This document shows positions 1-46,483 of a stretch of DNA of 46,483 nucleotides, in pieces. The DNA is from Flavobacteriales bacterium (lineage in GTDB: Bacteria; Bacteroidota; Bacteroidia; Flavobacteriales_D; Parvicellaceae). The stretch spans positions 1 through 46,483 of the forward strand of contig JAQWSL010000051.1 of NCBI GenBank assembly GCA_029243225.1. The letters are read 5' to 3'. Each line of letters begins with the position of its first letter. Within the stretch, counting starts at the first letter, position 1. The position numbers and the translations under genes were made by a program. Below the pieces are notes generated by a model. It had not been told where the DNA came from. It ran no database searches and saw nothing but the letters and a program-made list of their open reading frames with translations.

Positions 1-477
1 GCCTTTAAAAGCCCCCCTTTTTTGTCCGTTTTTGTAAAGATAAACAGCATCTGATTTATGATAATTAAGAGAAATTTCATCACCTTCTACAAAAGGGTCT
101 TTTAAAAATGTTTTAAATTGAGCAATTTGCTCAGCAGTAGATTTCCCAGCAGTAGTATTTTTAAATCCATCTTCTAAAGCTTCAATAAAACGTTCTCTAG
201 TAACCATAGAGGAAACAATAACTATTCTAATTCCCATATCATCATCAGACATTATAATTTTATTTGCATCAGATGATTTTGACTTTAAGTACAATGCACC
301 AACATACAAGTCAAGAGTAAAGTATTTTTCTCTAAGTCCTCCACCATTAAGAATAACATCCGAATTATTGATTGTTATTTTTTCCTGAAAATCTACGCCA
401 TCAATTTTCTTTTGTGCAGAAAAATCAGTTAAAAAGCAATAAAGAGCTAAAAAGCTAAATAAAAATTTAAGTTTCAT
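1..477 (-). CDS. Chalcone isomerase-like secreted protein (3' end outside window)
   Basis: The reading frame starts at an ATG whose first base is 477 and stays open to base 1, giving 159 residues; the C-terminus lies outside the window. The N-terminus (MKLKFLFSFLALYCFLTDFSA) is a signal peptide, so the protein should be exported. The body has the pattern of bacterial chalcone-isomerase-like proteins (Chalcone_3 type): a 'GGGLREKYF..DLYVGALYLKSKS' stretch, then 'RFIEALEDGFKNTTAG' and a 'KGD/EGDEISLNY' strand followed by 'KNGQKRGAFKG'. The bacterial family has no established flavonoid chemistry; some relatives bind fatty acids or haem, so an enzymatic role is not implied. It is divergent from rsmE, with a 117-base AT-rich gap between them. 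Confidence 0.75.
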   Translation of the reverse strand, partial: MKLKFLFSFLALYCFLTDFSAQKKIDGVDFQEKITINNSDVILNGGGLREKYFTLDLYVGALYLKSKSSDANKIIMSDDDMGIRIVIVSSMVTRERFIEALEDGFKNTTAGKSTAEQIAQFKTFLKDPFVEGDEISLNYHKSDAVYLYKNGQKRGAFKG

Positions 478-594
478 AATATTAATTTTATGGAGGTTTT
501 AGTAAATTAAAGCAAACTTTATTCCAAATTTGCATTATAAAAATAACTAAACTTAATTAACAACATAAAATCTTTTCACCTAAACTTTAACCTT

Positions 595-1287
595 TTGACT
601 ACATTCTATTCAAATAACATTACAGAAAAAGAAATTTATTTAAACGAAAATGATTCAAGACATGCCATAAAATCTTTACGCTTAAAAATAAATGATAGCG
701 TAAATGTAGTTTCAGGAAAAGGAGAATTATTTAAAACTAATATTTCAGATGCAAACCCAAAGAAAACGATTTTAACTGTTTCGGCTAAAGAACTATTTAA
801 AGCTGAAACCCCATTAATTCTTGCATTTTCCCCAACAAAAAACAACGATAGAAATGAGTGGGTGATAGAAAAAGGAATTGAAATTGGAATGACTACTTGT
901 ATTCCAGTTTTCACCCAAAATTCTGAAAGAAGAAAGTGGAACAGTATTCGAATGAATAAAATCGCAATTGCGGCAATGAAACAATCTGGTAGATACTGGC
1001 TTCCTATTATAAATGAACCTATTGATTTTAAAGATTTTATCAATAACCATCAATCGGATAATAAGTTCATTGCTCATTGTAAAGAAGCTAATAAAAATCA
1101 CCTCTCAAAACTAGCTAATCAAAAAAATGCTCAGCTTATTCTAATCGGTCCTGAAGGAGATTTCACTAAAGAAGAAATAGAACTAGCAAAAAAACATCAG
1201 TTTAAAGAAATATCACTTGGGAGTAATAGATTAAGAACAGAAACCGCTTGTATTGCAGCACTTTCTATTTTGAAGCTTAGTTACTAA
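595..1287 (+). CDS. rsmE: 16S rRNA (uracil(1498)-N(3))-methyltransferase RsmE
   Basis: RsmE methylates N3 of U1498 in 16S rRNA with S-adenosylmethionine. The 230-residue length is normal for the family. The C-terminal SPOUT knot is clear: 'LIGPEGDFTKEEIELA' (about 181-196), then 'SLGSNRLRTETACIAALS' (about 206-223). The N-terminal PUA-like part contains 'HAIKSLRLK'. The start is a TTG at 595: no ATG or GTG occurs in frame in the preceding ~40 bases, and the family normally begins with a residue or two before the F-Y pair, as here (MTTFYSN). The stop codon overlaps the end of convergent purB by 4 bases, so the two transcripts must overlap. Confidence 0.93.
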   Translation: MTTFYSNNITEKEIYLNENDSRHAIKSLRLKINDSVNVVSGKGELFKTNISDANPKKTILTVSAKELFKAETPLILAFSPTKNNDRNEWVIEKGIEIGMTTCIPVFTQNSERRKWNSIRMNKIAIAAMKQSGRYWLPIINEPIDFKDFINNHQSDNKFIAHCKEANKNHLSKLANQKNAQLILIGPEGDFTKEEIELAKKHQFKEISLGSNRLRTETACIAALSILKLSY

Positions 1288-2627
1288 ACTCCAGTATAAT
1301 TTTGAGGTGAAATTGCCAGCAATTCTTCTTTTATCTGAGACGACACATCTAGCTCATTAATAAATTTATGCATTGAGGATTGTGTGATTTTTTCATTTTT
1401 ACGAGTCAATGCTTTCAAAGCTTCATATGGATTAGGGTATGCTTCTCTCCTAAGAATTGTTTGAATTGCCTCAGCTACAACAGCCCAATTATTTTCTAAA
1501 TCCGAATCAAAAGCTTGTTTGTTTATTAACAGCTTATTTAGGCCTTTAATAGTAGATGATAGACCAAGAAGACTATGAGCTAAAGGGACACCTATATTTC
1601 TTAGAACAGTACTATCAGTTAAGTCTCTTTGAAGTCTACTAATTGGTAATTTAGCACTTAAGTGTTCATAAAGCGCATTTGCAATACCTAAGTTACCTTC
1701 AGAATTTTCAAAATCTATAGGGTTTACCTTATGTGGCATAGCTGAAGAACCAACCTCACCCTTCTTAATCTTTTGTTTAAAATACTCATGAGAGATATAA
1801 GTCCAAAAATCTTTATTTAAATCTAAAATAATGGTGTTTATTCTTTTAAGAACATCAAACAATCCAGCTAAATGATCGTAATGTTCAATTTGAGTAGTAG
1901 TTTGAGACCTTGTAATAAGCAGTTTGTGTCTTAAAAATGAATTGGCAAATTCAACCCAGTTTATATCTGGATAGGCAACATGATGAGCGTTGAAATTACC
2001 AGTGGCTCCACCAAATTTACCAGCATATGTTGTAGCTTTTAATTGATTAAGTTGTATTTCCAATCTTTCAACAAATACGTTAATTTCTTTACCTAATCTT
2101 GTGGGAGATGCTGGTTGACCATGTGTTCTAGCGAGCATTGACACATCTTTCCAGTCATTTGACATTTCTTTTAATTGGCTAATTAATTGCTCTAAAACGG
2201 GAATATATTCTTTCTCAACACCGTCTTTTAAAGACATCGGGATTGCAGTGTTGTTTATGTCTTGAGACGTTAACCCAAAATGAATAAATTCTTTTTGATC
2301 ACCAATAGACATAGCATCCATCTTTTCCTTAATGAAATACTCAACAGCTTTTACGTCATGATTAGTTGTTTTTTCAATCTCTTTAATTCTTAAAGCATCA
2401 TTTTCATTGAAATTGATGTAAATGGAACGTAAAGAATTATTTGTTGATTGTTTATAGCTCTTAAGTTGAGGTAAAGGAATTTGTGCCAATGCTATAAAAT
2501 ATTCAATTTCAACTTTAATTCTATACTGAATTAAAGATGCTTCTGAAAAATATGATGACAAGCCTTTTGTGACTCTTCTGTAACGACCATCAATTGGTCC
2601 TATTGCTGAAAGTTCTGTTAAGTTCAT
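1284..2627 (-). CDS. purB: Adenylosuccinate lyase PurB
   Basis: PurB catalyses two steps of purine synthesis, releasing fumarate from SAICAR and from adenylosuccinate. The product is 447 residues, in the usual range. Visible motifs are 'ARTHGQPASPT' with H169 (substrate-binding/acid region) and the fumarase/aspartase superfamily signature 'GSSAMPHKVNPIDFENSEGN' at 293-312, carrying the flexible-loop serines S294/S295. I chose the ATG at 2627 because the family begins close to 'MNLTELSAIGPIDGRY'; an upstream in-frame start at 2708 would add 27 residues unlike the family and run into the divergent neighbour. A TACTTTTG box lies 18 bases upstream. Confidence 0.96.
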   Translation of the reverse strand: MNLTELSAIGPIDGRYRRVTKGLSSYFSEASLIQYRIKVEIEYFIALAQIPLPQLKSYKQSTNNSLRSIYINFNENDALRIKEIEKTTNHDVKAVEYFIKEKMDAMSIGDQKEFIHFGLTSQDINNTAIPMSLKDGVEKEYIPVLEQLISQLKEMSNDWKDVSMLARTHGQPASPTRLGKEINVFVERLEIQLNQLKATTYAGKFGGATGNFNAHHVAYPDINWVEFANSFLRHKLLITRSQTTTQIEHYDHLAGLFDVLKRINTIILDLNKDFWTYISHEYFKQKIKKGEVGSSAMPHKVNPIDFENSEGNLGIANALYEHLSAKLPISRLQRDLTDSTVLRNIGVPLAHSLLGLSSTIKGLNKLLINKQAFDSDLENNWAVVAEAIQTILRREAYPNPYEALKALTRKNEKITQSSMHKFINELDVSSQIKEELLAISPQNYTGV

Positions 2628-2644
2628 TATATTTAAATTGTTTG

Positions 2645-2652
2645 CAAAAGTA
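2645..2652 (-). promoter_or_regulatory. -7 promoter box (TACTTTTG) for purB
   Basis: On the minus strand this reads TACTTTTG, an exact match to the Bacteroidota -7 consensus TAnnTTTG, 18 bases before the purB ATG. No convincing TTG-type -33 box at the usual spacing is seen. A perfect 6+1+6 inverted repeat (GAAATA-C-TATTTC, 2654-2666) abuts it on the upstream side. Confidence 0.45.
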
Positions 2653-2653
2653 T

Positions 2654-2666
2654 GAAATACTATTTC
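2654..2666. repeat. Inverted repeat GAAATA-C-TATTTC next to the purB -7 box
   Basis: The two 6-base arms are perfectly complementary around a central C. The site sits between where the -33 and -7 boxes of the purB promoter would lie, which is a typical operator position. Chance is possible in DNA this AT-rich. Confidence 0.3.
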
Positions 2667-2717
2667 CAAAGGAGCATAGAATTTGTAATTTAATCTTTCA
2701 ATTAGCAACTATTATTC

Positions 2718-3560
2718 ATGTGGAAAGATTTCAAGCTTGGTTTAAGATCGTATTTAGAGGCAATTATTTTTATCTATAAGCATCAATTTTGGATATACTT
2801 CATCTTTCCTATTGTTGTATTTATATCAATATATTATTTAGGTTTTTATTTTAAAGATTTAACAACCATCTACAAATCTCCTGAAGATGCAGGTTTTTTC
2901 CAAAGTTTATATTACTTTTTCGTGTCTGGATTTTTTCTTTTAATGTCCTTTATGTTTCTAAATTTCATTAGGTACATAATAATTTTACTTATTTCTCCTT
3001 TACTTTCAATAGTTTCTGAAAGAACAGAAAGAATTTTAACTAATAAAAAATATTCTTATAGTTTATCACAATTAATTAAAGACGTAAAAAGAGCCTTAAA
3101 CTTAATAATAAGAAATTTATTCTTGGAAATGTTTCTGGGATTGTGTGTCATTATTGGGTTATTGATTTTAGAATCATTATTCAATATAAACGAGCTTATA
3201 ATTAACATCTTACAAAACTCAATTATAGCCATCATCGCTTTTTATTATTACGGTTTTGGTTTTATAGATTACATTATGGAAAGGTTAAAGATGAATCATA
3301 AGGAAAGCATTAATTTTGTAAGGAAACACAGAGGACTTGCAATCGCTTTAGGCCTAGTTTTTACACCTTTATTTCATTATTCAAATAATTATTTATCCAT
3401 TCTAAATGATCAATTTGAAACAGGTAGCATATATTTTACAATGATTCTTATTTGTTCAGCAACTTTAATTGCAATTATTCCAATTTTATCTATGGTTGCT
3501 GCAACTCTAGCAGTACATCAGCTAGTAGATCTAAATAATAACAAAAGCAATAATCAATAA
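2718..3560 (+). CDS. CysZ/EI24-family integral membrane protein
   Basis: A 280-residue membrane protein with about four long hydrophobic segments (roughly 22-45, 68-95, 138-185 and 225-265). The pattern 'FKLGLRSYLEAI..IYKHQFWIYFIFP' at the N-terminus, 'FGFIDYIMERLKMNHKESINFVRKHRGLAIALG' in the middle and 'MVAATLAVHQL' at the end fits the EI24/CysZ family (COG2981). CysZ of E. coli is a sulfate permease; Bacteroidota members are rarely tested and nothing nearby points to sulfate, so the substrate is open. It is divergent from purB, 90 bases away. Confidence 0.75.
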   Translation: MWKDFKLGLRSYLEAIIFIYKHQFWIYFIFPIVVFISIYYLGFYFKDLTTIYKSPEDAGFFQSLYYFFVSGFFLLMSFMFLNFIRYIIILLISPLLSIVSERTERILTNKKYSYSLSQLIKDVKRALNLIIRNLFLEMFLGLCVIIGLLILESLFNINELIINILQNSIIAIIAFYYYGFGFIDYIMERLKMNHKESINFVRKHRGLAIALGLVFTPLFHYSNNYLSILNDQFETGSIYFTMILICSATLIAIIPILSMVAATLAVHQLVDLNNNKSNNQ

Positions 3561-3593
3561 ATGCTTTTCTAAAGAATTCTTCATCAATTTAGT

Positions 3594-3601
3594 TATATTT
3601 G
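3594..3601 (+). promoter_or_regulatory. -7 promoter box (TATATTTG) for the TPR/PD40 gene
   Basis: TATATTTG matches the Bacteroidota -7 consensus TAnnTTTG and lies 26 bases before the ATG at 3628, within the 67-base gap after the EI24 gene. The -33 region is not a clear match. Confidence 0.45.
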
Positions 3602-3627
3602 TTTATCACCCTTTTTAAATTAAAATA

Positions 3628-4986
3628 ATGAAATATTTAGTATCTATCCTTTCAGTTACGTTAATTACATTTAATTTATTTAGTCAGTACACAGATACAA
3701 CTAAAACAATCATTGATAAAACAAAAATTCAAATTAAACTTAGTGATGGTAAGCATAAGTTTTATGAATACAATTACAGGGCGTCAATTATCAGTTTTAA
3801 AGAAGTTTTAGCCATCGATAATGACAATGCTAAAGCAAACTTTGGAATTGCTCAATGCGAATATGCAATGAAGAACTTTGCTAAAGCAAAAGATTATGCC
3901 ATTAAAGCCTATTACACAAATAAAGAAGTTGATCCTGATATTCTTTATTTAATGGGCAACACATATCATAGAATTGGAGAGTTAAAATTAGCTGAAGAGT
4001 TCATCAACAAATTTAAAGCTGGAGCTAAAGAAGCTACTATTAAAGAATATGATGTTGATTTAATTCTTAGTCAAATCAAATATGCTACAAATGCAATTAA
4101 TGAGAACAACAATGCTGAAATAACCAACATGGGAGACAACATAAATACAAGTGCTCCAGAATTTGCTCCATGTATTTCTCAAGATGGTAATTTTATGGTA
4201 TTTACATCTAGAAGAGCTAACACAAAAGGTGGCGCAATAGACATAAACTTCGATCACATGTATTATACAGACATTTATTTATGTGAATGGGATGATTACC
4301 TAAAGCAATGGGGAGAACCCAGAAATACACTAGGAAAAGTTAATACTGAATATCATGATGGAGGTCTTAGTTTTACAGCTGACAACTCACTCCTTGTTTA
4401 TAGAAATATTTTCAATGTAACAAGAAGTGGAGATATCTATGTTTCTAAACTTGCTAAATCTGGAAGTTGGGCAACACCCAAGCCAATTGCAAATAAAGAC
4501 AAAAAAATAAGTAAAAAAATTAACTCCAGTTATTTTGAAAGCTCTGCAAGTATAACAGCAGATGAAGAGTACATTTACTTTGTTTCTGAACGTCCAGGAG
4601 GGGCTGGTTTAGCTGATATATACTATGTTAAAAAAAGTGGTAAAACTTATACAGAACCTGAAAATTTAGGAACATCTATTAACTCTGCCAATGATGAAAA
4701 ATGTGTTTTTATTCACCCTGATGGAAACGTACTTTTCTTCACTTCAAATGGTAGAGAAAACAGTATTGGAAGCTATGATATTTACTACTGCACAGGCGGA
4801 CATGGTAAATGGAGCGAGCCTAAAAATATTGGTTATCCAATAAACACTTTTCTTGAAGAAAAAACCATTTCTATTTCTAAGGATGGTAAAACTGCATATG
4901 TAGGAGCTTACTACGACATAGAATCTAAAGGGGATGCGGATTTATTTAAAATAGATATTTCTGGATTGGGCATTTTTGAAGAATAA
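3628..4986 (+). CDS. TPR and PD40 (WD40-like) repeat exported protein
   Basis: 452 residues with an N-terminal signal peptide (MKYLVSILSVTLITFNLFSQ). Residues ~40-150 form TPR-like helical repeats ('ANFGIAQCEYAMKNFAKAKDYA', 'ILYLMGNTYHRIGELKLAEEF'). From ~165 to the end come at least five PD40 beta-propeller blades of the form 'SxDGxxxxFxS.R', e.g. 'APCISQDGNFMVFTSRR', 'SASITADEEYIYFVSERPGG', 'KCVFIHPDGNVLFFTSNG' and 'ISISKDGKTAYVGAYY'. This is the front half of the Bacteroidota TPR-PD40-OmpA architecture found in the T9SS protein PorE, but the peptidoglycan-binding OmpA domain is missing. A periplasmic scaffold role is inference. The stop is 2 bases from the end of convergent cinA. Confidence 0.8.
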   Translation: MKYLVSILSVTLITFNLFSQYTDTTKTIIDKTKIQIKLSDGKHKFYEYNYRASIISFKEVLAIDNDNAKANFGIAQCEYAMKNFAKAKDYAIKAYYTNKEVDPDILYLMGNTYHRIGELKLAEEFINKFKAGAKEATIKEYDVDLILSQIKYATNAINENNNAEITNMGDNINTSAPEFAPCISQDGNFMVFTSRRANTKGGAIDINFDHMYYTDIYLCEWDDYLKQWGEPRNTLGKVNTEYHDGGLSFTADNSLLVYRNIFNVTRSGDIYVSKLAKSGSWATPKPIANKDKKISKKINSSYFESSASITADEEYIYFVSERPGGAGLADIYYVKKSGKTYTEPENLGTSINSANDEKCVFIHPDGNVLFFTSNGRENSIGSYDIYYCTGGHGKWSEPKNIGYPINTFLEEKTISISKDGKTAYVGAYYDIESKGDADLFKIDISGLGIFEE

Positions 4987-4988
4987 TC

Positions 4989-6230
4989 CTATTCTAAAAG
5001 TTTTAATCTAAGCAGGTTAAGAGCCGATAAGCTGCTTATTAAAATATTCCTTTCTCTATTATCTCCGAGAGTCAATCTTTTAGAATACACTTTTTCATCT
5101 GCGGCAATTGCAATCCAAACTGTACCAACAGGCTTATCTTCTGTACCACCATTCGGACCAGCAACCCCAGAAGTTGCAATTGAGTAATCTGTGCCAAATC
5201 TAAAATTCGCTCCGAGAGCCATTTGCTCAACAACTTGCTTACTTACAGCTCCATATTGATGAATTAGTTCAGAATTAACATTTAATAAATCAGCTTTAAT
5301 GGTGTTTGAATATGCTACAACTGATCCTATAAAATATGAAGAGGAACCACTAACACTTGTTATCATATGGGCTAAATTACCTCCTGTACAACTTTCCGCA
5401 AGAGATAGTGAAGCGTTTTTCTTGGCAAGTAATTCTCCTACAACTTGCTCTAATTTATCTTTATCATATCCGTAAATATAATTAGGAATTAAGCCAACTA
5501 ATTTTTGTACATATTTTTCTATGAGATTTCTTAATTCATTTTCACGATTCCCAATAGCAGTAATTCTAAGTTTAACTATTCCAGGAGATGGCAGATAAGC
5601 CAATTTTAGTCCATCTTCAATCAATTCTTGCTCCCAATCTTTAATGAGCTCAGCAAGGAATGACTCGCCAATCCCTTGTGTTTTTATTGTTTTGTTTAAA
5701 ACATTAGATGCTAAATACTCTCCCTTCAATTTAGGAATGATAACATCTGAGAAAATTCCTTTCATTTCATATGGAACACCAGGAAGAGAAATAAATACAA
5801 CTTCATTTTTCTCAAACCACATTCCACTAGCTGTTCCTCTACTGTTTTCTAAAACAGTACAATTATTAGGTAACATTGCTTGGTCATTGTTAACTTGTAA
5901 TAATTCAAGATTCCTGCTTTGAAAATATGCTGTTATCTTTTCTAAAACAGCTTCATTTAAAATAAGGTTTGAATTAAAATATTCGCACAATGTTTTTTTA
6001 GTAATGTCATCATTAGTAGGACCTAATCCTCCAGTTAAAATGACTAATTGTGAGCGAGTTATCGAAAGTTTTAATGAGTCTAATATGTGCTGCCTATCAT
6101 CTCTAATTGAAGAAATTTGATTCACATCTATGCCCAATTGATTTAATTGCTCACCAATCCAAGATGCGTTTGTATCAACAGTTTGACCAATAAGTAATTC
6201 ATCACCAATTGTAATTAATTCTGCCTTCAT
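4989..6230 (-). CDS. cinA: CinA family protein (NMN deamidase / nucleotide hydrolase)
   Basis: 413 residues, full length. The N-terminal domain (~1-170) is MoaB/MogA-like: 'AELITIGDELLIGQTVDTNASWIG' and 'VILTGGLGPTNDD'. The C-terminal CinA/PncC domain (~255-410) carries 'SLAESCTGGNLAHMITSVSG' and 'ATSGVAGPNGGTEDKPVGTVW', the nicotinamide-mononucleotide deamidase signature. Related two-domain proteins combine NMN deamidase and ADP-ribose pyrophosphatase activities in NAD recycling; the competence association of the name does not apply generally. A TAATTTTG box lies 17 bases upstream of the ATG. The gene is divergent from the DUF4197 lipoprotein gene. Confidence 0.93.
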   Translation of the reverse strand: MKAELITIGDELLIGQTVDTNASWIGEQLNQLGIDVNQISSIRDDRQHILDSLKLSITRSQLVILTGGLGPTNDDITKKTLCEYFNSNLILNEAVLEKITAYFQSRNLELLQVNNDQAMLPNNCTVLENSRGTASGMWFEKNEVVFISLPGVPYEMKGIFSDVIIPKLKGEYLASNVLNKTIKTQGIGESFLAELIKDWEQELIEDGLKLAYLPSPGIVKLRITAIGNRENELRNLIEKYVQKLVGLIPNYIYGYDKDKLEQVVGELLAKKNASLSLAESCTGGNLAHMITSVSGSSSYFIGSVVAYSNTIKADLLNVNSELIHQYGAVSKQVVEQMALGANFRFGTDYSIATSGVAGPNGGTEDKPVGTVWIAIAADEKVYSKRLTLGDNRERNILISSLSALNLLRLKLLE

Positions 6231-6246
6231 AAAGATATATTTAAAA

Positions 6247-6254
6247 CAAAATTA
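6247..6254 (-). promoter_or_regulatory. -7 promoter box (TAATTTTG) for cinA
   Basis: On the minus strand TAATTTTG matches TAnnTTTG exactly and lies 17 bases before the cinA ATG. I see no good -33 element. Confidence 0.4.
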
Positions 6255-6329
6255 AGTTTATAGTTGAATGCTATAGAAATAGTTTGGCAAAATAATTGCT
6301 ATGTTTACAATGAAACAAAAATTTACAAC

Positions 6330-7097
6330 ATGAAAAATCCACTCAACTACATTATTCTATTACTAATATTTTCCTTTACGCTAACTAATTGTAACAGTCA
6401 AATTAACTTGAACAAGATTTCAAAAAAAGTGAAAGATCAAGTTATTGACAATACATCTAATTCTGGTAATGCTACTAACCCACTTTCCAATCAAGAGGTA
6501 ATTGCAGGACTGAAAGAAGCCTTAACTGTTGGTATAAATAATGGATCTGGAAAAGCATCTAAAATGGATGGATTTTTAAAAAATGACAAAATAAGACTGC
6601 CTTTTCCATCAGATGCTCAAAAAGTTAAAGACAAAGCACTTCAACTTGGCCTAGATAAAAAAGTAGAAGAATTCGAAACAACTTTAAATAGAGCTGCTGA
6701 AGAAGCTGCAAAAGAAGCTGCACCTATTTTCATTTCAGCAATAAAAGAGATGTCTATTGGAGATGGTTTTGAAATACTTAAAGGTAATGACAATGCAGCA
6801 ACTACATATTTAAAAAACAAAACAACAGCTAAACTTACAACTGCTTTTGCTCCTAAAGTCGAAGATGCAATTAATAAAGTAAATCTTACAAAATATTGGG
6901 AACCGTTAACCAGCGCATACAATTCGGCATCTTTTTTAACCGGTTCTGAAGATATAAATACAGATCTTAAAAGCTATATTACAGAAAAAGCAATTACTGG
7001 TTTATTTCAACTCATTGAAGAAGAGGAGCTTAAAATCAGAAAAGATCCAATTGCAAGAGTAACCGATGTTTTGAAAAAAGTATTTGGGAGTCTTTAA
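6330..7097 (+). CDS. DUF4197 family lipoprotein
   Basis: 255 residues. The ATG at 6330 gives a proper lipoprotein signal (MKNPLNYIILLLIFSFTLTNC, lipobox L-T-N-C with the cysteine at 21); an in-frame start at 6264 would bury that signal behind 22 extra residues and is unlikely. The body is helical and matches the DUF4197 pattern: 'AGLKEALTVGINNGS', 'IRLPFPSDAQKVKDKALQLG', 'NRAAEEAAKEAAPIF', 'AKLTTAFAPKV', and a C-terminal 'GLFQLIEEEELKIRKDP..RVTDVLKKVFG'. Members are widespread in Gram-negative bacteria with no known function. It is probably anchored to the inner face of the outer membrane. The next gene starts 40 bases downstream, with a long AT inverted repeat between. Confidence 0.85.
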   Translation: MKNPLNYIILLLIFSFTLTNCNSQINLNKISKKVKDQVIDNTSNSGNATNPLSNQEVIAGLKEALTVGINNGSGKASKMDGFLKNDKIRLPFPSDAQKVKDKALQLGLDKKVEEFETTLNRAAEEAAKEAAPIFISAIKEMSIGDGFEILKGNDNAATTYLKNKTTAKLTTAFAPKVEDAINKVNLTKYWEPLTSAYNSASFLTGSEDINTDLKSYITEKAITGLFQLIEEEELKIRKDPIARVTDVLKKVFGSL

Positions 7098-7102
7098 AAA
7101 TC

Positions 7103-7131
7103 AAATTAATTAAATCATTTTTAATTAATTT
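7103..7131. repeat. 12-bp all-AT inverted repeat before the nucleoside phosphorylase
   Basis: AAATTAATTAAA (7103-7114) and TTTAATTAATTT (7120-7131) are perfect inverted arms around the 5-base loop TCATT. The right arm ends 6 bases before the phosphorylase ATG, so a hairpin in mRNA would cover the ribosome-binding region. It lacks a U-run expected of an intrinsic terminator. Confidence 0.5.
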
Positions 7132-7137
7132 TAAAGC

Positions 7138-8037
7138 ATGAAAGAAAGTACAATTAATCATTCTTCTGCTATTGCTGCCTCAGAATTAATAATAACTGAT
7201 GAAGGCAGAATTTATCACATTAATTTATGCCCAACAGACATAGCTGATGATGTAATTGTCGTTGGAGATCAAGAAAGAGTAAAACAAGTATCTAAGCATT
7301 TTGATTCCATTGAAATTAAAGAAGCTAAGCGAGAATTTATAACTCATACAGGCTATTATAAAGGAAAAAGAATTACAGTACTTTCAACAGGCATAGGAAC
7401 AGACAATATTGACATTGCAATTAACGAGCTTGATGCATGCGTAAACATTGACTTTAAAACTCGTGAAACAAAAGAAAACAAGAAGAAATTAAATATTATT
7501 AGAATTGGAACAAGCGGCTCATTGCAGGAAGAAATTCCAGTCGATAGTTTTGTTGTCTCAAGCTACGGATTGGGATTTGATGGTCTGCTTGGCTTTTACA
7601 AAACTGCATTTGAAAATGATGAAATTGAACTTAAAAATGCTTTTATTAATCAAATGAAATGGCCAAAAAATGCCAACATTCCATATTTCACAAGAGGGAA
7701 TAATGAGCTAATCAGCAGAATAGGTAAAGAAATGTACAAAGGGATTACTGCAACAGCAAACGGCTTTTATGGTCCTCAAGGAAGGTCGCTAAGACTTGCT
7801 ACAGAAGTTCCAGATTTAAATGAACAATTAAATCAATTTAACTTCAAAAATCAAAAAATCACCAATTTTGAGATGGAAACCTCTGCTCTTTACGGATTAG
7901 CAGGTTTACTTGGTCACAATGCATGCACAACTTGTGCAATTATTGCAAATAGGTTTAAAAAAGAGTACTCTAAAGATTATAAAAAAACTGTTGATCTACT
8001 TATTGAATTAGTATTAAACAGAATTATAGAAAAATAA
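7138..8037 (+). CDS. Nucleoside phosphorylase (uridine phosphorylase-like)
   Basis: 299 residues of the PNP/UDP phosphorylase family, which splits nucleosides with phosphate to free base and ribose 1-phosphate. Visible family features are 'VIVVGDQERVKQVSKHFD' (phosphate-loop equivalent of G-D-P-x-R), 'VLSTGIGTDNIDIAINEL', 'IRIGTSGSLQEEIPVDSFVVSS' and 'TNFEMETSALYGLAGLLGH', where the M-E-T segment contacts ribose. The overall pattern is closest to uridine phosphorylases, but base specificity cannot be read from sequence here. It is distinct from the trimeric-type purine phosphorylase at 24806. Together with Upp (13595) it would allow uridine to be salvaged to UMP. Confidence 0.85.
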   Translation: MKESTINHSSAIAASELIITDEGRIYHINLCPTDIADDVIVVGDQERVKQVSKHFDSIEIKEAKREFITHTGYYKGKRITVLSTGIGTDNIDIAINELDACVNIDFKTRETKENKKKLNIIRIGTSGSLQEEIPVDSFVVSSYGLGFDGLLGFYKTAFENDEIELKNAFINQMKWPKNANIPYFTRGNNELISRIGKEMYKGITATANGFYGPQGRSLRLATEVPDLNEQLNQFNFKNQKITNFEMETSALYGLAGLLGHNACTTCAIIANRFKKEYSKDYKKTVDLLIELVLNRIIEK

Positions 8038-8081
8038 TCACCCTTTTTACTAAACAAAATTCACTATTTATCGTAAATAAA

Positions 8082-8960
8082 ATGATGAATAGACCAACAG
8101 AGATAAGTGCATTGGTACACCTTATTGATGATCCAGATGAATTAATATTCTTTCAGGTAAAAGACAAGCTTATTGAAATGGGTGCTGGAGTAATTCCACA
8201 TTTGGAAAAAGCATGGGCCACAGAGAATTTTGGAGATTTATTTCAATTTAGATTAGAATCAATAATACATGAGATTCAATTAAAAGATGTTTTTGGACAA
8301 CTTGGTAAATGGATCTTAAATCCAGAAAATTTGTTAGAGGGAGTTTTAATTGTAAACAAGTATAAATACCCTAATATTAACTTAATATCAATTGAAGAGT
8401 TATTAGTTCAAATAGTAAATGACATTAAATGTCAGTTTAATGACGAATTAACAATTTTAGAAAAAATTCAAATCATCAATAAATTATTATTTGACATCTA
8501 TGGGTTTAAAGGTGACAAAACTAATTATCATGACCCAGAAAACTCGTACTTCAATGCTGTTTTAACAAAGAAAAAAGGGAATCCCTTAATGCTATCAATA
8601 CTTTACATAGAAATTGCGAAAAGACTTGGAATCCCAATTTCTGGAATTAATCTACCTAATCATTTTTTAGTTGGTTTCTTAGAAAAGGGTTACAATCAAA
8701 ATGATTCACATGAAATTAGAGATTCATATGGTGTTTTATTTTACATTAATCCATTTAGCAAAGGAACTATTTTATACCAAAACGAGATAGACAACTTTCT
8801 TTTTGAGCTTAAATTAAAACAAGATCCAAAATATTATTCTCCTTGCAATAACATATCAATTATTAAAAGGCTACTAACTAATTTATTGTACAGCTACACT
8901 AAATTAAATAAGAAAAAAAATGTAGCAGAACTAAACAAAATAATTCAATTATTCAATTAA
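8082..8960 (+). CDS. SirB1-type transglutaminase-like protein
   Basis: 292 residues of the SirB1/Transglut_core2 family (COG2912). Typical features are an N-terminal helical region ('ISALVHLIDDPDELIFFQVKDKLIEMG', resembling a HEAT-like repeat), 'LLFDIYGFKGDKTNYHDPENSYFNAVLTKKKGNPLMLSILYIEIAKRLGI' and 'GINLPNHFLVG', the last with the conserved P-x-H-F. Where true transglutaminases have a catalytic cysteine this family usually has none, and here the position 'GNPLMLS' also lacks one, so a non-catalytic role is likely. There are two adjacent ATGs (8082 and 8085); either could be used. A 154-base AT-rich gap follows. Confidence 0.8.
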   Translation: MMNRPTEISALVHLIDDPDELIFFQVKDKLIEMGAGVIPHLEKAWATENFGDLFQFRLESIIHEIQLKDVFGQLGKWILNPENLLEGVLIVNKYKYPNINLISIEELLVQIVNDIKCQFNDELTILEKIQIINKLLFDIYGFKGDKTNYHDPENSYFNAVLTKKKGNPLMLSILYIEIAKRLGIPISGINLPNHFLVGFLEKGYNQNDSHEIRDSYGVLFYINPFSKGTILYQNEIDNFLFELKLKQDPKYYSPCNNISIIKRLLTNLLYSYTKLNKKKNVAELNKIIQLFN

Positions 8961-9084
8961 GCTATAGTTTTTAATTGCTCATCATATAAAATGACATGTT
9001 TGAATAAAAATCAGTTTCATTAAATAAAATAATTTGATATTGACTCACAATAGATAAATATTCTAAAAGATTAACAAATTAATT

Positions 9085-9100
9085 TATTACATTAGTAATA
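9085..9100. repeat. Inverted repeat TATTAC-N4-GTAATA upstream of siaB
   Basis: Two perfect 6-base arms around ATTA lie 14 bases before the ATG of the SiaB-like gene, in the only sizeable gap near it (8961-9114). It could be an operator. The gap otherwise shows no exact TAnnTTTG box and no small gene. Confidence 0.3.
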
Positions 9101-9114
9101 TCTAGAAAAAATCA

Positions 9115-9690
9115 ATGGGGAAACCTACTAATAATGTTGCGGAAATATGTAATTTGAAGTTCGAAGATTTCAAAAAAATTCATTCCATTGATGAATCAGA
9201 AGTCTTTGTATCTCATTTTGGCGAACTTTCTCAAGAAATGGTCAATGACATTTCTATTGAGACTGAAGAAAAAATGATTAACTCTGGTGACAAAAAAGTA
9301 GTTGTAAAAAAAGCCTTTAATATACTTGTTGAAGGATTACAAAACATAAGACTTCATGGAGGCAGAGATTCAAATAATGTTCAAACCTCATGTTTAGTTA
9401 TTGTTCAAAATAAGCAGAATTATAAAATATTATTTGGAAATTTAATTCCCAATAATATCATTAAGCTTATTTCCTCCAAAATAGAGTTAATAAACTCCTC
9501 TAATCTTGACCAAATAAAAGAAATGTATGTGGCCACTCTAACCAATGGTATTATTTCTAAAAAAGGAGGTGCAGGTTTAGGGTTTATAACTATGGCAATG
9601 AAATCTAAAAATAATCTAGACTTTAATTTTGAAGCCATTAACTCTGAGATCTCATGCTTTTCTGTAGAACTAACACTTAATAGAGCTTAA
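9115..9690 (+). CDS. SiaB-family protein kinase (DUF6272)
   Basis: 191 residues with a GHKL/HATPase-like fold of the SiaB (DUF6272) type. The N-box equivalent is 'FNILVEGLQNIRLHGG' (68-83; E73 and N77), the glycine-rich ATP lid is 'KKGGAGLGFITMAMKS' (149-164), and the C-terminus is beta-rich. In Pseudomonas aeruginosa SiaB phosphorylates SiaC on one hydroxyl residue, switching off SiaC activation of the diguanylate cyclase SiaD. The gene immediately downstream, 10 bases away, is SiaC-like, which supports the assignment. No SiaA phosphatase or SiaD is visible in this window, so the output is unknown. Confidence 0.8.
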   Translation: MGKPTNNVAEICNLKFEDFKKIHSIDESEVFVSHFGELSQEMVNDISIETEEKMINSGDKKVVVKKAFNILVEGLQNIRLHGGRDSNNVQTSCLVIVQNKQNYKILFGNLIPNNIIKLISSKIELINSSNLDQIKEMYVATLTNGIISKKGGAGLGFITMAMKSKNNLDFNFEAINSEISCFSVELTLNRA

Positions 9691-9700
9691 ATCATTTGTT

Positions 9701-10081
9701 TTGACAGAAAATTTAACTATAAAAGAAGGAAAAAACACCCCCAAAGTCACTGGTAATAAAAATTTGAGCGAACTTATTTTTAAGGGAAACTCTTACCCAG
9801 AAAATGTACTTCAATTTTATACTCCTATTTTAAACTGGGTTGAAAGTTTAAGTTCTGAAAAAACAGAGATAAAAGTTGAATGCCAATTTTATTACATTGC
9901 CTCTTCAAGTGTTATCGCTTTTCTTAAGCTTCTTCAAAAAATAGAGTCCTCTTTTAATAAAGAAAATATTTCTTTCACATGGAAATATGAAGAAGGAGAT
10001 GATGACATAAAAAAAATAGGTCAAGACTACTCTACTATTCTTGATACTCCAATTAAAATTATTGAAGTTGAGGAATCATAG
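9701..10081 (+). CDS. SiaC-family regulatory phosphoprotein (DUF1987)
   Basis: 126 residues with the DUF1987/SiaC pattern: an N-terminal strand region 'NTPKVTGNKNLSELIFKGNSYPENVLQFYTPILNWVE' and then 'FYYIASSSVIAFLKLLQKIE'. Aligned by eye with Pseudomonas SiaC, serine 68 here falls at the phospho-acceptor threonine 68, so it is the predicted target of the upstream SiaB-like kinase. The start is a TTG at 9701, with no ATG or GTG in frame nearby; the short spacing from siaB suggests translational coupling. The stop lies 5 bases from the end of convergent aconitase, leaving no room for a terminator. Confidence 0.8.
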   Translation: MTENLTIKEGKNTPKVTGNKNLSELIFKGNSYPENVLQFYTPILNWVESLSSEKTEIKVECQFYYIASSSVIAFLKLLQKIESSFNKENISFTWKYEEGDDDIKKIGQDYSTILDTPIKIIEVEES

Positions 10082-10086
10082 TGTTT

Positions 10087-12351
10087 CTAAACATTAGCAC
10101 TTATTAAATTCAAAGCTGAACCAGCCTTAAACCATTCTATTTGTTGCTCATTAAAAGTATGGTTAAGCTTAATCACCTCAACCTCACCACTATTATGACA
10201 CAATTCTAAATGAATAGGATTATTTGCGCTAAATGCATCTAAATCAATGAAATTGAAAGTGTCATCTTCTAGTATTTTATTATAATCAGACTCCACATCA
10301 AAAGTAAGTCCTAGCATACCTTGTTTCTTTAAATTAGTCTCGTGAATTCTCGCAAATGATTTAACAATAACAGCTATTACACCTAGATGTCTAGGCTCCA
10401 TTGCTGCATGTTCTCTGGAAGAACCCTCTCCATAGTTATGATCTCCTACAACAATTGAAGGTACACCAGCAGCTTTGTAAGCTCTTGCTACAGCTGGAAC
10501 CTCACCTTTACTACCAGTAAGCTGATTAACTACTTCATTAGCTTGACCTGAAAAAGCATTGATAGCTCCTATTAAACAATTATTTGAAATGTTATCTAGA
10601 TGTCCTCTGTATCTTAACCATGGACCTGCCATAGAAATGTGATCTGTAGTACATTTACCTTCTGCTTTAATTAGCAGCTTCATAGCTGAAATATTATTAC
10701 CATCCCAAGGTTTAAATGGACTAAGCAATTGCAATCTTTCAGAAGATGGATTGACAACAACCTTAATATTTGATCCATCTACTGCAGGTGCCTGATATCC
10801 ATTATCTTCAACATCAAAACCTTTTTGAGGAAGCTCAAAACCTGTTGGAACTGCTAATTTAACTTGTTCTCCAGATTCATTAACTAACGAATCTTCAATA
10901 GGATTAAAATCTAATTTTCCAGCAATAGCAATAGCAGCAACCATCTCTGGAGATGTTACAAAAGCCATTGTATTTGGATTACCATCAGCTCTTTTTCTAA
11001 AATTTCTGTTAAACGAATGTACTATAGAGTTTTTCTCTTGCTTTTCGGCACCTGGACGATCCCATTGGCCAATACATGGACCACAAGCATTTGTGAAAAT
11101 CCTTACAGACTCAAACTTGTTGAAACTATCCATTAAGCCATCGCGTTCTGCAGTAAATCTTACCTGTTCAGAACCAGGGTTAATCCCCAAAATTGCTTTT
11201 GGTTTTACACCTTTACTAAAAGCATCTTCAACTATCGAAGCTGCTCGAGTCAGATCTTCATATGATGAATTAGTGCATGAACCTATTAATGCCCATTCTA
11301 TTTCTGTTGGCCAATCATTATTTTTAGCAGCAGCTTTCATTTGCGCAACAGGAGTTGCTAAATCTGGAGTAAAAGGACCATTTAAATGTGGTGTCAATTC
11401 GGAAAGGTTAATTTCAATTACTTGATCAAAATATTTTTCCGGATTTTCATAAACCTCTTGATCACCTGTAAGATGTTCTGCTATATTATCAGCCAACTTA
11501 ACAACCTCTTCTCTTCCTGTAGCATTTAAATATCTTCTCATAGAATCATCATAACCAAAAGTAGAAGTTGTAGCTCCTATCTCAGCTCCCATATTAGAAA
11601 TAGTTCCTTTTCCAGTACAAGACATGGATTTAGCTCCTTCGCCAAAATATTCTACTATACAACCTGTTCCCCCTTTAGCAGTTAAAATCCCTGCAACTTG
11701 AAGAATAACATCTTTTGGAGCTGTCCATCCGTTTAATGTACCTGTTAATTTAACTCCAATTAATTTTGGGAATTTAAGCTCCCAAGCCATACCGGCCATT
11801 ACATCAACTGCATCAGCTCCACCTACACCAATAGCAACCATTCCTAAACCACCAGCATTAACAGTATGACAATCTGTTCCAATCATCATTCCACCTGGAA
11901 ATGCATAATTCTCTAGAACAACTTGATGAATAATTCCTGCACCTGGTTTCCAAAAACCAATTCCATATTTATCACAGACAGAACTTAAAAAGTTAAAAAC
12001 TTCGTTATTCTTATTAATGCCTTCTTGTAAATCTTTATCTGCACCAATTCTAGCTTGTATTAAATGATCTGCATGTGCTGTAGAAGGAACAGCAACTTTA
12101 GATTTACCTGCCTGCATAAATTGCAATAAAGCCATTTGAGCAGTTGCATCTTGCATTGCAACTCTGTCTGGGGCAAAATCAACATATGATGCTCCTCTTT
12201 TAAAAACTTTTTCTGCAGATCCGTCCCAAAGGTGAGTGTATAGTATTTTTTCAGAAAGGGTTAAAGGTGTATCAATTAATTTTCTAATTGCACTTATCTT
12301 TTCAGGATACAGCTCGTAAACCTTCTTTATCATATCTAAATCAAAAACCAT
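10087..12351 (-). CDS. acnA: Aconitate hydratase (mitochondrial-type)
   Basis: Isomerises citrate to isocitrate in the TCA cycle using a [4Fe-4S] cluster. At 754 residues it is the length of the mitochondrial-type aconitase common in Bacteroidota, shorter than the ~890-residue AcnA. The cluster ligands are C359 in '[11 protein letters not shown]' and C423/C426 in '[10 protein letters not shown]'. '[14 protein letters not shown]' (158-171) lies in domain 1, and '[22 protein letters not shown]' in the swivelling domain 4 carries the catalytic S-S-R-E-H. It appears monocistronic, flanked by siaC (convergent, 5 bases) and the HAD gene (79 bases upstream of its start). The symbol follows common Bacteroidota annotation. 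Confidence 0.95.
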
Positions 12352-12382
12352 ACTTACTATTTTAATATTTTATATTGGGTAG

Positions 12383-12390
12383 CGAATTTA
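12383..12390 (-). promoter_or_regulatory. -7-like promoter box (TAAATTCG) for aconitase
   Basis: On the minus strand TAAATTCG differs from TAnnTTTG at one position and lies 31 bases before the aconitase ATG. The same octamer is placed upstream of ahcY and of the T9SS protein gene, which supports a shared promoter variant. Confidence 0.4.
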
Positions 12391-12430
12391 ACAAATGAAC
12401 AGATGAATTAAAAATAAATTTATGTTAGAA

Positions 12431-13126
12431 CTATAAAATTGACTTTATTTCTAACAAAGTTTCAACATCTGCAAGAATATTAAAAGAATGATTTTTTCGA
12501 TTTGGATTAAAATAAATGCTCTCCATTCCAATGTTGACAGCTCCTTGAATGTCTGTTTGCAAATCATCCCCAATCATTACACTCTCTGAAAGTTTAGCTC
12601 CAGTTAAGTTAAGTGCATAGTTGAAAATTTCCTTTCTAGGTTTTTTAAACCCTGCAGATTCTGAAGTTATCATCTTCTCAAAATAAGGAGTCAATTTACT
12701 ATTCGATAATTTCTTTACCTGTACTTCTTCAAAACCATTTGTAATTATATGTAACTGGTATTTATTCTTCAAATAAATTAATAATTCATGACATCCATCA
12801 ATCAATATTGTTCTTTTGGGAGAATTATTCACATATTCTTGCCCGATCTGTTCTGCTATTATTTGATCTGAAATACCAAAATATTCTAAGGTTTTCAAAA
12901 ACCTAATACTCCTTAAATCTTCTTTTGACAATTTATTTAATCTATACAAGGACCAACACTCTTCATTAATTGATTTATAGATCTTAATAAATTCGTTTGG
13001 CAAAGAGATGCCAAGCTGCTGAAGCTTAAATTTCCTGAAAATTGACTCTAATTCTTGTCTAGAATTTTCTTCGAAATCCCATAGAGTTCTGTCTAAATCT
13101 AAAAATATGTGTCTGAATTTTCTCAT
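12431..13126 (-). CDS. HAD-superfamily nucleotidase, YjjG type
   Basis: 231 residues. HAD motif I is 'HIFLDLDRTLWDFEENS' with the nucleophile D10 and acid D12. Motif III is around 'ESAGFKKPRKEIFNYAL' and motif IV is 'MIGDDLQTDIQGA'. The 'RTLWDFE.NS' form and an alpha-helical cap between motifs I and II are typical of YjjG-type noncanonical pyrimidine nucleotidases, which dephosphorylate nucleoside monophosphates. It is the last gene of the five-gene operon beginning with wecB; its start overlaps the stop of the membrane protein gene by one base. The link to Upp two genes upstream is suggestive of nucleotide balance but not proof. Confidence 0.85.
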   Translation of the reverse strand: MRKFRHIFLDLDRTLWDFEENSRQELESIFRKFKLQQLGISLPNEFIKIYKSINEECWSLYRLNKLSKEDLRSIRFLKTLEYFGISDQIIAEQIGQEYVNNSPKRTILIDGCHELLIYLKNKYQLHIITNGFEEVQVKKLSNSKLTPYFEKMITSESAGFKKPRKEIFNYALNLTGAKLSESVMIGDDLQTDIQGAVNIGMESIYFNPNRKNHSFNILADVETLLEIKSIL

Positions 13127-13590
13127 TAAAAAAATCCAAATAAATAATCATTCAAAAATGTCAACAAAAAAGATGTACAAACTAGTAGTATAGATACAAA
13201 ATAATATGAAACAGGTCTGTCTCCGTAAAATTTTGCAACTACAATAGTTCCAATTGGAATTGACAAAAACAATGGCGCAAGTAAACAAATAAGTAAAAAA
13301 CCTCTATCAGAACGTTTTATATTAACAATCCACTTGTTTTTTTTTGTAAATATTTTTTTTGGTGGCTTCCTACTATTTAAATTTCGGTAAATGCGCCTCT
13401 TATGTGAAAACAGCATTATTCTTTTGGAAAGAAAAAAAATAATGTTAAAACAAAATAAGGCACCTATTGCCGTAGGAATAAAAATTTCTAAAAAAGAAAG
13501 CTCAGGCATAGTAGCAAAAGCAATGGAAGCCGCAAATAAAAACTTAACTTGAGCTAAACCAAAAATGATAAAATAATTCCTCCAAGCCAT
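13126..13590 (-). CDS. Small four-helix membrane protein, unknown function
   Basis: 154 residues with four predicted membrane helices: about 5-25, 33-54, 98-118 and 127-150. A basic cytoplasmic-type loop 'KRRIYRNLNSRKPPKKIFTKKNK' lies between helices 2 and 3. I do not recognise the family with certainty; the length and helix pattern recall small DedA-like or multidrug-export-like proteins, but no signature residues support that. It lies 4 bases after upp and overlaps the HAD gene by one base, so it is certainly cotranscribed with them. Confidence 0.6.
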   Translation of the reverse strand: MAWRNYFIIFGLAQVKFLFAASIAFATMPELSFLEIFIPTAIGALFCFNIIFFLSKRIMLFSHKRRIYRNLNSRKPPKKIFTKKNKWIVNIKRSDRGFLLICLLAPLFLSIPIGTIVVAKFYGDRPVSYYFVSILLVCTSFLLTFLNDYLFGFF

Positions 13591-13594
13591 TTAA

Positions 13595-14248
13595 TTAATC
13601 TTCTTTTGAACCAAACGCTAAATCTCCTGCATCTCCTAAACCTGGAACAATATAGCTTTCTTTTGTCATCTCACTATCAATAGCACCTACCCATAATGAA
13701 GTGTTTTCTGGAAAGTGTTTTGCTATAAAATCAACACCTTCTTGGCTGGCAATAACACAAACAACATGAATTTTCTTTGGAACTCCCTTTTTTAATAGTG
13801 CTTTATATGCCAAAACCATCGATTTACCAGATGCAAGCATTGGATCGTTTAAAACAACCACTTTATTTGAAACATTAGGACTTGCTAAATATTCTATTTC
13901 AACATCAAACTTTTCTTTTGTTGAGTGCTTTCTGTAAGCTGAAATATAACAATTATCTGCCTTGTCAAAATAATTCAACAACCCTTGCTGAAGAGGAAGT
14001 CCCGCTCTTAAAATTGTTGCTAAAACAGGTTGTTCAGATGGTAATAATGTAGGAGCTGTACCAAGAGGAGTTTTAATATTAACTGTATTACAATCAATTG
14101 TTTTACTTATTTCATAAGCTGTTAATTCACCTAAACGCTGAAGGTTTCTCCTGAAACGCATTCTATCGTTTTGAACGTCAACATTTCTTAATTCACTTAA
14201 AAATTGATTATAAATTGAATTATAAGTACTAAAATTATATATCTCCAT
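13595..14248 (-). CDS. upp: Uracil phosphoribosyltransferase
   Basis: Converts uracil and PRPP to UMP in pyrimidine salvage. The product has 217 residues. The PRPP-binding loop is 'VVLNDPMLASGKSMVLAY' and the uracil-binding C-terminus is 'YIVPGLGDAGDLAFG'; 'ATILRAGLPLQQGLLNYFDKA' is also characteristic. The ATG overlaps the TAA of the upstream acyltransferase gene by one base (TAATG), indicating translational coupling inside the wecB operon. Confidence 0.95.
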   Translation of the reverse strand: MEIYNFSTYNSIYNQFLSELRNVDVQNDRMRFRRNLQRLGELTAYEISKTIDCNTVNIKTPLGTAPTLLPSEQPVLATILRAGLPLQQGLLNYFDKADNCYISAYRKHSTKEKFDVEIEYLASPNVSNKVVVLNDPMLASGKSMVLAYKALLKKGVPKKIHVVCVIASQEGVDFIAKHFPENTSLWVGAIDSEMTKESYIVPGLGDAGDLAFGSKED

Positions 14249-15171
14249 TACAAAAGTTTGTCTTTTATCTTTTTTAATTTATTAATCAGCTTAGGTAGTT
14301 GATTATATTCATGTGAGTAATAGGTTAAATTCTGCGCACCAAATTTTTCATAAAAAGAGGCAATTCCTTTAACGTTTGAACCACCAAAATCAAAAATACA
14401 ATCTTTTGCTGCGTATTGTCGAATTATTTGATCAAAAGCGAAGTACATTCCACCTACTTTTTTTCCTTCAGTTGTTAACGTTCCTTTCAAGTAATTAATT
14501 ATATTTTTGTGGAAATATAAACAAACAAAACCTAAAACAATTTCATTTTTATTAATCGAAAACAATTGAATTTTATCATTGGAAATCCCATTGGTAATTA
14601 AAGAATTTAAACTTCTATAATTTTCATCTACTAGTCCTATTTTGGAACCAACCTCTTTTTCAAAAAGAAATATAAAATCATCAACATGATTACTCTTAAC
14701 TAATTTCAACCCCTCAGTTTTTTTCAGAATTCTTTTGGCGTTAGATGAATAATTATTATAAATAGCTGAATAATCGAAAGAAAGGTTAAGAGATTGAAAG
14801 TTTAACAACGTTGTATCTAAAGTTAATTCATTAAAAGAAAATGGAAGGTTTATTCTTATCCATCGAAAATCTTTTTTAATCATTGAAAAAACTTCAGAAA
14901 TAAATTGACCATCATGAGAACCTAGAAAAGGAAATTGCCTTGTGAAAAATGGTTGATAAATAACCTCTAATCCAGTCTTAGTGTTAATAGCAAAAGGAAA
15001 CCCTGATTCATAATCACCTTTAACATACGCCTTCCATTTTTTACATACAGAATTAATATACCAATACTCGCAATATTGAGAATGAAGGGGTGTAGTTTTA
15101 CTTAACATCCTCACCCACTTATTCTCATCAATGTTGTGTGAGTCTATAAGTCTGATTGAGGAATTCATCAT
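14248..15171 (-). CDS. FemAB/GNAT-like acyltransferase
   Basis: 307 residues resembling the FemAB/BioF2-like branch of the GNAT fold. The supporting features are an N-terminal half with many aromatic residues ('PLHSQYCEYWYINSVCKKW', 'FFTRQFPFLGSHDG'), a central 'SSNAKRILKKTEGLKLVKS', then 'GFVCLYFHKNIINYLKGTLTTEGKKVGGMYFAFDQIIRQYAAKDCIFDFGGSNVKGIASFYEKFGAQ'. The final segment, with a small-residue-rich G-G-S-N and F-Y-x-K-F-G-A, is the usual end of such domains in Bacteroidota. The substrate is unknown. Its place between wecB and upp, 5 bases from wecB, suggests a role in modifying an envelope precursor, but that is inference. Confidence 0.65.
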   Translation of the reverse strand: MMNSSIRLIDSHNIDENKWVRMLSKTTPLHSQYCEYWYINSVCKKWKAYVKGDYESGFPFAINTKTGLEVIYQPFFTRQFPFLGSHDGQFISEVFSMIKKDFRWIRINLPFSFNELTLDTTLLNFQSLNLSFDYSAIYNNYSSNAKRILKKTEGLKLVKSNHVDDFIFLFEKEVGSKIGLVDENYRSLNSLITNGISNDKIQLFSINKNEIVLGFVCLYFHKNIINYLKGTLTTEGKKVGGMYFAFDQIIRQYAAKDCIFDFGGSNVKGIASFYEKFGAQNLTYYSHEYNQLPKLINKLKKIKDKLL

Positions 15172-15176
15172 TTAAA

Positions 15177-16316
15177 TTATTTTAATTGCTTAACAACTTC
15201 ATCAACAATAAATTCTGCAGCTTTGCCGTCTCCAAATACAAGAGGGAAAGCTAGCTCCTTATTGGAAAAAAATTCTGCAACTGCTGCAATTATTTTTTGT
15301 TTATTAGCATCAGTAATTACAGCGCTTCCTGTTTCAACAATTTCAACCCACTCTGTTTGAGGGCGTAGAATTATACATGGCTTCTTAAAAAAATAAGCTT
15401 CTTTTTGAACTCCTCCACTATCTGTAATTACTAATTTACAATTCTTTTCAAGAGAAATAATATCTAAAAATGAGGCTGGTGGAATAATTCTTATATACTT
15501 ACTCTCGCTAATTTTAGTTAGAAGTTCAATCGGAAGAATTTTCTCCATCATCTTTGAAGTTCTAGGATGAAGAGGCAAAATAATAGGCAATTGATACATT
15601 TCACCAATTTCTATAAATGACTGAAAAATATTTTGGAGATTTTCAACATTATCTGTATTGTCATTTCTATGTACTGTTGAGAGAATAAATTTATTTTCTT
15701 CTATACCTAATTCATTAATCAAATTAGATTGTTTATCACTTAATTCTGAAAAATAAATACTATTATCATACATAACATCTCCACAATGATAGATTTGAGG
15801 GTTATCCATGGTTGCATTTCCATTAGAACTTAAATTAAAACCTTCATTAACTAAATTTGACAAACCAGTTTTAGTTGGAGAAAACAATAAAGTAGAAACG
15901 TGATCACACATTATTCTATTAACTTCTTCAGGCATTCTTTTATTGAAAGATCTCAAACCTGCTTCCACATGGACTATTGGGACATGAATCTTTGAGGCAG
16001 CTACAGCAGTTGCCAATGTTGAGTTAGTATCTCCATAAACTACAATTGCATTAGGTTTTTCCTCTATTAAAACTTTTTCAATTTTATCAATCATTATAGC
16101 AGTTTGTTCACCATGTGAACCAGAACCCACCTTAAGGTTAATATTTGGTAGTGGTATTCCTAATTCTCTAAAAAAAATTTCTGACATGTTATCATCGTAG
16201 TGTTGACCTGTATGAATTATGATCTCCTGTACTCCATTTCGTGCTGCAATAGCTCTAGAGATAGCTGCAGCTTTTATTATCTGAGGTCTAGCCCCAACAA
16301 TTGTAATGATTTTCAT
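15177..16316 (-). CDS. wecB: UDP-N-acetylglucosamine 2-epimerase (non-hydrolysing)
   Basis: Interconverts UDP-GlcNAc and UDP-ManNAc, feeding ManNAc-containing surface polysaccharides. The 379-residue length is normal. Clear motifs are the N-terminal 'GARPQIIKAAAISRAI', 'YGDTNSTLA', 'VHVEAGLRSFNKRMPEEVNR', 'STVHRNDN' and 'ITDSGGVQKEAYFFKKPCIILRPQTEWVE'. It is the first gene of the operon wecB - acyltransferase - upp - membrane protein - HAD. No sugar dehydrogenase (wecC) or glycosyltransferase follows here, so the rest of the polysaccharide pathway must be elsewhere. Confidence 0.94.
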   Translation of the reverse strand: MKIITIVGARPQIIKAAAISRAIAARNGVQEIIIHTGQHYDDNMSEIFFRELGIPLPNINLKVGSGSHGEQTAIMIDKIEKVLIEEKPNAIVVYGDTNSTLATAVAASKIHVPIVHVEAGLRSFNKRMPEEVNRIMCDHVSTLLFSPTKTGLSNLVNEGFNLSSNGNATMDNPQIYHCGDVMYDNSIYFSELSDKQSNLINELGIEENKFILSTVHRNDNTDNVENLQNIFQSFIEIGEMYQLPIILPLHPRTSKMMEKILPIELLTKISESKYIRIIPPASFLDIISLEKNCKLVITDSGGVQKEAYFFKKPCIILRPQTEWVEIVETGSAVITDANKQKIIAAVAEFFSNKELAFPLVFGDGKAAEFIVDEVVKQLK

Positions 16317-16347
16317 TTTAATATAATAGTATTATAACAACAGTAAG

Positions 16348-16378
16348 CTAAAGTAACGATGATTATGTACTTACAAAA
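16348..16378 (-). promoter_or_regulatory. Candidate promoter of the wecB operon
   Basis: On the minus strand TTTTG (-33) is followed after 18 bases by TACTTTAG, one mismatch from TAnnTTTG; the box ends 31 bases before the wecB ATG. It lies between the rpsT terminator and wecB. Confidence 0.45.
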
Positions 16379-16390
16379 CCATTGAAACTA

Positions 16391-16417
16391 AAAAAGCCCT
16401 GAAATTCAGGGCTTTTA
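16391..16417 (-). terminator. Intrinsic terminator of tRNA-Glu-rpsT
   Basis: On the minus strand AAAAGCCCTGA and TCAGGGCTTTT form an 11-base stem with a 3-base loop, followed by a U-run. It lies 24 bases after the rpsT stop. Confidence 0.85.
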
Positions 16418-16440
16418 ATGAAAATTTAATAAAATATAAA

Positions 16441-16692
16441 TTATAAAGCGTTAACGTGTTTAGTAAGCTTTGACTTTAAATTAGATGCTTTTCTTTTATG
16501 AATAATATTACGTTTAGCAAGTTTATCCAACATTGAACTAACATATGGTAGCATTTTAGAAGCTTCTTTTTTATCAGTAAGTTCTTTTAACTTTTGTATA
16601 ACAGTTCTAGTAGTTTTGTGTTGATATCTATTAACAACCGCTTTAGACTCATTTGATCTAATTCTTTTTATTGCAGATTTATGATTTGCCAT
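16441..16692 (-). CDS. rpsT: 30S ribosomal protein S20
   Basis: 83 residues, strongly basic and helical, beginning 'MANHKSAIKRIRSNESKAVVN' and ending 'KRNIIHKRKASNLKSKLTKHVNAL', the standard S20 pattern. S20 binds the 5' domain of 16S rRNA. It follows tRNA-Glu by 28 bases with no promoter between, so the two are probably one transcript, ended by the hairpin at 16391-16417. Confidence 0.97.
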   Translation of the reverse strand: MANHKSAIKRIRSNESKAVVNRYQHKTTRTVIQKLKELTDKKEASKMLPYVSSMLDKLAKRNIIHKRKASNLKSKLTKHVNAL

Positions 16693-16720
16693 AACTTTTT
16701 TTTCTTTAATTCTTAATCAG

Positions 16721-16792
16721 CAGCCCGTAGGGGAATCGAACCCCTGTTTCCAGGATGAAAACCTGGCGTCCTAACCCCTAGACGAACGGGCC
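16721..16792 (-). tRNA. tRNA-Glu (anticodon TTC)
   Basis: Read on the minus strand, 72 bases fold as a cloverleaf. The acceptor arm GGCCCGT pairs with ACGGGCT (one G-U pair at position 1-72), the anticodon arm is CAGG-TTTTCAT-CCTG with anticodon TTC (UUC), and the T arm is AGGGG-TTCGATT-CCCCT. The discriminator base is G and the CCA end is not encoded (CTG follows), as is usual in this phylum. Confidence 0.95.
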
Positions 16793-16803
16793 GATTTTTT
16801 CAA

Positions 16804-16817
16804 CTGTTTTAAAACAG
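16804..16817. repeat. Perfect palindrome CTGTTTTAAAACAG at the tRNA-Glu/rpsT start site
   Basis: A 14-base perfect palindrome lies between the -7 box (16822-16829) and the tRNA 5' end (16792), across the expected transcription start. It could be an operator, a leader hairpin or chance. Confidence 0.45.
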
Positions 16818-16821
16818 AGTG

Positions 16822-16852
16822 CAAATTTAATTTTTTTTTTAATTACTCAAAA
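16822..16852 (-). promoter_or_regulatory. Promoter of tRNA-Glu-rpsT
   Basis: On the minus strand TTTTG (-33) and, 18 bases on, TAAATTTG (-7, exact TAnnTTTG) make the best Bacteroidota promoter in the window. The spacer contains a run of ten A. The -7 box ends 29 bases before the tRNA. Confidence 0.7.
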
Positions 16853-16879
16853 TAATTTTGATGTTTTTATAGCTTTAAG

Positions 16880-17572
16880 CTATTCAGGCTTATCAGAGTT
16901 TGATTTAAAAACAAAACCAAGCCTTTTACCTGTCCTCATTCTCGAATCATCAATCATCTTGTTAACATCTCTGACACTTACTTCCTTTATTAAATCATAA
17001 TTTGGAACCAAAAGGTCGAAATCTAAACAATAGATAATAGAAGATTGAATGATTGATTTTAATTGATCTTTATCTAAAACGTTATTTATGAAATCGTTAT
17101 ATAAAAAGCCTAGTTGTCTTTTTCCTTCAACCATAAAATGATTTTCAAAATTCACAAAAATTCTACCTACCAAATAACCCAAATCATTACTTCTATTGTA
17201 CTTGAATGAATCATTCAGAAAATTATATACATTAATAATTCCGCAATACCCTCTATTTTCATTTTTAGAAAGATAGCTTGTTTTCCATAGAGAATTTTCT
17301 CTATCAAATTTAAAAACATTGGTATGCATCTGAAAAATTAATAAATCTCCTGCAACTCTAACCTGAGCCTCGTATTCACCAGTTTCTTTATATTCTATTA
17401 CTATCCTTTCGTCAACCTGACCAACTCTGCTGTTTAAATCATCTGCAATTTCTTTTAAAACTTGCTTTAAAATTTTAAAATTTAGAATAATGTTATTAAA
17501 TACATCTTGCTTTAAAACACTCTTTTCAGTTACAATGTCAAACATTAAGTCTTGACTCTCTTTATGATTCAT
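16880..17572 (-). CDS. Conserved hypothetical protein, cotranscribed with proS
   Basis: 230 residues, no signal peptide or membrane segment. The N-terminal half is helical ('VFNNIILNFKILKQVLKEIADDLN'), followed by strands ('IVIEYKETGEYEAQVRVAGDLLIFQMHTNVFKF') and 'RGYCGIINVYNFLNDSFKYNRSNDLGYLVGRIFVNFENHFMVEGKRQLGFLYNDF'. I do not recognise a named domain; the protein looks like a cytoplasmic family restricted to Bacteroidota. It starts 11 bases after proS ends, so it is in the same transcript. No function is proposed. Confidence 0.75.
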   Translation of the reverse strand: MNHKESQDLMFDIVTEKSVLKQDVFNNIILNFKILKQVLKEIADDLNSRVGQVDERIVIEYKETGEYEAQVRVAGDLLIFQMHTNVFKFDRENSLWKTSYLSKNENRGYCGIINVYNFLNDSFKYNRSNDLGYLVGRIFVNFENHFMVEGKRQLGFLYNDFINNVLDKDQLKSIIQSSIIYCLDFDLLVPNYDLIKEVSVRDVNKMIDDSRMRTGKRLGFVFKSNSDKPE

Positions 17573-17583
17573 TAAATTTTATT

Positions 17584-19059
17584 TTAATAAGCTCTTGCAA
17601 AAACAACTCTTTTTTTAGAAGGTTTACCAGAGTAAATACATTTACCGACTTCATCTTCAGCATCTAATAGAACACACCTAATAGTAGCTTTAGTTTTTTC
17701 TTTTATTTTGAGTTCTGTTTCTTTAGTTCCATCCCAATGTGCTAGAACAAAACCACCTTTCTCATCCAATATTTTTATTAATTCATCGATTGAATCTGCC
17801 TTACGAGTATTTTCATTTGTATAAAGTTTGGCTTTATCAAATAAATTTTCTTGTATTTCCTGAAGAAGAGATTCTATTTTAACTTCTAACCCTAGCCTAT
17901 CTACAGATGTTTTATCTAGGGTGTCTCTTCGTGCTAATTCAACTGTTCCATTCTCTAAATCTCTTGGACCTATTGCAACTCTTAAAGGAACACCCTTCAT
18001 TTCATATTCTGCAAATTTCCACCCTGGTTTTCTTTTGTCATCATCATCAAACTTCACTCTAATGTTTCTCTGCTTAAGTTTTGTAGAAATTTCATTGGCA
18101 ACCTTCGATATTTCAATTAATTGCTCTTCGCCTTTATAAATAGGTACAATGGCTACATGAATTGGAGCTAGTTTTGGAGGAAGCACTAAACCTAAATCGT
18201 CTGAATGAGTCATAATTAAAGCACCCATTAATCGAGTAGATACTCCCCAAGATGTTGCCCAAACATGTTGAGATTTACCATTAGCATCAGCAAAAGTAAC
18301 ATCAAAAGCTTTAGCAAAGTTTTGACCCAAGAAGTGAGAAGTTCCTGCTTGTAGTGCTTTTCCATCTTGCATTAAAGATTCAATACAATAAGTTTCAAGC
18401 GCACCAGCAAATCTTTCATTTTCGGTTTTTAAACCCTTTAAAACTGGCATTGCCATAAATTCTTCTGCAAACTGAGCATAAATGCCTAACATTTTTTCTG
18501 TTTCATCAATAGCTTCTAATTTTGTAGCGTGAGCTGTATGTCCTTCTTGCCATAAAAACTCAGATGTTCTTAAAAAAAGCCTTGTTCTCATTTCCCAACG
18601 AACAACATTTGCCCATTGATTAATTAATATAGGTAAGTCTCTGTAGGATTGTATCCAATTTTTATATGAATTCCATATTATTGTTTCTGAAGTAGGACGA
18701 ACAATAAGCTCTTCTTCTAATTTAGCATCCGGATCAACAACTACACCTTTACCATCTTCAGAATTTTTTAATCTATAATGAGTAACAACTGCACACTCTT
18801 TGGCAAAACCTTCTACATGATCAGCTTCTTTACTTAAATATGATTTTGGTATAAAAAGAGGAAAGTAAGCATTTTGATGCCCTGTTTCTTTAAACATTCG
18901 ATCTAATTCAGCTTTCATGTTCTCCCAAATTGCAAAACCATAAGGTTTAATAATCATACATCCTCTAACATCAGAGTGCTCTGCTAAATCTGCTTTACTA
19001 ACCAGTTCATTGTACCAGCTAGAGAAATCTTCTTCTCTTTTTTTCAACCCTTTTCCCAT
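17584..19059 (-). CDS. proS: Proline--tRNA ligase (short, archaeal/eukaryotic-like type)
   Basis: 491 residues. It charges tRNA-Pro with proline. It is the short ProS class without the inserted editing domain between motifs 2 and 3. Motif 1 region '[22 protein letters not shown]', motif 2 '[34 protein letters not shown]' and motif 3 region '[24 protein letters not shown]' are visible. The anticodon-binding domain follows from ~295 ('[14 protein letters not shown]') and a C-terminal domain ends in Tyr ('VVFARAY'), as in this class. A TAATTTTG box lies upstream. Confidence 0.96.
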
Positions 19060-19102
19060 TTTGGTATGGTATTTGTTATTTTTTTGTTAAATCATTGAAA
19101 AA

Positions 19103-19110
19103 CAAAATTA
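19103..19110 (-). promoter_or_regulatory. -7 promoter box (TAATTTTG) for proS
   Basis: On the minus strand an exact TAnnTTTG match lies 43 bases before the proS ATG, in the 130-base divergent gap shared with the repeat lipoprotein gene. On the plus strand a weaker TAACTTTA (19151-19158) lies 31 bases before the lipoprotein ATG. Confidence 0.4.
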
Positions 19111-19189
19111 ATATTATAAAAGGCTTTTAACATAAAATCATTAAACTTTTTAACTTTATAGATACGTTATTCATTTAAAACCAAAGATC

Positions 19190-20356
19190 ATGAAAACAAT
19201 TAATCACTTTAGCATCTTATTTTTCATTTTTATTTTAGCTTCTTGCTCTATGTCAAAAGATATGGCATATGAAGATGACATATACAGTTCTGATAACGGA
19301 ATCATTTTCTCAGACAACATTGAAAACTCAAATGAAGACGAAGATTATTACGATTCCCAATATGGTGATTTGTATGAAGATGATCAATACGAATTTAGTG
19401 GAGACAACAACACTAACTATGTAACAAACAATAATTATTACTACCCAACAAACTCAAGTAGATATAGTAGATACAGCAGATACAATAGATGTAATAGGTA
19501 TCAGCTAGGCTATTCTTACAGCAATAATTACAACTTTAATCATTGCAACTCATGCTGCGGGAACAATTGGTACTCTAATAACTATTATGGTTACGGATAC
19601 AATAACTATTACACCTATAATTATTATGGTTATTACGGTTATGGTTCCCCATACAACAATTACTATGTTAATAATTATTACGGTTATGGAAATGGTTACG
19701 GCTATGGAAATGGCTACGGTTATGGAAATGGCTACGGTTACGGAAATGGCTACGGTTACGGATATGGAAATGGCTACGGTTATGGAAACAACTATAACTG
19801 GACCAATAATGACAACAACAACAATTCAAGTGGTTCTTATTATGGTCACAATGGGTCAATAAGCGCTAATTCTTCTAATAGCTCTTCAAACAACAACACT
19901 AATGAAGACGATTATGCAGTTGTTATCTCAACTGTTAAAGGGAAGCCAATTGTCAACAATGGAACTTCAATAGGGTCTAGCAATAGTATTAATAATAATC
20001 CTTATACATTATCTAATCTAACTAATAAAGAACCTATTTCTTCACCTGTGTCAAATGACAAACCAAATAAACCAAGTAATAATACTCTGAAAAACATTCC
20101 TAATTCTAAGCCTTCAAGCACAATATCATCTTGGGATAAAAAACCTAGTAACAGCTACAAGCCAAGTAACTCTAGTAACAGTTACAAGCCAAGTAACTCT
20201 AGTAACAGCTACAAGCCAAGTAACTCTAGTAACAGCTACAAGCCAAGTAACTCTAGCAATAGTTATAGATCAAGCGGAAGCAAATCTAACAGCTATAAGC
20301 CATCGTCTAAACCTTCAACAAAGCCATCGTCCGGTAACAAATCAAGAAGAAGATGA
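19190..20356 (+). CDS. Low-complexity Gly/Tyr/Asn/Ser repeat lipoprotein
   Basis: 388 residues. The N-terminus is a lipoprotein signal (MKTINHFSILFFIFILASC, lipoprotein cysteine C19). After an acidic stretch (25-75, rich in Asp/Glu/Tyr) come an Arg-Tyr segment (R-Y-S-R-Y-S-R-Y), a small cysteine cluster (H-C-N-S-C-C-G), a Tyr/Gly/Asn-rich region with five G-N-G-Y-G-Y units (about 167-198), an Asn/Ser region, and four exact-length K-P-S-N-S-S-N-S-Y units (about 324-359), ending in a basic K-S-R-R-R. No folded domain is apparent; it should be surface- or periplasm-exposed and disordered. It overlaps the FadL-like gene by 4 bases (ATGA), so the two are translationally coupled and probably act together. 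Function unknown. Confidence 0.85.
   Translation: MKTINHFSILFFIFILASCSMSKDMAYEDDIYSSDNGIIFSDNIENSNEDEDYYDSQYGDLYEDDQYEFSGDNNTNYVTNNNYYYPTNSSRYSRYSRYNRCNRYQLGYSYSNNYNFNHCNSCCGNNWYSNNYYGYGYNNYYTYNYYGYYGYGSPYNNYYVNNYYGYGNGYGYGNGYGYGNGYGYGNGYGYGYGNGYGYGNNYNWTNNDNNNNSSGSYYGHNGSISANSSNSSSNNNTNEDDYAVVISTVKGKPIVNNGTSIGSSNSINNNPYTLSNLTNKEPISSPVSNDKPNKPSNNTLKNIPNSKPSSTISSWDKKPSNSYKPSNSSNSYKPSNSSNSYKPSNSSNSYKPSNSSNSYRSSGSKSNSYKPSSKPSTKPSSGNKSRRR
19688..19783 (+). repeat. 18-bp tandem repeat (5 units) coding G-N-G-Y-G-Y
   Basis: Five near-identical 18-base units of the type GGAAATGGCTACGGTTAT, with a 6-base GGATAT insert between units 4 and 5. Units differ only at synonymous third positions, so the reading frame and peptide are preserved. 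Repeat number is likely to vary between strains. Confidence 0.9.
20159..20266 (+). repeat. 27-bp tandem repeat (4 units) coding K-P-S-N-S-S-N-S-Y
   Basis: Four contiguous 27-base units; units 1-3 are almost identical and unit 4 has several synonymous changes. They are in frame within the lipoprotein gene. Confidence 0.92.
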
Positions 20357-21834
20357 AAAATTTAGCGCTGAAATATAATTTATTACTAATCATTCTCTGC
20401 CTTAGCTCTAGCTTTCTGTCTCAAAATGAAGAAGATGCCTTAAGGCTAAGTAATCTTCATTTTGGAGGAACTGCAAGATATATAAGTGTGGGAGGAGCTT
20501 TTGGATCTTTAGGAGCTGACATTTCAGTACTTAGTATAAATCCAGCTGGAATGGCTAGATTTAAAAAATCTGAATTCTCTTTTAGTCCAAATGTAACTTT
20601 ATCTGGTTCAAGTTCATATTTAGACTCTGCTTCAAACTCAACTATTTCTGGAAAAGAAAATTTAAATGTTGGTAGTTTCGGAATAGTTGGAGTTTCTAAA
20701 AACAAATCAGAAAATAATTCAAAATGGACTTCTTTTCAATTTGGTTTTTCATACAACAGATTGGCAGATTTTAATGAGAAATTTGAATTAAACGGTAATA
20801 GTAATTATTCAATGTCTCATGTGTTTGCTTTAAGGTCTAATGGGATTTCAACTCAAGATTTAATAGATTACGACCCATTTTATGGTGAGCTTGCCTATCA
20901 AACTTATATTACAGATTTTGATTCGCTTTCAAATAATTATCAATCTATAATGAACAGTCAAAGTATTGCTCATGAACAAACAACAATAAGAAAAGGTAGA
21001 GTTGGAGAATACTCCATAGCTTTTTCTGGTAATTATAACCAAAAATTTTATGTTGGAGGGTCAATTGGATTACCAAAAGTCCATTTTGAAGAAGAAAAAA
21101 GACATACCGAAACTGAGATTAAAGATTCTTCAGAATTTGAGCACAGTTTTACTTTTAACGAATACCAATTAACAACAGGTAATGGAATAAATGGAAAAAT
21201 TGGGGTCATTTTTCTACCCTCTAATTGGCTAAGATTTGGAATTGCTTACCACACCAAAACGTTTTACAACTTAAATGATTATTGGAACACTAGCATGAAC
21301 TCAGTAATTTCTGACTCTGAACAGCACAGCCATAATTCCATAGATGGCAATTATAATTATAAGCTAAGTACACCAAATAAATTAATAGCTAGTTCATCTG
21401 TTATTATTGCAAAAAAAGCGCTTATTAGCATTGACTATACTAGAATAGATCATTCAACTTCAATATTAAAGCCTAATACATTTTTTGGCTCTAATTATAG
21501 CTTTGAAGCAGAAAATAATGCAATTGACAGTAATTATAGAGTCTCCAATAATATTCAAATTGGAACAGAAATAAAAATTGGTGATTTCTACATGATAAGA
21601 GCGGGATTTTCTAGCTTTCAAAATCCTTTTTCATTTAACACAGACGCCACTTACAATAAAAACTCTTTTAGTGCTGGTTTAGGATATAGAAATAAAAAAT
21701 ATTTCATTGACCTTGGAGCAAGATATTCAACTTGGAAAGATAATTACTACATGTATGATTCAAGTATAGCTCCTGCATCAAGAATAGATAATAATGCCTT
21801 AAATATCACAGTAACTTGTGGATTTAAATGGTAA
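20353..21834 (+). CDS. OmpP1/FadL-family outer-membrane transporter
   Basis: 493 residues with a signal peptide (MKNLALKYNLLLIILCLSSSFLSQ). The mature N-terminus 'ARYISVGGAFGSLGADISVLSINPAGMARF' is the standard opening of Bacteroidota OmpP1/FadL proteins, and the remainder is alternating amphipathic strands ending in an aromatic residue ('VTCGFKW'), as expected of a beta-barrel. FadL in E. coli imports long-chain fatty acids; relatives import other hydrophobic compounds, so the substrate is open. Its coupling to the repeat lipoprotein upstream is the notable context. A hairpin follows immediately. Confidence 0.88.
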   Translation: MKNLALKYNLLLIILCLSSSFLSQNEEDALRLSNLHFGGTARYISVGGAFGSLGADISVLSINPAGMARFKKSEFSFSPNVTLSGSSSYLDSASNSTISGKENLNVGSFGIVGVSKNKSENNSKWTSFQFGFSYNRLADFNEKFELNGNSNYSMSHVFALRSNGISTQDLIDYDPFYGELAYQTYITDFDSLSNNYQSIMNSQSIAHEQTTIRKGRVGEYSIAFSGNYNQKFYVGGSIGLPKVHFEEEKRHTETEIKDSSEFEHSFTFNEYQLTTGNGINGKIGVIFLPSNWLRFGIAYHTKTFYNLNDYWNTSMNSVISDSEQHSHNSIDGNYNYKLSTPNKLIASSSVIIAKKALISIDYTRIDHSTSILKPNTFFGSNYSFEAENNAIDSNYRVSNNIQIGTEIKIGDFYMIRAGFSSFQNPFSFNTDATYNKNSFSAGLGYRNKKYFIDLGARYSTWKDNYYMYDSSIAPASRIDNNALNITVTCGFKW

Positions 21835-21838
21835 TAAA

Positions 21839-21860
21839 AAAGGGAGCTAACGCTCCCTTT
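21839..21860 (-). terminator. Intrinsic terminator between FadL-like and COG1579 genes
   Basis: AAAGGGAGC and GCTCCCTTT pair as a 9-base stem with loop TAAC. Read on the minus strand it is followed by a run of T, making it a terminator for the COG1579/Nif3 operon. On the plus strand it has only TTT then A, so it would serve the FadL-like gene less well. Confidence 0.75.
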
Positions 21861-21883
21861 AAAAAAAATAAAACACTAGATCT

Positions 21884-22669
21884 TTATTTCAAAAGTCTAG
21901 TAATTTTTTTATTTATTTTATCAAATTGTTGTGTAGCCAATTCAGCATCTACTAAAATTCTTCCACTGTGCTCATCTACAATTATTTTTTTTCTAGCTGC
22001 AATATCTATTTGCATTTGAGGCGGTATTTTGATAAATGAACCACCTGATGCTCCTCTTTCAACAGGAACAACTGCTAAACCATTCTTTGAAGCACCTCTA
22101 ATTCTCTTGTAAGCTCTTAAATACCTATCATCAACAGACTTTCCAGCTTTTTCAGATTCTTGAATTAATATTCCCTCTTCCTTTTCAGTTTCAGAAATAA
22201 TTTCTTTAAGTTCTTCTTTCTTCAGCTCCAAAGCACTCTTTTTCTGATTAAAAAGTTCTTTTGCTTCATCTAAAAGCTCTTGTTTACTTTCTATTTTGAA
22301 TTTATATTCTTTAATTCTTTTTTCAGCTAATTGCATTTCAAGATCTTGGTACTCCACTTCCTTGTTTAATGAATCAAACTCTCTGTTATTTCTAACTTTG
22401 TTTTGTTGATCTGCATATTTTTTAATTGCATCTTTAGCTTCAGCAATTGTATTTTTTTTATCGGAGATAGATTTTTCAAAATCTTCTAAATCAGATTGAA
22501 TTTTATCTACTCTTCCTGAAAGACCAGTTAGCTCATCTTCAAGTCCTTCTACTTCTAAAGGAAGTTCACCTCTAACTTCTCTCATTTTATCGATTTTAGA
22601 ATCAATAACCTGAAGGTTATAAAGTGCTCTTAATGTTTCTTCTGGTGATACTTTTTTTGTTTTTGCCAT
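21884..22669 (-). CDS. COG1579-type coiled-coil protein with degenerate zinc ribbon
   Basis: 261 residues. Residues ~15-175 form a long coiled coil (heptads rich in K/E/L). The C-terminal domain keeps the family frame 'VPVERGASGGSFIKIPPQMQIDI' and 'KKIIVDEHSGRILVD', but the positions that are zinc-binding cysteines in other members (C-x2-C twice) are S208, S211, D232 and S235; the protein contains no cysteine at all. I chose the ATG at 22669 (MAKTKKVSPEETL) over one 33 bases upstream, which would overlap the Nif3 gene. It follows the Nif3-like gene by one base. The role is unknown; the fold may persist without metal. Confidence 0.85.
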   Translation of the reverse strand: MAKTKKVSPEETLRALYNLQVIDSKIDKMREVRGELPLEVEGLEDELTGLSGRVDKIQSDLEDFEKSISDKKNTIAEAKDAIKKYADQQNKVRNNREFDSLNKEVEYQDLEMQLAEKRIKEYKFKIESKQELLDEAKELFNQKKSALELKKEELKEIISETEKEEGILIQESEKAGKSVDDRYLRAYKRIRGASKNGLAVVPVERGASGGSFIKIPPQMQIDIAARKKIIVDEHSGRILVDAELATQQFDKINKKITRLLK

Positions 22670-22670
22670 T

Positions 22671-23762
22671 TTATAAATAATTAATCGGATTTGTATTGAC
22701 ACCCGTTAAACGGATTGCAAAATTAGAAAAATTTTCTTTTAAACCATCAGATATTAAGTCAATTGTATATTGTTCGCTCTCAAAATGCCCAATATCTGCA
22801 ATTATTATCTGATTTTCTGCATCAAAAAACTCATGATATTTAAAATCTGCTGTAATAAAAATATCTGCTTTTAAATTTTTAGCACTGGAAAGCAAAAAAC
22901 TGCCAGATCCTCCACACAAGGCGACTTTCTTAATTTTATTTTTACAAATTGTGGTGTGTCTTATAACCTTAACATTCATCTTTTCTTTTAATTGGGCGAG
23001 GAATTCATTAGCATCTATTTCATTTTCTAATTCACCAATGAGTCCAGAACCAATATTAGAAGTGTTTTCTAAAGAATAAATATCGTATGCAACCTCTTCA
23101 TATGGATGATGGTCTCTCAACTGCTGCAATGTTGAGTTTAAAAGGTGTTTTGAAAGAATAACTTCAATTTTAACTTCATCTTCATGATGAGTCTCCCCTA
23201 CCTTCCCCACAAATGGGTTAGATTTCTCACCAGGTTTAAAGGTTCCTTTCCCTATAACATTAAAGCTACAATTTGAATAGTCACTTATGTGGCCAGCACC
23301 AGAACTAAATAAAACTTCTCTAATTTTTTCTGCACTTGCCATAGGGCTAAAAACAGTTAGCTTCACAAGTAAATCTTGCTTAGGTTTCAAAATTTGTCTA
23401 TTAACTAAACTTAGTTTATCAGCAATTTTTCCATTTACACCGTTTAAAACATTATCTAGATTAGTATGAATCGCAAAAATATTTATGTCATTTTTAATTG
23501 CCTTTATTACTGTTCTCTCAATATAATTAGAACCATTTATTTTTTTAAGTCCAGAAAAAATTATTGGATGGTGAGCTACAATTAAATTACATTTTAAATC
23601 TATAGCTTCCTGTACAACTTCTTCTATACAATCTAGACATACTAGAACACCTTCGACTTCTTTAGAAGATTGTCCAACTATCAATCCAGAATTATCATAT
23701 GCTTCTTGAAATTGAGGTGGAGCTATGGAGTCTAAATATTTTATTACATCTTTAACCTTCAT
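22671..23762 (-). CDS. Nif3-like dinuclear metal protein (YqfO type)
   Basis: 363 residues, the long form with a PII-like domain inserted in the middle (about 130-235). Metal-ligand motifs of the family are visible: 'LIVAHHPIIFSGLKK' near residue 60, 'IFAIHTNLDNV' near 100, and 'IADIGHFESEQYT' near 330. 'ALCGGSGSFL' and 'ADIFITADFKYHEF' are also typical. Often annotated as GTP cyclohydrolase I type 2, but the activity is not firmly established. Its start is 28 bases from the start of divergent lpxK, so the two promoters must overlap the opposite coding regions. Confidence 0.92.
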   Translation of the reverse strand: MKVKDVIKYLDSIAPPQFQEAYDNSGLIVGQSSKEVEGVLVCLDCIEEVVQEAIDLKCNLIVAHHPIIFSGLKKINGSNYIERTVIKAIKNDINIFAIHTNLDNVLNGVNGKIADKLSLVNRQILKPKQDLLVKLTVFSPMASAEKIREVLFSSGAGHISDYSNCSFNVIGKGTFKPGEKSNPFVGKVGETHHEDEVKIEVILSKHLLNSTLQQLRDHHPYEEVAYDIYSLENTSNIGSGLIGELENEIDANEFLAQLKEKMNVKVIRHTTICKNKIKKVALCGGSGSFLLSSAKNLKADIFITADFKYHEFFDAENQIIIADIGHFESEQYTIDLISDGLKENFSNFAIRLTGVNTNPINYL

Positions 23763-23790
23763 ATGTTTATTTTTGAATCAAATATACACA

Positions 23791-24834
23791 ATGAAAGCAT
23801 TGAGAATTATTTTGTTTCCCGTATCGATCATTTATTGGTTAATCACCAGTATCAGGAATTTTCTTTTTGACAAAAAAATATTTAAGTCAAATGAATTTGA
23901 CCTTCCAATTATTAATATTGGCAATTTATCTATGGGAGGAGCTGGTAAAACACCTCACTGTGAATATGTTATTGAATTACTAAAAGACAATTCAAAGGTT
24001 GCATTATTAAGTAGGGGGTACGGAAGAAATACCAGCTCATATATTGAGGTGTCAAACAACAACACATATAAAGATGTAGGGGATGAACCTCTTCAAATAA
24101 AAAATAAATTTCCAGAAATTACTGTTGCTGTAGAAGGCAAAAGAGTAAAAGGTGTTCTTAATCTTATATATGATCACCCAAACACAGAAGTCATTCTTTT
24201 AGACGATGCTTATCAACACCGTTCAATTAAACCTGGATTAAACATCTTACTCACAAAGTTCAACTCACCTTTTTACAAAGATTACATTTTTCCTGTAGGA
24301 AATTTAAGAGAAGCATCAAAAGGAAAAGAAAGAGCAGACATTATTATTGTCTCTAAATGCCCAAATGAAATTTCAGAAGAACAAATGTCTTTAATTAAAA
24401 GTTCTATTTCCTGTTCAACTCCAATTTTCTTTACTAAAATTAAATATGGTGAGGTAATTTCAGTATTTAACTCCTCAATAATAAAGCTAAATTCTTCTAT
24501 TAAAATATTGCTAGTTACAGGTATTGCCAATACCAGAGAATTAATTTTAGAACTGAAAAACCAACAAATAACATACAAACACCTTTCTTTTAGAGACCAT
24601 TATCCGTTTTCAGACAAAGATGCAGTCAATATTTCTGAAATATTTGATAAATTTGCAACTGAAAATAAAATCATTTTAACTACTGAAAAAGATGCAATGA
24701 GATTGAAAAGCATTGAAAAGCTCAAATCTTTACCCATTTATTTCATGTCTATAAAGATTGAATTTATTAAACAAAAAGATGATTTTGAAAATCAACTATT
24801 AAACTATGTTAGAAACAATAAAGAACACAGCTAA
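23791..24834 (+). CDS. lpxK: Tetraacyldisaccharide 4'-kinase LpxK
   Basis: Phosphorylates the 4' position of the lipid A disaccharide precursor at the inner membrane. The product has 347 residues. The N-terminal membrane anchor (~5-25) is followed by the Walker A loop 'GNLSMGGAGKTP' (44-55), 'LLSRGYGR', 'GDEPLQI' and 'ILLDDAYQHRSIKPGLNILL'. The ATG at 23791 fits family N-termini; an in-frame start at 23725 would overlap the divergent Nif3 gene. The last 29 bases overlap the start of the phosphorylase gene. Confidence 0.95.
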   Translation: MKALRIILFPVSIIYWLITSIRNFLFDKKIFKSNEFDLPIINIGNLSMGGAGKTPHCEYVIELLKDNSKVALLSRGYGRNTSSYIEVSNNNTYKDVGDEPLQIKNKFPEITVAVEGKRVKGVLNLIYDHPNTEVILLDDAYQHRSIKPGLNILLTKFNSPFYKDYIFPVGNLREASKGKERADIIIVSKCPNEISEEQMSLIKSSISCSTPIFFTKIKYGEVISVFNSSIIKLNSSIKILLVTGIANTRELILELKNQQITYKHLSFRDHYPFSDKDAVNISEIFDKFATENKIILTTEKDAMRLKSIEKLKSLPIYFMSIKIEFIKQKDDFENQLLNYVRNNKEHS

Positions 24835-25618
24835 CTTCATAAAAGATAAAACGAATTTTAGCCCTGAAATAGGAATAATTCTTGGAACAGGACTAGGAGG
24901 GTTGGTAAAAGAAATTGAAACAGAACATGTTATTCCTTATGAAGAAATACCTGATTTCCCTGTATCAACAGTTGAAGGGCACAGTGGTAAATTAATTTTC
25001 GGAAGTTTAGGCGGTAAAAAAGTAATTGCTCTTCAAGGTCGATTTCACTTTTATGAAGGATATTCTATGAGTGAAGTTGTATTTCCTGTAAGAGTTATGA
25101 AGTATTTAGGTATTGAAAAATTAATTGTTAGTAATGCATGTGGTGGTGTGAATCCGTCTTTTGAGGTTGGTGACATAATGATTATAACAGACCACATTAA
25201 TTTATTCCCAACAAACCCACTAATTGGTCCAAACATTAATGAATTAGGCCCTAGATTTCCTGACATGAGTGAAGCATACTCAAAAAAGTTAATAAAACTT
25301 GCAGAAGAAATAGCTTACGAAAACAAAATAGATGTTGTAAGAGGAGTTTATGCTGGACTAACTGGACCAACTTTAGAAACCCCAGCAGAATACTTTTACA
25401 CAAGAGCTATTGGTGCTGATGCAGTTGGCATGAGTACTGTACCAGAAGTTATTGCAGCAAGACACATGTCAATTCCTTGTTTTGGATTTTCTGTAATTAC
25501 TGATCTAGGCGTTCCTGGAAGAATCATTGAAGTTACACATGAAGATGTACAAAAAGTTGCTGAAAAAGCTGAAAAAAAATTAACTGTTATTATTAAAAAA
25601 ATGCTTTCAACAATTTAA
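24806..25618 (+). CDS. punA: Purine-nucleoside phosphorylase (trimeric type)
   Basis: 270 residues. It cleaves purine nucleosides with phosphate. Motifs of the low-molecular-weight trimeric class: 'GIILGTGLGGL' with the phosphate-binding region, 'VEGHSGKLIFG', 'LQGRFHFYEGY', 'VSNACGGVNPSFEVGD' and 'ADAVGMSTVPEVIAARH'. 'CFGFSVITDLG' near the end carries the position that contacts the base in this class. It overlaps lpxK by 29 bases in another frame and is followed 6 bases on by gatB. Confidence 0.93.
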   Translation: MLETIKNTANFIKDKTNFSPEIGIILGTGLGGLVKEIETEHVIPYEEIPDFPVSTVEGHSGKLIFGSLGGKKVIALQGRFHFYEGYSMSEVVFPVRVMKYLGIEKLIVSNACGGVNPSFEVGDIMIITDHINLFPTNPLIGPNINELGPRFPDMSEAYSKKLIKLAEEIAYENKIDVVRGVYAGLTGPTLETPAEYFYTRAIGADAVGMSTVPEVIAARHMSIPCFGFSVITDLGVPGRIIEVTHEDVQKVAEKAEKKLTVIIKKMLSTI

Positions 25619-25624
25619 TATTTA

Positions 25625-27091
25625 ATGAATTTTACTGAAGTACTTAAAAAATATGAGCCTGTAATTGGGATTGAAATACATGCCCAGTTAAAAACTAAAA
25701 GTAAAGCTTTTTGTAGTGACATTAATGAATATGGAGGAACACCAAACACTCAGGTATCTCCAATCTCCTTAGGTCATCCCGGTACACTTCCAAGGTTCAA
25801 TAAAGAAGTTATTAATTATGCAGTTAAAATGGGTATTGCATGCAATGCCAATATAACTGAGGTAATGCATTTCGATAGAAAAAATTATTTCTATGCTGAT
25901 TTACCTAAAGGCTATCAAATCACTCAAGATAAAACACCAATTTGTACCGGAGGAAGCATTTACATCAAAGATGGTGAAGGCAATGAAAAAATAATTGAGC
26001 TCACTAGAATACACATGGAAGAAGATACTGGAAAAAGTATTCATGACCAAGACCCATTTAATTCATTAATTGACCTAAACAGAGCTGGAGTCCCTTTAAT
26101 AGAAATTGTTACAGAACCTGTAATTAAATCAGGTACTGAAGCATACAACTATGTTTCTGAAATGAGAAAATTACTCAGGTATTTAGAAATATGTGATGGA
26201 AATATGGAGGAAGGCAGCATGAGGTGCGATGTAAATATATCCATTATGCCAATTGGAGCTAAACAGTTTGGTCAAAGGGTAGAAATTAAAAACCTAAATT
26301 CTATACGAAACATTCAACGGTCTATTGAATTTGAAATCTGCAGACATGCTGAAATTTTAGAAAAAGGTGAAGATATAGCACAAGAAACTAGAAACTTTGA
26401 TGCTTCAACTGGAGAAACAGTGGGTATGCGACTTAAAGAATCTGCTCATGATTACAGGTATTTCCCTGAACCAGATTTGACAGCGCTAATTGTTTCTAAA
26501 GATTATATTGAGAATGTAAAAAAAACATTGCCCCCTCTTCCAAATGAGCTTTACAAAAAATACAAAAGTGAACTAGGTCTTTCAGATTATGATGCTTCCA
26601 ACCTTACCGAAAGTAAAGATATTGCACTTTATTTTGAGGAAATGATTAAACTAACAACTAACTATAAAGTTGCCGCAAATTGGGTAATGGGAAATGTCAA
26701 GTCATATTTAAATCAGACTGCAAGCACTATTAATTCTTTCCCAATCTCTCCAAAAAGCTTAGTTGATCTAATAAAATTAATTGACAATAATAGCATTAGC
26801 AATTCATTAGCTAGTCAAAAATTATTCCCTGAACTAATTGAAAATCCAGATCAAAACCCTTTACATCTTGCTGAAAAAAATGGTTGGCTTTCTAAAAATG
26901 ACTCCTCTGAACTAGAATCAATTATTTTATCTATTTTTAAAGAAAATCCAGATGAAACAACTCGTTTCAAAAATGGAGAAAAAAAATTAACTGGTTTCTT
27001 TATGGGCAAAATAATGAAAGCTTCTAAAGGAACTGCAGATCCTAAAACCTCATCTAAATTGCTTAATCAACTTATAAATAATGAAGTATAG
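25625..27091 (+). CDS. gatB: Asp-tRNA(Asn)/Glu-tRNA(Gln) amidotransferase subunit B
   Basis: 488 residues, full length. GatB recognises mischarged tRNA and activates the acyl group in the GatCAB transamidation route. It begins 'YEPVIGIEIHAQLKTKSKAFCSD' and contains 'SLGHPGTLPRFNKEV', 'DRKNYFYADLPKGYQITQ', 'DLNRAGVPLIEIVTEP' and 'EGSMRCDVNIS', all standard. The C-terminal YqeY-like tail ends 'GKIMKASKGTADPKTSSKLLNQLI'. gatA and gatC are not in this window. Its last 11 bases overlap the next gene. Confidence 0.97.
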   Translation: MNFTEVLKKYEPVIGIEIHAQLKTKSKAFCSDINEYGGTPNTQVSPISLGHPGTLPRFNKEVINYAVKMGIACNANITEVMHFDRKNYFYADLPKGYQITQDKTPICTGGSIYIKDGEGNEKIIELTRIHMEEDTGKSIHDQDPFNSLIDLNRAGVPLIEIVTEPVIKSGTEAYNYVSEMRKLLRYLEICDGNMEEGSMRCDVNISIMPIGAKQFGQRVEIKNLNSIRNIQRSIEFEICRHAEILEKGEDIAQETRNFDASTGETVGMRLKESAHDYRYFPEPDLTALIVSKDYIENVKKTLPPLPNELYKKYKSELGLSDYDASNLTESKDIALYFEEMIKLTTNYKVAANWVMGNVKSYLNQTASTINSFPISPKSLVDLIKLIDNNSISNSLASQKLFPELIENPDQNPLHLAEKNGWLSKNDSSELESIILSIFKENPDETTRFKNGEKKLTGFFMGKIMKASKGTADPKTSSKLLNQLINNEV

Positions 27092-28280
27092 TCCCCTTTT
27101 TATTTGTCTACTCTTGTTTTGTTCTTGCCAGCCAAAAGAAGAAAAATCAGCTGAATCAGTTGAAAAAAATTTAAATAACATTGTAATTTTAGCAGACATA
27201 AAAAATGCCGAAAACAAAGTATTCTATTTATACGATTTAGGGAGTGAACAACCCAAAATCATGGATTCATCAATAGTGGTGGATAATAAAATTGAAATAA
27301 ATACTCAACTCACTGAAAAGTTCAACATTCTTGGATTAGGTAATAACCAGAAGAATCTAATGCTTTTCATTGGACAAAAGAAAGACACTATCAGTTTTAC
27401 ATCTTCTTTCTCAGAAAGTTTTATTGACTATGAAGTTTCAGGTTCAGAATCATCAGTTTTACTTAAAGAATACCTTTCAAAAAAGTTAGAATTAAATGAA
27501 CAGTTTAGCCGTATTCAACAACAAATAAGTGAACTTTCATTTGAAGCTCAAAATGAGAGAGAAGACTTAATGCTTCAAGCTCAAGTTATTAAAAACTCCT
27601 TCGAGAAAATAAAAAATGATTTCATACTTAACAATCAAAATTCACCTGCAATATTTATTGCTTTATATGACATAAGTAATTTAGTCGAAGAACAAGGTCA
27701 ATTAGAAGTGATTGCTGAAGTGATTTCCAAATACTTTTCAAACACTATTTTTCAACAAGAAGTCATTTTAAGGATGAACAAAGCCAATCAACAAATCGCT
27801 ATGTTTAAAAAGCAAAAAGCAATGGCTGAAGCTCAAAAAAATGAACTTAAAAATGCTGGATTAATTATTGGAAAACCTGCCCCAGAATTAAACTATCCAA
27901 ATAAAGATGGCAAGCTTATTGCCCTTAGCTCTTTAAAAGGAAAGGTTGTTCTTTTAGATTTTTGGGCTTCTTGGTGTGGTCCTTGCCGTAAAGAAAACCC
28001 GTTTGTTGTTAGCTTATACAATAAGTACAAGAATAGTGGTTTTGAAATCTATAGTTTTTCTTTAGACAACAAAAAAGACAAGTGGATTCAAGCCATTGAA
28101 CAAGATGGATTAATTTGGAACAATCATGTTAGTGATTTATCTGGATGGAAATCTTCTGGAGCTGCTAAATATTTAATAAAAAGCATTCCTCAAACATTCA
28201 TTATAGATAGAAACGGAAATATTGCTGAAATAGGATTGAGAGGGCCTGAATTAGAGAAAAAAATACTTAACTTATTATAA
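27081..28280 (+). CDS. TlpA-family thioredoxin lipoprotein (DUF4369-type N-domain)
   Basis: 399 residues. A lipoprotein signal (MKYSPLFICLLLFCSC) places it in the periplasm on a lipid anchor at C16. An N-terminal beta-rich domain (~30-125; 'VFYLYDLGSEQPKIMDSSIVVDNK') resembles DUF4369, and a helical linker runs ~135-265. The C-terminal TlpA thioredoxin domain (~270-399) has the active site 'FWASWCGPCRKENP' with C299/C302 and the cis-proline segment 'IPQTFIIDRNG'. Such proteins reduce disulfides in periplasmic proteins. It overlaps gatB and is followed 2 bases on by a paralogue of the same architecture. Confidence 0.88.
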   Translation: MKYSPLFICLLLFCSCQPKEEKSAESVEKNLNNIVILADIKNAENKVFYLYDLGSEQPKIMDSSIVVDNKIEINTQLTEKFNILGLGNNQKNLMLFIGQKKDTISFTSSFSESFIDYEVSGSESSVLLKEYLSKKLELNEQFSRIQQQISELSFEAQNEREDLMLQAQVIKNSFEKIKNDFILNNQNSPAIFIALYDISNLVEEQGQLEVIAEVISKYFSNTIFQQEVILRMNKANQQIAMFKKQKAMAEAQKNELKNAGLIIGKPAPELNYPNKDGKLIALSSLKGKVVLLDFWASWCGPCRKENPFVVSLYNKYKNSGFEIYSFSLDNKKDKWIQAIEQDGLIWNNHVSDLSGWKSSGAAKYLIKSIPQTFIIDRNGNIAEIGLRGPELEKKILNLL

Positions 28281-28282
28281 AT

Positions 28283-29458
28283 ATGAAAAATATAAAATCG
28301 CTTTTTTACATCCTTTTTTTATTATTATTAACTACAGCTAATTCATATGCAAAAGATGTTACAATCAAGGGAGAAATTCTAAATGGAAATGGTAAGTACA
28401 TTTATCTTCAGACTTTTCAAAATGATAAAAACATTTTAGTAGACTCAACAATAATAAATAAAAAAGGAATATTTATATTTAAAGTTAATGTAGAAACTAA
28501 AAACTTTTATTCTTTAAGTTTATCAAAAAACAATCAAAAAGAAATTGTCCTTTTAATTTTAGATCAATCGAAAGAAAATAATCAAATTTCATTTAAATCT
28601 AGCATTGAAAATTTTAGCACAAAATATTCAATAGATGGCAATCATGAAAGTGAGGTGATCAAAGCTTATGTGACTATTATAAATGAATTTCAGAAAATAA
28701 GAGCAATTGAAACAGATAAATATCAAAATGCTAAATCTGAAAGTGAAAAGTCAGTTTTCAAAAAATCTATTGACTCTGTAGATTTAAATTTTCGCAAACT
28801 AAGAGACGAATTCATTATAAAGCATCAATTAGATTTAGCCGTTATTATAACAGCAAGTTCCTTGAACCCTCAACAAGATTTAAAAATGTATAAAACAATA
28901 AGAGACGGGCTTCTTAAATCGTCACCTGGCTCTGAATATCAACTAGCATTTAACGAACAAGTAAATCAAATAGAAATTCAACTTAATGAACAAAAAAAGC
29001 AAGAAGAAGAAAAAGAAAAGCTGAAAAATTTGACAAATATTGGGAATGTTGCTCCTGCATTAAATTTCAATAATCCAGAAGGCAAACTAATAACATTAGC
29101 ATCTTTGAAAGGTAATTATGTTTTAATTGACTTTTGGGCCTCATGGTGCAGACCATGTAGAATGGAAAACCCAAATGTTGTAAAGCTTTATAACAAATAT
29201 AAAGATCAAGGATTTACTGTTTTCAGTGTTTCTTTAGATAATAATGTTGAAAAGTGGGTTAATGCAATTGAAAAGGATGGTTTAACATGGCCCAATCATG
29301 TAAGTGATTTAAAACAATGGAGAACTGAAGCAACTAAAATCTATGGTTTTAGAGGAATTCCATATACAGTACTAATAGACAAAAAAGGTAAAATAATTGC
29401 TAAAAACTTAAGAGGTGAATCTTTAGACACTAAACTTAAAGAAATTTTTGGCAACTAA
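28283..29458 (+). CDS. TlpA-family thioredoxin protein, paralogue (CRPC active site)
   Basis: 391 residues with the same order of parts as the preceding gene: an N-terminal DUF4369-like domain ('TIKGEILNGNGKYIYLQTFQNDKNILVDS'), a helical linker and a C-terminal thioredoxin domain. It has an ordinary signal peptide (ends near S-Y-A) and no lipobox, so it is likely soluble periplasmic. The active site is 'FWASWCRPCRMENP' (C289/C292), CRPC in place of CGPC, which should alter redox potential. The two genes form a tandem duplication that has diverged in anchoring and active-site chemistry. The M1 peptidase gene follows after 31 bases. Confidence 0.88.
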   Translation: MKNIKSLFYILFLLLLTTANSYAKDVTIKGEILNGNGKYIYLQTFQNDKNILVDSTIINKKGIFIFKVNVETKNFYSLSLSKNNQKEIVLLILDQSKENNQISFKSSIENFSTKYSIDGNHESEVIKAYVTIINEFQKIRAIETDKYQNAKSESEKSVFKKSIDSVDLNFRKLRDEFIIKHQLDLAVIITASSLNPQQDLKMYKTIRDGLLKSSPGSEYQLAFNEQVNQIEIQLNEQKKQEEEKEKLKNLTNIGNVAPALNFNNPEGKLITLASLKGNYVLIDFWASWCRPCRMENPNVVKLYNKYKDQGFTVFSVSLDNNVEKWVNAIEKDGLTWPNHVSDLKQWRTEATKIYGFRGIPYTVLIDKKGKIIAKNLRGESLDTKLKEIFGN

Positions 29459-29489
29459 AATCAACTTAACAAAGACATAAAATATAGAA

Positions 29490-32400
29490 ATGAGAAGAAT
29501 TTTATTTATTGTTTCGATTCTATTTATTTTCAAAATAAATTATTCTCAAAAAAAATATTTTCAACAAAAAGTAAATACAAGTATTGAGGTTTCTCTTAAT
29601 GACAATAAACACGAATTAAATGCCTTCGAAAAAATTGAATACATAAATAACTCTACTACTAAATTAGATTCTATTGTCATTCATTTATGGCCAAATGCAT
29701 ACAAAAACATAAACACTTCATTAGCTAAACACGATTTAGAAAATGGTGAAACAGATTTCAGGTTTTCTGACATTAATAACAAAGGATTTATCGACTCTCT
29801 TGATTTTAGTGCTGAAAACGAAAAATTGAAATGGAGTTATTTCAATAAACACATTGACATAGCTGTAATCGAGCTAAATAAATCACTTCTCCCAGGTGAC
29901 ACCATAATTATTTCAACACCTTTTAGAGTTAAAATACCTCTCGGAATTTACTCAAGATTAGGGCACATAGGACAATCATATCAAATCACACAATGGTTTC
30001 CAAAACCTGCTGTTTTTGATAAAAATGGATGGCACCCTATTCCCTACTTAAGTCAAGGCGAATTTTATTCTGAATTTGGTAGCTATGATATTAAAATAAC
30101 TTTACCAGAAAATTATGTTATTGGGGCTACTGGAGATTTAATTAATGGTGAAAAAGAATTAGAATTCCTTAATGAAAAAATTGAAAAGACTCAGCAACTT
30201 ATTGCCTCAAAAGAATATTTTTCTGATTTATCTTTTCCATCAAGCAGTTCCAAAACAAAAACGCTTCATTTCCATCAAGAAAATGTTCATGATTTTGCTT
30301 GGTTTGCAGATAAAAGATATCATGTTTTAAAAGGAGAAATTGAACTTCCTAATAGCAAAAGAAAAGTAGATACGTGGGCAATGTTTACCAACAACGAATT
30401 TGATTTATGGAAAGATGCCATATCTCATATTAATGATGCAACTTATAATTATTCACTATGGGTGGGTGAATATCCATATAATCATGTGACAGCAGTAGAT
30501 GGCTCAATTAGTGCTGGAGGAGGAATGGAGTATCCAAACATTACAGTTATAGGCGAATCAGGAAACAATTATTTTCACGATGAAGTAATAACTCATGAAG
30601 TAGGTCACAATTGGTTTTATGGAATTCTCGGAAACAATGAAAGAGAAAATGCTTGGATGGATGAAGGGATAAATTCATTTGTTGAGTATAGACACATGCA
30701 CAAGAAATACCCTAAAGTTGAAGGCACTTCAAATAAGTTACTCGAGACATTCCAATTAAATGGACAATCATTAATGCAATTAGGATATAAATTTAACGCA
30801 ACTAGAAATAACGATCAGCCCATTCAAATGGGAGCAAATTTGTACACTCCAATGAATTATGGCTTAATTGTATATGGGAAAACAGGAATAGGATTTAATT
30901 ATTTAAAAGAATATTTAGGTGAACCTCTTTTTGACACTTGCATGCATACCTATTATAATAAATGGAAATTCAAGCACCCAAGTCCTGAAGATATTCAAAC
31001 AGTTTTTGAAACGTCTTCTTCAAAAAATTTAGATTGGTTTTTTGAAACTTTTATTAAAACAACAAAAAAAATAGATTATAAAATACAAAATGTAAAAAGA
31101 AAGGGAGATAACAGTTTTGAAGTCAAGCTTAAAAACATCACTGGTTTTAATGCGCCAATAACATTAACTGCTATTAATAAAAGTGATTCAAGTATCACAT
31201 ATAACAAGTGGATTACAGGATTTAAAAATGACACGACTTTTTACATTGAAACAACTGGAAAAACTGATAAAATTATTTTAGATCAATTAAATGTTTCTAC
31301 AGATATAAATTCCGAAAATAATTTTAGTAAAACCGGAGGCATTTTAAAAAAAACTGCACCATTAAAATTAAAATTATTGGCTGGAATAGAAAGTAACCAG
31401 TTCACCAATATTTATTTTACTCCTATTATTGGTTGGAACAATTACGACTCTTTTATGATTGGAGCTTCTTTTTACAATTCCATTATTTTAGAGAAAAAAT
31501 TAGAATGGGCTGCTAGTCCCATGTTTAGCTTTGGAAATAAAACGTTAGTAGGTTCAGCTAATATTAATTATCAATTTTATCCAGAAAATGTGTTCTCAAA
31601 AATTAGTTTTGGACACAAATTAGCAAGTTATTTTCATGAGCCCGTTTTCAGCAATAAAAGATGGATGAAAAATGAACTTTATTCCAGTTTTAAAATAAAA
31701 CCTAAAAGCTTAAGGTCTTCTGCTGTTCATAATTTCAAGATAAGAGGAATTAGAATAGACGAACACATTTTTTCAGGAAATTTTACCGAACCACCTTCAA
31801 GTCAACTAAATAAATCACACTATGGAGTATTAGAATATTCGGTGAAAAACAAACAATTTTTAACCCCTAAGAATTTAAGTATTCAATACATCTATGGTAT
31901 ATCAGCTTCTAAGTCATTAGTCAGCTCTATTTCGTTAACTGGTAATTATAGAATTAATTACAATAAACGATTAGATGGAGTTGAGTTTAGATTATTTACT
32001 GGATATAATTTTTTTAGTTCCAGCCCTAGATATAATTTTTTAATGAAGGGTCAAGATGGATATTACGATTATTTGTTTGAAAGAACATATTTAGGTAGAA
32101 ACGTTGGTTATCCAAACATGTTAGTTCAACAAAGCTCTAATACTCACGGAGCATTTAACATTAACACATCAATTGGTCGACCTGAAGAGTGGATTATTTC
32201 AACTAATATAAAAATTGAAATACCAAAAATTCCATTGGGATTATTCTCTGATATTGGAGCTTTTCCAAACATTGAAAACTTCCAAAATCCATCAACAGGA
32301 GCTTGGGAGGAATCTAAAACAATTACTCCAATGCTTAATGCTGGGATATATTTTTCTGTTAAAACAAATAAAAAAGAAGTTCTCAGTATCTATTTCCCAA

Positions 32401-32552
32401 TTCTGCACAGTCAAAACATAAATAACTCATCTATATATACTGGAAGTCCTATTACAACTATTAAAAACATCAATTTTCTTCAAAAGATTACATTTGTATT
32501 ATCACTAGAAAATATAAGTCCCAGAAATTTAATTAATAGCTTTGGACAATAA
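29490..32552 (+). CDS. M1-family metallopeptidase, exported
   Basis: 1020 residues with a signal peptide (MRRILFIVSILFIFKINYSQ). The zinc site is H369-E-V-G-H373, with the third ligand E392 in 'AWMDEGINSFVEY', exactly the HExxH-18-E spacing of M1 peptidases. The exopeptidase motif (GAMEN in others) is 'GGGMEYPN' here (343-350), as in many Bacteroidota members. The long C-terminal part (~640-1020) is beta-rich with alternating strands and may be a membrane barrel. This is the large Bacteroidota-type M1 protein, probably working at or beyond the periplasm; its peptide substrates are unknown. It overlaps lpxH by 11 bases. Confidence 0.9.
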   Translation: MRRILFIVSILFIFKINYSQKKYFQQKVNTSIEVSLNDNKHELNAFEKIEYINNSTTKLDSIVIHLWPNAYKNINTSLAKHDLENGETDFRFSDINNKGFIDSLDFSAENEKLKWSYFNKHIDIAVIELNKSLLPGDTIIISTPFRVKIPLGIYSRLGHIGQSYQITQWFPKPAVFDKNGWHPIPYLSQGEFYSEFGSYDIKITLPENYVIGATGDLINGEKELEFLNEKIEKTQQLIASKEYFSDLSFPSSSSKTKTLHFHQENVHDFAWFADKRYHVLKGEIELPNSKRKVDTWAMFTNNEFDLWKDAISHINDATYNYSLWVGEYPYNHVTAVDGSISAGGGMEYPNITVIGESGNNYFHDEVITHEVGHNWFYGILGNNERENAWMDEGINSFVEYRHMHKKYPKVEGTSNKLLETFQLNGQSLMQLGYKFNATRNNDQPIQMGANLYTPMNYGLIVYGKTGIGFNYLKEYLGEPLFDTCMHTYYNKWKFKHPSPEDIQTVFETSSSKNLDWFFETFIKTTKKIDYKIQNVKRKGDNSFEVKLKNITGFNAPITLTAINKSDSSITYNKWITGFKNDTTFYIETTGKTDKIILDQLNVSTDINSENNFSKTGGILKKTAPLKLKLLAGIESNQFTNIYFTPIIGWNNYDSFMIGASFYNSIILEKKLEWAASPMFSFGNKTLVGSANINYQFYPENVFSKISFGHKLASYFHEPVFSNKRWMKNELYSSFKIKPKSLRSSAVHNFKIRGIRIDEHIFSGNFTEPPSSQLNKSHYGVLEYSVKNKQFLTPKNLSIQYIYGISASKSLVSSISLTGNYRINYNKRLDGVEFRLFTGYNFFSSSPRYNFLMKGQDGYYDYLFERTYLGRNVGYPNMLVQQSSNTHGAFNINTSIGRPEEWIISTNIKIEIPKIPLGLFSDIGAFPNIENFQNPSTGAWEESKTITPMLNAGIYFSVKTNKKEVLSIYFPILHSQNINNSSIYTGSPITTIKNINFLQKITFVLSLENISPRNLINSFGQ

Positions 32553-33294
32553 TCACAAAAATAAAACTATCTATTTCGCTTCAGATTTCCACCTGGGAGT
32601 TCCCTCATTTGAAGATAGCCTATCAAGAGAACGAAAATTAGTAAGCTGGCTTTCAATGGCTTCTAAAGATGCTACAGAAATATTTCTTCTTGGAGATTTA
32701 TTTGATTTTTGGTTTGAATATAAATACACCGTACCAAAAGGATACACCCGGTTCTTAGGTAAAATTGCAGAAATTGTAGATGCTGGAATACCCATTTATG
32801 TTTTCACTGGAAATCATGACATGTGGATGTTTGATTATCTTGAAGAAGAGATTGGGGTTTCAATCATTAGAAAGCCTACAGATTTCACATTTAACAATAA
32901 AACTTTTCACATTGCACATGGAGATGGACTTGGTCCTGGCGATCATTCATACAAGCTAATCAAAAAAATATTTTCGAATAATTTTTGCCAATGGTTATTT
33001 GCTCGTATTCATCCTAATTTAAGCTTTAAAATTGCCAACTACTGGTCAAGAAAAAGTAGAGAAAAAGAAAGCCAACCTCCAAAATTTTTAGGTGATAAAG
33101 AATGGTTAGTTCAATATTCCAAAGAAATACTAAAAGAAAAACACTATGACTTTTTCATCTTTGGTCATAGACATTTACCTATTGAATACCAACTGTCGGA
33201 ATCATCTAAATATATAAATTTAGGAGATTGGATTAGTTTTAATACTTATGCTAAAATTGAAGGTGAAAATTTATTTTTGAAAACCTTTAACTAG
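32542..33294 (+). CDS. lpxH: UDP-2,3-diacylglucosamine diphosphatase LpxH
   Basis: 250 residues of the calcineurin-like phosphoesterase family. Metal-site motifs appear in order: 'ASDFHLG' (D-x-H), 'LLGDLFDFWFEY', 'TGNHDMWMFDYL', 'IAHGDGLGPGDHSYK' and 'FGHRHLP'. LpxH removes UMP from UDP-2,3-diacylglucosamine in lipid A synthesis. The start is a TTG at 32542 inside the end of the peptidase gene; no ATG or GTG precedes the conserved first strand, so it appears to be translationally coupled. With lpxK upstream, two lipid A steps lie in one co-directional run. The stop is 2 bases from the end of convergent gap. Confidence 0.92.
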   Translation: MDNNHKNKTIYFASDFHLGVPSFEDSLSRERKLVSWLSMASKDATEIFLLGDLFDFWFEYKYTVPKGYTRFLGKIAEIVDAGIPIYVFTGNHDMWMFDYLEEEIGVSIIRKPTDFTFNNKTFHIAHGDGLGPGDHSYKLIKKIFSNNFCQWLFARIHPNLSFKIANYWSRKSREKESQPPKFLGDKEWLVQYSKEILKEKHYDFFIFGHRHLPIEYQLSESSKYINLGDWISFNTYAKIEGENLFLKTFN

Positions 33295-33296
33295 TT

Positions 33297-34301
33297 TTAA
33301 GCAATTTTATTGATTAGGTCCATAATCCTATTTGAATAACCTGCCTCGTTATCATACCAACCAATTATTCTTATTGTATTATCATTAACGCTTGTTAGGT
33401 CAGAATCAATTATACAAGAATATTTATTTCCTACAATATCATTTGAAACTATAGGGTCTGAAGTGTATGAAAGAATTGAAGACATTTCTCCTTCATTAGA
33501 GGCTTTAAAAAATAGAGCATTAACTTCTTTTACAGTAGGAACCTTCTCTACTTGACAAATGACATCTGTTAAAGATCCGTTTAAAACAGGCACTCTTATT
33601 CCACTACCAACTAGCTTACCTTCCAGTTCAGGAAAAATTTTACTTATTGCTTTTGCTGCACCTGTTGTGGTTGGAATAATTGATTTTGCTGCAGCACGAG
33701 CTCTTCTTAAATCTTTATGAGGAGCGTCATGAATGTTTTGATCGCCAGTATAAGCATGTGTTGTTGTAATGTAACCACTCTTTATACGAAAATTATCATT
33801 AATAATTTTAATCATTGGAGCTGCACAATTTGTAGTACATGAAGCATTACTTAATACAGTTTCAGAACCATCTAAAACAGCATCATTAACACCTAATACT
33901 ACAGTTTTAACATCAGAACCTAATGAAGGCGCTGAAATAATCACTTTTTTAGCGCCAGCCTTTATGTGTTTTTCAGCACCCAACTTATCTCTAAAAAAAC
34001 CTGTCGATTCTACAACAATATCTATTGCATTATAACTCCATGGAAGATTCTCAGGATTTCTTTCATTTAAAACCTTTATTTCTTTGCCATCAATAACAAT
34101 AGAATTTGAGGTGCATGAAACATCGTTATTTAAAACTCCATGAACAGAATCGTATTTAAGTAAATGTGCTAACGTAGGAGCATCAACCAAGTCATTTACA
34201 GCAACTAGTTCAATGTGCTTATTGTTAGAATTAATCAAGCATCTTGTGAAAACTCGACCAATTCTTCCAAAACCATTTATCGCAACCTTAATTCTTTTCA
34301 T
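33297..34301 (-). CDS. gap: Glyceraldehyde-3-phosphate dehydrogenase, type I
   Basis: 334 residues. It oxidises glyceraldehyde 3-phosphate in glycolysis with NAD. The Rossmann loop is 'INGFGRIGRVF' (8-18), D37 in 'VNDLVD' is the acidic residue favouring NAD over NADP, and C156 in 'SNASCTTNCAAP' is the catalytic cysteine. 'GYITTTHAYTGDQNIHDAPHKDLRRARAAA' and 'WYDNEAGYSNRIMDLI' are standard. It is monocistronic, between the T9SS gene terminator and lpxH. Confidence 0.96.
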   Translation of the reverse strand: MKRIKVAINGFGRIGRVFTRCLINSNNKHIELVAVNDLVDAPTLAHLLKYDSVHGVLNNDVSCTSNSIVIDGKEIKVLNERNPENLPWSYNAIDIVVESTGFFRDKLGAEKHIKAGAKKVIISAPSLGSDVKTVVLGVNDAVLDGSETVLSNASCTTNCAAPMIKIINDNFRIKSGYITTTHAYTGDQNIHDAPHKDLRRARAAAKSIIPTTTGAAKAISKIFPELEGKLVGSGIRVPVLNGSLTDVICQVEKVPTVKEVNALFFKASNEGEMSSILSYTSDPIVSNDIVGNKYSCIIDSDLTSVNDNTIRIIGWYDNEAGYSNRIMDLINKIA

Positions 34302-34337
34302 GATAATGTAAGTTTATATAAAAATAATAACTTAAAA

Positions 34338-34367
34338 AAAAAGCCTCAACTATTGTTAAGGCTTTTT
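34338..34367 (-). terminator. Intrinsic terminator of the T9SS cargo gene
   Basis: AAAAAGCCT and AGGCTTTTT arms, interrupted by one mismatch before the inner AAC/GTT pairs, fold around loop TATT. On the minus strand the stem is followed by T-runs. It is 21 bases past the stop of the T9SS protein gene and directly upstream of gap. Confidence 0.75.
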
Positions 34368-34388
34368 AAAAAATTAATTTATAATCAA

Positions 34389-37300
34389 TTAATATTTAAC
34401 AAATTTAGCAACCTTGCTTATTCCGTTAGATTCAATAACTGCAAAATAAGTACCAATAGGAAAGTCTGAACAATCAAAGTCCATTGTATGAGAACCAGTT
34501 GCCATGTTTTTCCAATAAATAGATTTTATCTGTTTTCCTTGAAGATTATAAATATTAAAATTAACATCTGATTGGAATCCTAGTTCAAAAGATACTTTAC
34601 CTTCGTTAATCATAGGATTAGGAAAAATGTGCAAAGCATCAATAGTTTCACTAATAGCAGATTCTATTGGCTTAATCTCTTGTGTTCCTAAAACATCATC
34701 TGATCTCCATATACCTCTACCGTGTGTTCCTAAATAAATAGCACCGGGATTATTAACATAACCGTCTTCCCAATCTCTCCATTGTTGACGAACATCAAAA
34801 ACAGGAATTGTTCCAATTTCTTCGTTGTGAGAAGACCATGTAACTGACCCAGCTGATGCGTTGTCAGTACTAAACACACCATATTCTGTTCCAATAACAA
34901 TGACATCAGTACCAGGATCTCTTTCAACGATACATCCAAATACTGGCATATTCGGTAAATTACCGTCAATAGAAGTAAATGTTGGAGATGAAGAGGTAGC
35001 ATTGGTTGAATACCAAACCTGAGTACCACCAGAACCACCAGTAACCACACAAACATTAGCTGAATTAGCTGGATCCACAGAAATATCAGTAATTACACCA
35101 CCAAATGAATTTTGCACTTTTTGAATGTGTAACTGATACTTAACAGCACTACCATCCATATTTGTATACTCATGGCTAAATCTATCAAAATCTATTGCAT
35201 CAAGTGCAGAACCTGTAATAGTGTCGCCTGTAGAGATTTCCAATAAGGAATCTAAATCAAAATTACTTGAAGAAGATGGTCTGTAAGAAATATCTGCTGC
35301 AGCAATTGAGTAAGCACTGTCTAAACCAGAAACTCTAATAACATCGTTAGTAGAACCAATCCAAAGCCAGTTACCATCTTTAGAAAAATCATAGCTGTGT
35401 GCACTACTAGATGTAAAAGGAGAACCTAAAGGAAATAATTTCCACCATTCAGGGTTTACAGTAAAACGCATCATATCTCTAGTAATGTAAATACTAGATT
35501 CGCCTTGAGTTGCAAATAAAGATTGCTTGTAATCTGGTAATTTAATTGTATCCTGAGCAATTGGGTTATACAAGTAAGGTACACCTGCAGGAATTGTATC
35601 AAAATTTGGCAGTACAGAATCAGTTGCAGGAATTACAGTATCGTAATTAACTGTTAAATCTTGTGTTAAAGTAAACTGCATTGGAATATCAAATGATTGA
35701 CTGTAGTAAGTAACTTCATCACCAGCTTGCATTGAAGAGAGAGGGATATACTCAACAGAATCCTGAGTATTAAGATCATTACCATCTTCAAACAAACGTA
35801 TAGAGTTATAGAATGGTCCACAACCAGAACCCAATCCTGGAAGTGAAGAACAAGGAGCATTTGTTAACTGCCAATTTAGGCCTTTATCGTTTGACCTTTC
35901 AATAATACCACTGTAAATAGTAGAAATAATAGCATCACTACTTAAATATGAAATTTCACATTCAAAACCATCTCCACCGTTAACTTCTCTAAATTCTAAT
36001 GGACCAACTCCTGTATGATCGTTCAATTGAGTTCCATTATCTTGTGCACCACCAATAACAGATCCATCACCACCGTATCCCATTGCATAAAATTGTGTGA
36101 CATTATATCCTTTATTAACTACCGAAAAGAAACTTATTGAGTTAGGAATGGTAGACATTTGAACACCACCATCATTTCCAACATACATTCTGCCTTGAGA
36201 ATTAAAAGTAATTCTATGATTATCTGCATGAATGTAAAATGGATTTTGAGGATTTAATGCCCAGTTTGAAGCAACTTGCCATTCACCATTGTCACATCCA
36301 GCACCTGGAGTTTGGTACCAAGTCCATAAATCAATACCTCCTAAAACACAACCTTCAACTGAAGGATGAGCAGCAATAACACAATCATAATTACCTTGAG
36401 AGTTGTCTCCAAATGGAGCAAAACCTGTTGTAGCTGATGGACCAATTTGACACCAGTTAGTACCATTATCTATTGAACGATAAACTCCTTTTAAAGAGCC
36501 ACTGCTTGTAACAAGAACACAATACACTGAGTAATCTCCATTAGCATTTTTAAAAGGGGAAATAGCATATTCTGACCTACCTGCTCCAGAACCTACCAAT
36601 TGACCGTTTGAATGAAGATCTGTCCATGATGCTCCGCCATCTTGGCTAACCCAGCTTCTTTGACCTCCCTGAGAAACACCAGTAATTAAAACCTGACCAT
36701 CAACAGAAACTTTAACATCTCCTGTTGTAGTTACAGGTAAACCAGACATTGACTCAGGCGAGCCTAAATCTGTAACTCTTTTAACACCATTAGAAATTCC
36801 AGAATAGTAAATGACATTTTCTTGATTTAAATCTGCAACAACTTTAGTAATATCCTTACCATCAGTTCCAGCTACTTGCTGAAATGTAAAGCCTTCATCA
36901 GCACTGTACCAAATTCCATCTCCAGCAGTAATTCCAGAGCTTTCACTACTTAAACCTTGCTCGTTAAAAATAGAACCACCTGTTGCAACATAAATATATC
37001 CGTTATCTGTAACTGCAATAGAAGATATTGATATTGAACCGTTACCATTTAAAGCATCGTTAACAGCATCATCATATCCTTGAACTCGATTCCAACTATT
37101 TCCTGCATCAATAGAATTAAATAATCCACCTGAAATACCTCCAGCATATATAATGTTATCATCATTTGGGTCAATTGCTAAACCTCTTGTTCTTCCACCA
37201 ACATTATCAGGACCTTCTTCCACAAATGTAAATGCACCAGATTTCTGGAGCATTAAGTTTAATACTTCTTGCTTTGCAATTACATATTGAGCAGCATCAA

Positions 37301-37502
37301 TCTCACCAGTTGTTTCATCTTGATACAATGAATGGTAATATTCTAATGCATCATTCCATGATTTTGCCTTAACGTTTTTAGAAATTGTTTTACTACTATA
37401 TTGACGTTCTGGTTTTGTATCGTTAGAGAAATTTCCAACAAGAAAAAGAATACCGAACGGAATTAATAATAGTGAAGAAAATAATATAGATGATTTTTTC
37501 AT
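34389..37502 (-). CDS. Secreted YCF48/sialidase-like repeat protein with T9SS type A sorting domain
   Basis: 1037 residues. It has a signal peptide (MKKSSILFSSLLLIPFGILFLVG), then from ~95 onward repeated beta-propeller segments with the 'S.D.G.SW' BNR/YCF48 look, such as 'GGLFNSIDAGNSWNRV', 'SVDGQVLITG', 'WVSQDGGASWTDL', 'YRSIDNGTNWCQIG' and 'ERSNDKGLNWQLT'. It ends in a T9SS type A sorting domain (~960-1037): 'LHIFPNPMINEGKVSFELGF', 'FNIYNLQGKQIKSIYW' and 'PIGTYFAVIESNGISKVAKFVKY'. It should cross the outer membrane by the type IX system and be attached to the surface or released. The repeats resemble sialidase folds, but no catalytic set is evident. It is transcribed alone. Confidence 0.9.
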   Translation of the reverse strand: MKKSSILFSSLLLIPFGILFLVGNFSNDTKPERQYSSKTISKNVKAKSWNDALEYYHSLYQDETTGEIDAAQYVIAKQEVLNLMLQKSGAFTFVEEGPDNVGGRTRGLAIDPNDDNIIYAGGISGGLFNSIDAGNSWNRVQGYDDAVNDALNGNGSISISSIAVTDNGYIYVATGGSIFNEQGLSSESSGITAGDGIWYSADEGFTFQQVAGTDGKDITKVVADLNQENVIYYSGISNGVKRVTDLGSPESMSGLPVTTTGDVKVSVDGQVLITGVSQGGQRSWVSQDGGASWTDLHSNGQLVGSGAGRSEYAISPFKNANGDYSVYCVLVTSSGSLKGVYRSIDNGTNWCQIGPSATTGFAPFGDNSQGNYDCVIAAHPSVEGCVLGGIDLWTWYQTPGAGCDNGEWQVASNWALNPQNPFYIHADNHRITFNSQGRMYVGNDGGVQMSTIPNSISFFSVVNKGYNVTQFYAMGYGGDGSVIGGAQDNGTQLNDHTGVGPLEFREVNGGDGFECEISYLSSDAIISTIYSGIIERSNDKGLNWQLTNAPCSSLPGLGSGCGPFYNSIRLFEDGNDLNTQDSVEYIPLSSMQAGDEVTYYSQSFDIPMQFTLTQDLTVNYDTVIPATDSVLPNFDTIPAGVPYLYNPIAQDTIKLPDYKQSLFATQGESSIYITRDMMRFTVNPEWWKLFPLGSPFTSSSAHSYDFSKDGNWLWIGSTNDVIRVSGLDSAYSIAAADISYRPSSSSNFDLDSLLEISTGDTITGSALDAIDFDRFSHEYTNMDGSAVKYQLHIQKVQNSFGGVITDISVDPANSANVCVVTGGSGGTQVWYSTNATSSSPTFTSIDGNLPNMPVFGCIVERDPGTDVIVIGTEYGVFSTDNASAGSVTWSSHNEEIGTIPVFDVRQQWRDWEDGYVNNPGAIYLGTHGRGIWRSDDVLGTQEIKPIESAISETIDALHIFPNPMINEGKVSFELGFQSDVNFNIYNLQGKQIKSIYWKNMATGSHTMDFDCSDFPIGTYFAVIESNGISKVAKFVKY

Positions 37503-37539
37503 AGTCTTTTCAGATTATATCTTTAATTAATTTAGCAAC

Positions 37540-37547
37540 CGAATTTA
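37540..37547 (-). promoter_or_regulatory. -7-like promoter box (TAAATTCG) for the T9SS gene
   Basis: On the minus strand TAAATTCG lies 37 bases before the ATG at 37502; it is identical to the boxes upstream of aconitase and ahcY. No TTTG -33 box is at the expected distance. Confidence 0.35.
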
Positions 37548-37640
37548 CAAATAATACGGTAAATAGTAATTTAGTTTAATAGTTTTTTTATTTGAAAGTT
37601 AATAAAAGGTTGTTTTTATAAGAAAACGGCAAAATTACAC

Positions 37641-38513
37641 CTAAAACATGTGCTTTTCTGCATGGTAACTAGAACGAACAAGTGGACCAGATTCAACATA
37701 TTTAAAGCCCATTTTCAAACCTATATCTTTGTAAAGGGCAAATTTTTCTGGATTAATAAATTCATCCACTGGTTGATGCTTGGGTGTTGGTTGTAAATAT
37801 TGACCCAACGTAAGCACATCAACTTTAACCATTCTCAAATCTTCCATTGTTTCTAAAATTTCATCATGAGTTTCTCCAAGACCTAACATTAAACCTGATT
37901 TAGTTCGCATTTTAGCTTGTTTCAAACGAAGTAAAAGCTCCAAACTCCTATCATATTTTGCTTGAACCCGAATAGCTTTGGTTAACCTCCTAACAGTTTC
38001 AATATTGTGAGAGACTATTTCAGGTGCAACGTCAATAATCTTTTGTAAATTATCCCAATTCCCAGCAAAATCAGGAATAAGTGTTTCTAAAGTTGTTCCA
38101 GGTGACTTCCTTCTAATAGACCGAACTGTCATTGCCCAAATTTCTGCTCCACCATCTTTTAAATCATCTCTATCTACAGAAGTAATAACCGCATGTTTTA
38201 CATCCATCAACTTAACTGAGTTTGCAACTCTAGCGGGCTCAAATTCATCAGGAGCGTCTGGTTTACCAGTAGAAACTGCACAAAAACCACATGACCTAGT
38301 ACAAACATTTCCTAAAATCATGAAAGTAGCAGTACCCGCTCCCCAACATTCTCCCATATTTGGACAATTTCCACTTTCACAAATGGTATGTAGCTTGTGT
38401 TCTGAAACTAAATTCCTAACTTTCTTAAACTCCTCTCCTGTGGGTAATTTAACTTTTAACCATGAGGGTTTTTTTGTTCTTTCCTTTGTTAATAAAGAAT
38501 TTTCTTTGTTCAT
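37641..38513 (-). CDS. lipA: Lipoyl synthase LipA
   Basis: 290 residues. It inserts sulfur into octanoyl groups to make lipoate, using radical SAM chemistry. The auxiliary cluster ligands are C45, C50 and C56 in '[13 protein letters not shown]'; the radical-SAM cluster ligands are C71, C75 and C78 in 'CTRSCGFC'. The C-terminal '[15 protein letters not shown]' contains the conserved R-S-S-Y. Both clusters are intact. It follows the barrel-like hypothetical gene by 3 bases. LipB is not in the window. Confidence 0.96.
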
Positions 38514-38516
38514 GAA

Positions 38517-39269
38517 TTAATAATATTTCGCACCTATTAAAGCACTAAGATAAACTGTAGGAAAAATAAAAGGGTTTTCAATTTCAGTCATTATTGGAAT
38601 TCTGTGAGGGTAAACATCAAGAACACCACCAAGCTCAAGTGCTTTAATTATTCCCCTATCATCACTAAATTCAAATTCACAAGCTAATTTTAAAAAGCCG
38701 CCAATGTGAAACTTTGACTCAAGAAAACCTCTAGATCTAGGACCACGACCGTATATATTATAAATATTGTGAGCTTCAGGATCATATCTTTCAATTGAAT
38801 AACCTACCACTTGACCCAAAGAATTAATCTTTAAGACTTCTAAATAAACTGGTTTAGTAAGCCCTAAAGATGGCCCAAAAGACCAATTAAAAGCAATTTG
38901 CAAACCATTCTCTCTTAGCTTTTCAAGAAACATCTTTCTACCACCTATTCCAGGTCTTAACACTAAAAAAGAATTTAACTTTCCATAAACATAGCGTTTA
39001 GCACTTTCCTCAATAGACCCAAATATTTTATATTCCTTTTCATGTTTCATTCCTACAAAATCTAGGGTGAAATATTTCTTTTTCTTATAAGTTTTAAATT
39101 TTGAATAATTGAGATTAAGACCAAAACCTTGCGTATGCATAATAACTCCGCCCCAAACTTCTTTTGTGAATCTAGCTTCGTTCACCTGAACAGCAGGAAG
39201 TTGAGAATAATAATTCAAATTTATAAACTGAATTATTGCAAATAATATGATTGATTTAAAAAAATTCAT
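38517..39269 (-). CDS. Exported barrel-like protein cotranscribed with lipA
   Basis: 250 residues with a signal peptide (ends near 'NYYS'). Successive amphipathic strands ('GGVIMHTQGFGLNLNYSKF', 'KKYFTLDFVGMKHEKEYKIF', 'LNSFLVLRPGIGGRKMF', 'IAFNWSFGPSLGLTKPVYLEV') and a terminal 'VYLSALIGAKYY' with an aromatic end suggest a small outer-membrane beta-barrel. I do not recognise a named family. It starts a two-gene operon with lipA; no functional link is evident. A TACCTTTG box lies 10 bases upstream of the ATG. Confidence 0.7.
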   Translation of the reverse strand: MNFFKSIILFAIIQFINLNYYSQLPAVQVNEARFTKEVWGGVIMHTQGFGLNLNYSKFKTYKKKKYFTLDFVGMKHEKEYKIFGSIEESAKRYVYGKLNSFLVLRPGIGGRKMFLEKLRENGLQIAFNWSFGPSLGLTKPVYLEVLKINSLGQVVGYSIERYDPEAHNIYNIYGRGPRSRGFLESKFHIGGFLKLACEFEFSDDRGIIKALELGGVLDVYPHRIPIMTEIENPFIFPTVYLSALIGAKYY

Positions 39270-39279
39270 CTCTAATATT

Positions 39280-39287
39280 CAAAGGTA
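39280..39287 (-). promoter_or_regulatory. -7 promoter box (TACCTTTG) for the barrel protein-lipA operon
   Basis: On the minus strand an exact TAnnTTTG match lies 10 bases before the ATG at 39269, implying a very short leader. No clear -33 box. Confidence 0.4.
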
Positions 39288-39337
39288 ACGAATAATAAAG
39301 GAAAGTTGCCTTAACAGGCCGTAAAGAAATTGAAATG

Positions 39338-39505
39338 TTAACTTTTTTCGTTAGACAAATTCTGAATAACAATATCAGATTTTTCTTGATCGACCTGTTC
39401 ATAGCCATATGCTGGGCATCTCTCATGAGTTGGTCGAAATAAGAAACAAGATGAAGTCATAAAAACAACAGCGCTTATAATTAATAATGTTTTGACTTTT
39501 TTCAT
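39338..39505 (-). CDS. Small 55-residue lipoprotein, unknown function
   Basis: An ATG with first base 39505 opens a 55-residue frame ending at TAA (39338-39340). Residues 1-20 are a lipoprotein signal, MKKVKTLLIISAVVFMTSSC, with the lipobox T-S-S-C and acylated C20. The short mature part has one further cysteine in 'THERCPAYGYEQVDQEKSD'. A full Bacteroidota promoter (TTTTTG / TAACTTTG) lies just upstream, which strongly supports it as a real gene despite its size. It would be tethered to a membrane with about 35 residues exposed. No family is recognised. Confidence 0.75.
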   Translation of the reverse strand: MKKVKTLLIISAVVFMTSSCFLFRPTHERCPAYGYEQVDQEKSDIVIQNLSNEKS

Positions 39506-39816
39506 CTTAAATAGTTATTACTTAGTCACAAAGTTAAAAAAATCGTTGTATTACAAAAATAAGATGAAAATTATGTTTTCATTTTTCACTTAAATTACTT
39601 TTATCCAACATAATTTTTCTTATTTATATCCTAAAACAAGAATTAGAACAATTTATTATTTCAACATAAGTTAAATATAACACCTACATTAAATATTATT
39701 AAGATATTTATATTTTTATGAAATAAAATATATTGAATTTTATCTGTTAAAATGAATTCAATTAACATCATTTAGACTTTAACGTCCTGATTCAAGTGCA
39801 AAAAATATTTTTTTAA
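39506..39816. other. 311-base AT-rich intergenic region
   Basis: The longest non-coding stretch in the window, between the divergent small lipoprotein gene and ung. It holds the lipoprotein promoter near 39529-39558. On the plus strand no exact TAnnTTTG box is seen near ung. Apart from AT-rich runs I see no stable hairpin, repeat or small gene with support. Confidence 0.6.
39529..39558 (-). promoter_or_regulatory. Promoter of the small lipoprotein gene
   Basis: On the minus strand TTTTTG (-33) is followed after 17 bases by TAACTTTG, an exact TAnnTTTG -7 box. The box ends 23 bases before the ATG at 39505. Confidence 0.65.
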
Positions 39817-40506
39817 ATGTCAATTGTTAATAAAGCTATAAATAATATAAATCCAATTTGGAAGAATGCTCTAAAGAAAGAGTTTGAATTAGATTATTTT
39901 AAATCCTTAACTCAAAACCTTGAAAATGAAATGAAAAAATTTAACATTTTCCCATCTTCAGATTTAATATTTAATGCATTAAACTCTACTAATCTTAATG
40001 ATGTTAAAGTAGTTATTATAGGACAAGACCCCTATTTCAAAAAAGAGCAAGCCAATGGTTTATGTTTTTCTGTTCAAAAAAACCATCCCTATCCTCCGTC
40101 TTTAAAAAACATTTTCAAAGCACTCGAAAACGATTTAAGCCAAACCATTGTTAATCACGGTGATTTAACAAATTGGGCTAATCAAGGAGTATTGTTACTA
40201 AATACTTGCTTGACTGTTAAAGAGGGTTTTCCAAATTCACATAAAGATTTAGGCTGGCATAATTTCACAGACGCAATTATTAAATTGGTTTCAAAAAGAA
40301 ATAATAATGTATGCTTTTTTCTTTGGGGTAAATATGCTTTAAATAAAAAAAAAATGATTGACAGTAAAAAGCATTTAATTTTAGAAACAAGTCACCCTTC
40401 ACCACTATCAGCATTTAGAGGTTTTCTAAATTGCAAACATTTTTCTAAAGCAAATGAATTCATTTTAAATAATGGTGGAGAATCTGTAGATTGGAATATT
40501 TATTAA
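39817..40506 (+). CDS. ung: Uracil-DNA glycosylase, family 1, with altered GQDPYH motif
   Basis: 229 residues, normal for the family. It removes uracil from DNA. The water-activating motif reads G69-Q-D-P-Y-F74: the catalytic aspartate (D71) and the thymine-excluding tyrosine (Y73) are kept, but the histidine that normally follows (GQDPYH) is phenylalanine, and the following G-x-G is K-K-E. The rest is standard: 'QANGLCFSV', 'LLLNTCLTV' with the uracil-binding asparagine N129, and 'HPSPLSAF' (193-200). Activity is likely because D71, N129 and H193 are intact, but the substitution is unusual. It starts a run with the BamA-like gene, 11 bases on. Confidence 0.92.
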   Translation: MSIVNKAINNINPIWKNALKKEFELDYFKSLTQNLENEMKKFNIFPSSDLIFNALNSTNLNDVKVVIIGQDPYFKKEQANGLCFSVQKNHPYPPSLKNIFKALENDLSQTIVNHGDLTNWANQGVLLLNTCLTVKEGFPNSHKDLGWHNFTDAIIKLVSKRNNNVCFFLWGKYALNKKKMIDSKKHLILETSHPSPLSAFRGFLNCKHFSKANEFILNNGGESVDWNIY

Positions 40507-40517
40507 TATTGAATTAG

Positions 40518-42185
40518 ATGAAACATGCCTTAACAATATTTTCATTCTTGTTATTATTCAATTTTTCTGCTCAGAAATTTGATGTTTCGTTATTTGGCAT
40601 TATAAAAACCCCAATTGAAAGTAAAACCAACTCTTATACAAATGCAAAAGAATTAGTAAATGAAAAATGGCTTTCATTAATCGAAAACGGATACTTATCT
40701 GCATCTGTTGACTCGGTTGTAGAAAAAGACTCTACTTCCCTATTTGCATATTTCTTTAAAGGCGAAAGATACCAATATGCCTCTATAGAAACCAACATTC
40801 CAGATGATTTTAAAAGTGAGATGGGAATATCAAATAAACTATTCAAAAACCAACAATTCTCTCCTATTAAACTAAAAAAACTAATAAGTGAAATATTAAC
40901 TTTTTGCAGTAACAATGGGCATCCATTTGCAGCAATTAAACTTGAAATAAAAGAAATAAAATCTGAAAAAATTAAGCTTTCATTGAATTTGAAAATTGGT
41001 CCGAGAATAATTATTGATAAAATAATTTTAACTAAAGAAATTGACATTCAAAAAGAGCTAATCAAACAAATAATTGACATAAATCTAAAAGATGATTTTG
41101 ACGAACAGAAAATAAAAAACATATCAGCAAGGATAAAAGAAACACCTTACTTCACTGAATTAAAACCTGCAGAATATGAAATTTTCAATAATAAAGCATC
41201 GTTGTTTTTGTACATAAAAAATAAATCCGCTAAATATATTAATGGAATTATTGGTATTCAACCGCAAAAAAATGACGCCATAAGCTTTACAGGAGATGCA
41301 AATTTAAAATTTGAAAATGCCTTTAAAAAAGGGGAGTTAATTGAGCTTTCGTGGAAAAAAATGTACGCTCAATCACAATCACTAAACGCAAATATTAGTT
41401 TTCCATACTTATTTAAATCTAGTTTTGGAGTGTTTAATAAAGTAATGATGATGAAAAAAGATTCTTCATTTTTCAACCTTAACAATAAATTTGGATCAAG
41501 TTTCTCGTTTACTAAAAGAAAGAAAATAGGTTTTTATTATCAATACGTAAATTCAAATTCCCTACAAACAAATAACAATAATTTCAAAAGCACAGAACTA
41601 AACGCAATAGGAATTTCATATGAATTCGACAACCTGGACTACCGTTTCAATCCAAGAAAAGGAGTTTACACAAACGGAGATTTCAAGCTTGGAACTAAAA
41701 ATATTAATGAACAAATTGACACTGCAATTACTACTTTAAAATCTTTGGATTATCAATTAAAATTAGAAATAAATAAATTTTTCAGACTTTGGAACAAAAG
41801 CACCATAAAAATTGGAGGTGAATTTAAAACAATTATTAATCCCTATATTTTTGAAAATGAGTTATTAAGAATTGGCGGAAATTCTGATCTTAGAGGGTTT
41901 GACGAACAAAGCATACTAGTTAGTTCCTATGCAATTGGAACTATTGAATATAGATTTCTATTGGAACAGAATTCTAATATTTTCTGTTTTTTTAATTATG
42001 CGTGGACAGAAAAAAACACAACATTGACTTATGAAAGAGACAATCCATATTCTAGTGGAATAGGTGTTAATTTTGAGACTAAACCAGGAATTTTCTCGCT
42101 AAGTTATGCACTTGGATCTCAACAAAACAACCCATTACTATTCAAAACTGCCAAAATACATTTTGGATTTATTAACTTCTTTTAA
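40518..42185 (+). CDS. BamA/TamA-family outer-membrane protein
   Basis: 555 residues with a signal peptide (MKHALTIFSFLLLFNFSAQ). Residues ~40-240 are POTRA-like alternating helices and strands, and ~250-555 form the 16-strand Omp85-type barrel. The conserved loop-6 signature appears as 'GGNSDLRGFDEQ' (R459-G-F461), and the last strand ends 'IHFGFINFF'. It is shorter than the main BamA of Bacteroidota, with fewer POTRA domains, so it is more likely an accessory Omp85 protein (TamA-like) than the essential BamA. The next gene starts 6 bases downstream. Confidence 0.8.
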   Translation: MKHALTIFSFLLLFNFSAQKFDVSLFGIIKTPIESKTNSYTNAKELVNEKWLSLIENGYLSASVDSVVEKDSTSLFAYFFKGERYQYASIETNIPDDFKSEMGISNKLFKNQQFSPIKLKKLISEILTFCSNNGHPFAAIKLEIKEIKSEKIKLSLNLKIGPRIIIDKIILTKEIDIQKELIKQIIDINLKDDFDEQKIKNISARIKETPYFTELKPAEYEIFNNKASLFLYIKNKSAKYINGIIGIQPQKNDAISFTGDANLKFENAFKKGELIELSWKKMYAQSQSLNANISFPYLFKSSFGVFNKVMMMKKDSSFFNLNNKFGSSFSFTKRKKIGFYYQYVNSNSLQTNNNNFKSTELNAIGISYEFDNLDYRFNPRKGVYTNGDFKLGTKNINEQIDTAITTLKSLDYQLKLEINKFFRLWNKSTIKIGGEFKTIINPYIFENELLRIGGNSDLRGFDEQSILVSSYAIGTIEYRFLLEQNSNIFCFFNYAWTEKNTTLTYERDNPYSSGIGVNFETKPGIFSLSYALGSQQNNPLLFKTAKIHFGFINFF

Positions 42186-42191
42186 AACAGT

Positions 42192-42812
42192 ATGAAAAAC
42201 ATATTTCTAGTCACATTACTATCTTTATTAAATATTCAACTATTCAATGCCCAAAAAATTGATTTCAAAACAAAAGGAAATATTATCTCCGAAAAAATTG
42301 AAAAAATATACCCTTCATTTACATTTTCTAATTTTATTTATGTAGACATTAAACAACAACAATTATTTCTAGTAGAGAATAGAGCCACTATTAAAAAATA
42401 TAACATTTCAACTTCAAAAAGAGGAGTAGGTAATAAATCAAACAGTTTACAGACACCTATCGGATTACACAAAATAAAAAGCAAATATGGGCAAGGAGTT
42501 CCTATTGGTGGAATATTGGATCATCGAAAATTCAATGGAGAAATTGCAAGTATTAATTTGGATACAACATCTACAGGAAAAGATATTATTTGCACAAGAG
42601 TTATTAGAATTATTGGGATTGAAGATGGTGTTAACAAAGGTGGAGAAGTAGATACTTATTTACGTAAAATATATTTACATGGAACAAATGAAGAGGGTTT
42701 AATTGGCAAAGAGTCATCTCATGGCTGTGTAAGAATGAAAAACCAAGATATTGTTGATCTTTTTGACAGAGTTAAAAAAGATATGATTGTAGTAATGCTA
42801 GACAATCTTTGA
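42192..42812 (+). CDS. L,D-transpeptidase (YkuD domain), exported
   Basis: 206 residues with a signal peptide (ends near 'LFNA'). The YkuD catalytic motif is complete: H163 in 'YLHGTNEEG' and S176-H-G-C179-V-R-M, with the catalytic cysteine C179. 'YVDIKQQQLFLVENR' and 'TPIGLHKI' are typical of the domain's first strands. Such enzymes form 3-3 cross-links in peptidoglycan or attach proteins to it. It is 6 bases after the BamA-like gene and probably cotranscribed with it. Confidence 0.88.
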   Translation: MKNIFLVTLLSLLNIQLFNAQKIDFKTKGNIISEKIEKIYPSFTFSNFIYVDIKQQQLFLVENRATIKKYNISTSKRGVGNKSNSLQTPIGLHKIKSKYGQGVPIGGILDHRKFNGEIASINLDTTSTGKDIICTRVIRIIGIEDGVNKGGEVDTYLRKIYLHGTNEEGLIGKESSHGCVRMKNQDIVDLFDRVKKDMIVVMLDNL

Positions 42813-42834
42813 TATAATTTGATTTTAGATATCA
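42810..42834. repeat. Inverted repeat TGATAT-N13-ATATCA spanning the ahcY -33 box
   Basis: Two perfect 6-base arms, the left one containing the TGA stop of the transpeptidase gene, flank the TTTG (42818-42821) of the ahcY promoter. It may be an operator; chance is possible. Confidence 0.25.
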
Positions 42835-42848
42835 TAATTGTAAATTCG
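42818..42848 (+). promoter_or_regulatory. Promoter of ahcY
   Basis: TTTG (-33) is followed after 19 bases by TAAATTCG (-7, one mismatch to TAnnTTTG), which ends 30 bases before the ahcY ATG. The spacing is ideal for a Bacteroidota promoter. No SAH-riboswitch-like structure is seen in the 66-base gap. Confidence 0.6.
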
Positions 42849-42878
42849 CGCAAATAATAAAAGTAAAAACTATTTATA

Positions 42879-44192
42879 ATGGGTCAAATAACAGAAAAAC
42901 TACCTTATAAAGTTAAAGACATTAGTCTTGCTGATTGGGGAAGAAAAGAAATAAAAATTGCTGAAGCAGAAATGCCTGGATTAATGAGTTTAAGAGAGGA
43001 ATTTGGAAACTCTAAGCCGCTAGCAGGAGCAAGAATTGCCGGGTGTCTTCACATGACAATTCAAACTGCCGTTCTAATTGAAACGCTAACAGCATTAGGG
43101 GCTGAAGTTACATGGTCATCTTGTAATATTTTTTCTACACAAGACCAAGCCGCTGCTGCAATTGCAGCTACAGGTGTTCCTGTTTACGCCTGGAAAGGAT
43201 TAAACGATGAAGAGTTTGATTGGTGTATCGAACAAACCATTTTTGGTTTTGAAGGTGGTAAACCATTAAATATGATTCTTGATGATGGTGGAGACTTAAC
43301 TAATATGGTGTTTGATAAATACCCTGAACTTTGCAAAGACATCAAAGGCCTTTCTGAAGAAACTACAACTGGTGTTCATAGATTATATGAAAGAGTTAAA
43401 AATGGAACATTAGTTATGCCTGCTATTAACGTTAATGACTCTGTTACAAAATCTAAATTTGACAACAAATACGGATGTAAAGAATCATTAGTCGATGCTA
43501 TTAGACGAGCTACAGATGTTATGATGGCAGGAAAAGTTGCTGTTGTTGCTGGTTATGGTGATGTTGGTAAAGGATCTGCTGCATCTTTACAAGGTGCAGG
43601 AGCAAGAGTAATTGTTACAGAAATTGATCCTATTTGTGCTCTACAAGCTGCTATGGATGGATTTGAAGTTAAAAAAATGGATAATGCTTGTAAAGAAGCA
43701 AATATCATTGTCACTACAACTGGAAACAAAGACATTATTCAAGGTCGTCATTTTGAAAGTATGAAAGATCAAACTATAGTTTGTAACATTGGGCACTTCG
43801 ACAATGAGATAGACATAAGCTGGTTGAACAATAAATACGGAAACACAAAAGATACCATTAAGCCTCAAGTTGACATGTATAACATTAACAATAAAACAAT
43901 CTATGTTTTAGCTGAAGGTAGATTGGTAAATCTAGGTTGTGCAACAGGTCACCCATCTTTTGTCATGAGTAATTCATTTACCAACCAAACGTTGGCTCAA
44001 ATCGAATTATGGACAAATTCAGATGCATACAGCAATGAAGTTTACATGCTTCCTAAACATTTAGATGAAAAAGTTGCTAAACTTCACTTAGAAAAAATTG
44101 GTGTTGAATTGGAAGAATTAAGAACAGATCAAGCTGATTACATTGGTGTTAAAGTTGAAGGCCCATATAAGCCTGAACATTACAGATATTAA
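42879..44192 (+). CDS. ahcY: Adenosylhomocysteinase
   Basis: 437 residues. It hydrolyses S-adenosylhomocysteine to adenosine and homocysteine, keeping methylation reactions running. Motifs are '[21 protein letters not shown]', '[16 protein letters not shown]', '[11 protein letters not shown]', the NAD-binding loop G225-Y-G-D-V-G-K-G in '[13 protein letters not shown]', '[11 protein letters not shown]' and the C-terminal '[10 protein letters not shown]' with the conserved lysine-tyrosine tail that reaches into a neighbouring subunit. It is followed by a strong terminator. Confidence 0.97.
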
Positions 44193-44211
44193 TTTTTATT
44201 TAAATTACCCT

Positions 44212-44239
44212 AAGTCCTCCAAATGGAGGACTTTTTTTT
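44212..44239 (+). terminator. Intrinsic terminator of ahcY
   Basis: AAGTCCTCC and GGAGGACTT form a perfect 9-base stem with loop AAAT, followed by a run of T to 44239. It lies 19 bases after the ahcY stop and only 2 bases before the next ATG. Confidence 0.92.
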
Positions 44240-44241
44240 CG

Positions 44242-44973
44242 ATGAAATTTAAAAACAGACTATTATATTATTTAATTGGTTTTACAATTGGTCTAACAAT
44301 TGTATTTTCTGTAATAGGAATAAGAGGATGTGAATGGTTACCTGAAAATAGAATTTTAGAAGCTATTTCTAAAACACAAATCTACGTTCTTGAAGAAGAC
44401 CTTAGTAAGATTAATTGTAATAATTCAACAGATATCATTTTTGATTTACTTTCGAATGGGAAAGTAATTTTCAAGAAAAGTAAAACAAAGAATGATTTAA
44501 AAGAATATTACATAGAAAACAAAGAAATAAGTTTGTCAATCTTAATAAATTTTAAAGATTCTATTTCAAAAATAAAGTACATTAATGGGTTGGGGGAATG
44601 CAAAATCATCTCAAAAACAAATAATTATGTAGCTCTTTATCAGTCAAATGATAAAACATTAGAATTATTGAGAAAACAACCTTATAAATCAGAAAAAAAA
44701 TTTCTTATCAACTTAGAAAATCTCAAACTAGATTCAACATTTTTTCAAGAAATTTTAATCAATGGAAAAGTGCTGCTAAGCAAAAGCAAACCTAAAAAGA
44801 AACCAAACCCTCTTTTTGTCATTCTTTTAAATAAGCAAGAAACGAAGTATTTAATTTTAGTACAGCAAGGTGAGAAAAAAACAAGATTTAAAAAGATAAT
44901 TAGCATTGAAAAAGAAATTGAGGAAATTGAAGATGCATTTTTTATAGATTTCCTTACACTTAATCATCAATGA
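44242..44973 (+). CDS. Membrane-anchored protein with two similar halves, unknown function
   Basis: 243 residues from the ATG at 44242; a frame open further upstream lies inside ahcY and its terminator and is not used. One N-terminal membrane helix (~8-28) is followed by 'GCEWLPENRILE', reminiscent of small flavobacterial membrane proteins with a DUF4258-like soluble part. The soluble part appears to be two copies of a similar segment: 'IFDLLSNGKVIFKKSKTK' (66-83) and 'FFQEILINGKVLLSKSKPKK' (167-186) align well. It starts right after the ahcY terminator, so it must use read-through or a promoter inside the end of ahcY. Family uncertain. Confidence 0.65.
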   Translation: MKFKNRLLYYLIGFTIGLTIVFSVIGIRGCEWLPENRILEAISKTQIYVLEEDLSKINCNNSTDIIFDLLSNGKVIFKKSKTKNDLKEYYIENKEISLSILINFKDSISKIKYINGLGECKIISKTNNYVALYQSNDKTLELLRKQPYKSEKKFLINLENLKLDSTFFQEILINGKVLLSKSKPKKKPNPLFVILLNKQETKYLILVQQGEKKTRFKKIISIEKEIEEIEDAFFIDFLTLNHQ

Positions 44974-44984
44974 AATAATTAAAC

Positions 44985-45827
44985 TTACTTTTCAACTAAG
45001 AAATCAATTAGGTCATTTGCAGATTTTTCCGGAATCTCTTCCATAGGTACATGACCAACATCTTTATATATCAAAACTCTAGAATTCGGAATATCATTTT
45101 TAAAAAATAAAGCATGCTCAGGGCTTATCCACCTGTCCTTATCTCCCCACATAATTAACACAGGCACATCTAAATAATTTAGGCTTTGGGTGTTTTGTTT
45201 TAAATTTGAATTTGCAATACTTATGAAGGCATTTAAATTTCCCTCTCTTTGAATTAAGCAATAATAACGTTCAACTAGTTCATCTGTGACCACAGTTTGG
45301 TCATTGAATACCTGCCTGATAAATCTTCGCACTACAGCTTTTGGAATATAATTAAAAACGTTTCTTAGTACTGGTGTTTGTGCAATTACAAAAGGTAGCG
45401 GATAATTCTTATCACTTATATATCCAGCTGCATTTAACAAAACAAGTTTTCCAATTTTATCTTTTGCTTTTAAAGCAAGCTCCCAAGCTAACCATCCTCC
45501 TAATGAGTTTCCCGCTAAATGATATTTGTTTACATTCAATAAATCCAGAAAATTTCCAATAAAATCCAGAAATTTAGAGATACTGTAAACATTGTCGATA
45601 GAAGGACCGGTAATTCCAAAACCAGGTAAATCTAATCGAATTACTCTATAGTGTTTTTTTAAAATTGATGCCCATGAATCAAAAGTATGTAAAGAAGAGA
45701 ATGTGCCGTGTAACAAAACCAAAACCTCCCCTTCTCCCTCATCTTTATAATGCACTTTCAAACCATCTATGTTGAGATATTTTGAATTTTGATCTGTGTA
45801 TTTATTGATAACTTCTTCTAAAACCAT
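44985..45827 (-). CDS. Alpha/beta-hydrolase
   Basis: 280 residues of the alpha/beta-hydrolase fold. The oxyanion region is 'LVLLHGTFSSLHTFDSW', 'RLDLPGFGITGP' follows, the nucleophile elbow is 'GNSLGGWLAWELAL', the acid is in 'MWGDKDRWISPEH', and the catalytic histidine is in 'DVGHVPMEEIPEKS'. No signal peptide is present. The pattern is that of broad-specificity hydrolases close to haloperoxidase and esterase types; substrate cannot be inferred. It is convergent with the preceding gene, 11 bases between stops. Confidence 0.88.
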   Translation of the reverse strand: MVLEEVINKYTDQNSKYLNIDGLKVHYKDEGEGEVLVLLHGTFSSLHTFDSWASILKKHYRVIRLDLPGFGITGPSIDNVYSISKFLDFIGNFLDLLNVNKYHLAGNSLGGWLAWELALKAKDKIGKLVLLNAAGYISDKNYPLPFVIAQTPVLRNVFNYIPKAVVRRFIRQVFNDQTVVTDELVERYYCLIQREGNLNAFISIANSNLKQNTQSLNYLDVPVLIMWGDKDRWISPEHALFFKNDIPNSRVLIYKDVGHVPMEEIPEKSANDLIDFLVEK

Positions 45828-45947
45828 AAATTGAATAAGAGCTAAATATAATAAATTTTAAAACTCATAAAATCAATATAAAAAGCAAATAAATCTAGCA
45901 GGATTAAATAGTCTTAATTTATTTTTTAATTTAGTCAATACAGATAC

Positions 45948-46483
45948 ATGAAAAAATACATAATTTCAATTTCGATTTTTCTAATAAGTTTAATTTCTTT
46001 TAGTCAAGAAGAACTTTCAAAAAACAACATCTATGTTGAGTTTCTAGGTAAAGGGCTTTTTTATTCAGTTAATTATGAACGGAAAATTATTCAACTAAAT
46101 GATTTAATTGGTATTAATTTGAGTGCTGGATTAGGTGTTTTTCCAGGACTTACATCAATTGAAAAATCTATAGACTTATTTATTCCTTTTGAAATGAATT
46201 TTTCATTTTCTAACAATAATCACCATGGAGTTATAGGTTACGGCACTACTTATTGGAGGTATAAAATCAACTATATTGACATAGATAATTCTAATTTATC
46301 TCAACAACCAATTGCTCCAACACTTGAAAATATAAATGAATGGTTCGCTCATGTATTAATGGAATACAGATTTCAAAAACCAACAGGTGGCTTTCTTTTT
46401 AAAGCTGGTTATTGCCCGCTATTCTTTGCAAAGGCAGAGAATACTACATTTAATAAAAAAATTAATTACCAAACATCTATAAA
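45948..46483 (+). CDS. Exported barrel-like protein (3' end outside window)
   Basis: An ATG at 45948 opens a frame that runs off the end, giving 178 residues. The N-terminus MKKYIISISIFLISLISFS is a signal peptide. 'YVEFLGKGLFYSVNYERKI', 'IGINLSAGLGVFPG', 'FEMNFSFSNNNHHGVIGYGTTYWRYK' and 'EYRFQKPTGGFLFKAGYCPLFF' are strands typical of small Bacteroidota outer-membrane barrels. No specific family is recognised. It is divergent from the alpha/beta-hydrolase, with a 120-base AT-rich gap containing TAATTTAG, one mismatch from the -7 consensus. Confidence 0.65.
   Translation, partial: MKKYIISISIFLISLISFSQEELSKNNIYVEFLGKGLFYSVNYERKIIQLNDLIGINLSAGLGVFPGLTSIEKSIDLFIPFEMNFSFSNNNHHGVIGYGTTYWRYKINYIDIDNSNLSQQPIAPTLENINEWFAHVLMEYRFQKPTGGFLFKAGYCPLFFAKAENTTFNKKINYQTSI

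Follow-up and report, generated by a model that had tools for sequence, protein, structure and literature searches.

A low-complexity lipoprotein gene conserved in position and layout beside a FadL-like barrel gene in Bacteroidota

In the stretch of DNA analyzed here (46,483 nucleotides of a Flavobacteriales contig, hereafter the window), a gene for a low-complexity lipoprotein overlaps the start of a gene for a FadL-like outer-membrane barrel (Table 1). This raises the question of whether the lipoprotein is a partner of the channel, and what such a partner might do. The window lipoprotein has no match in Pfam or NCBIfam at E-values up to 0.1. Among 10 of its relatives, no Pfam match and one sub-threshold NCBIfam match were found, and none reaches a curated family. 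The gene gives a single match in its own genome, which is 86.5% complete.

The initial annotation described three types of short repeats, a cysteine cluster, and a basic tail in this protein. The repeats are real as units of 9, 18, and 27 nt that do not occur in shuffled sequences, and one 6-residue word is found five times, compared with a maximum of two in 1000 residue shuffles. The basic tail is equally clear, with a net charge of −17 over residues 20–90 versus +16 over residues 301–388 and a sequence ending in RRR. The cysteine cluster (residues 101, 119, 122, and 123) is present in the window protein but is not kept in relatives, which have a mean of 1.4 Cys after residue 60. It is thus no family feature and was rejected as a functional element.

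Table 1. Coordinates of the lipoprotein gene, its parts, and the neighboring genes in the window
Feature	Position	Strand	Basis
proS, divergent neighbor, within a larger conserved block	17584..19059	-	
Low-complexity lipoprotein gene, 388 aa	19190..20356	+	ORF list
Signal peptide and lipobox LASC, Cys at residue 19	19190..19246	+	Sequence
Y-E-D-D-I-Y, the D-D-[VIL]-Y element near the mature N-terminus	19268..19285	+	Motif versus shuffles in the family
R-Y-S repeats, 9-nt unit, 5.0 copies, 77% matches	19457..19501	+	
G-N-G-Y-G-Y array, 18-nt unit, 5.8 copies, 82%; aromatic, Gly/Asn-rich middle zone	19679..19788	+	
K-P-S-N-S-S-N-S-Y array, 27-nt unit, 4.1 copies, 97% matches	20145..20256	+	
Basic C-terminal end S-S-G-N-K-S-R-R-R	20327..20353	+	
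ATGA, stop/start codon overlap	20353..20356	+	ATGA also in L032 and L031
FadL/OmpP1-like outer-membrane barrel, 493 aa	20353..21834	+	PF03349
C4 zinc-ribbon protein, convergent neighbor, far side of the pair	21884..22702	-	

The overlap of 4 bases between the two genes, which had also been pointed out, is exact. Both same-genus relatives that were fetched have the ATGA: L032 shows the same 4-base overlap, and in L031 the ATGA is present although the deposited lipoprotein ORF changes frame within the repeat array. In this sister genome (L031:3659-5026) the shift falls where the KPSNSSNSY array ends, and it may be an assembly error or real slippage in the repeat. Elsewhere the two genes are separated by a median of about 32 bases, with a gap of 100 bases or less in 167 of 172 family loci; these gaps are approximate, being taken from match or ORF starts. 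Gaps are thus usually a few tens of bases, and the overlap in the window is one local form of a closely spaced pair. Gene overlap as a general rule was rejected by this gap distribution.

Relatives of the barrel were retrieved from 195 of 299 genomes of the order (single-sequence query), 227 of 247 genomes of the class (profile A1, made of 20 window-type barrels), and 217 of 296 genomes of a phylum sample, mostly with one match per genome. Within the order, 127 of the 195 genomes with a barrel match were examined, and a low-complexity ORF lies directly upstream of the barrel gene in 126 of the 127 loci (107/108, followed by 19/19 further loci). In other orders of the class, such a partner is present in 66 of 69 assessable loci (65/68 and the second copy of one genome), a count that includes four ORFs re-set by hand reading in place of the script call; 70 class loci were fetched, and L145 and L205 were not assessable. 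Outside the class, 13 of 20 loci have the partner by the strict rule described below, and all 20 upstream ORFs look lipoprotein-like by eye, as an unscored reading. Loci from the class and the phylum were chosen for the highest scores or by hand for spread, and are therefore non-random. FadL copies without a partner were found in G135, G436, and G494 (copy 1 of two). In G315 the upstream ORF, which is rich in Pro and Lys, fails the strict rule, yet a lipobox and DDAY are present. Conservation of the pair holds in the class and is looser beyond it. Synteny with OmpP1/FadL in other Flavobacteriales had been suggested as a check, and a low-complexity, mostly lipobox-bearing protein is indeed conserved there and beyond the order of the window; the pairing is far more general than had been guessed and spans Bacteroidota.

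The strict rule requires an ORF on the same strand, of at least 150 aa, with a combined N+G+Y+S+W+R+T fraction of at least 0.45, an entropy below 3.7, and a gap of −60 to +175. Its limits were chosen after the sequences had been inspected. The composition measure averages 0.63 in the positives versus 0.34 in 37 other ORFs of the window (highest 0.47), and the mean entropy is 3.21 versus 3.73. The composition limit would be insufficient alone because 17 of 20 barrels also reach 0.45. Barrels are not low in entropy, and none of the 37 ORFs or the 20 barrels passes both limits. When the limits are placed at the control extremes (0.52 and 3.54), 160 of the 172 positives still pass.

The family assembled in this way comprises 205 ORFs, with a lipobox-like Cys detected by script in 167. 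Of the other 38, many run off the fetched stretch, and nine carry an ordinary signal peptide. Most class members share a layout in which an acidic N-terminal zone bearing the D-D-[VIL]-Y element is followed by an aromatic, Gly- and Asn-rich middle and a Ser/Arg tail, commonly with a terminal Arg. The pattern [DE]x?[VILAETG]Y stands no more than 34 residues from the Cys in 147 of the 155 members from the order and class (shuffles: mean 40.9, maximum 55) and in 6 of 12 members outside the class. In the nine members with an ordinary signal peptide, D-D-[VIML]-Y stands at the mature N-terminus or close to it (by eye), indicating that the element survives without a lipid anchor. Across the 167 members, acidic residues account for 20% of the first decile and 17% of the second, aromatic residues are most frequent in deciles 3 to 5 (30, 33, and 25%), and basic residues and Ser climb toward the C-terminus, reaching 17 and 35% of the last decile. 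The centers of mass follow the order acidic, aromatic, basic in 116 of 167 members, compared with a mean of 32.2 and a maximum of 46 in shuffles. By group, this zoning holds in 88 of 113 members from the order of the window, 27 of 42 from other orders of the class, and 1 of 12 outside the class. Arg or Lys is found among the last three residues in 169 of 172 members, where 67.8 would be expected from tail composition. On the charge-hydropathy plot, 165 of 167 members fall on the disordered side of the line versus none of 20 barrels.

Sequence itself is kept less well. The pattern Y-[SA]-x-R-[IL]-R-R-F occurs in 47 of 172 members (shuffles 4.7) and GYYD in 120 of 172 (shuffles 52.7). In some relatives the aromatic zone starts with these two motifs, and the R-Y-S repeat of the window protein occupies the corresponding region (by position, by eye). 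KPS units, counted by pattern, number four in the window protein, seven in the sister genome L031, and zero in L032, whose barrels are 94% (L031) and 67% (L032) identical to that of the window. Class members mostly keep the zoned composition, and sequence and repeats turn over. The suggestion that repeat-region composition be compared rather than sequence proved apt in that composition and layout are kept better across relatives.

The pair sits in a larger conserved block. The proS gene adjoins it in 98 of 100 order loci and lies on the opposite strand in all 19 loci checked, so that adjacency within the order carries less weight than the count suggests. If the gene order were simply inherited with an old proS block, no functional link between the two genes would be needed. 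The strict rule, however, finds the partner in 15 of the 22 loci without detectable proS in the fetched stretch; among these 15, L267 lies at a contig end and carries little weight, and the absence of proS here means no tblastn match within about 2.3 kb, a span partly filled by the lipoprotein gene. Genomes without the barrel point the same way. Twenty such genomes were listed in the class sample, and 19 were checked for proS (G321, 0.5 Mb, was left out). ProS was matched in 10 and not in 9, and the lipoprotein was sought only beside proS; in 9 of the 10 genomes with proS, no such lipoprotein lies beside it, and thus neither gene of the pair is found there. Based on these loci, we regard simple inertia of gene order as very improbable.

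In G511, one of the barrel-less genomes, proS adjoins a relative of the zinc-ribbon gene of the window, indicating that both genes of the pair are missing between them. This genome has two copies of proS (L286 and L292), each with the zinc-ribbon gene beside it (by eye) and no pair between. Four near-complete genomes of genus g16 in family f8 (G008, G038, G043, and G048) gave no barrel match. In their loci (L282, L285, L287, and L289), no such lipoprotein lies beside proS, and a gene for a sulfatase-like membrane protein is found there instead (by eye). The counter-example is G528 (L283), in which a lipoprotein of the same layout lies beside proS and no barrel gene precedes the zinc-ribbon gene. 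This orphan lipoprotein has no Arg at its end.

These genomes also bear on a possible role in assembly, in which the lipoprotein would act as a periplasmic factor that chaperones its own FadL-like barrel to BAM and then leaves. Such a factor would fit a gene that is encoded first, near or overlapping the barrel gene, and that is missing beside proS in nearly all the FadL-less genomes with proS. The lipoprotein without a barrel beside it in G528 speaks against this role, as do the aromatic and Arg zones, which to our knowledge are atypical of known barrel chaperones; we consider an assembly factor improbable.

The side of the membrane on which the chain lies can be approached through its export signal. 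The surface export signal of Bacteroidota lipoproteins (LES) is described as two acidic residues in the vicinity of the +1 Cys (PMC5080379), and the criterion given in the BAM paper is at least two acidic residues in the first six (PMC12578637). At positions +2 to +7, none of the 167 members has at least two acidic residues; 119 have none and 48 have one, as does the window protein (CSMSKDM). By an export rule defined in few species, the lipoprotein is thus more likely to face the periplasm, which weakens the surface adhesin or gel put forward in the initial annotation. The substrate-binding brush for the porin, also envisaged there, would lie on the periplasmic side if this rule holds. A housekeeping function would likewise suit a widespread pair, with a single barrel match in most genomes, better than adhesion would.

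A surface-exposed, disordered lipoprotein that surrounds the channel with an adhesive or hydrated extracellular brush and captures substrate is for these reasons unlikely, though it deserves the most weight among the alternatives to the accessory role proposed below. Its composition, rich in Gly, Tyr, Asn, and Ser, would suit a brush, and surface lipoproteins are frequent partners of Bacteroidota barrels, e.g., in BamG-BamH and SusC-SusD (PMC12611786; PMC12578637). Besides the missing export signal, nine members that by eye are not lipoproteins by sequence, and a distribution unlike that of a niche adhesin, argue against it.

The same missing surface signal, together with the polar distribution of charge and the basic C-terminal end, would be compatible with an outer-membrane tether, in which the lipid sits in the outer membrane, the Arg-ended tail binds peptidoglycan, and the FadL gene is merely a co-transcribed neighbor. 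Against it, the lipoprotein is missing beside proS in 9 of the 10 barrel-less genomes with proS, and some lineages have no lipid anchor, making it an improbable reading. Lpp-type proteins are linked covalently to peptidoglycan via a terminal Lys. Such a linkage is unlikely here because 119 of 167 members end in Arg and 10 in Lys, and the window protein has no C-terminal Lys.

The barrel encoded in the window passes PF03349 with an E-value of 3.9e-10 and 39.2 bits (cut-off 29.7). In a six-frame search of its genome it scored as two PF03349 pieces, each below the cut-off, and no other gene of that genome matches PF03349. An AlphaFold2 model built from three sequences, in which a 14-stranded barrel with a lateral opening was sought, has a mean pLDDT of 27.7. 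Against PDB sequences, profile A1 matched TbuX (1.9e-10), FadL, CymD, and TodX; the window barrel alone matched CymD and TbuX, and FadL was found by the profile only. We know of no comparable lipoprotein partner for the transporters FadL of E. coli, TbuX, and TodX, which belong to the same PF03349 family as the window barrel.

BamG was considered because it is a universal, essential FadL-type barrel and the window barrel is the sole PF03349 gene of its genome. This identity was rejected, since profile A1 gave no BamG match at E-values up to 1. The window barrel and three single relatives likewise matched no BamG chain, though 9n2d is among the PDB sequences searched. Also included in that set were 9hiv, 9hj3, and 9hjm, which we take to be Bacteroides and Porphyromonas complexes. 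As a control, the protein at L223, from the same genome as the tested relative L193, matches 9n2d_B ('Bam G') at 7.2e-157. At one locus in each of two family f63 genomes (L223:1375-2625 and L222:1372-2598), a FadL-type gene lies directly beside a type III pantothenate kinase-like gene (by eye), a neighbor that may help to locate BamG elsewhere; the L222 protein resembles that of L223. Membership in PorV/PorQ of the type IX secretion system was rejected as well, with a PorVQ2 score of 32.7 bits versus an NCBIfam cut-off of 325. PorV_fam was matched by 11 of 20 barrel relatives (best 3.6e-12), and the barrel family may be distantly related to PorV. With no BamG match and a score far below the PorVQ2 cut-off, the window barrel represents a further, widespread FadL-like barrel of Bacteroidota.

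Two side observations concern other genes of this genome. In its BamA (L213:43-2601), the stretch richest in Gly, Asn, and Tyr lies at about residues 575 to 617, with 42% of these residues over 40 positions versus a mean of 21%. A Tyr-rich loop in Bacteroidota BamA is reported in one study (PMC12578637), and the stretch is perhaps this loop; a tie in composition to that loop was considered until BamG had been excluded. In the window itself, a 555 aa frame at positions 41316-42167 matches the Omp85 family (PF01103, 42.2 bits), one of four such matches in the genome and not BamA; it is possibly TamA/TamL-like.

A candidate for the same barrel has appeared in earlier studies. The 'putative hemin receptor' PG1626 / PGN_0477 of P. 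gingivalis (554 aa) is listed as Bacteroidetes-specific, present in all studied Bacteroidales and Flavobacteriales and one Chlorobium, and missing in C. hutchinsonii (PMC1887533). It has also been named FADL outer membrane receptor (PMC10470040), was detected in outer-membrane vesicles (PMC4335976), and appeared as a minor band that co-purified with PorK/PorN and was not cross-linked (PMC4980022). Judging from length, annotation, and distribution, PG1626 is a plausible orthologue of the window barrel.

A FadL-family barrel with a lipoprotein partner is likewise found in BamG-BamH of Bacteroidota (PDB 9N2D; PMC12611786; PMC12578637), and in B. thetaiotaomicron the paralogues BamG2 and BamH2 form a putative operon (PMC12578637). 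The pair described here differs in that the window-type barrel has no BamG match and in that BamH, as described there, is a folded surface lipoprotein, whereas the window partner is of low complexity and has no surface signal. We found no description of the lipoprotein or of the pair in the open-access literature. Barrel-lipoprotein pairs are already known; what appears to be new is a partner of low complexity whose position and layout are conserved. Domain libraries miss this nearly constant gene partner, probably because of its low complexity.

The partnership of lipoprotein and barrel is well supported; how it works we infer. With moderate confidence, we propose that the protein is an accessory lipoprotein of a widespread Bacteroidota FadL-like channel, with a docked N-terminus and a disordered, charge-graded tail, and that the two genes form one unit. 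In most lineages, the mature N-terminus would be held in the membrane by its lipid and would use the D-D-[VIL]-Y element to dock on the barrel. We infer docking from the analogy with BamH on BamG and because members that lack a lipobox still keep the N-terminal element. A precedent is the lipoprotein N-terminus bound by a FadL-type barrel in the BAM reports (PMC12611786; PMC12578637). The remainder of the lipoprotein would be a flexible chain, probably periplasmic since the surface-export signal is missing. Its basic tail might bind an anionic partner, with peptidoglycan or lipid headgroups as a guess. The aromatic zone might hold or hand over hydrophobic cargo, itself a guess, or keep several channels together.

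In FUS-type sticker-and-spacer proteins, a Tyr-rich zone is followed by an Arg-rich tail. The bacterial lipoprotein shares this zone order by composition only, and no homology is claimed. A bolder version of the accessory role would treat the family as sticker-and-spacer proteins that gather channels into condensate-like patches or relay hydrophobic cargo across the periplasm, which we think improbable. In this version the zone order would be fixed, with the acidic N-terminus docking on the FadL-like barrel, followed by the Tyr/Trp zone and the Arg tail. If true, it would mean that selection acts on composition and zone order in a widely conserved envelope machine. For the accessory lipoprotein as proposed above, the partnership, if it holds, would open a way to the substrate and role of the channel and offer a tractable example of how selection acts on composition and layout in a disordered bacterial protein.
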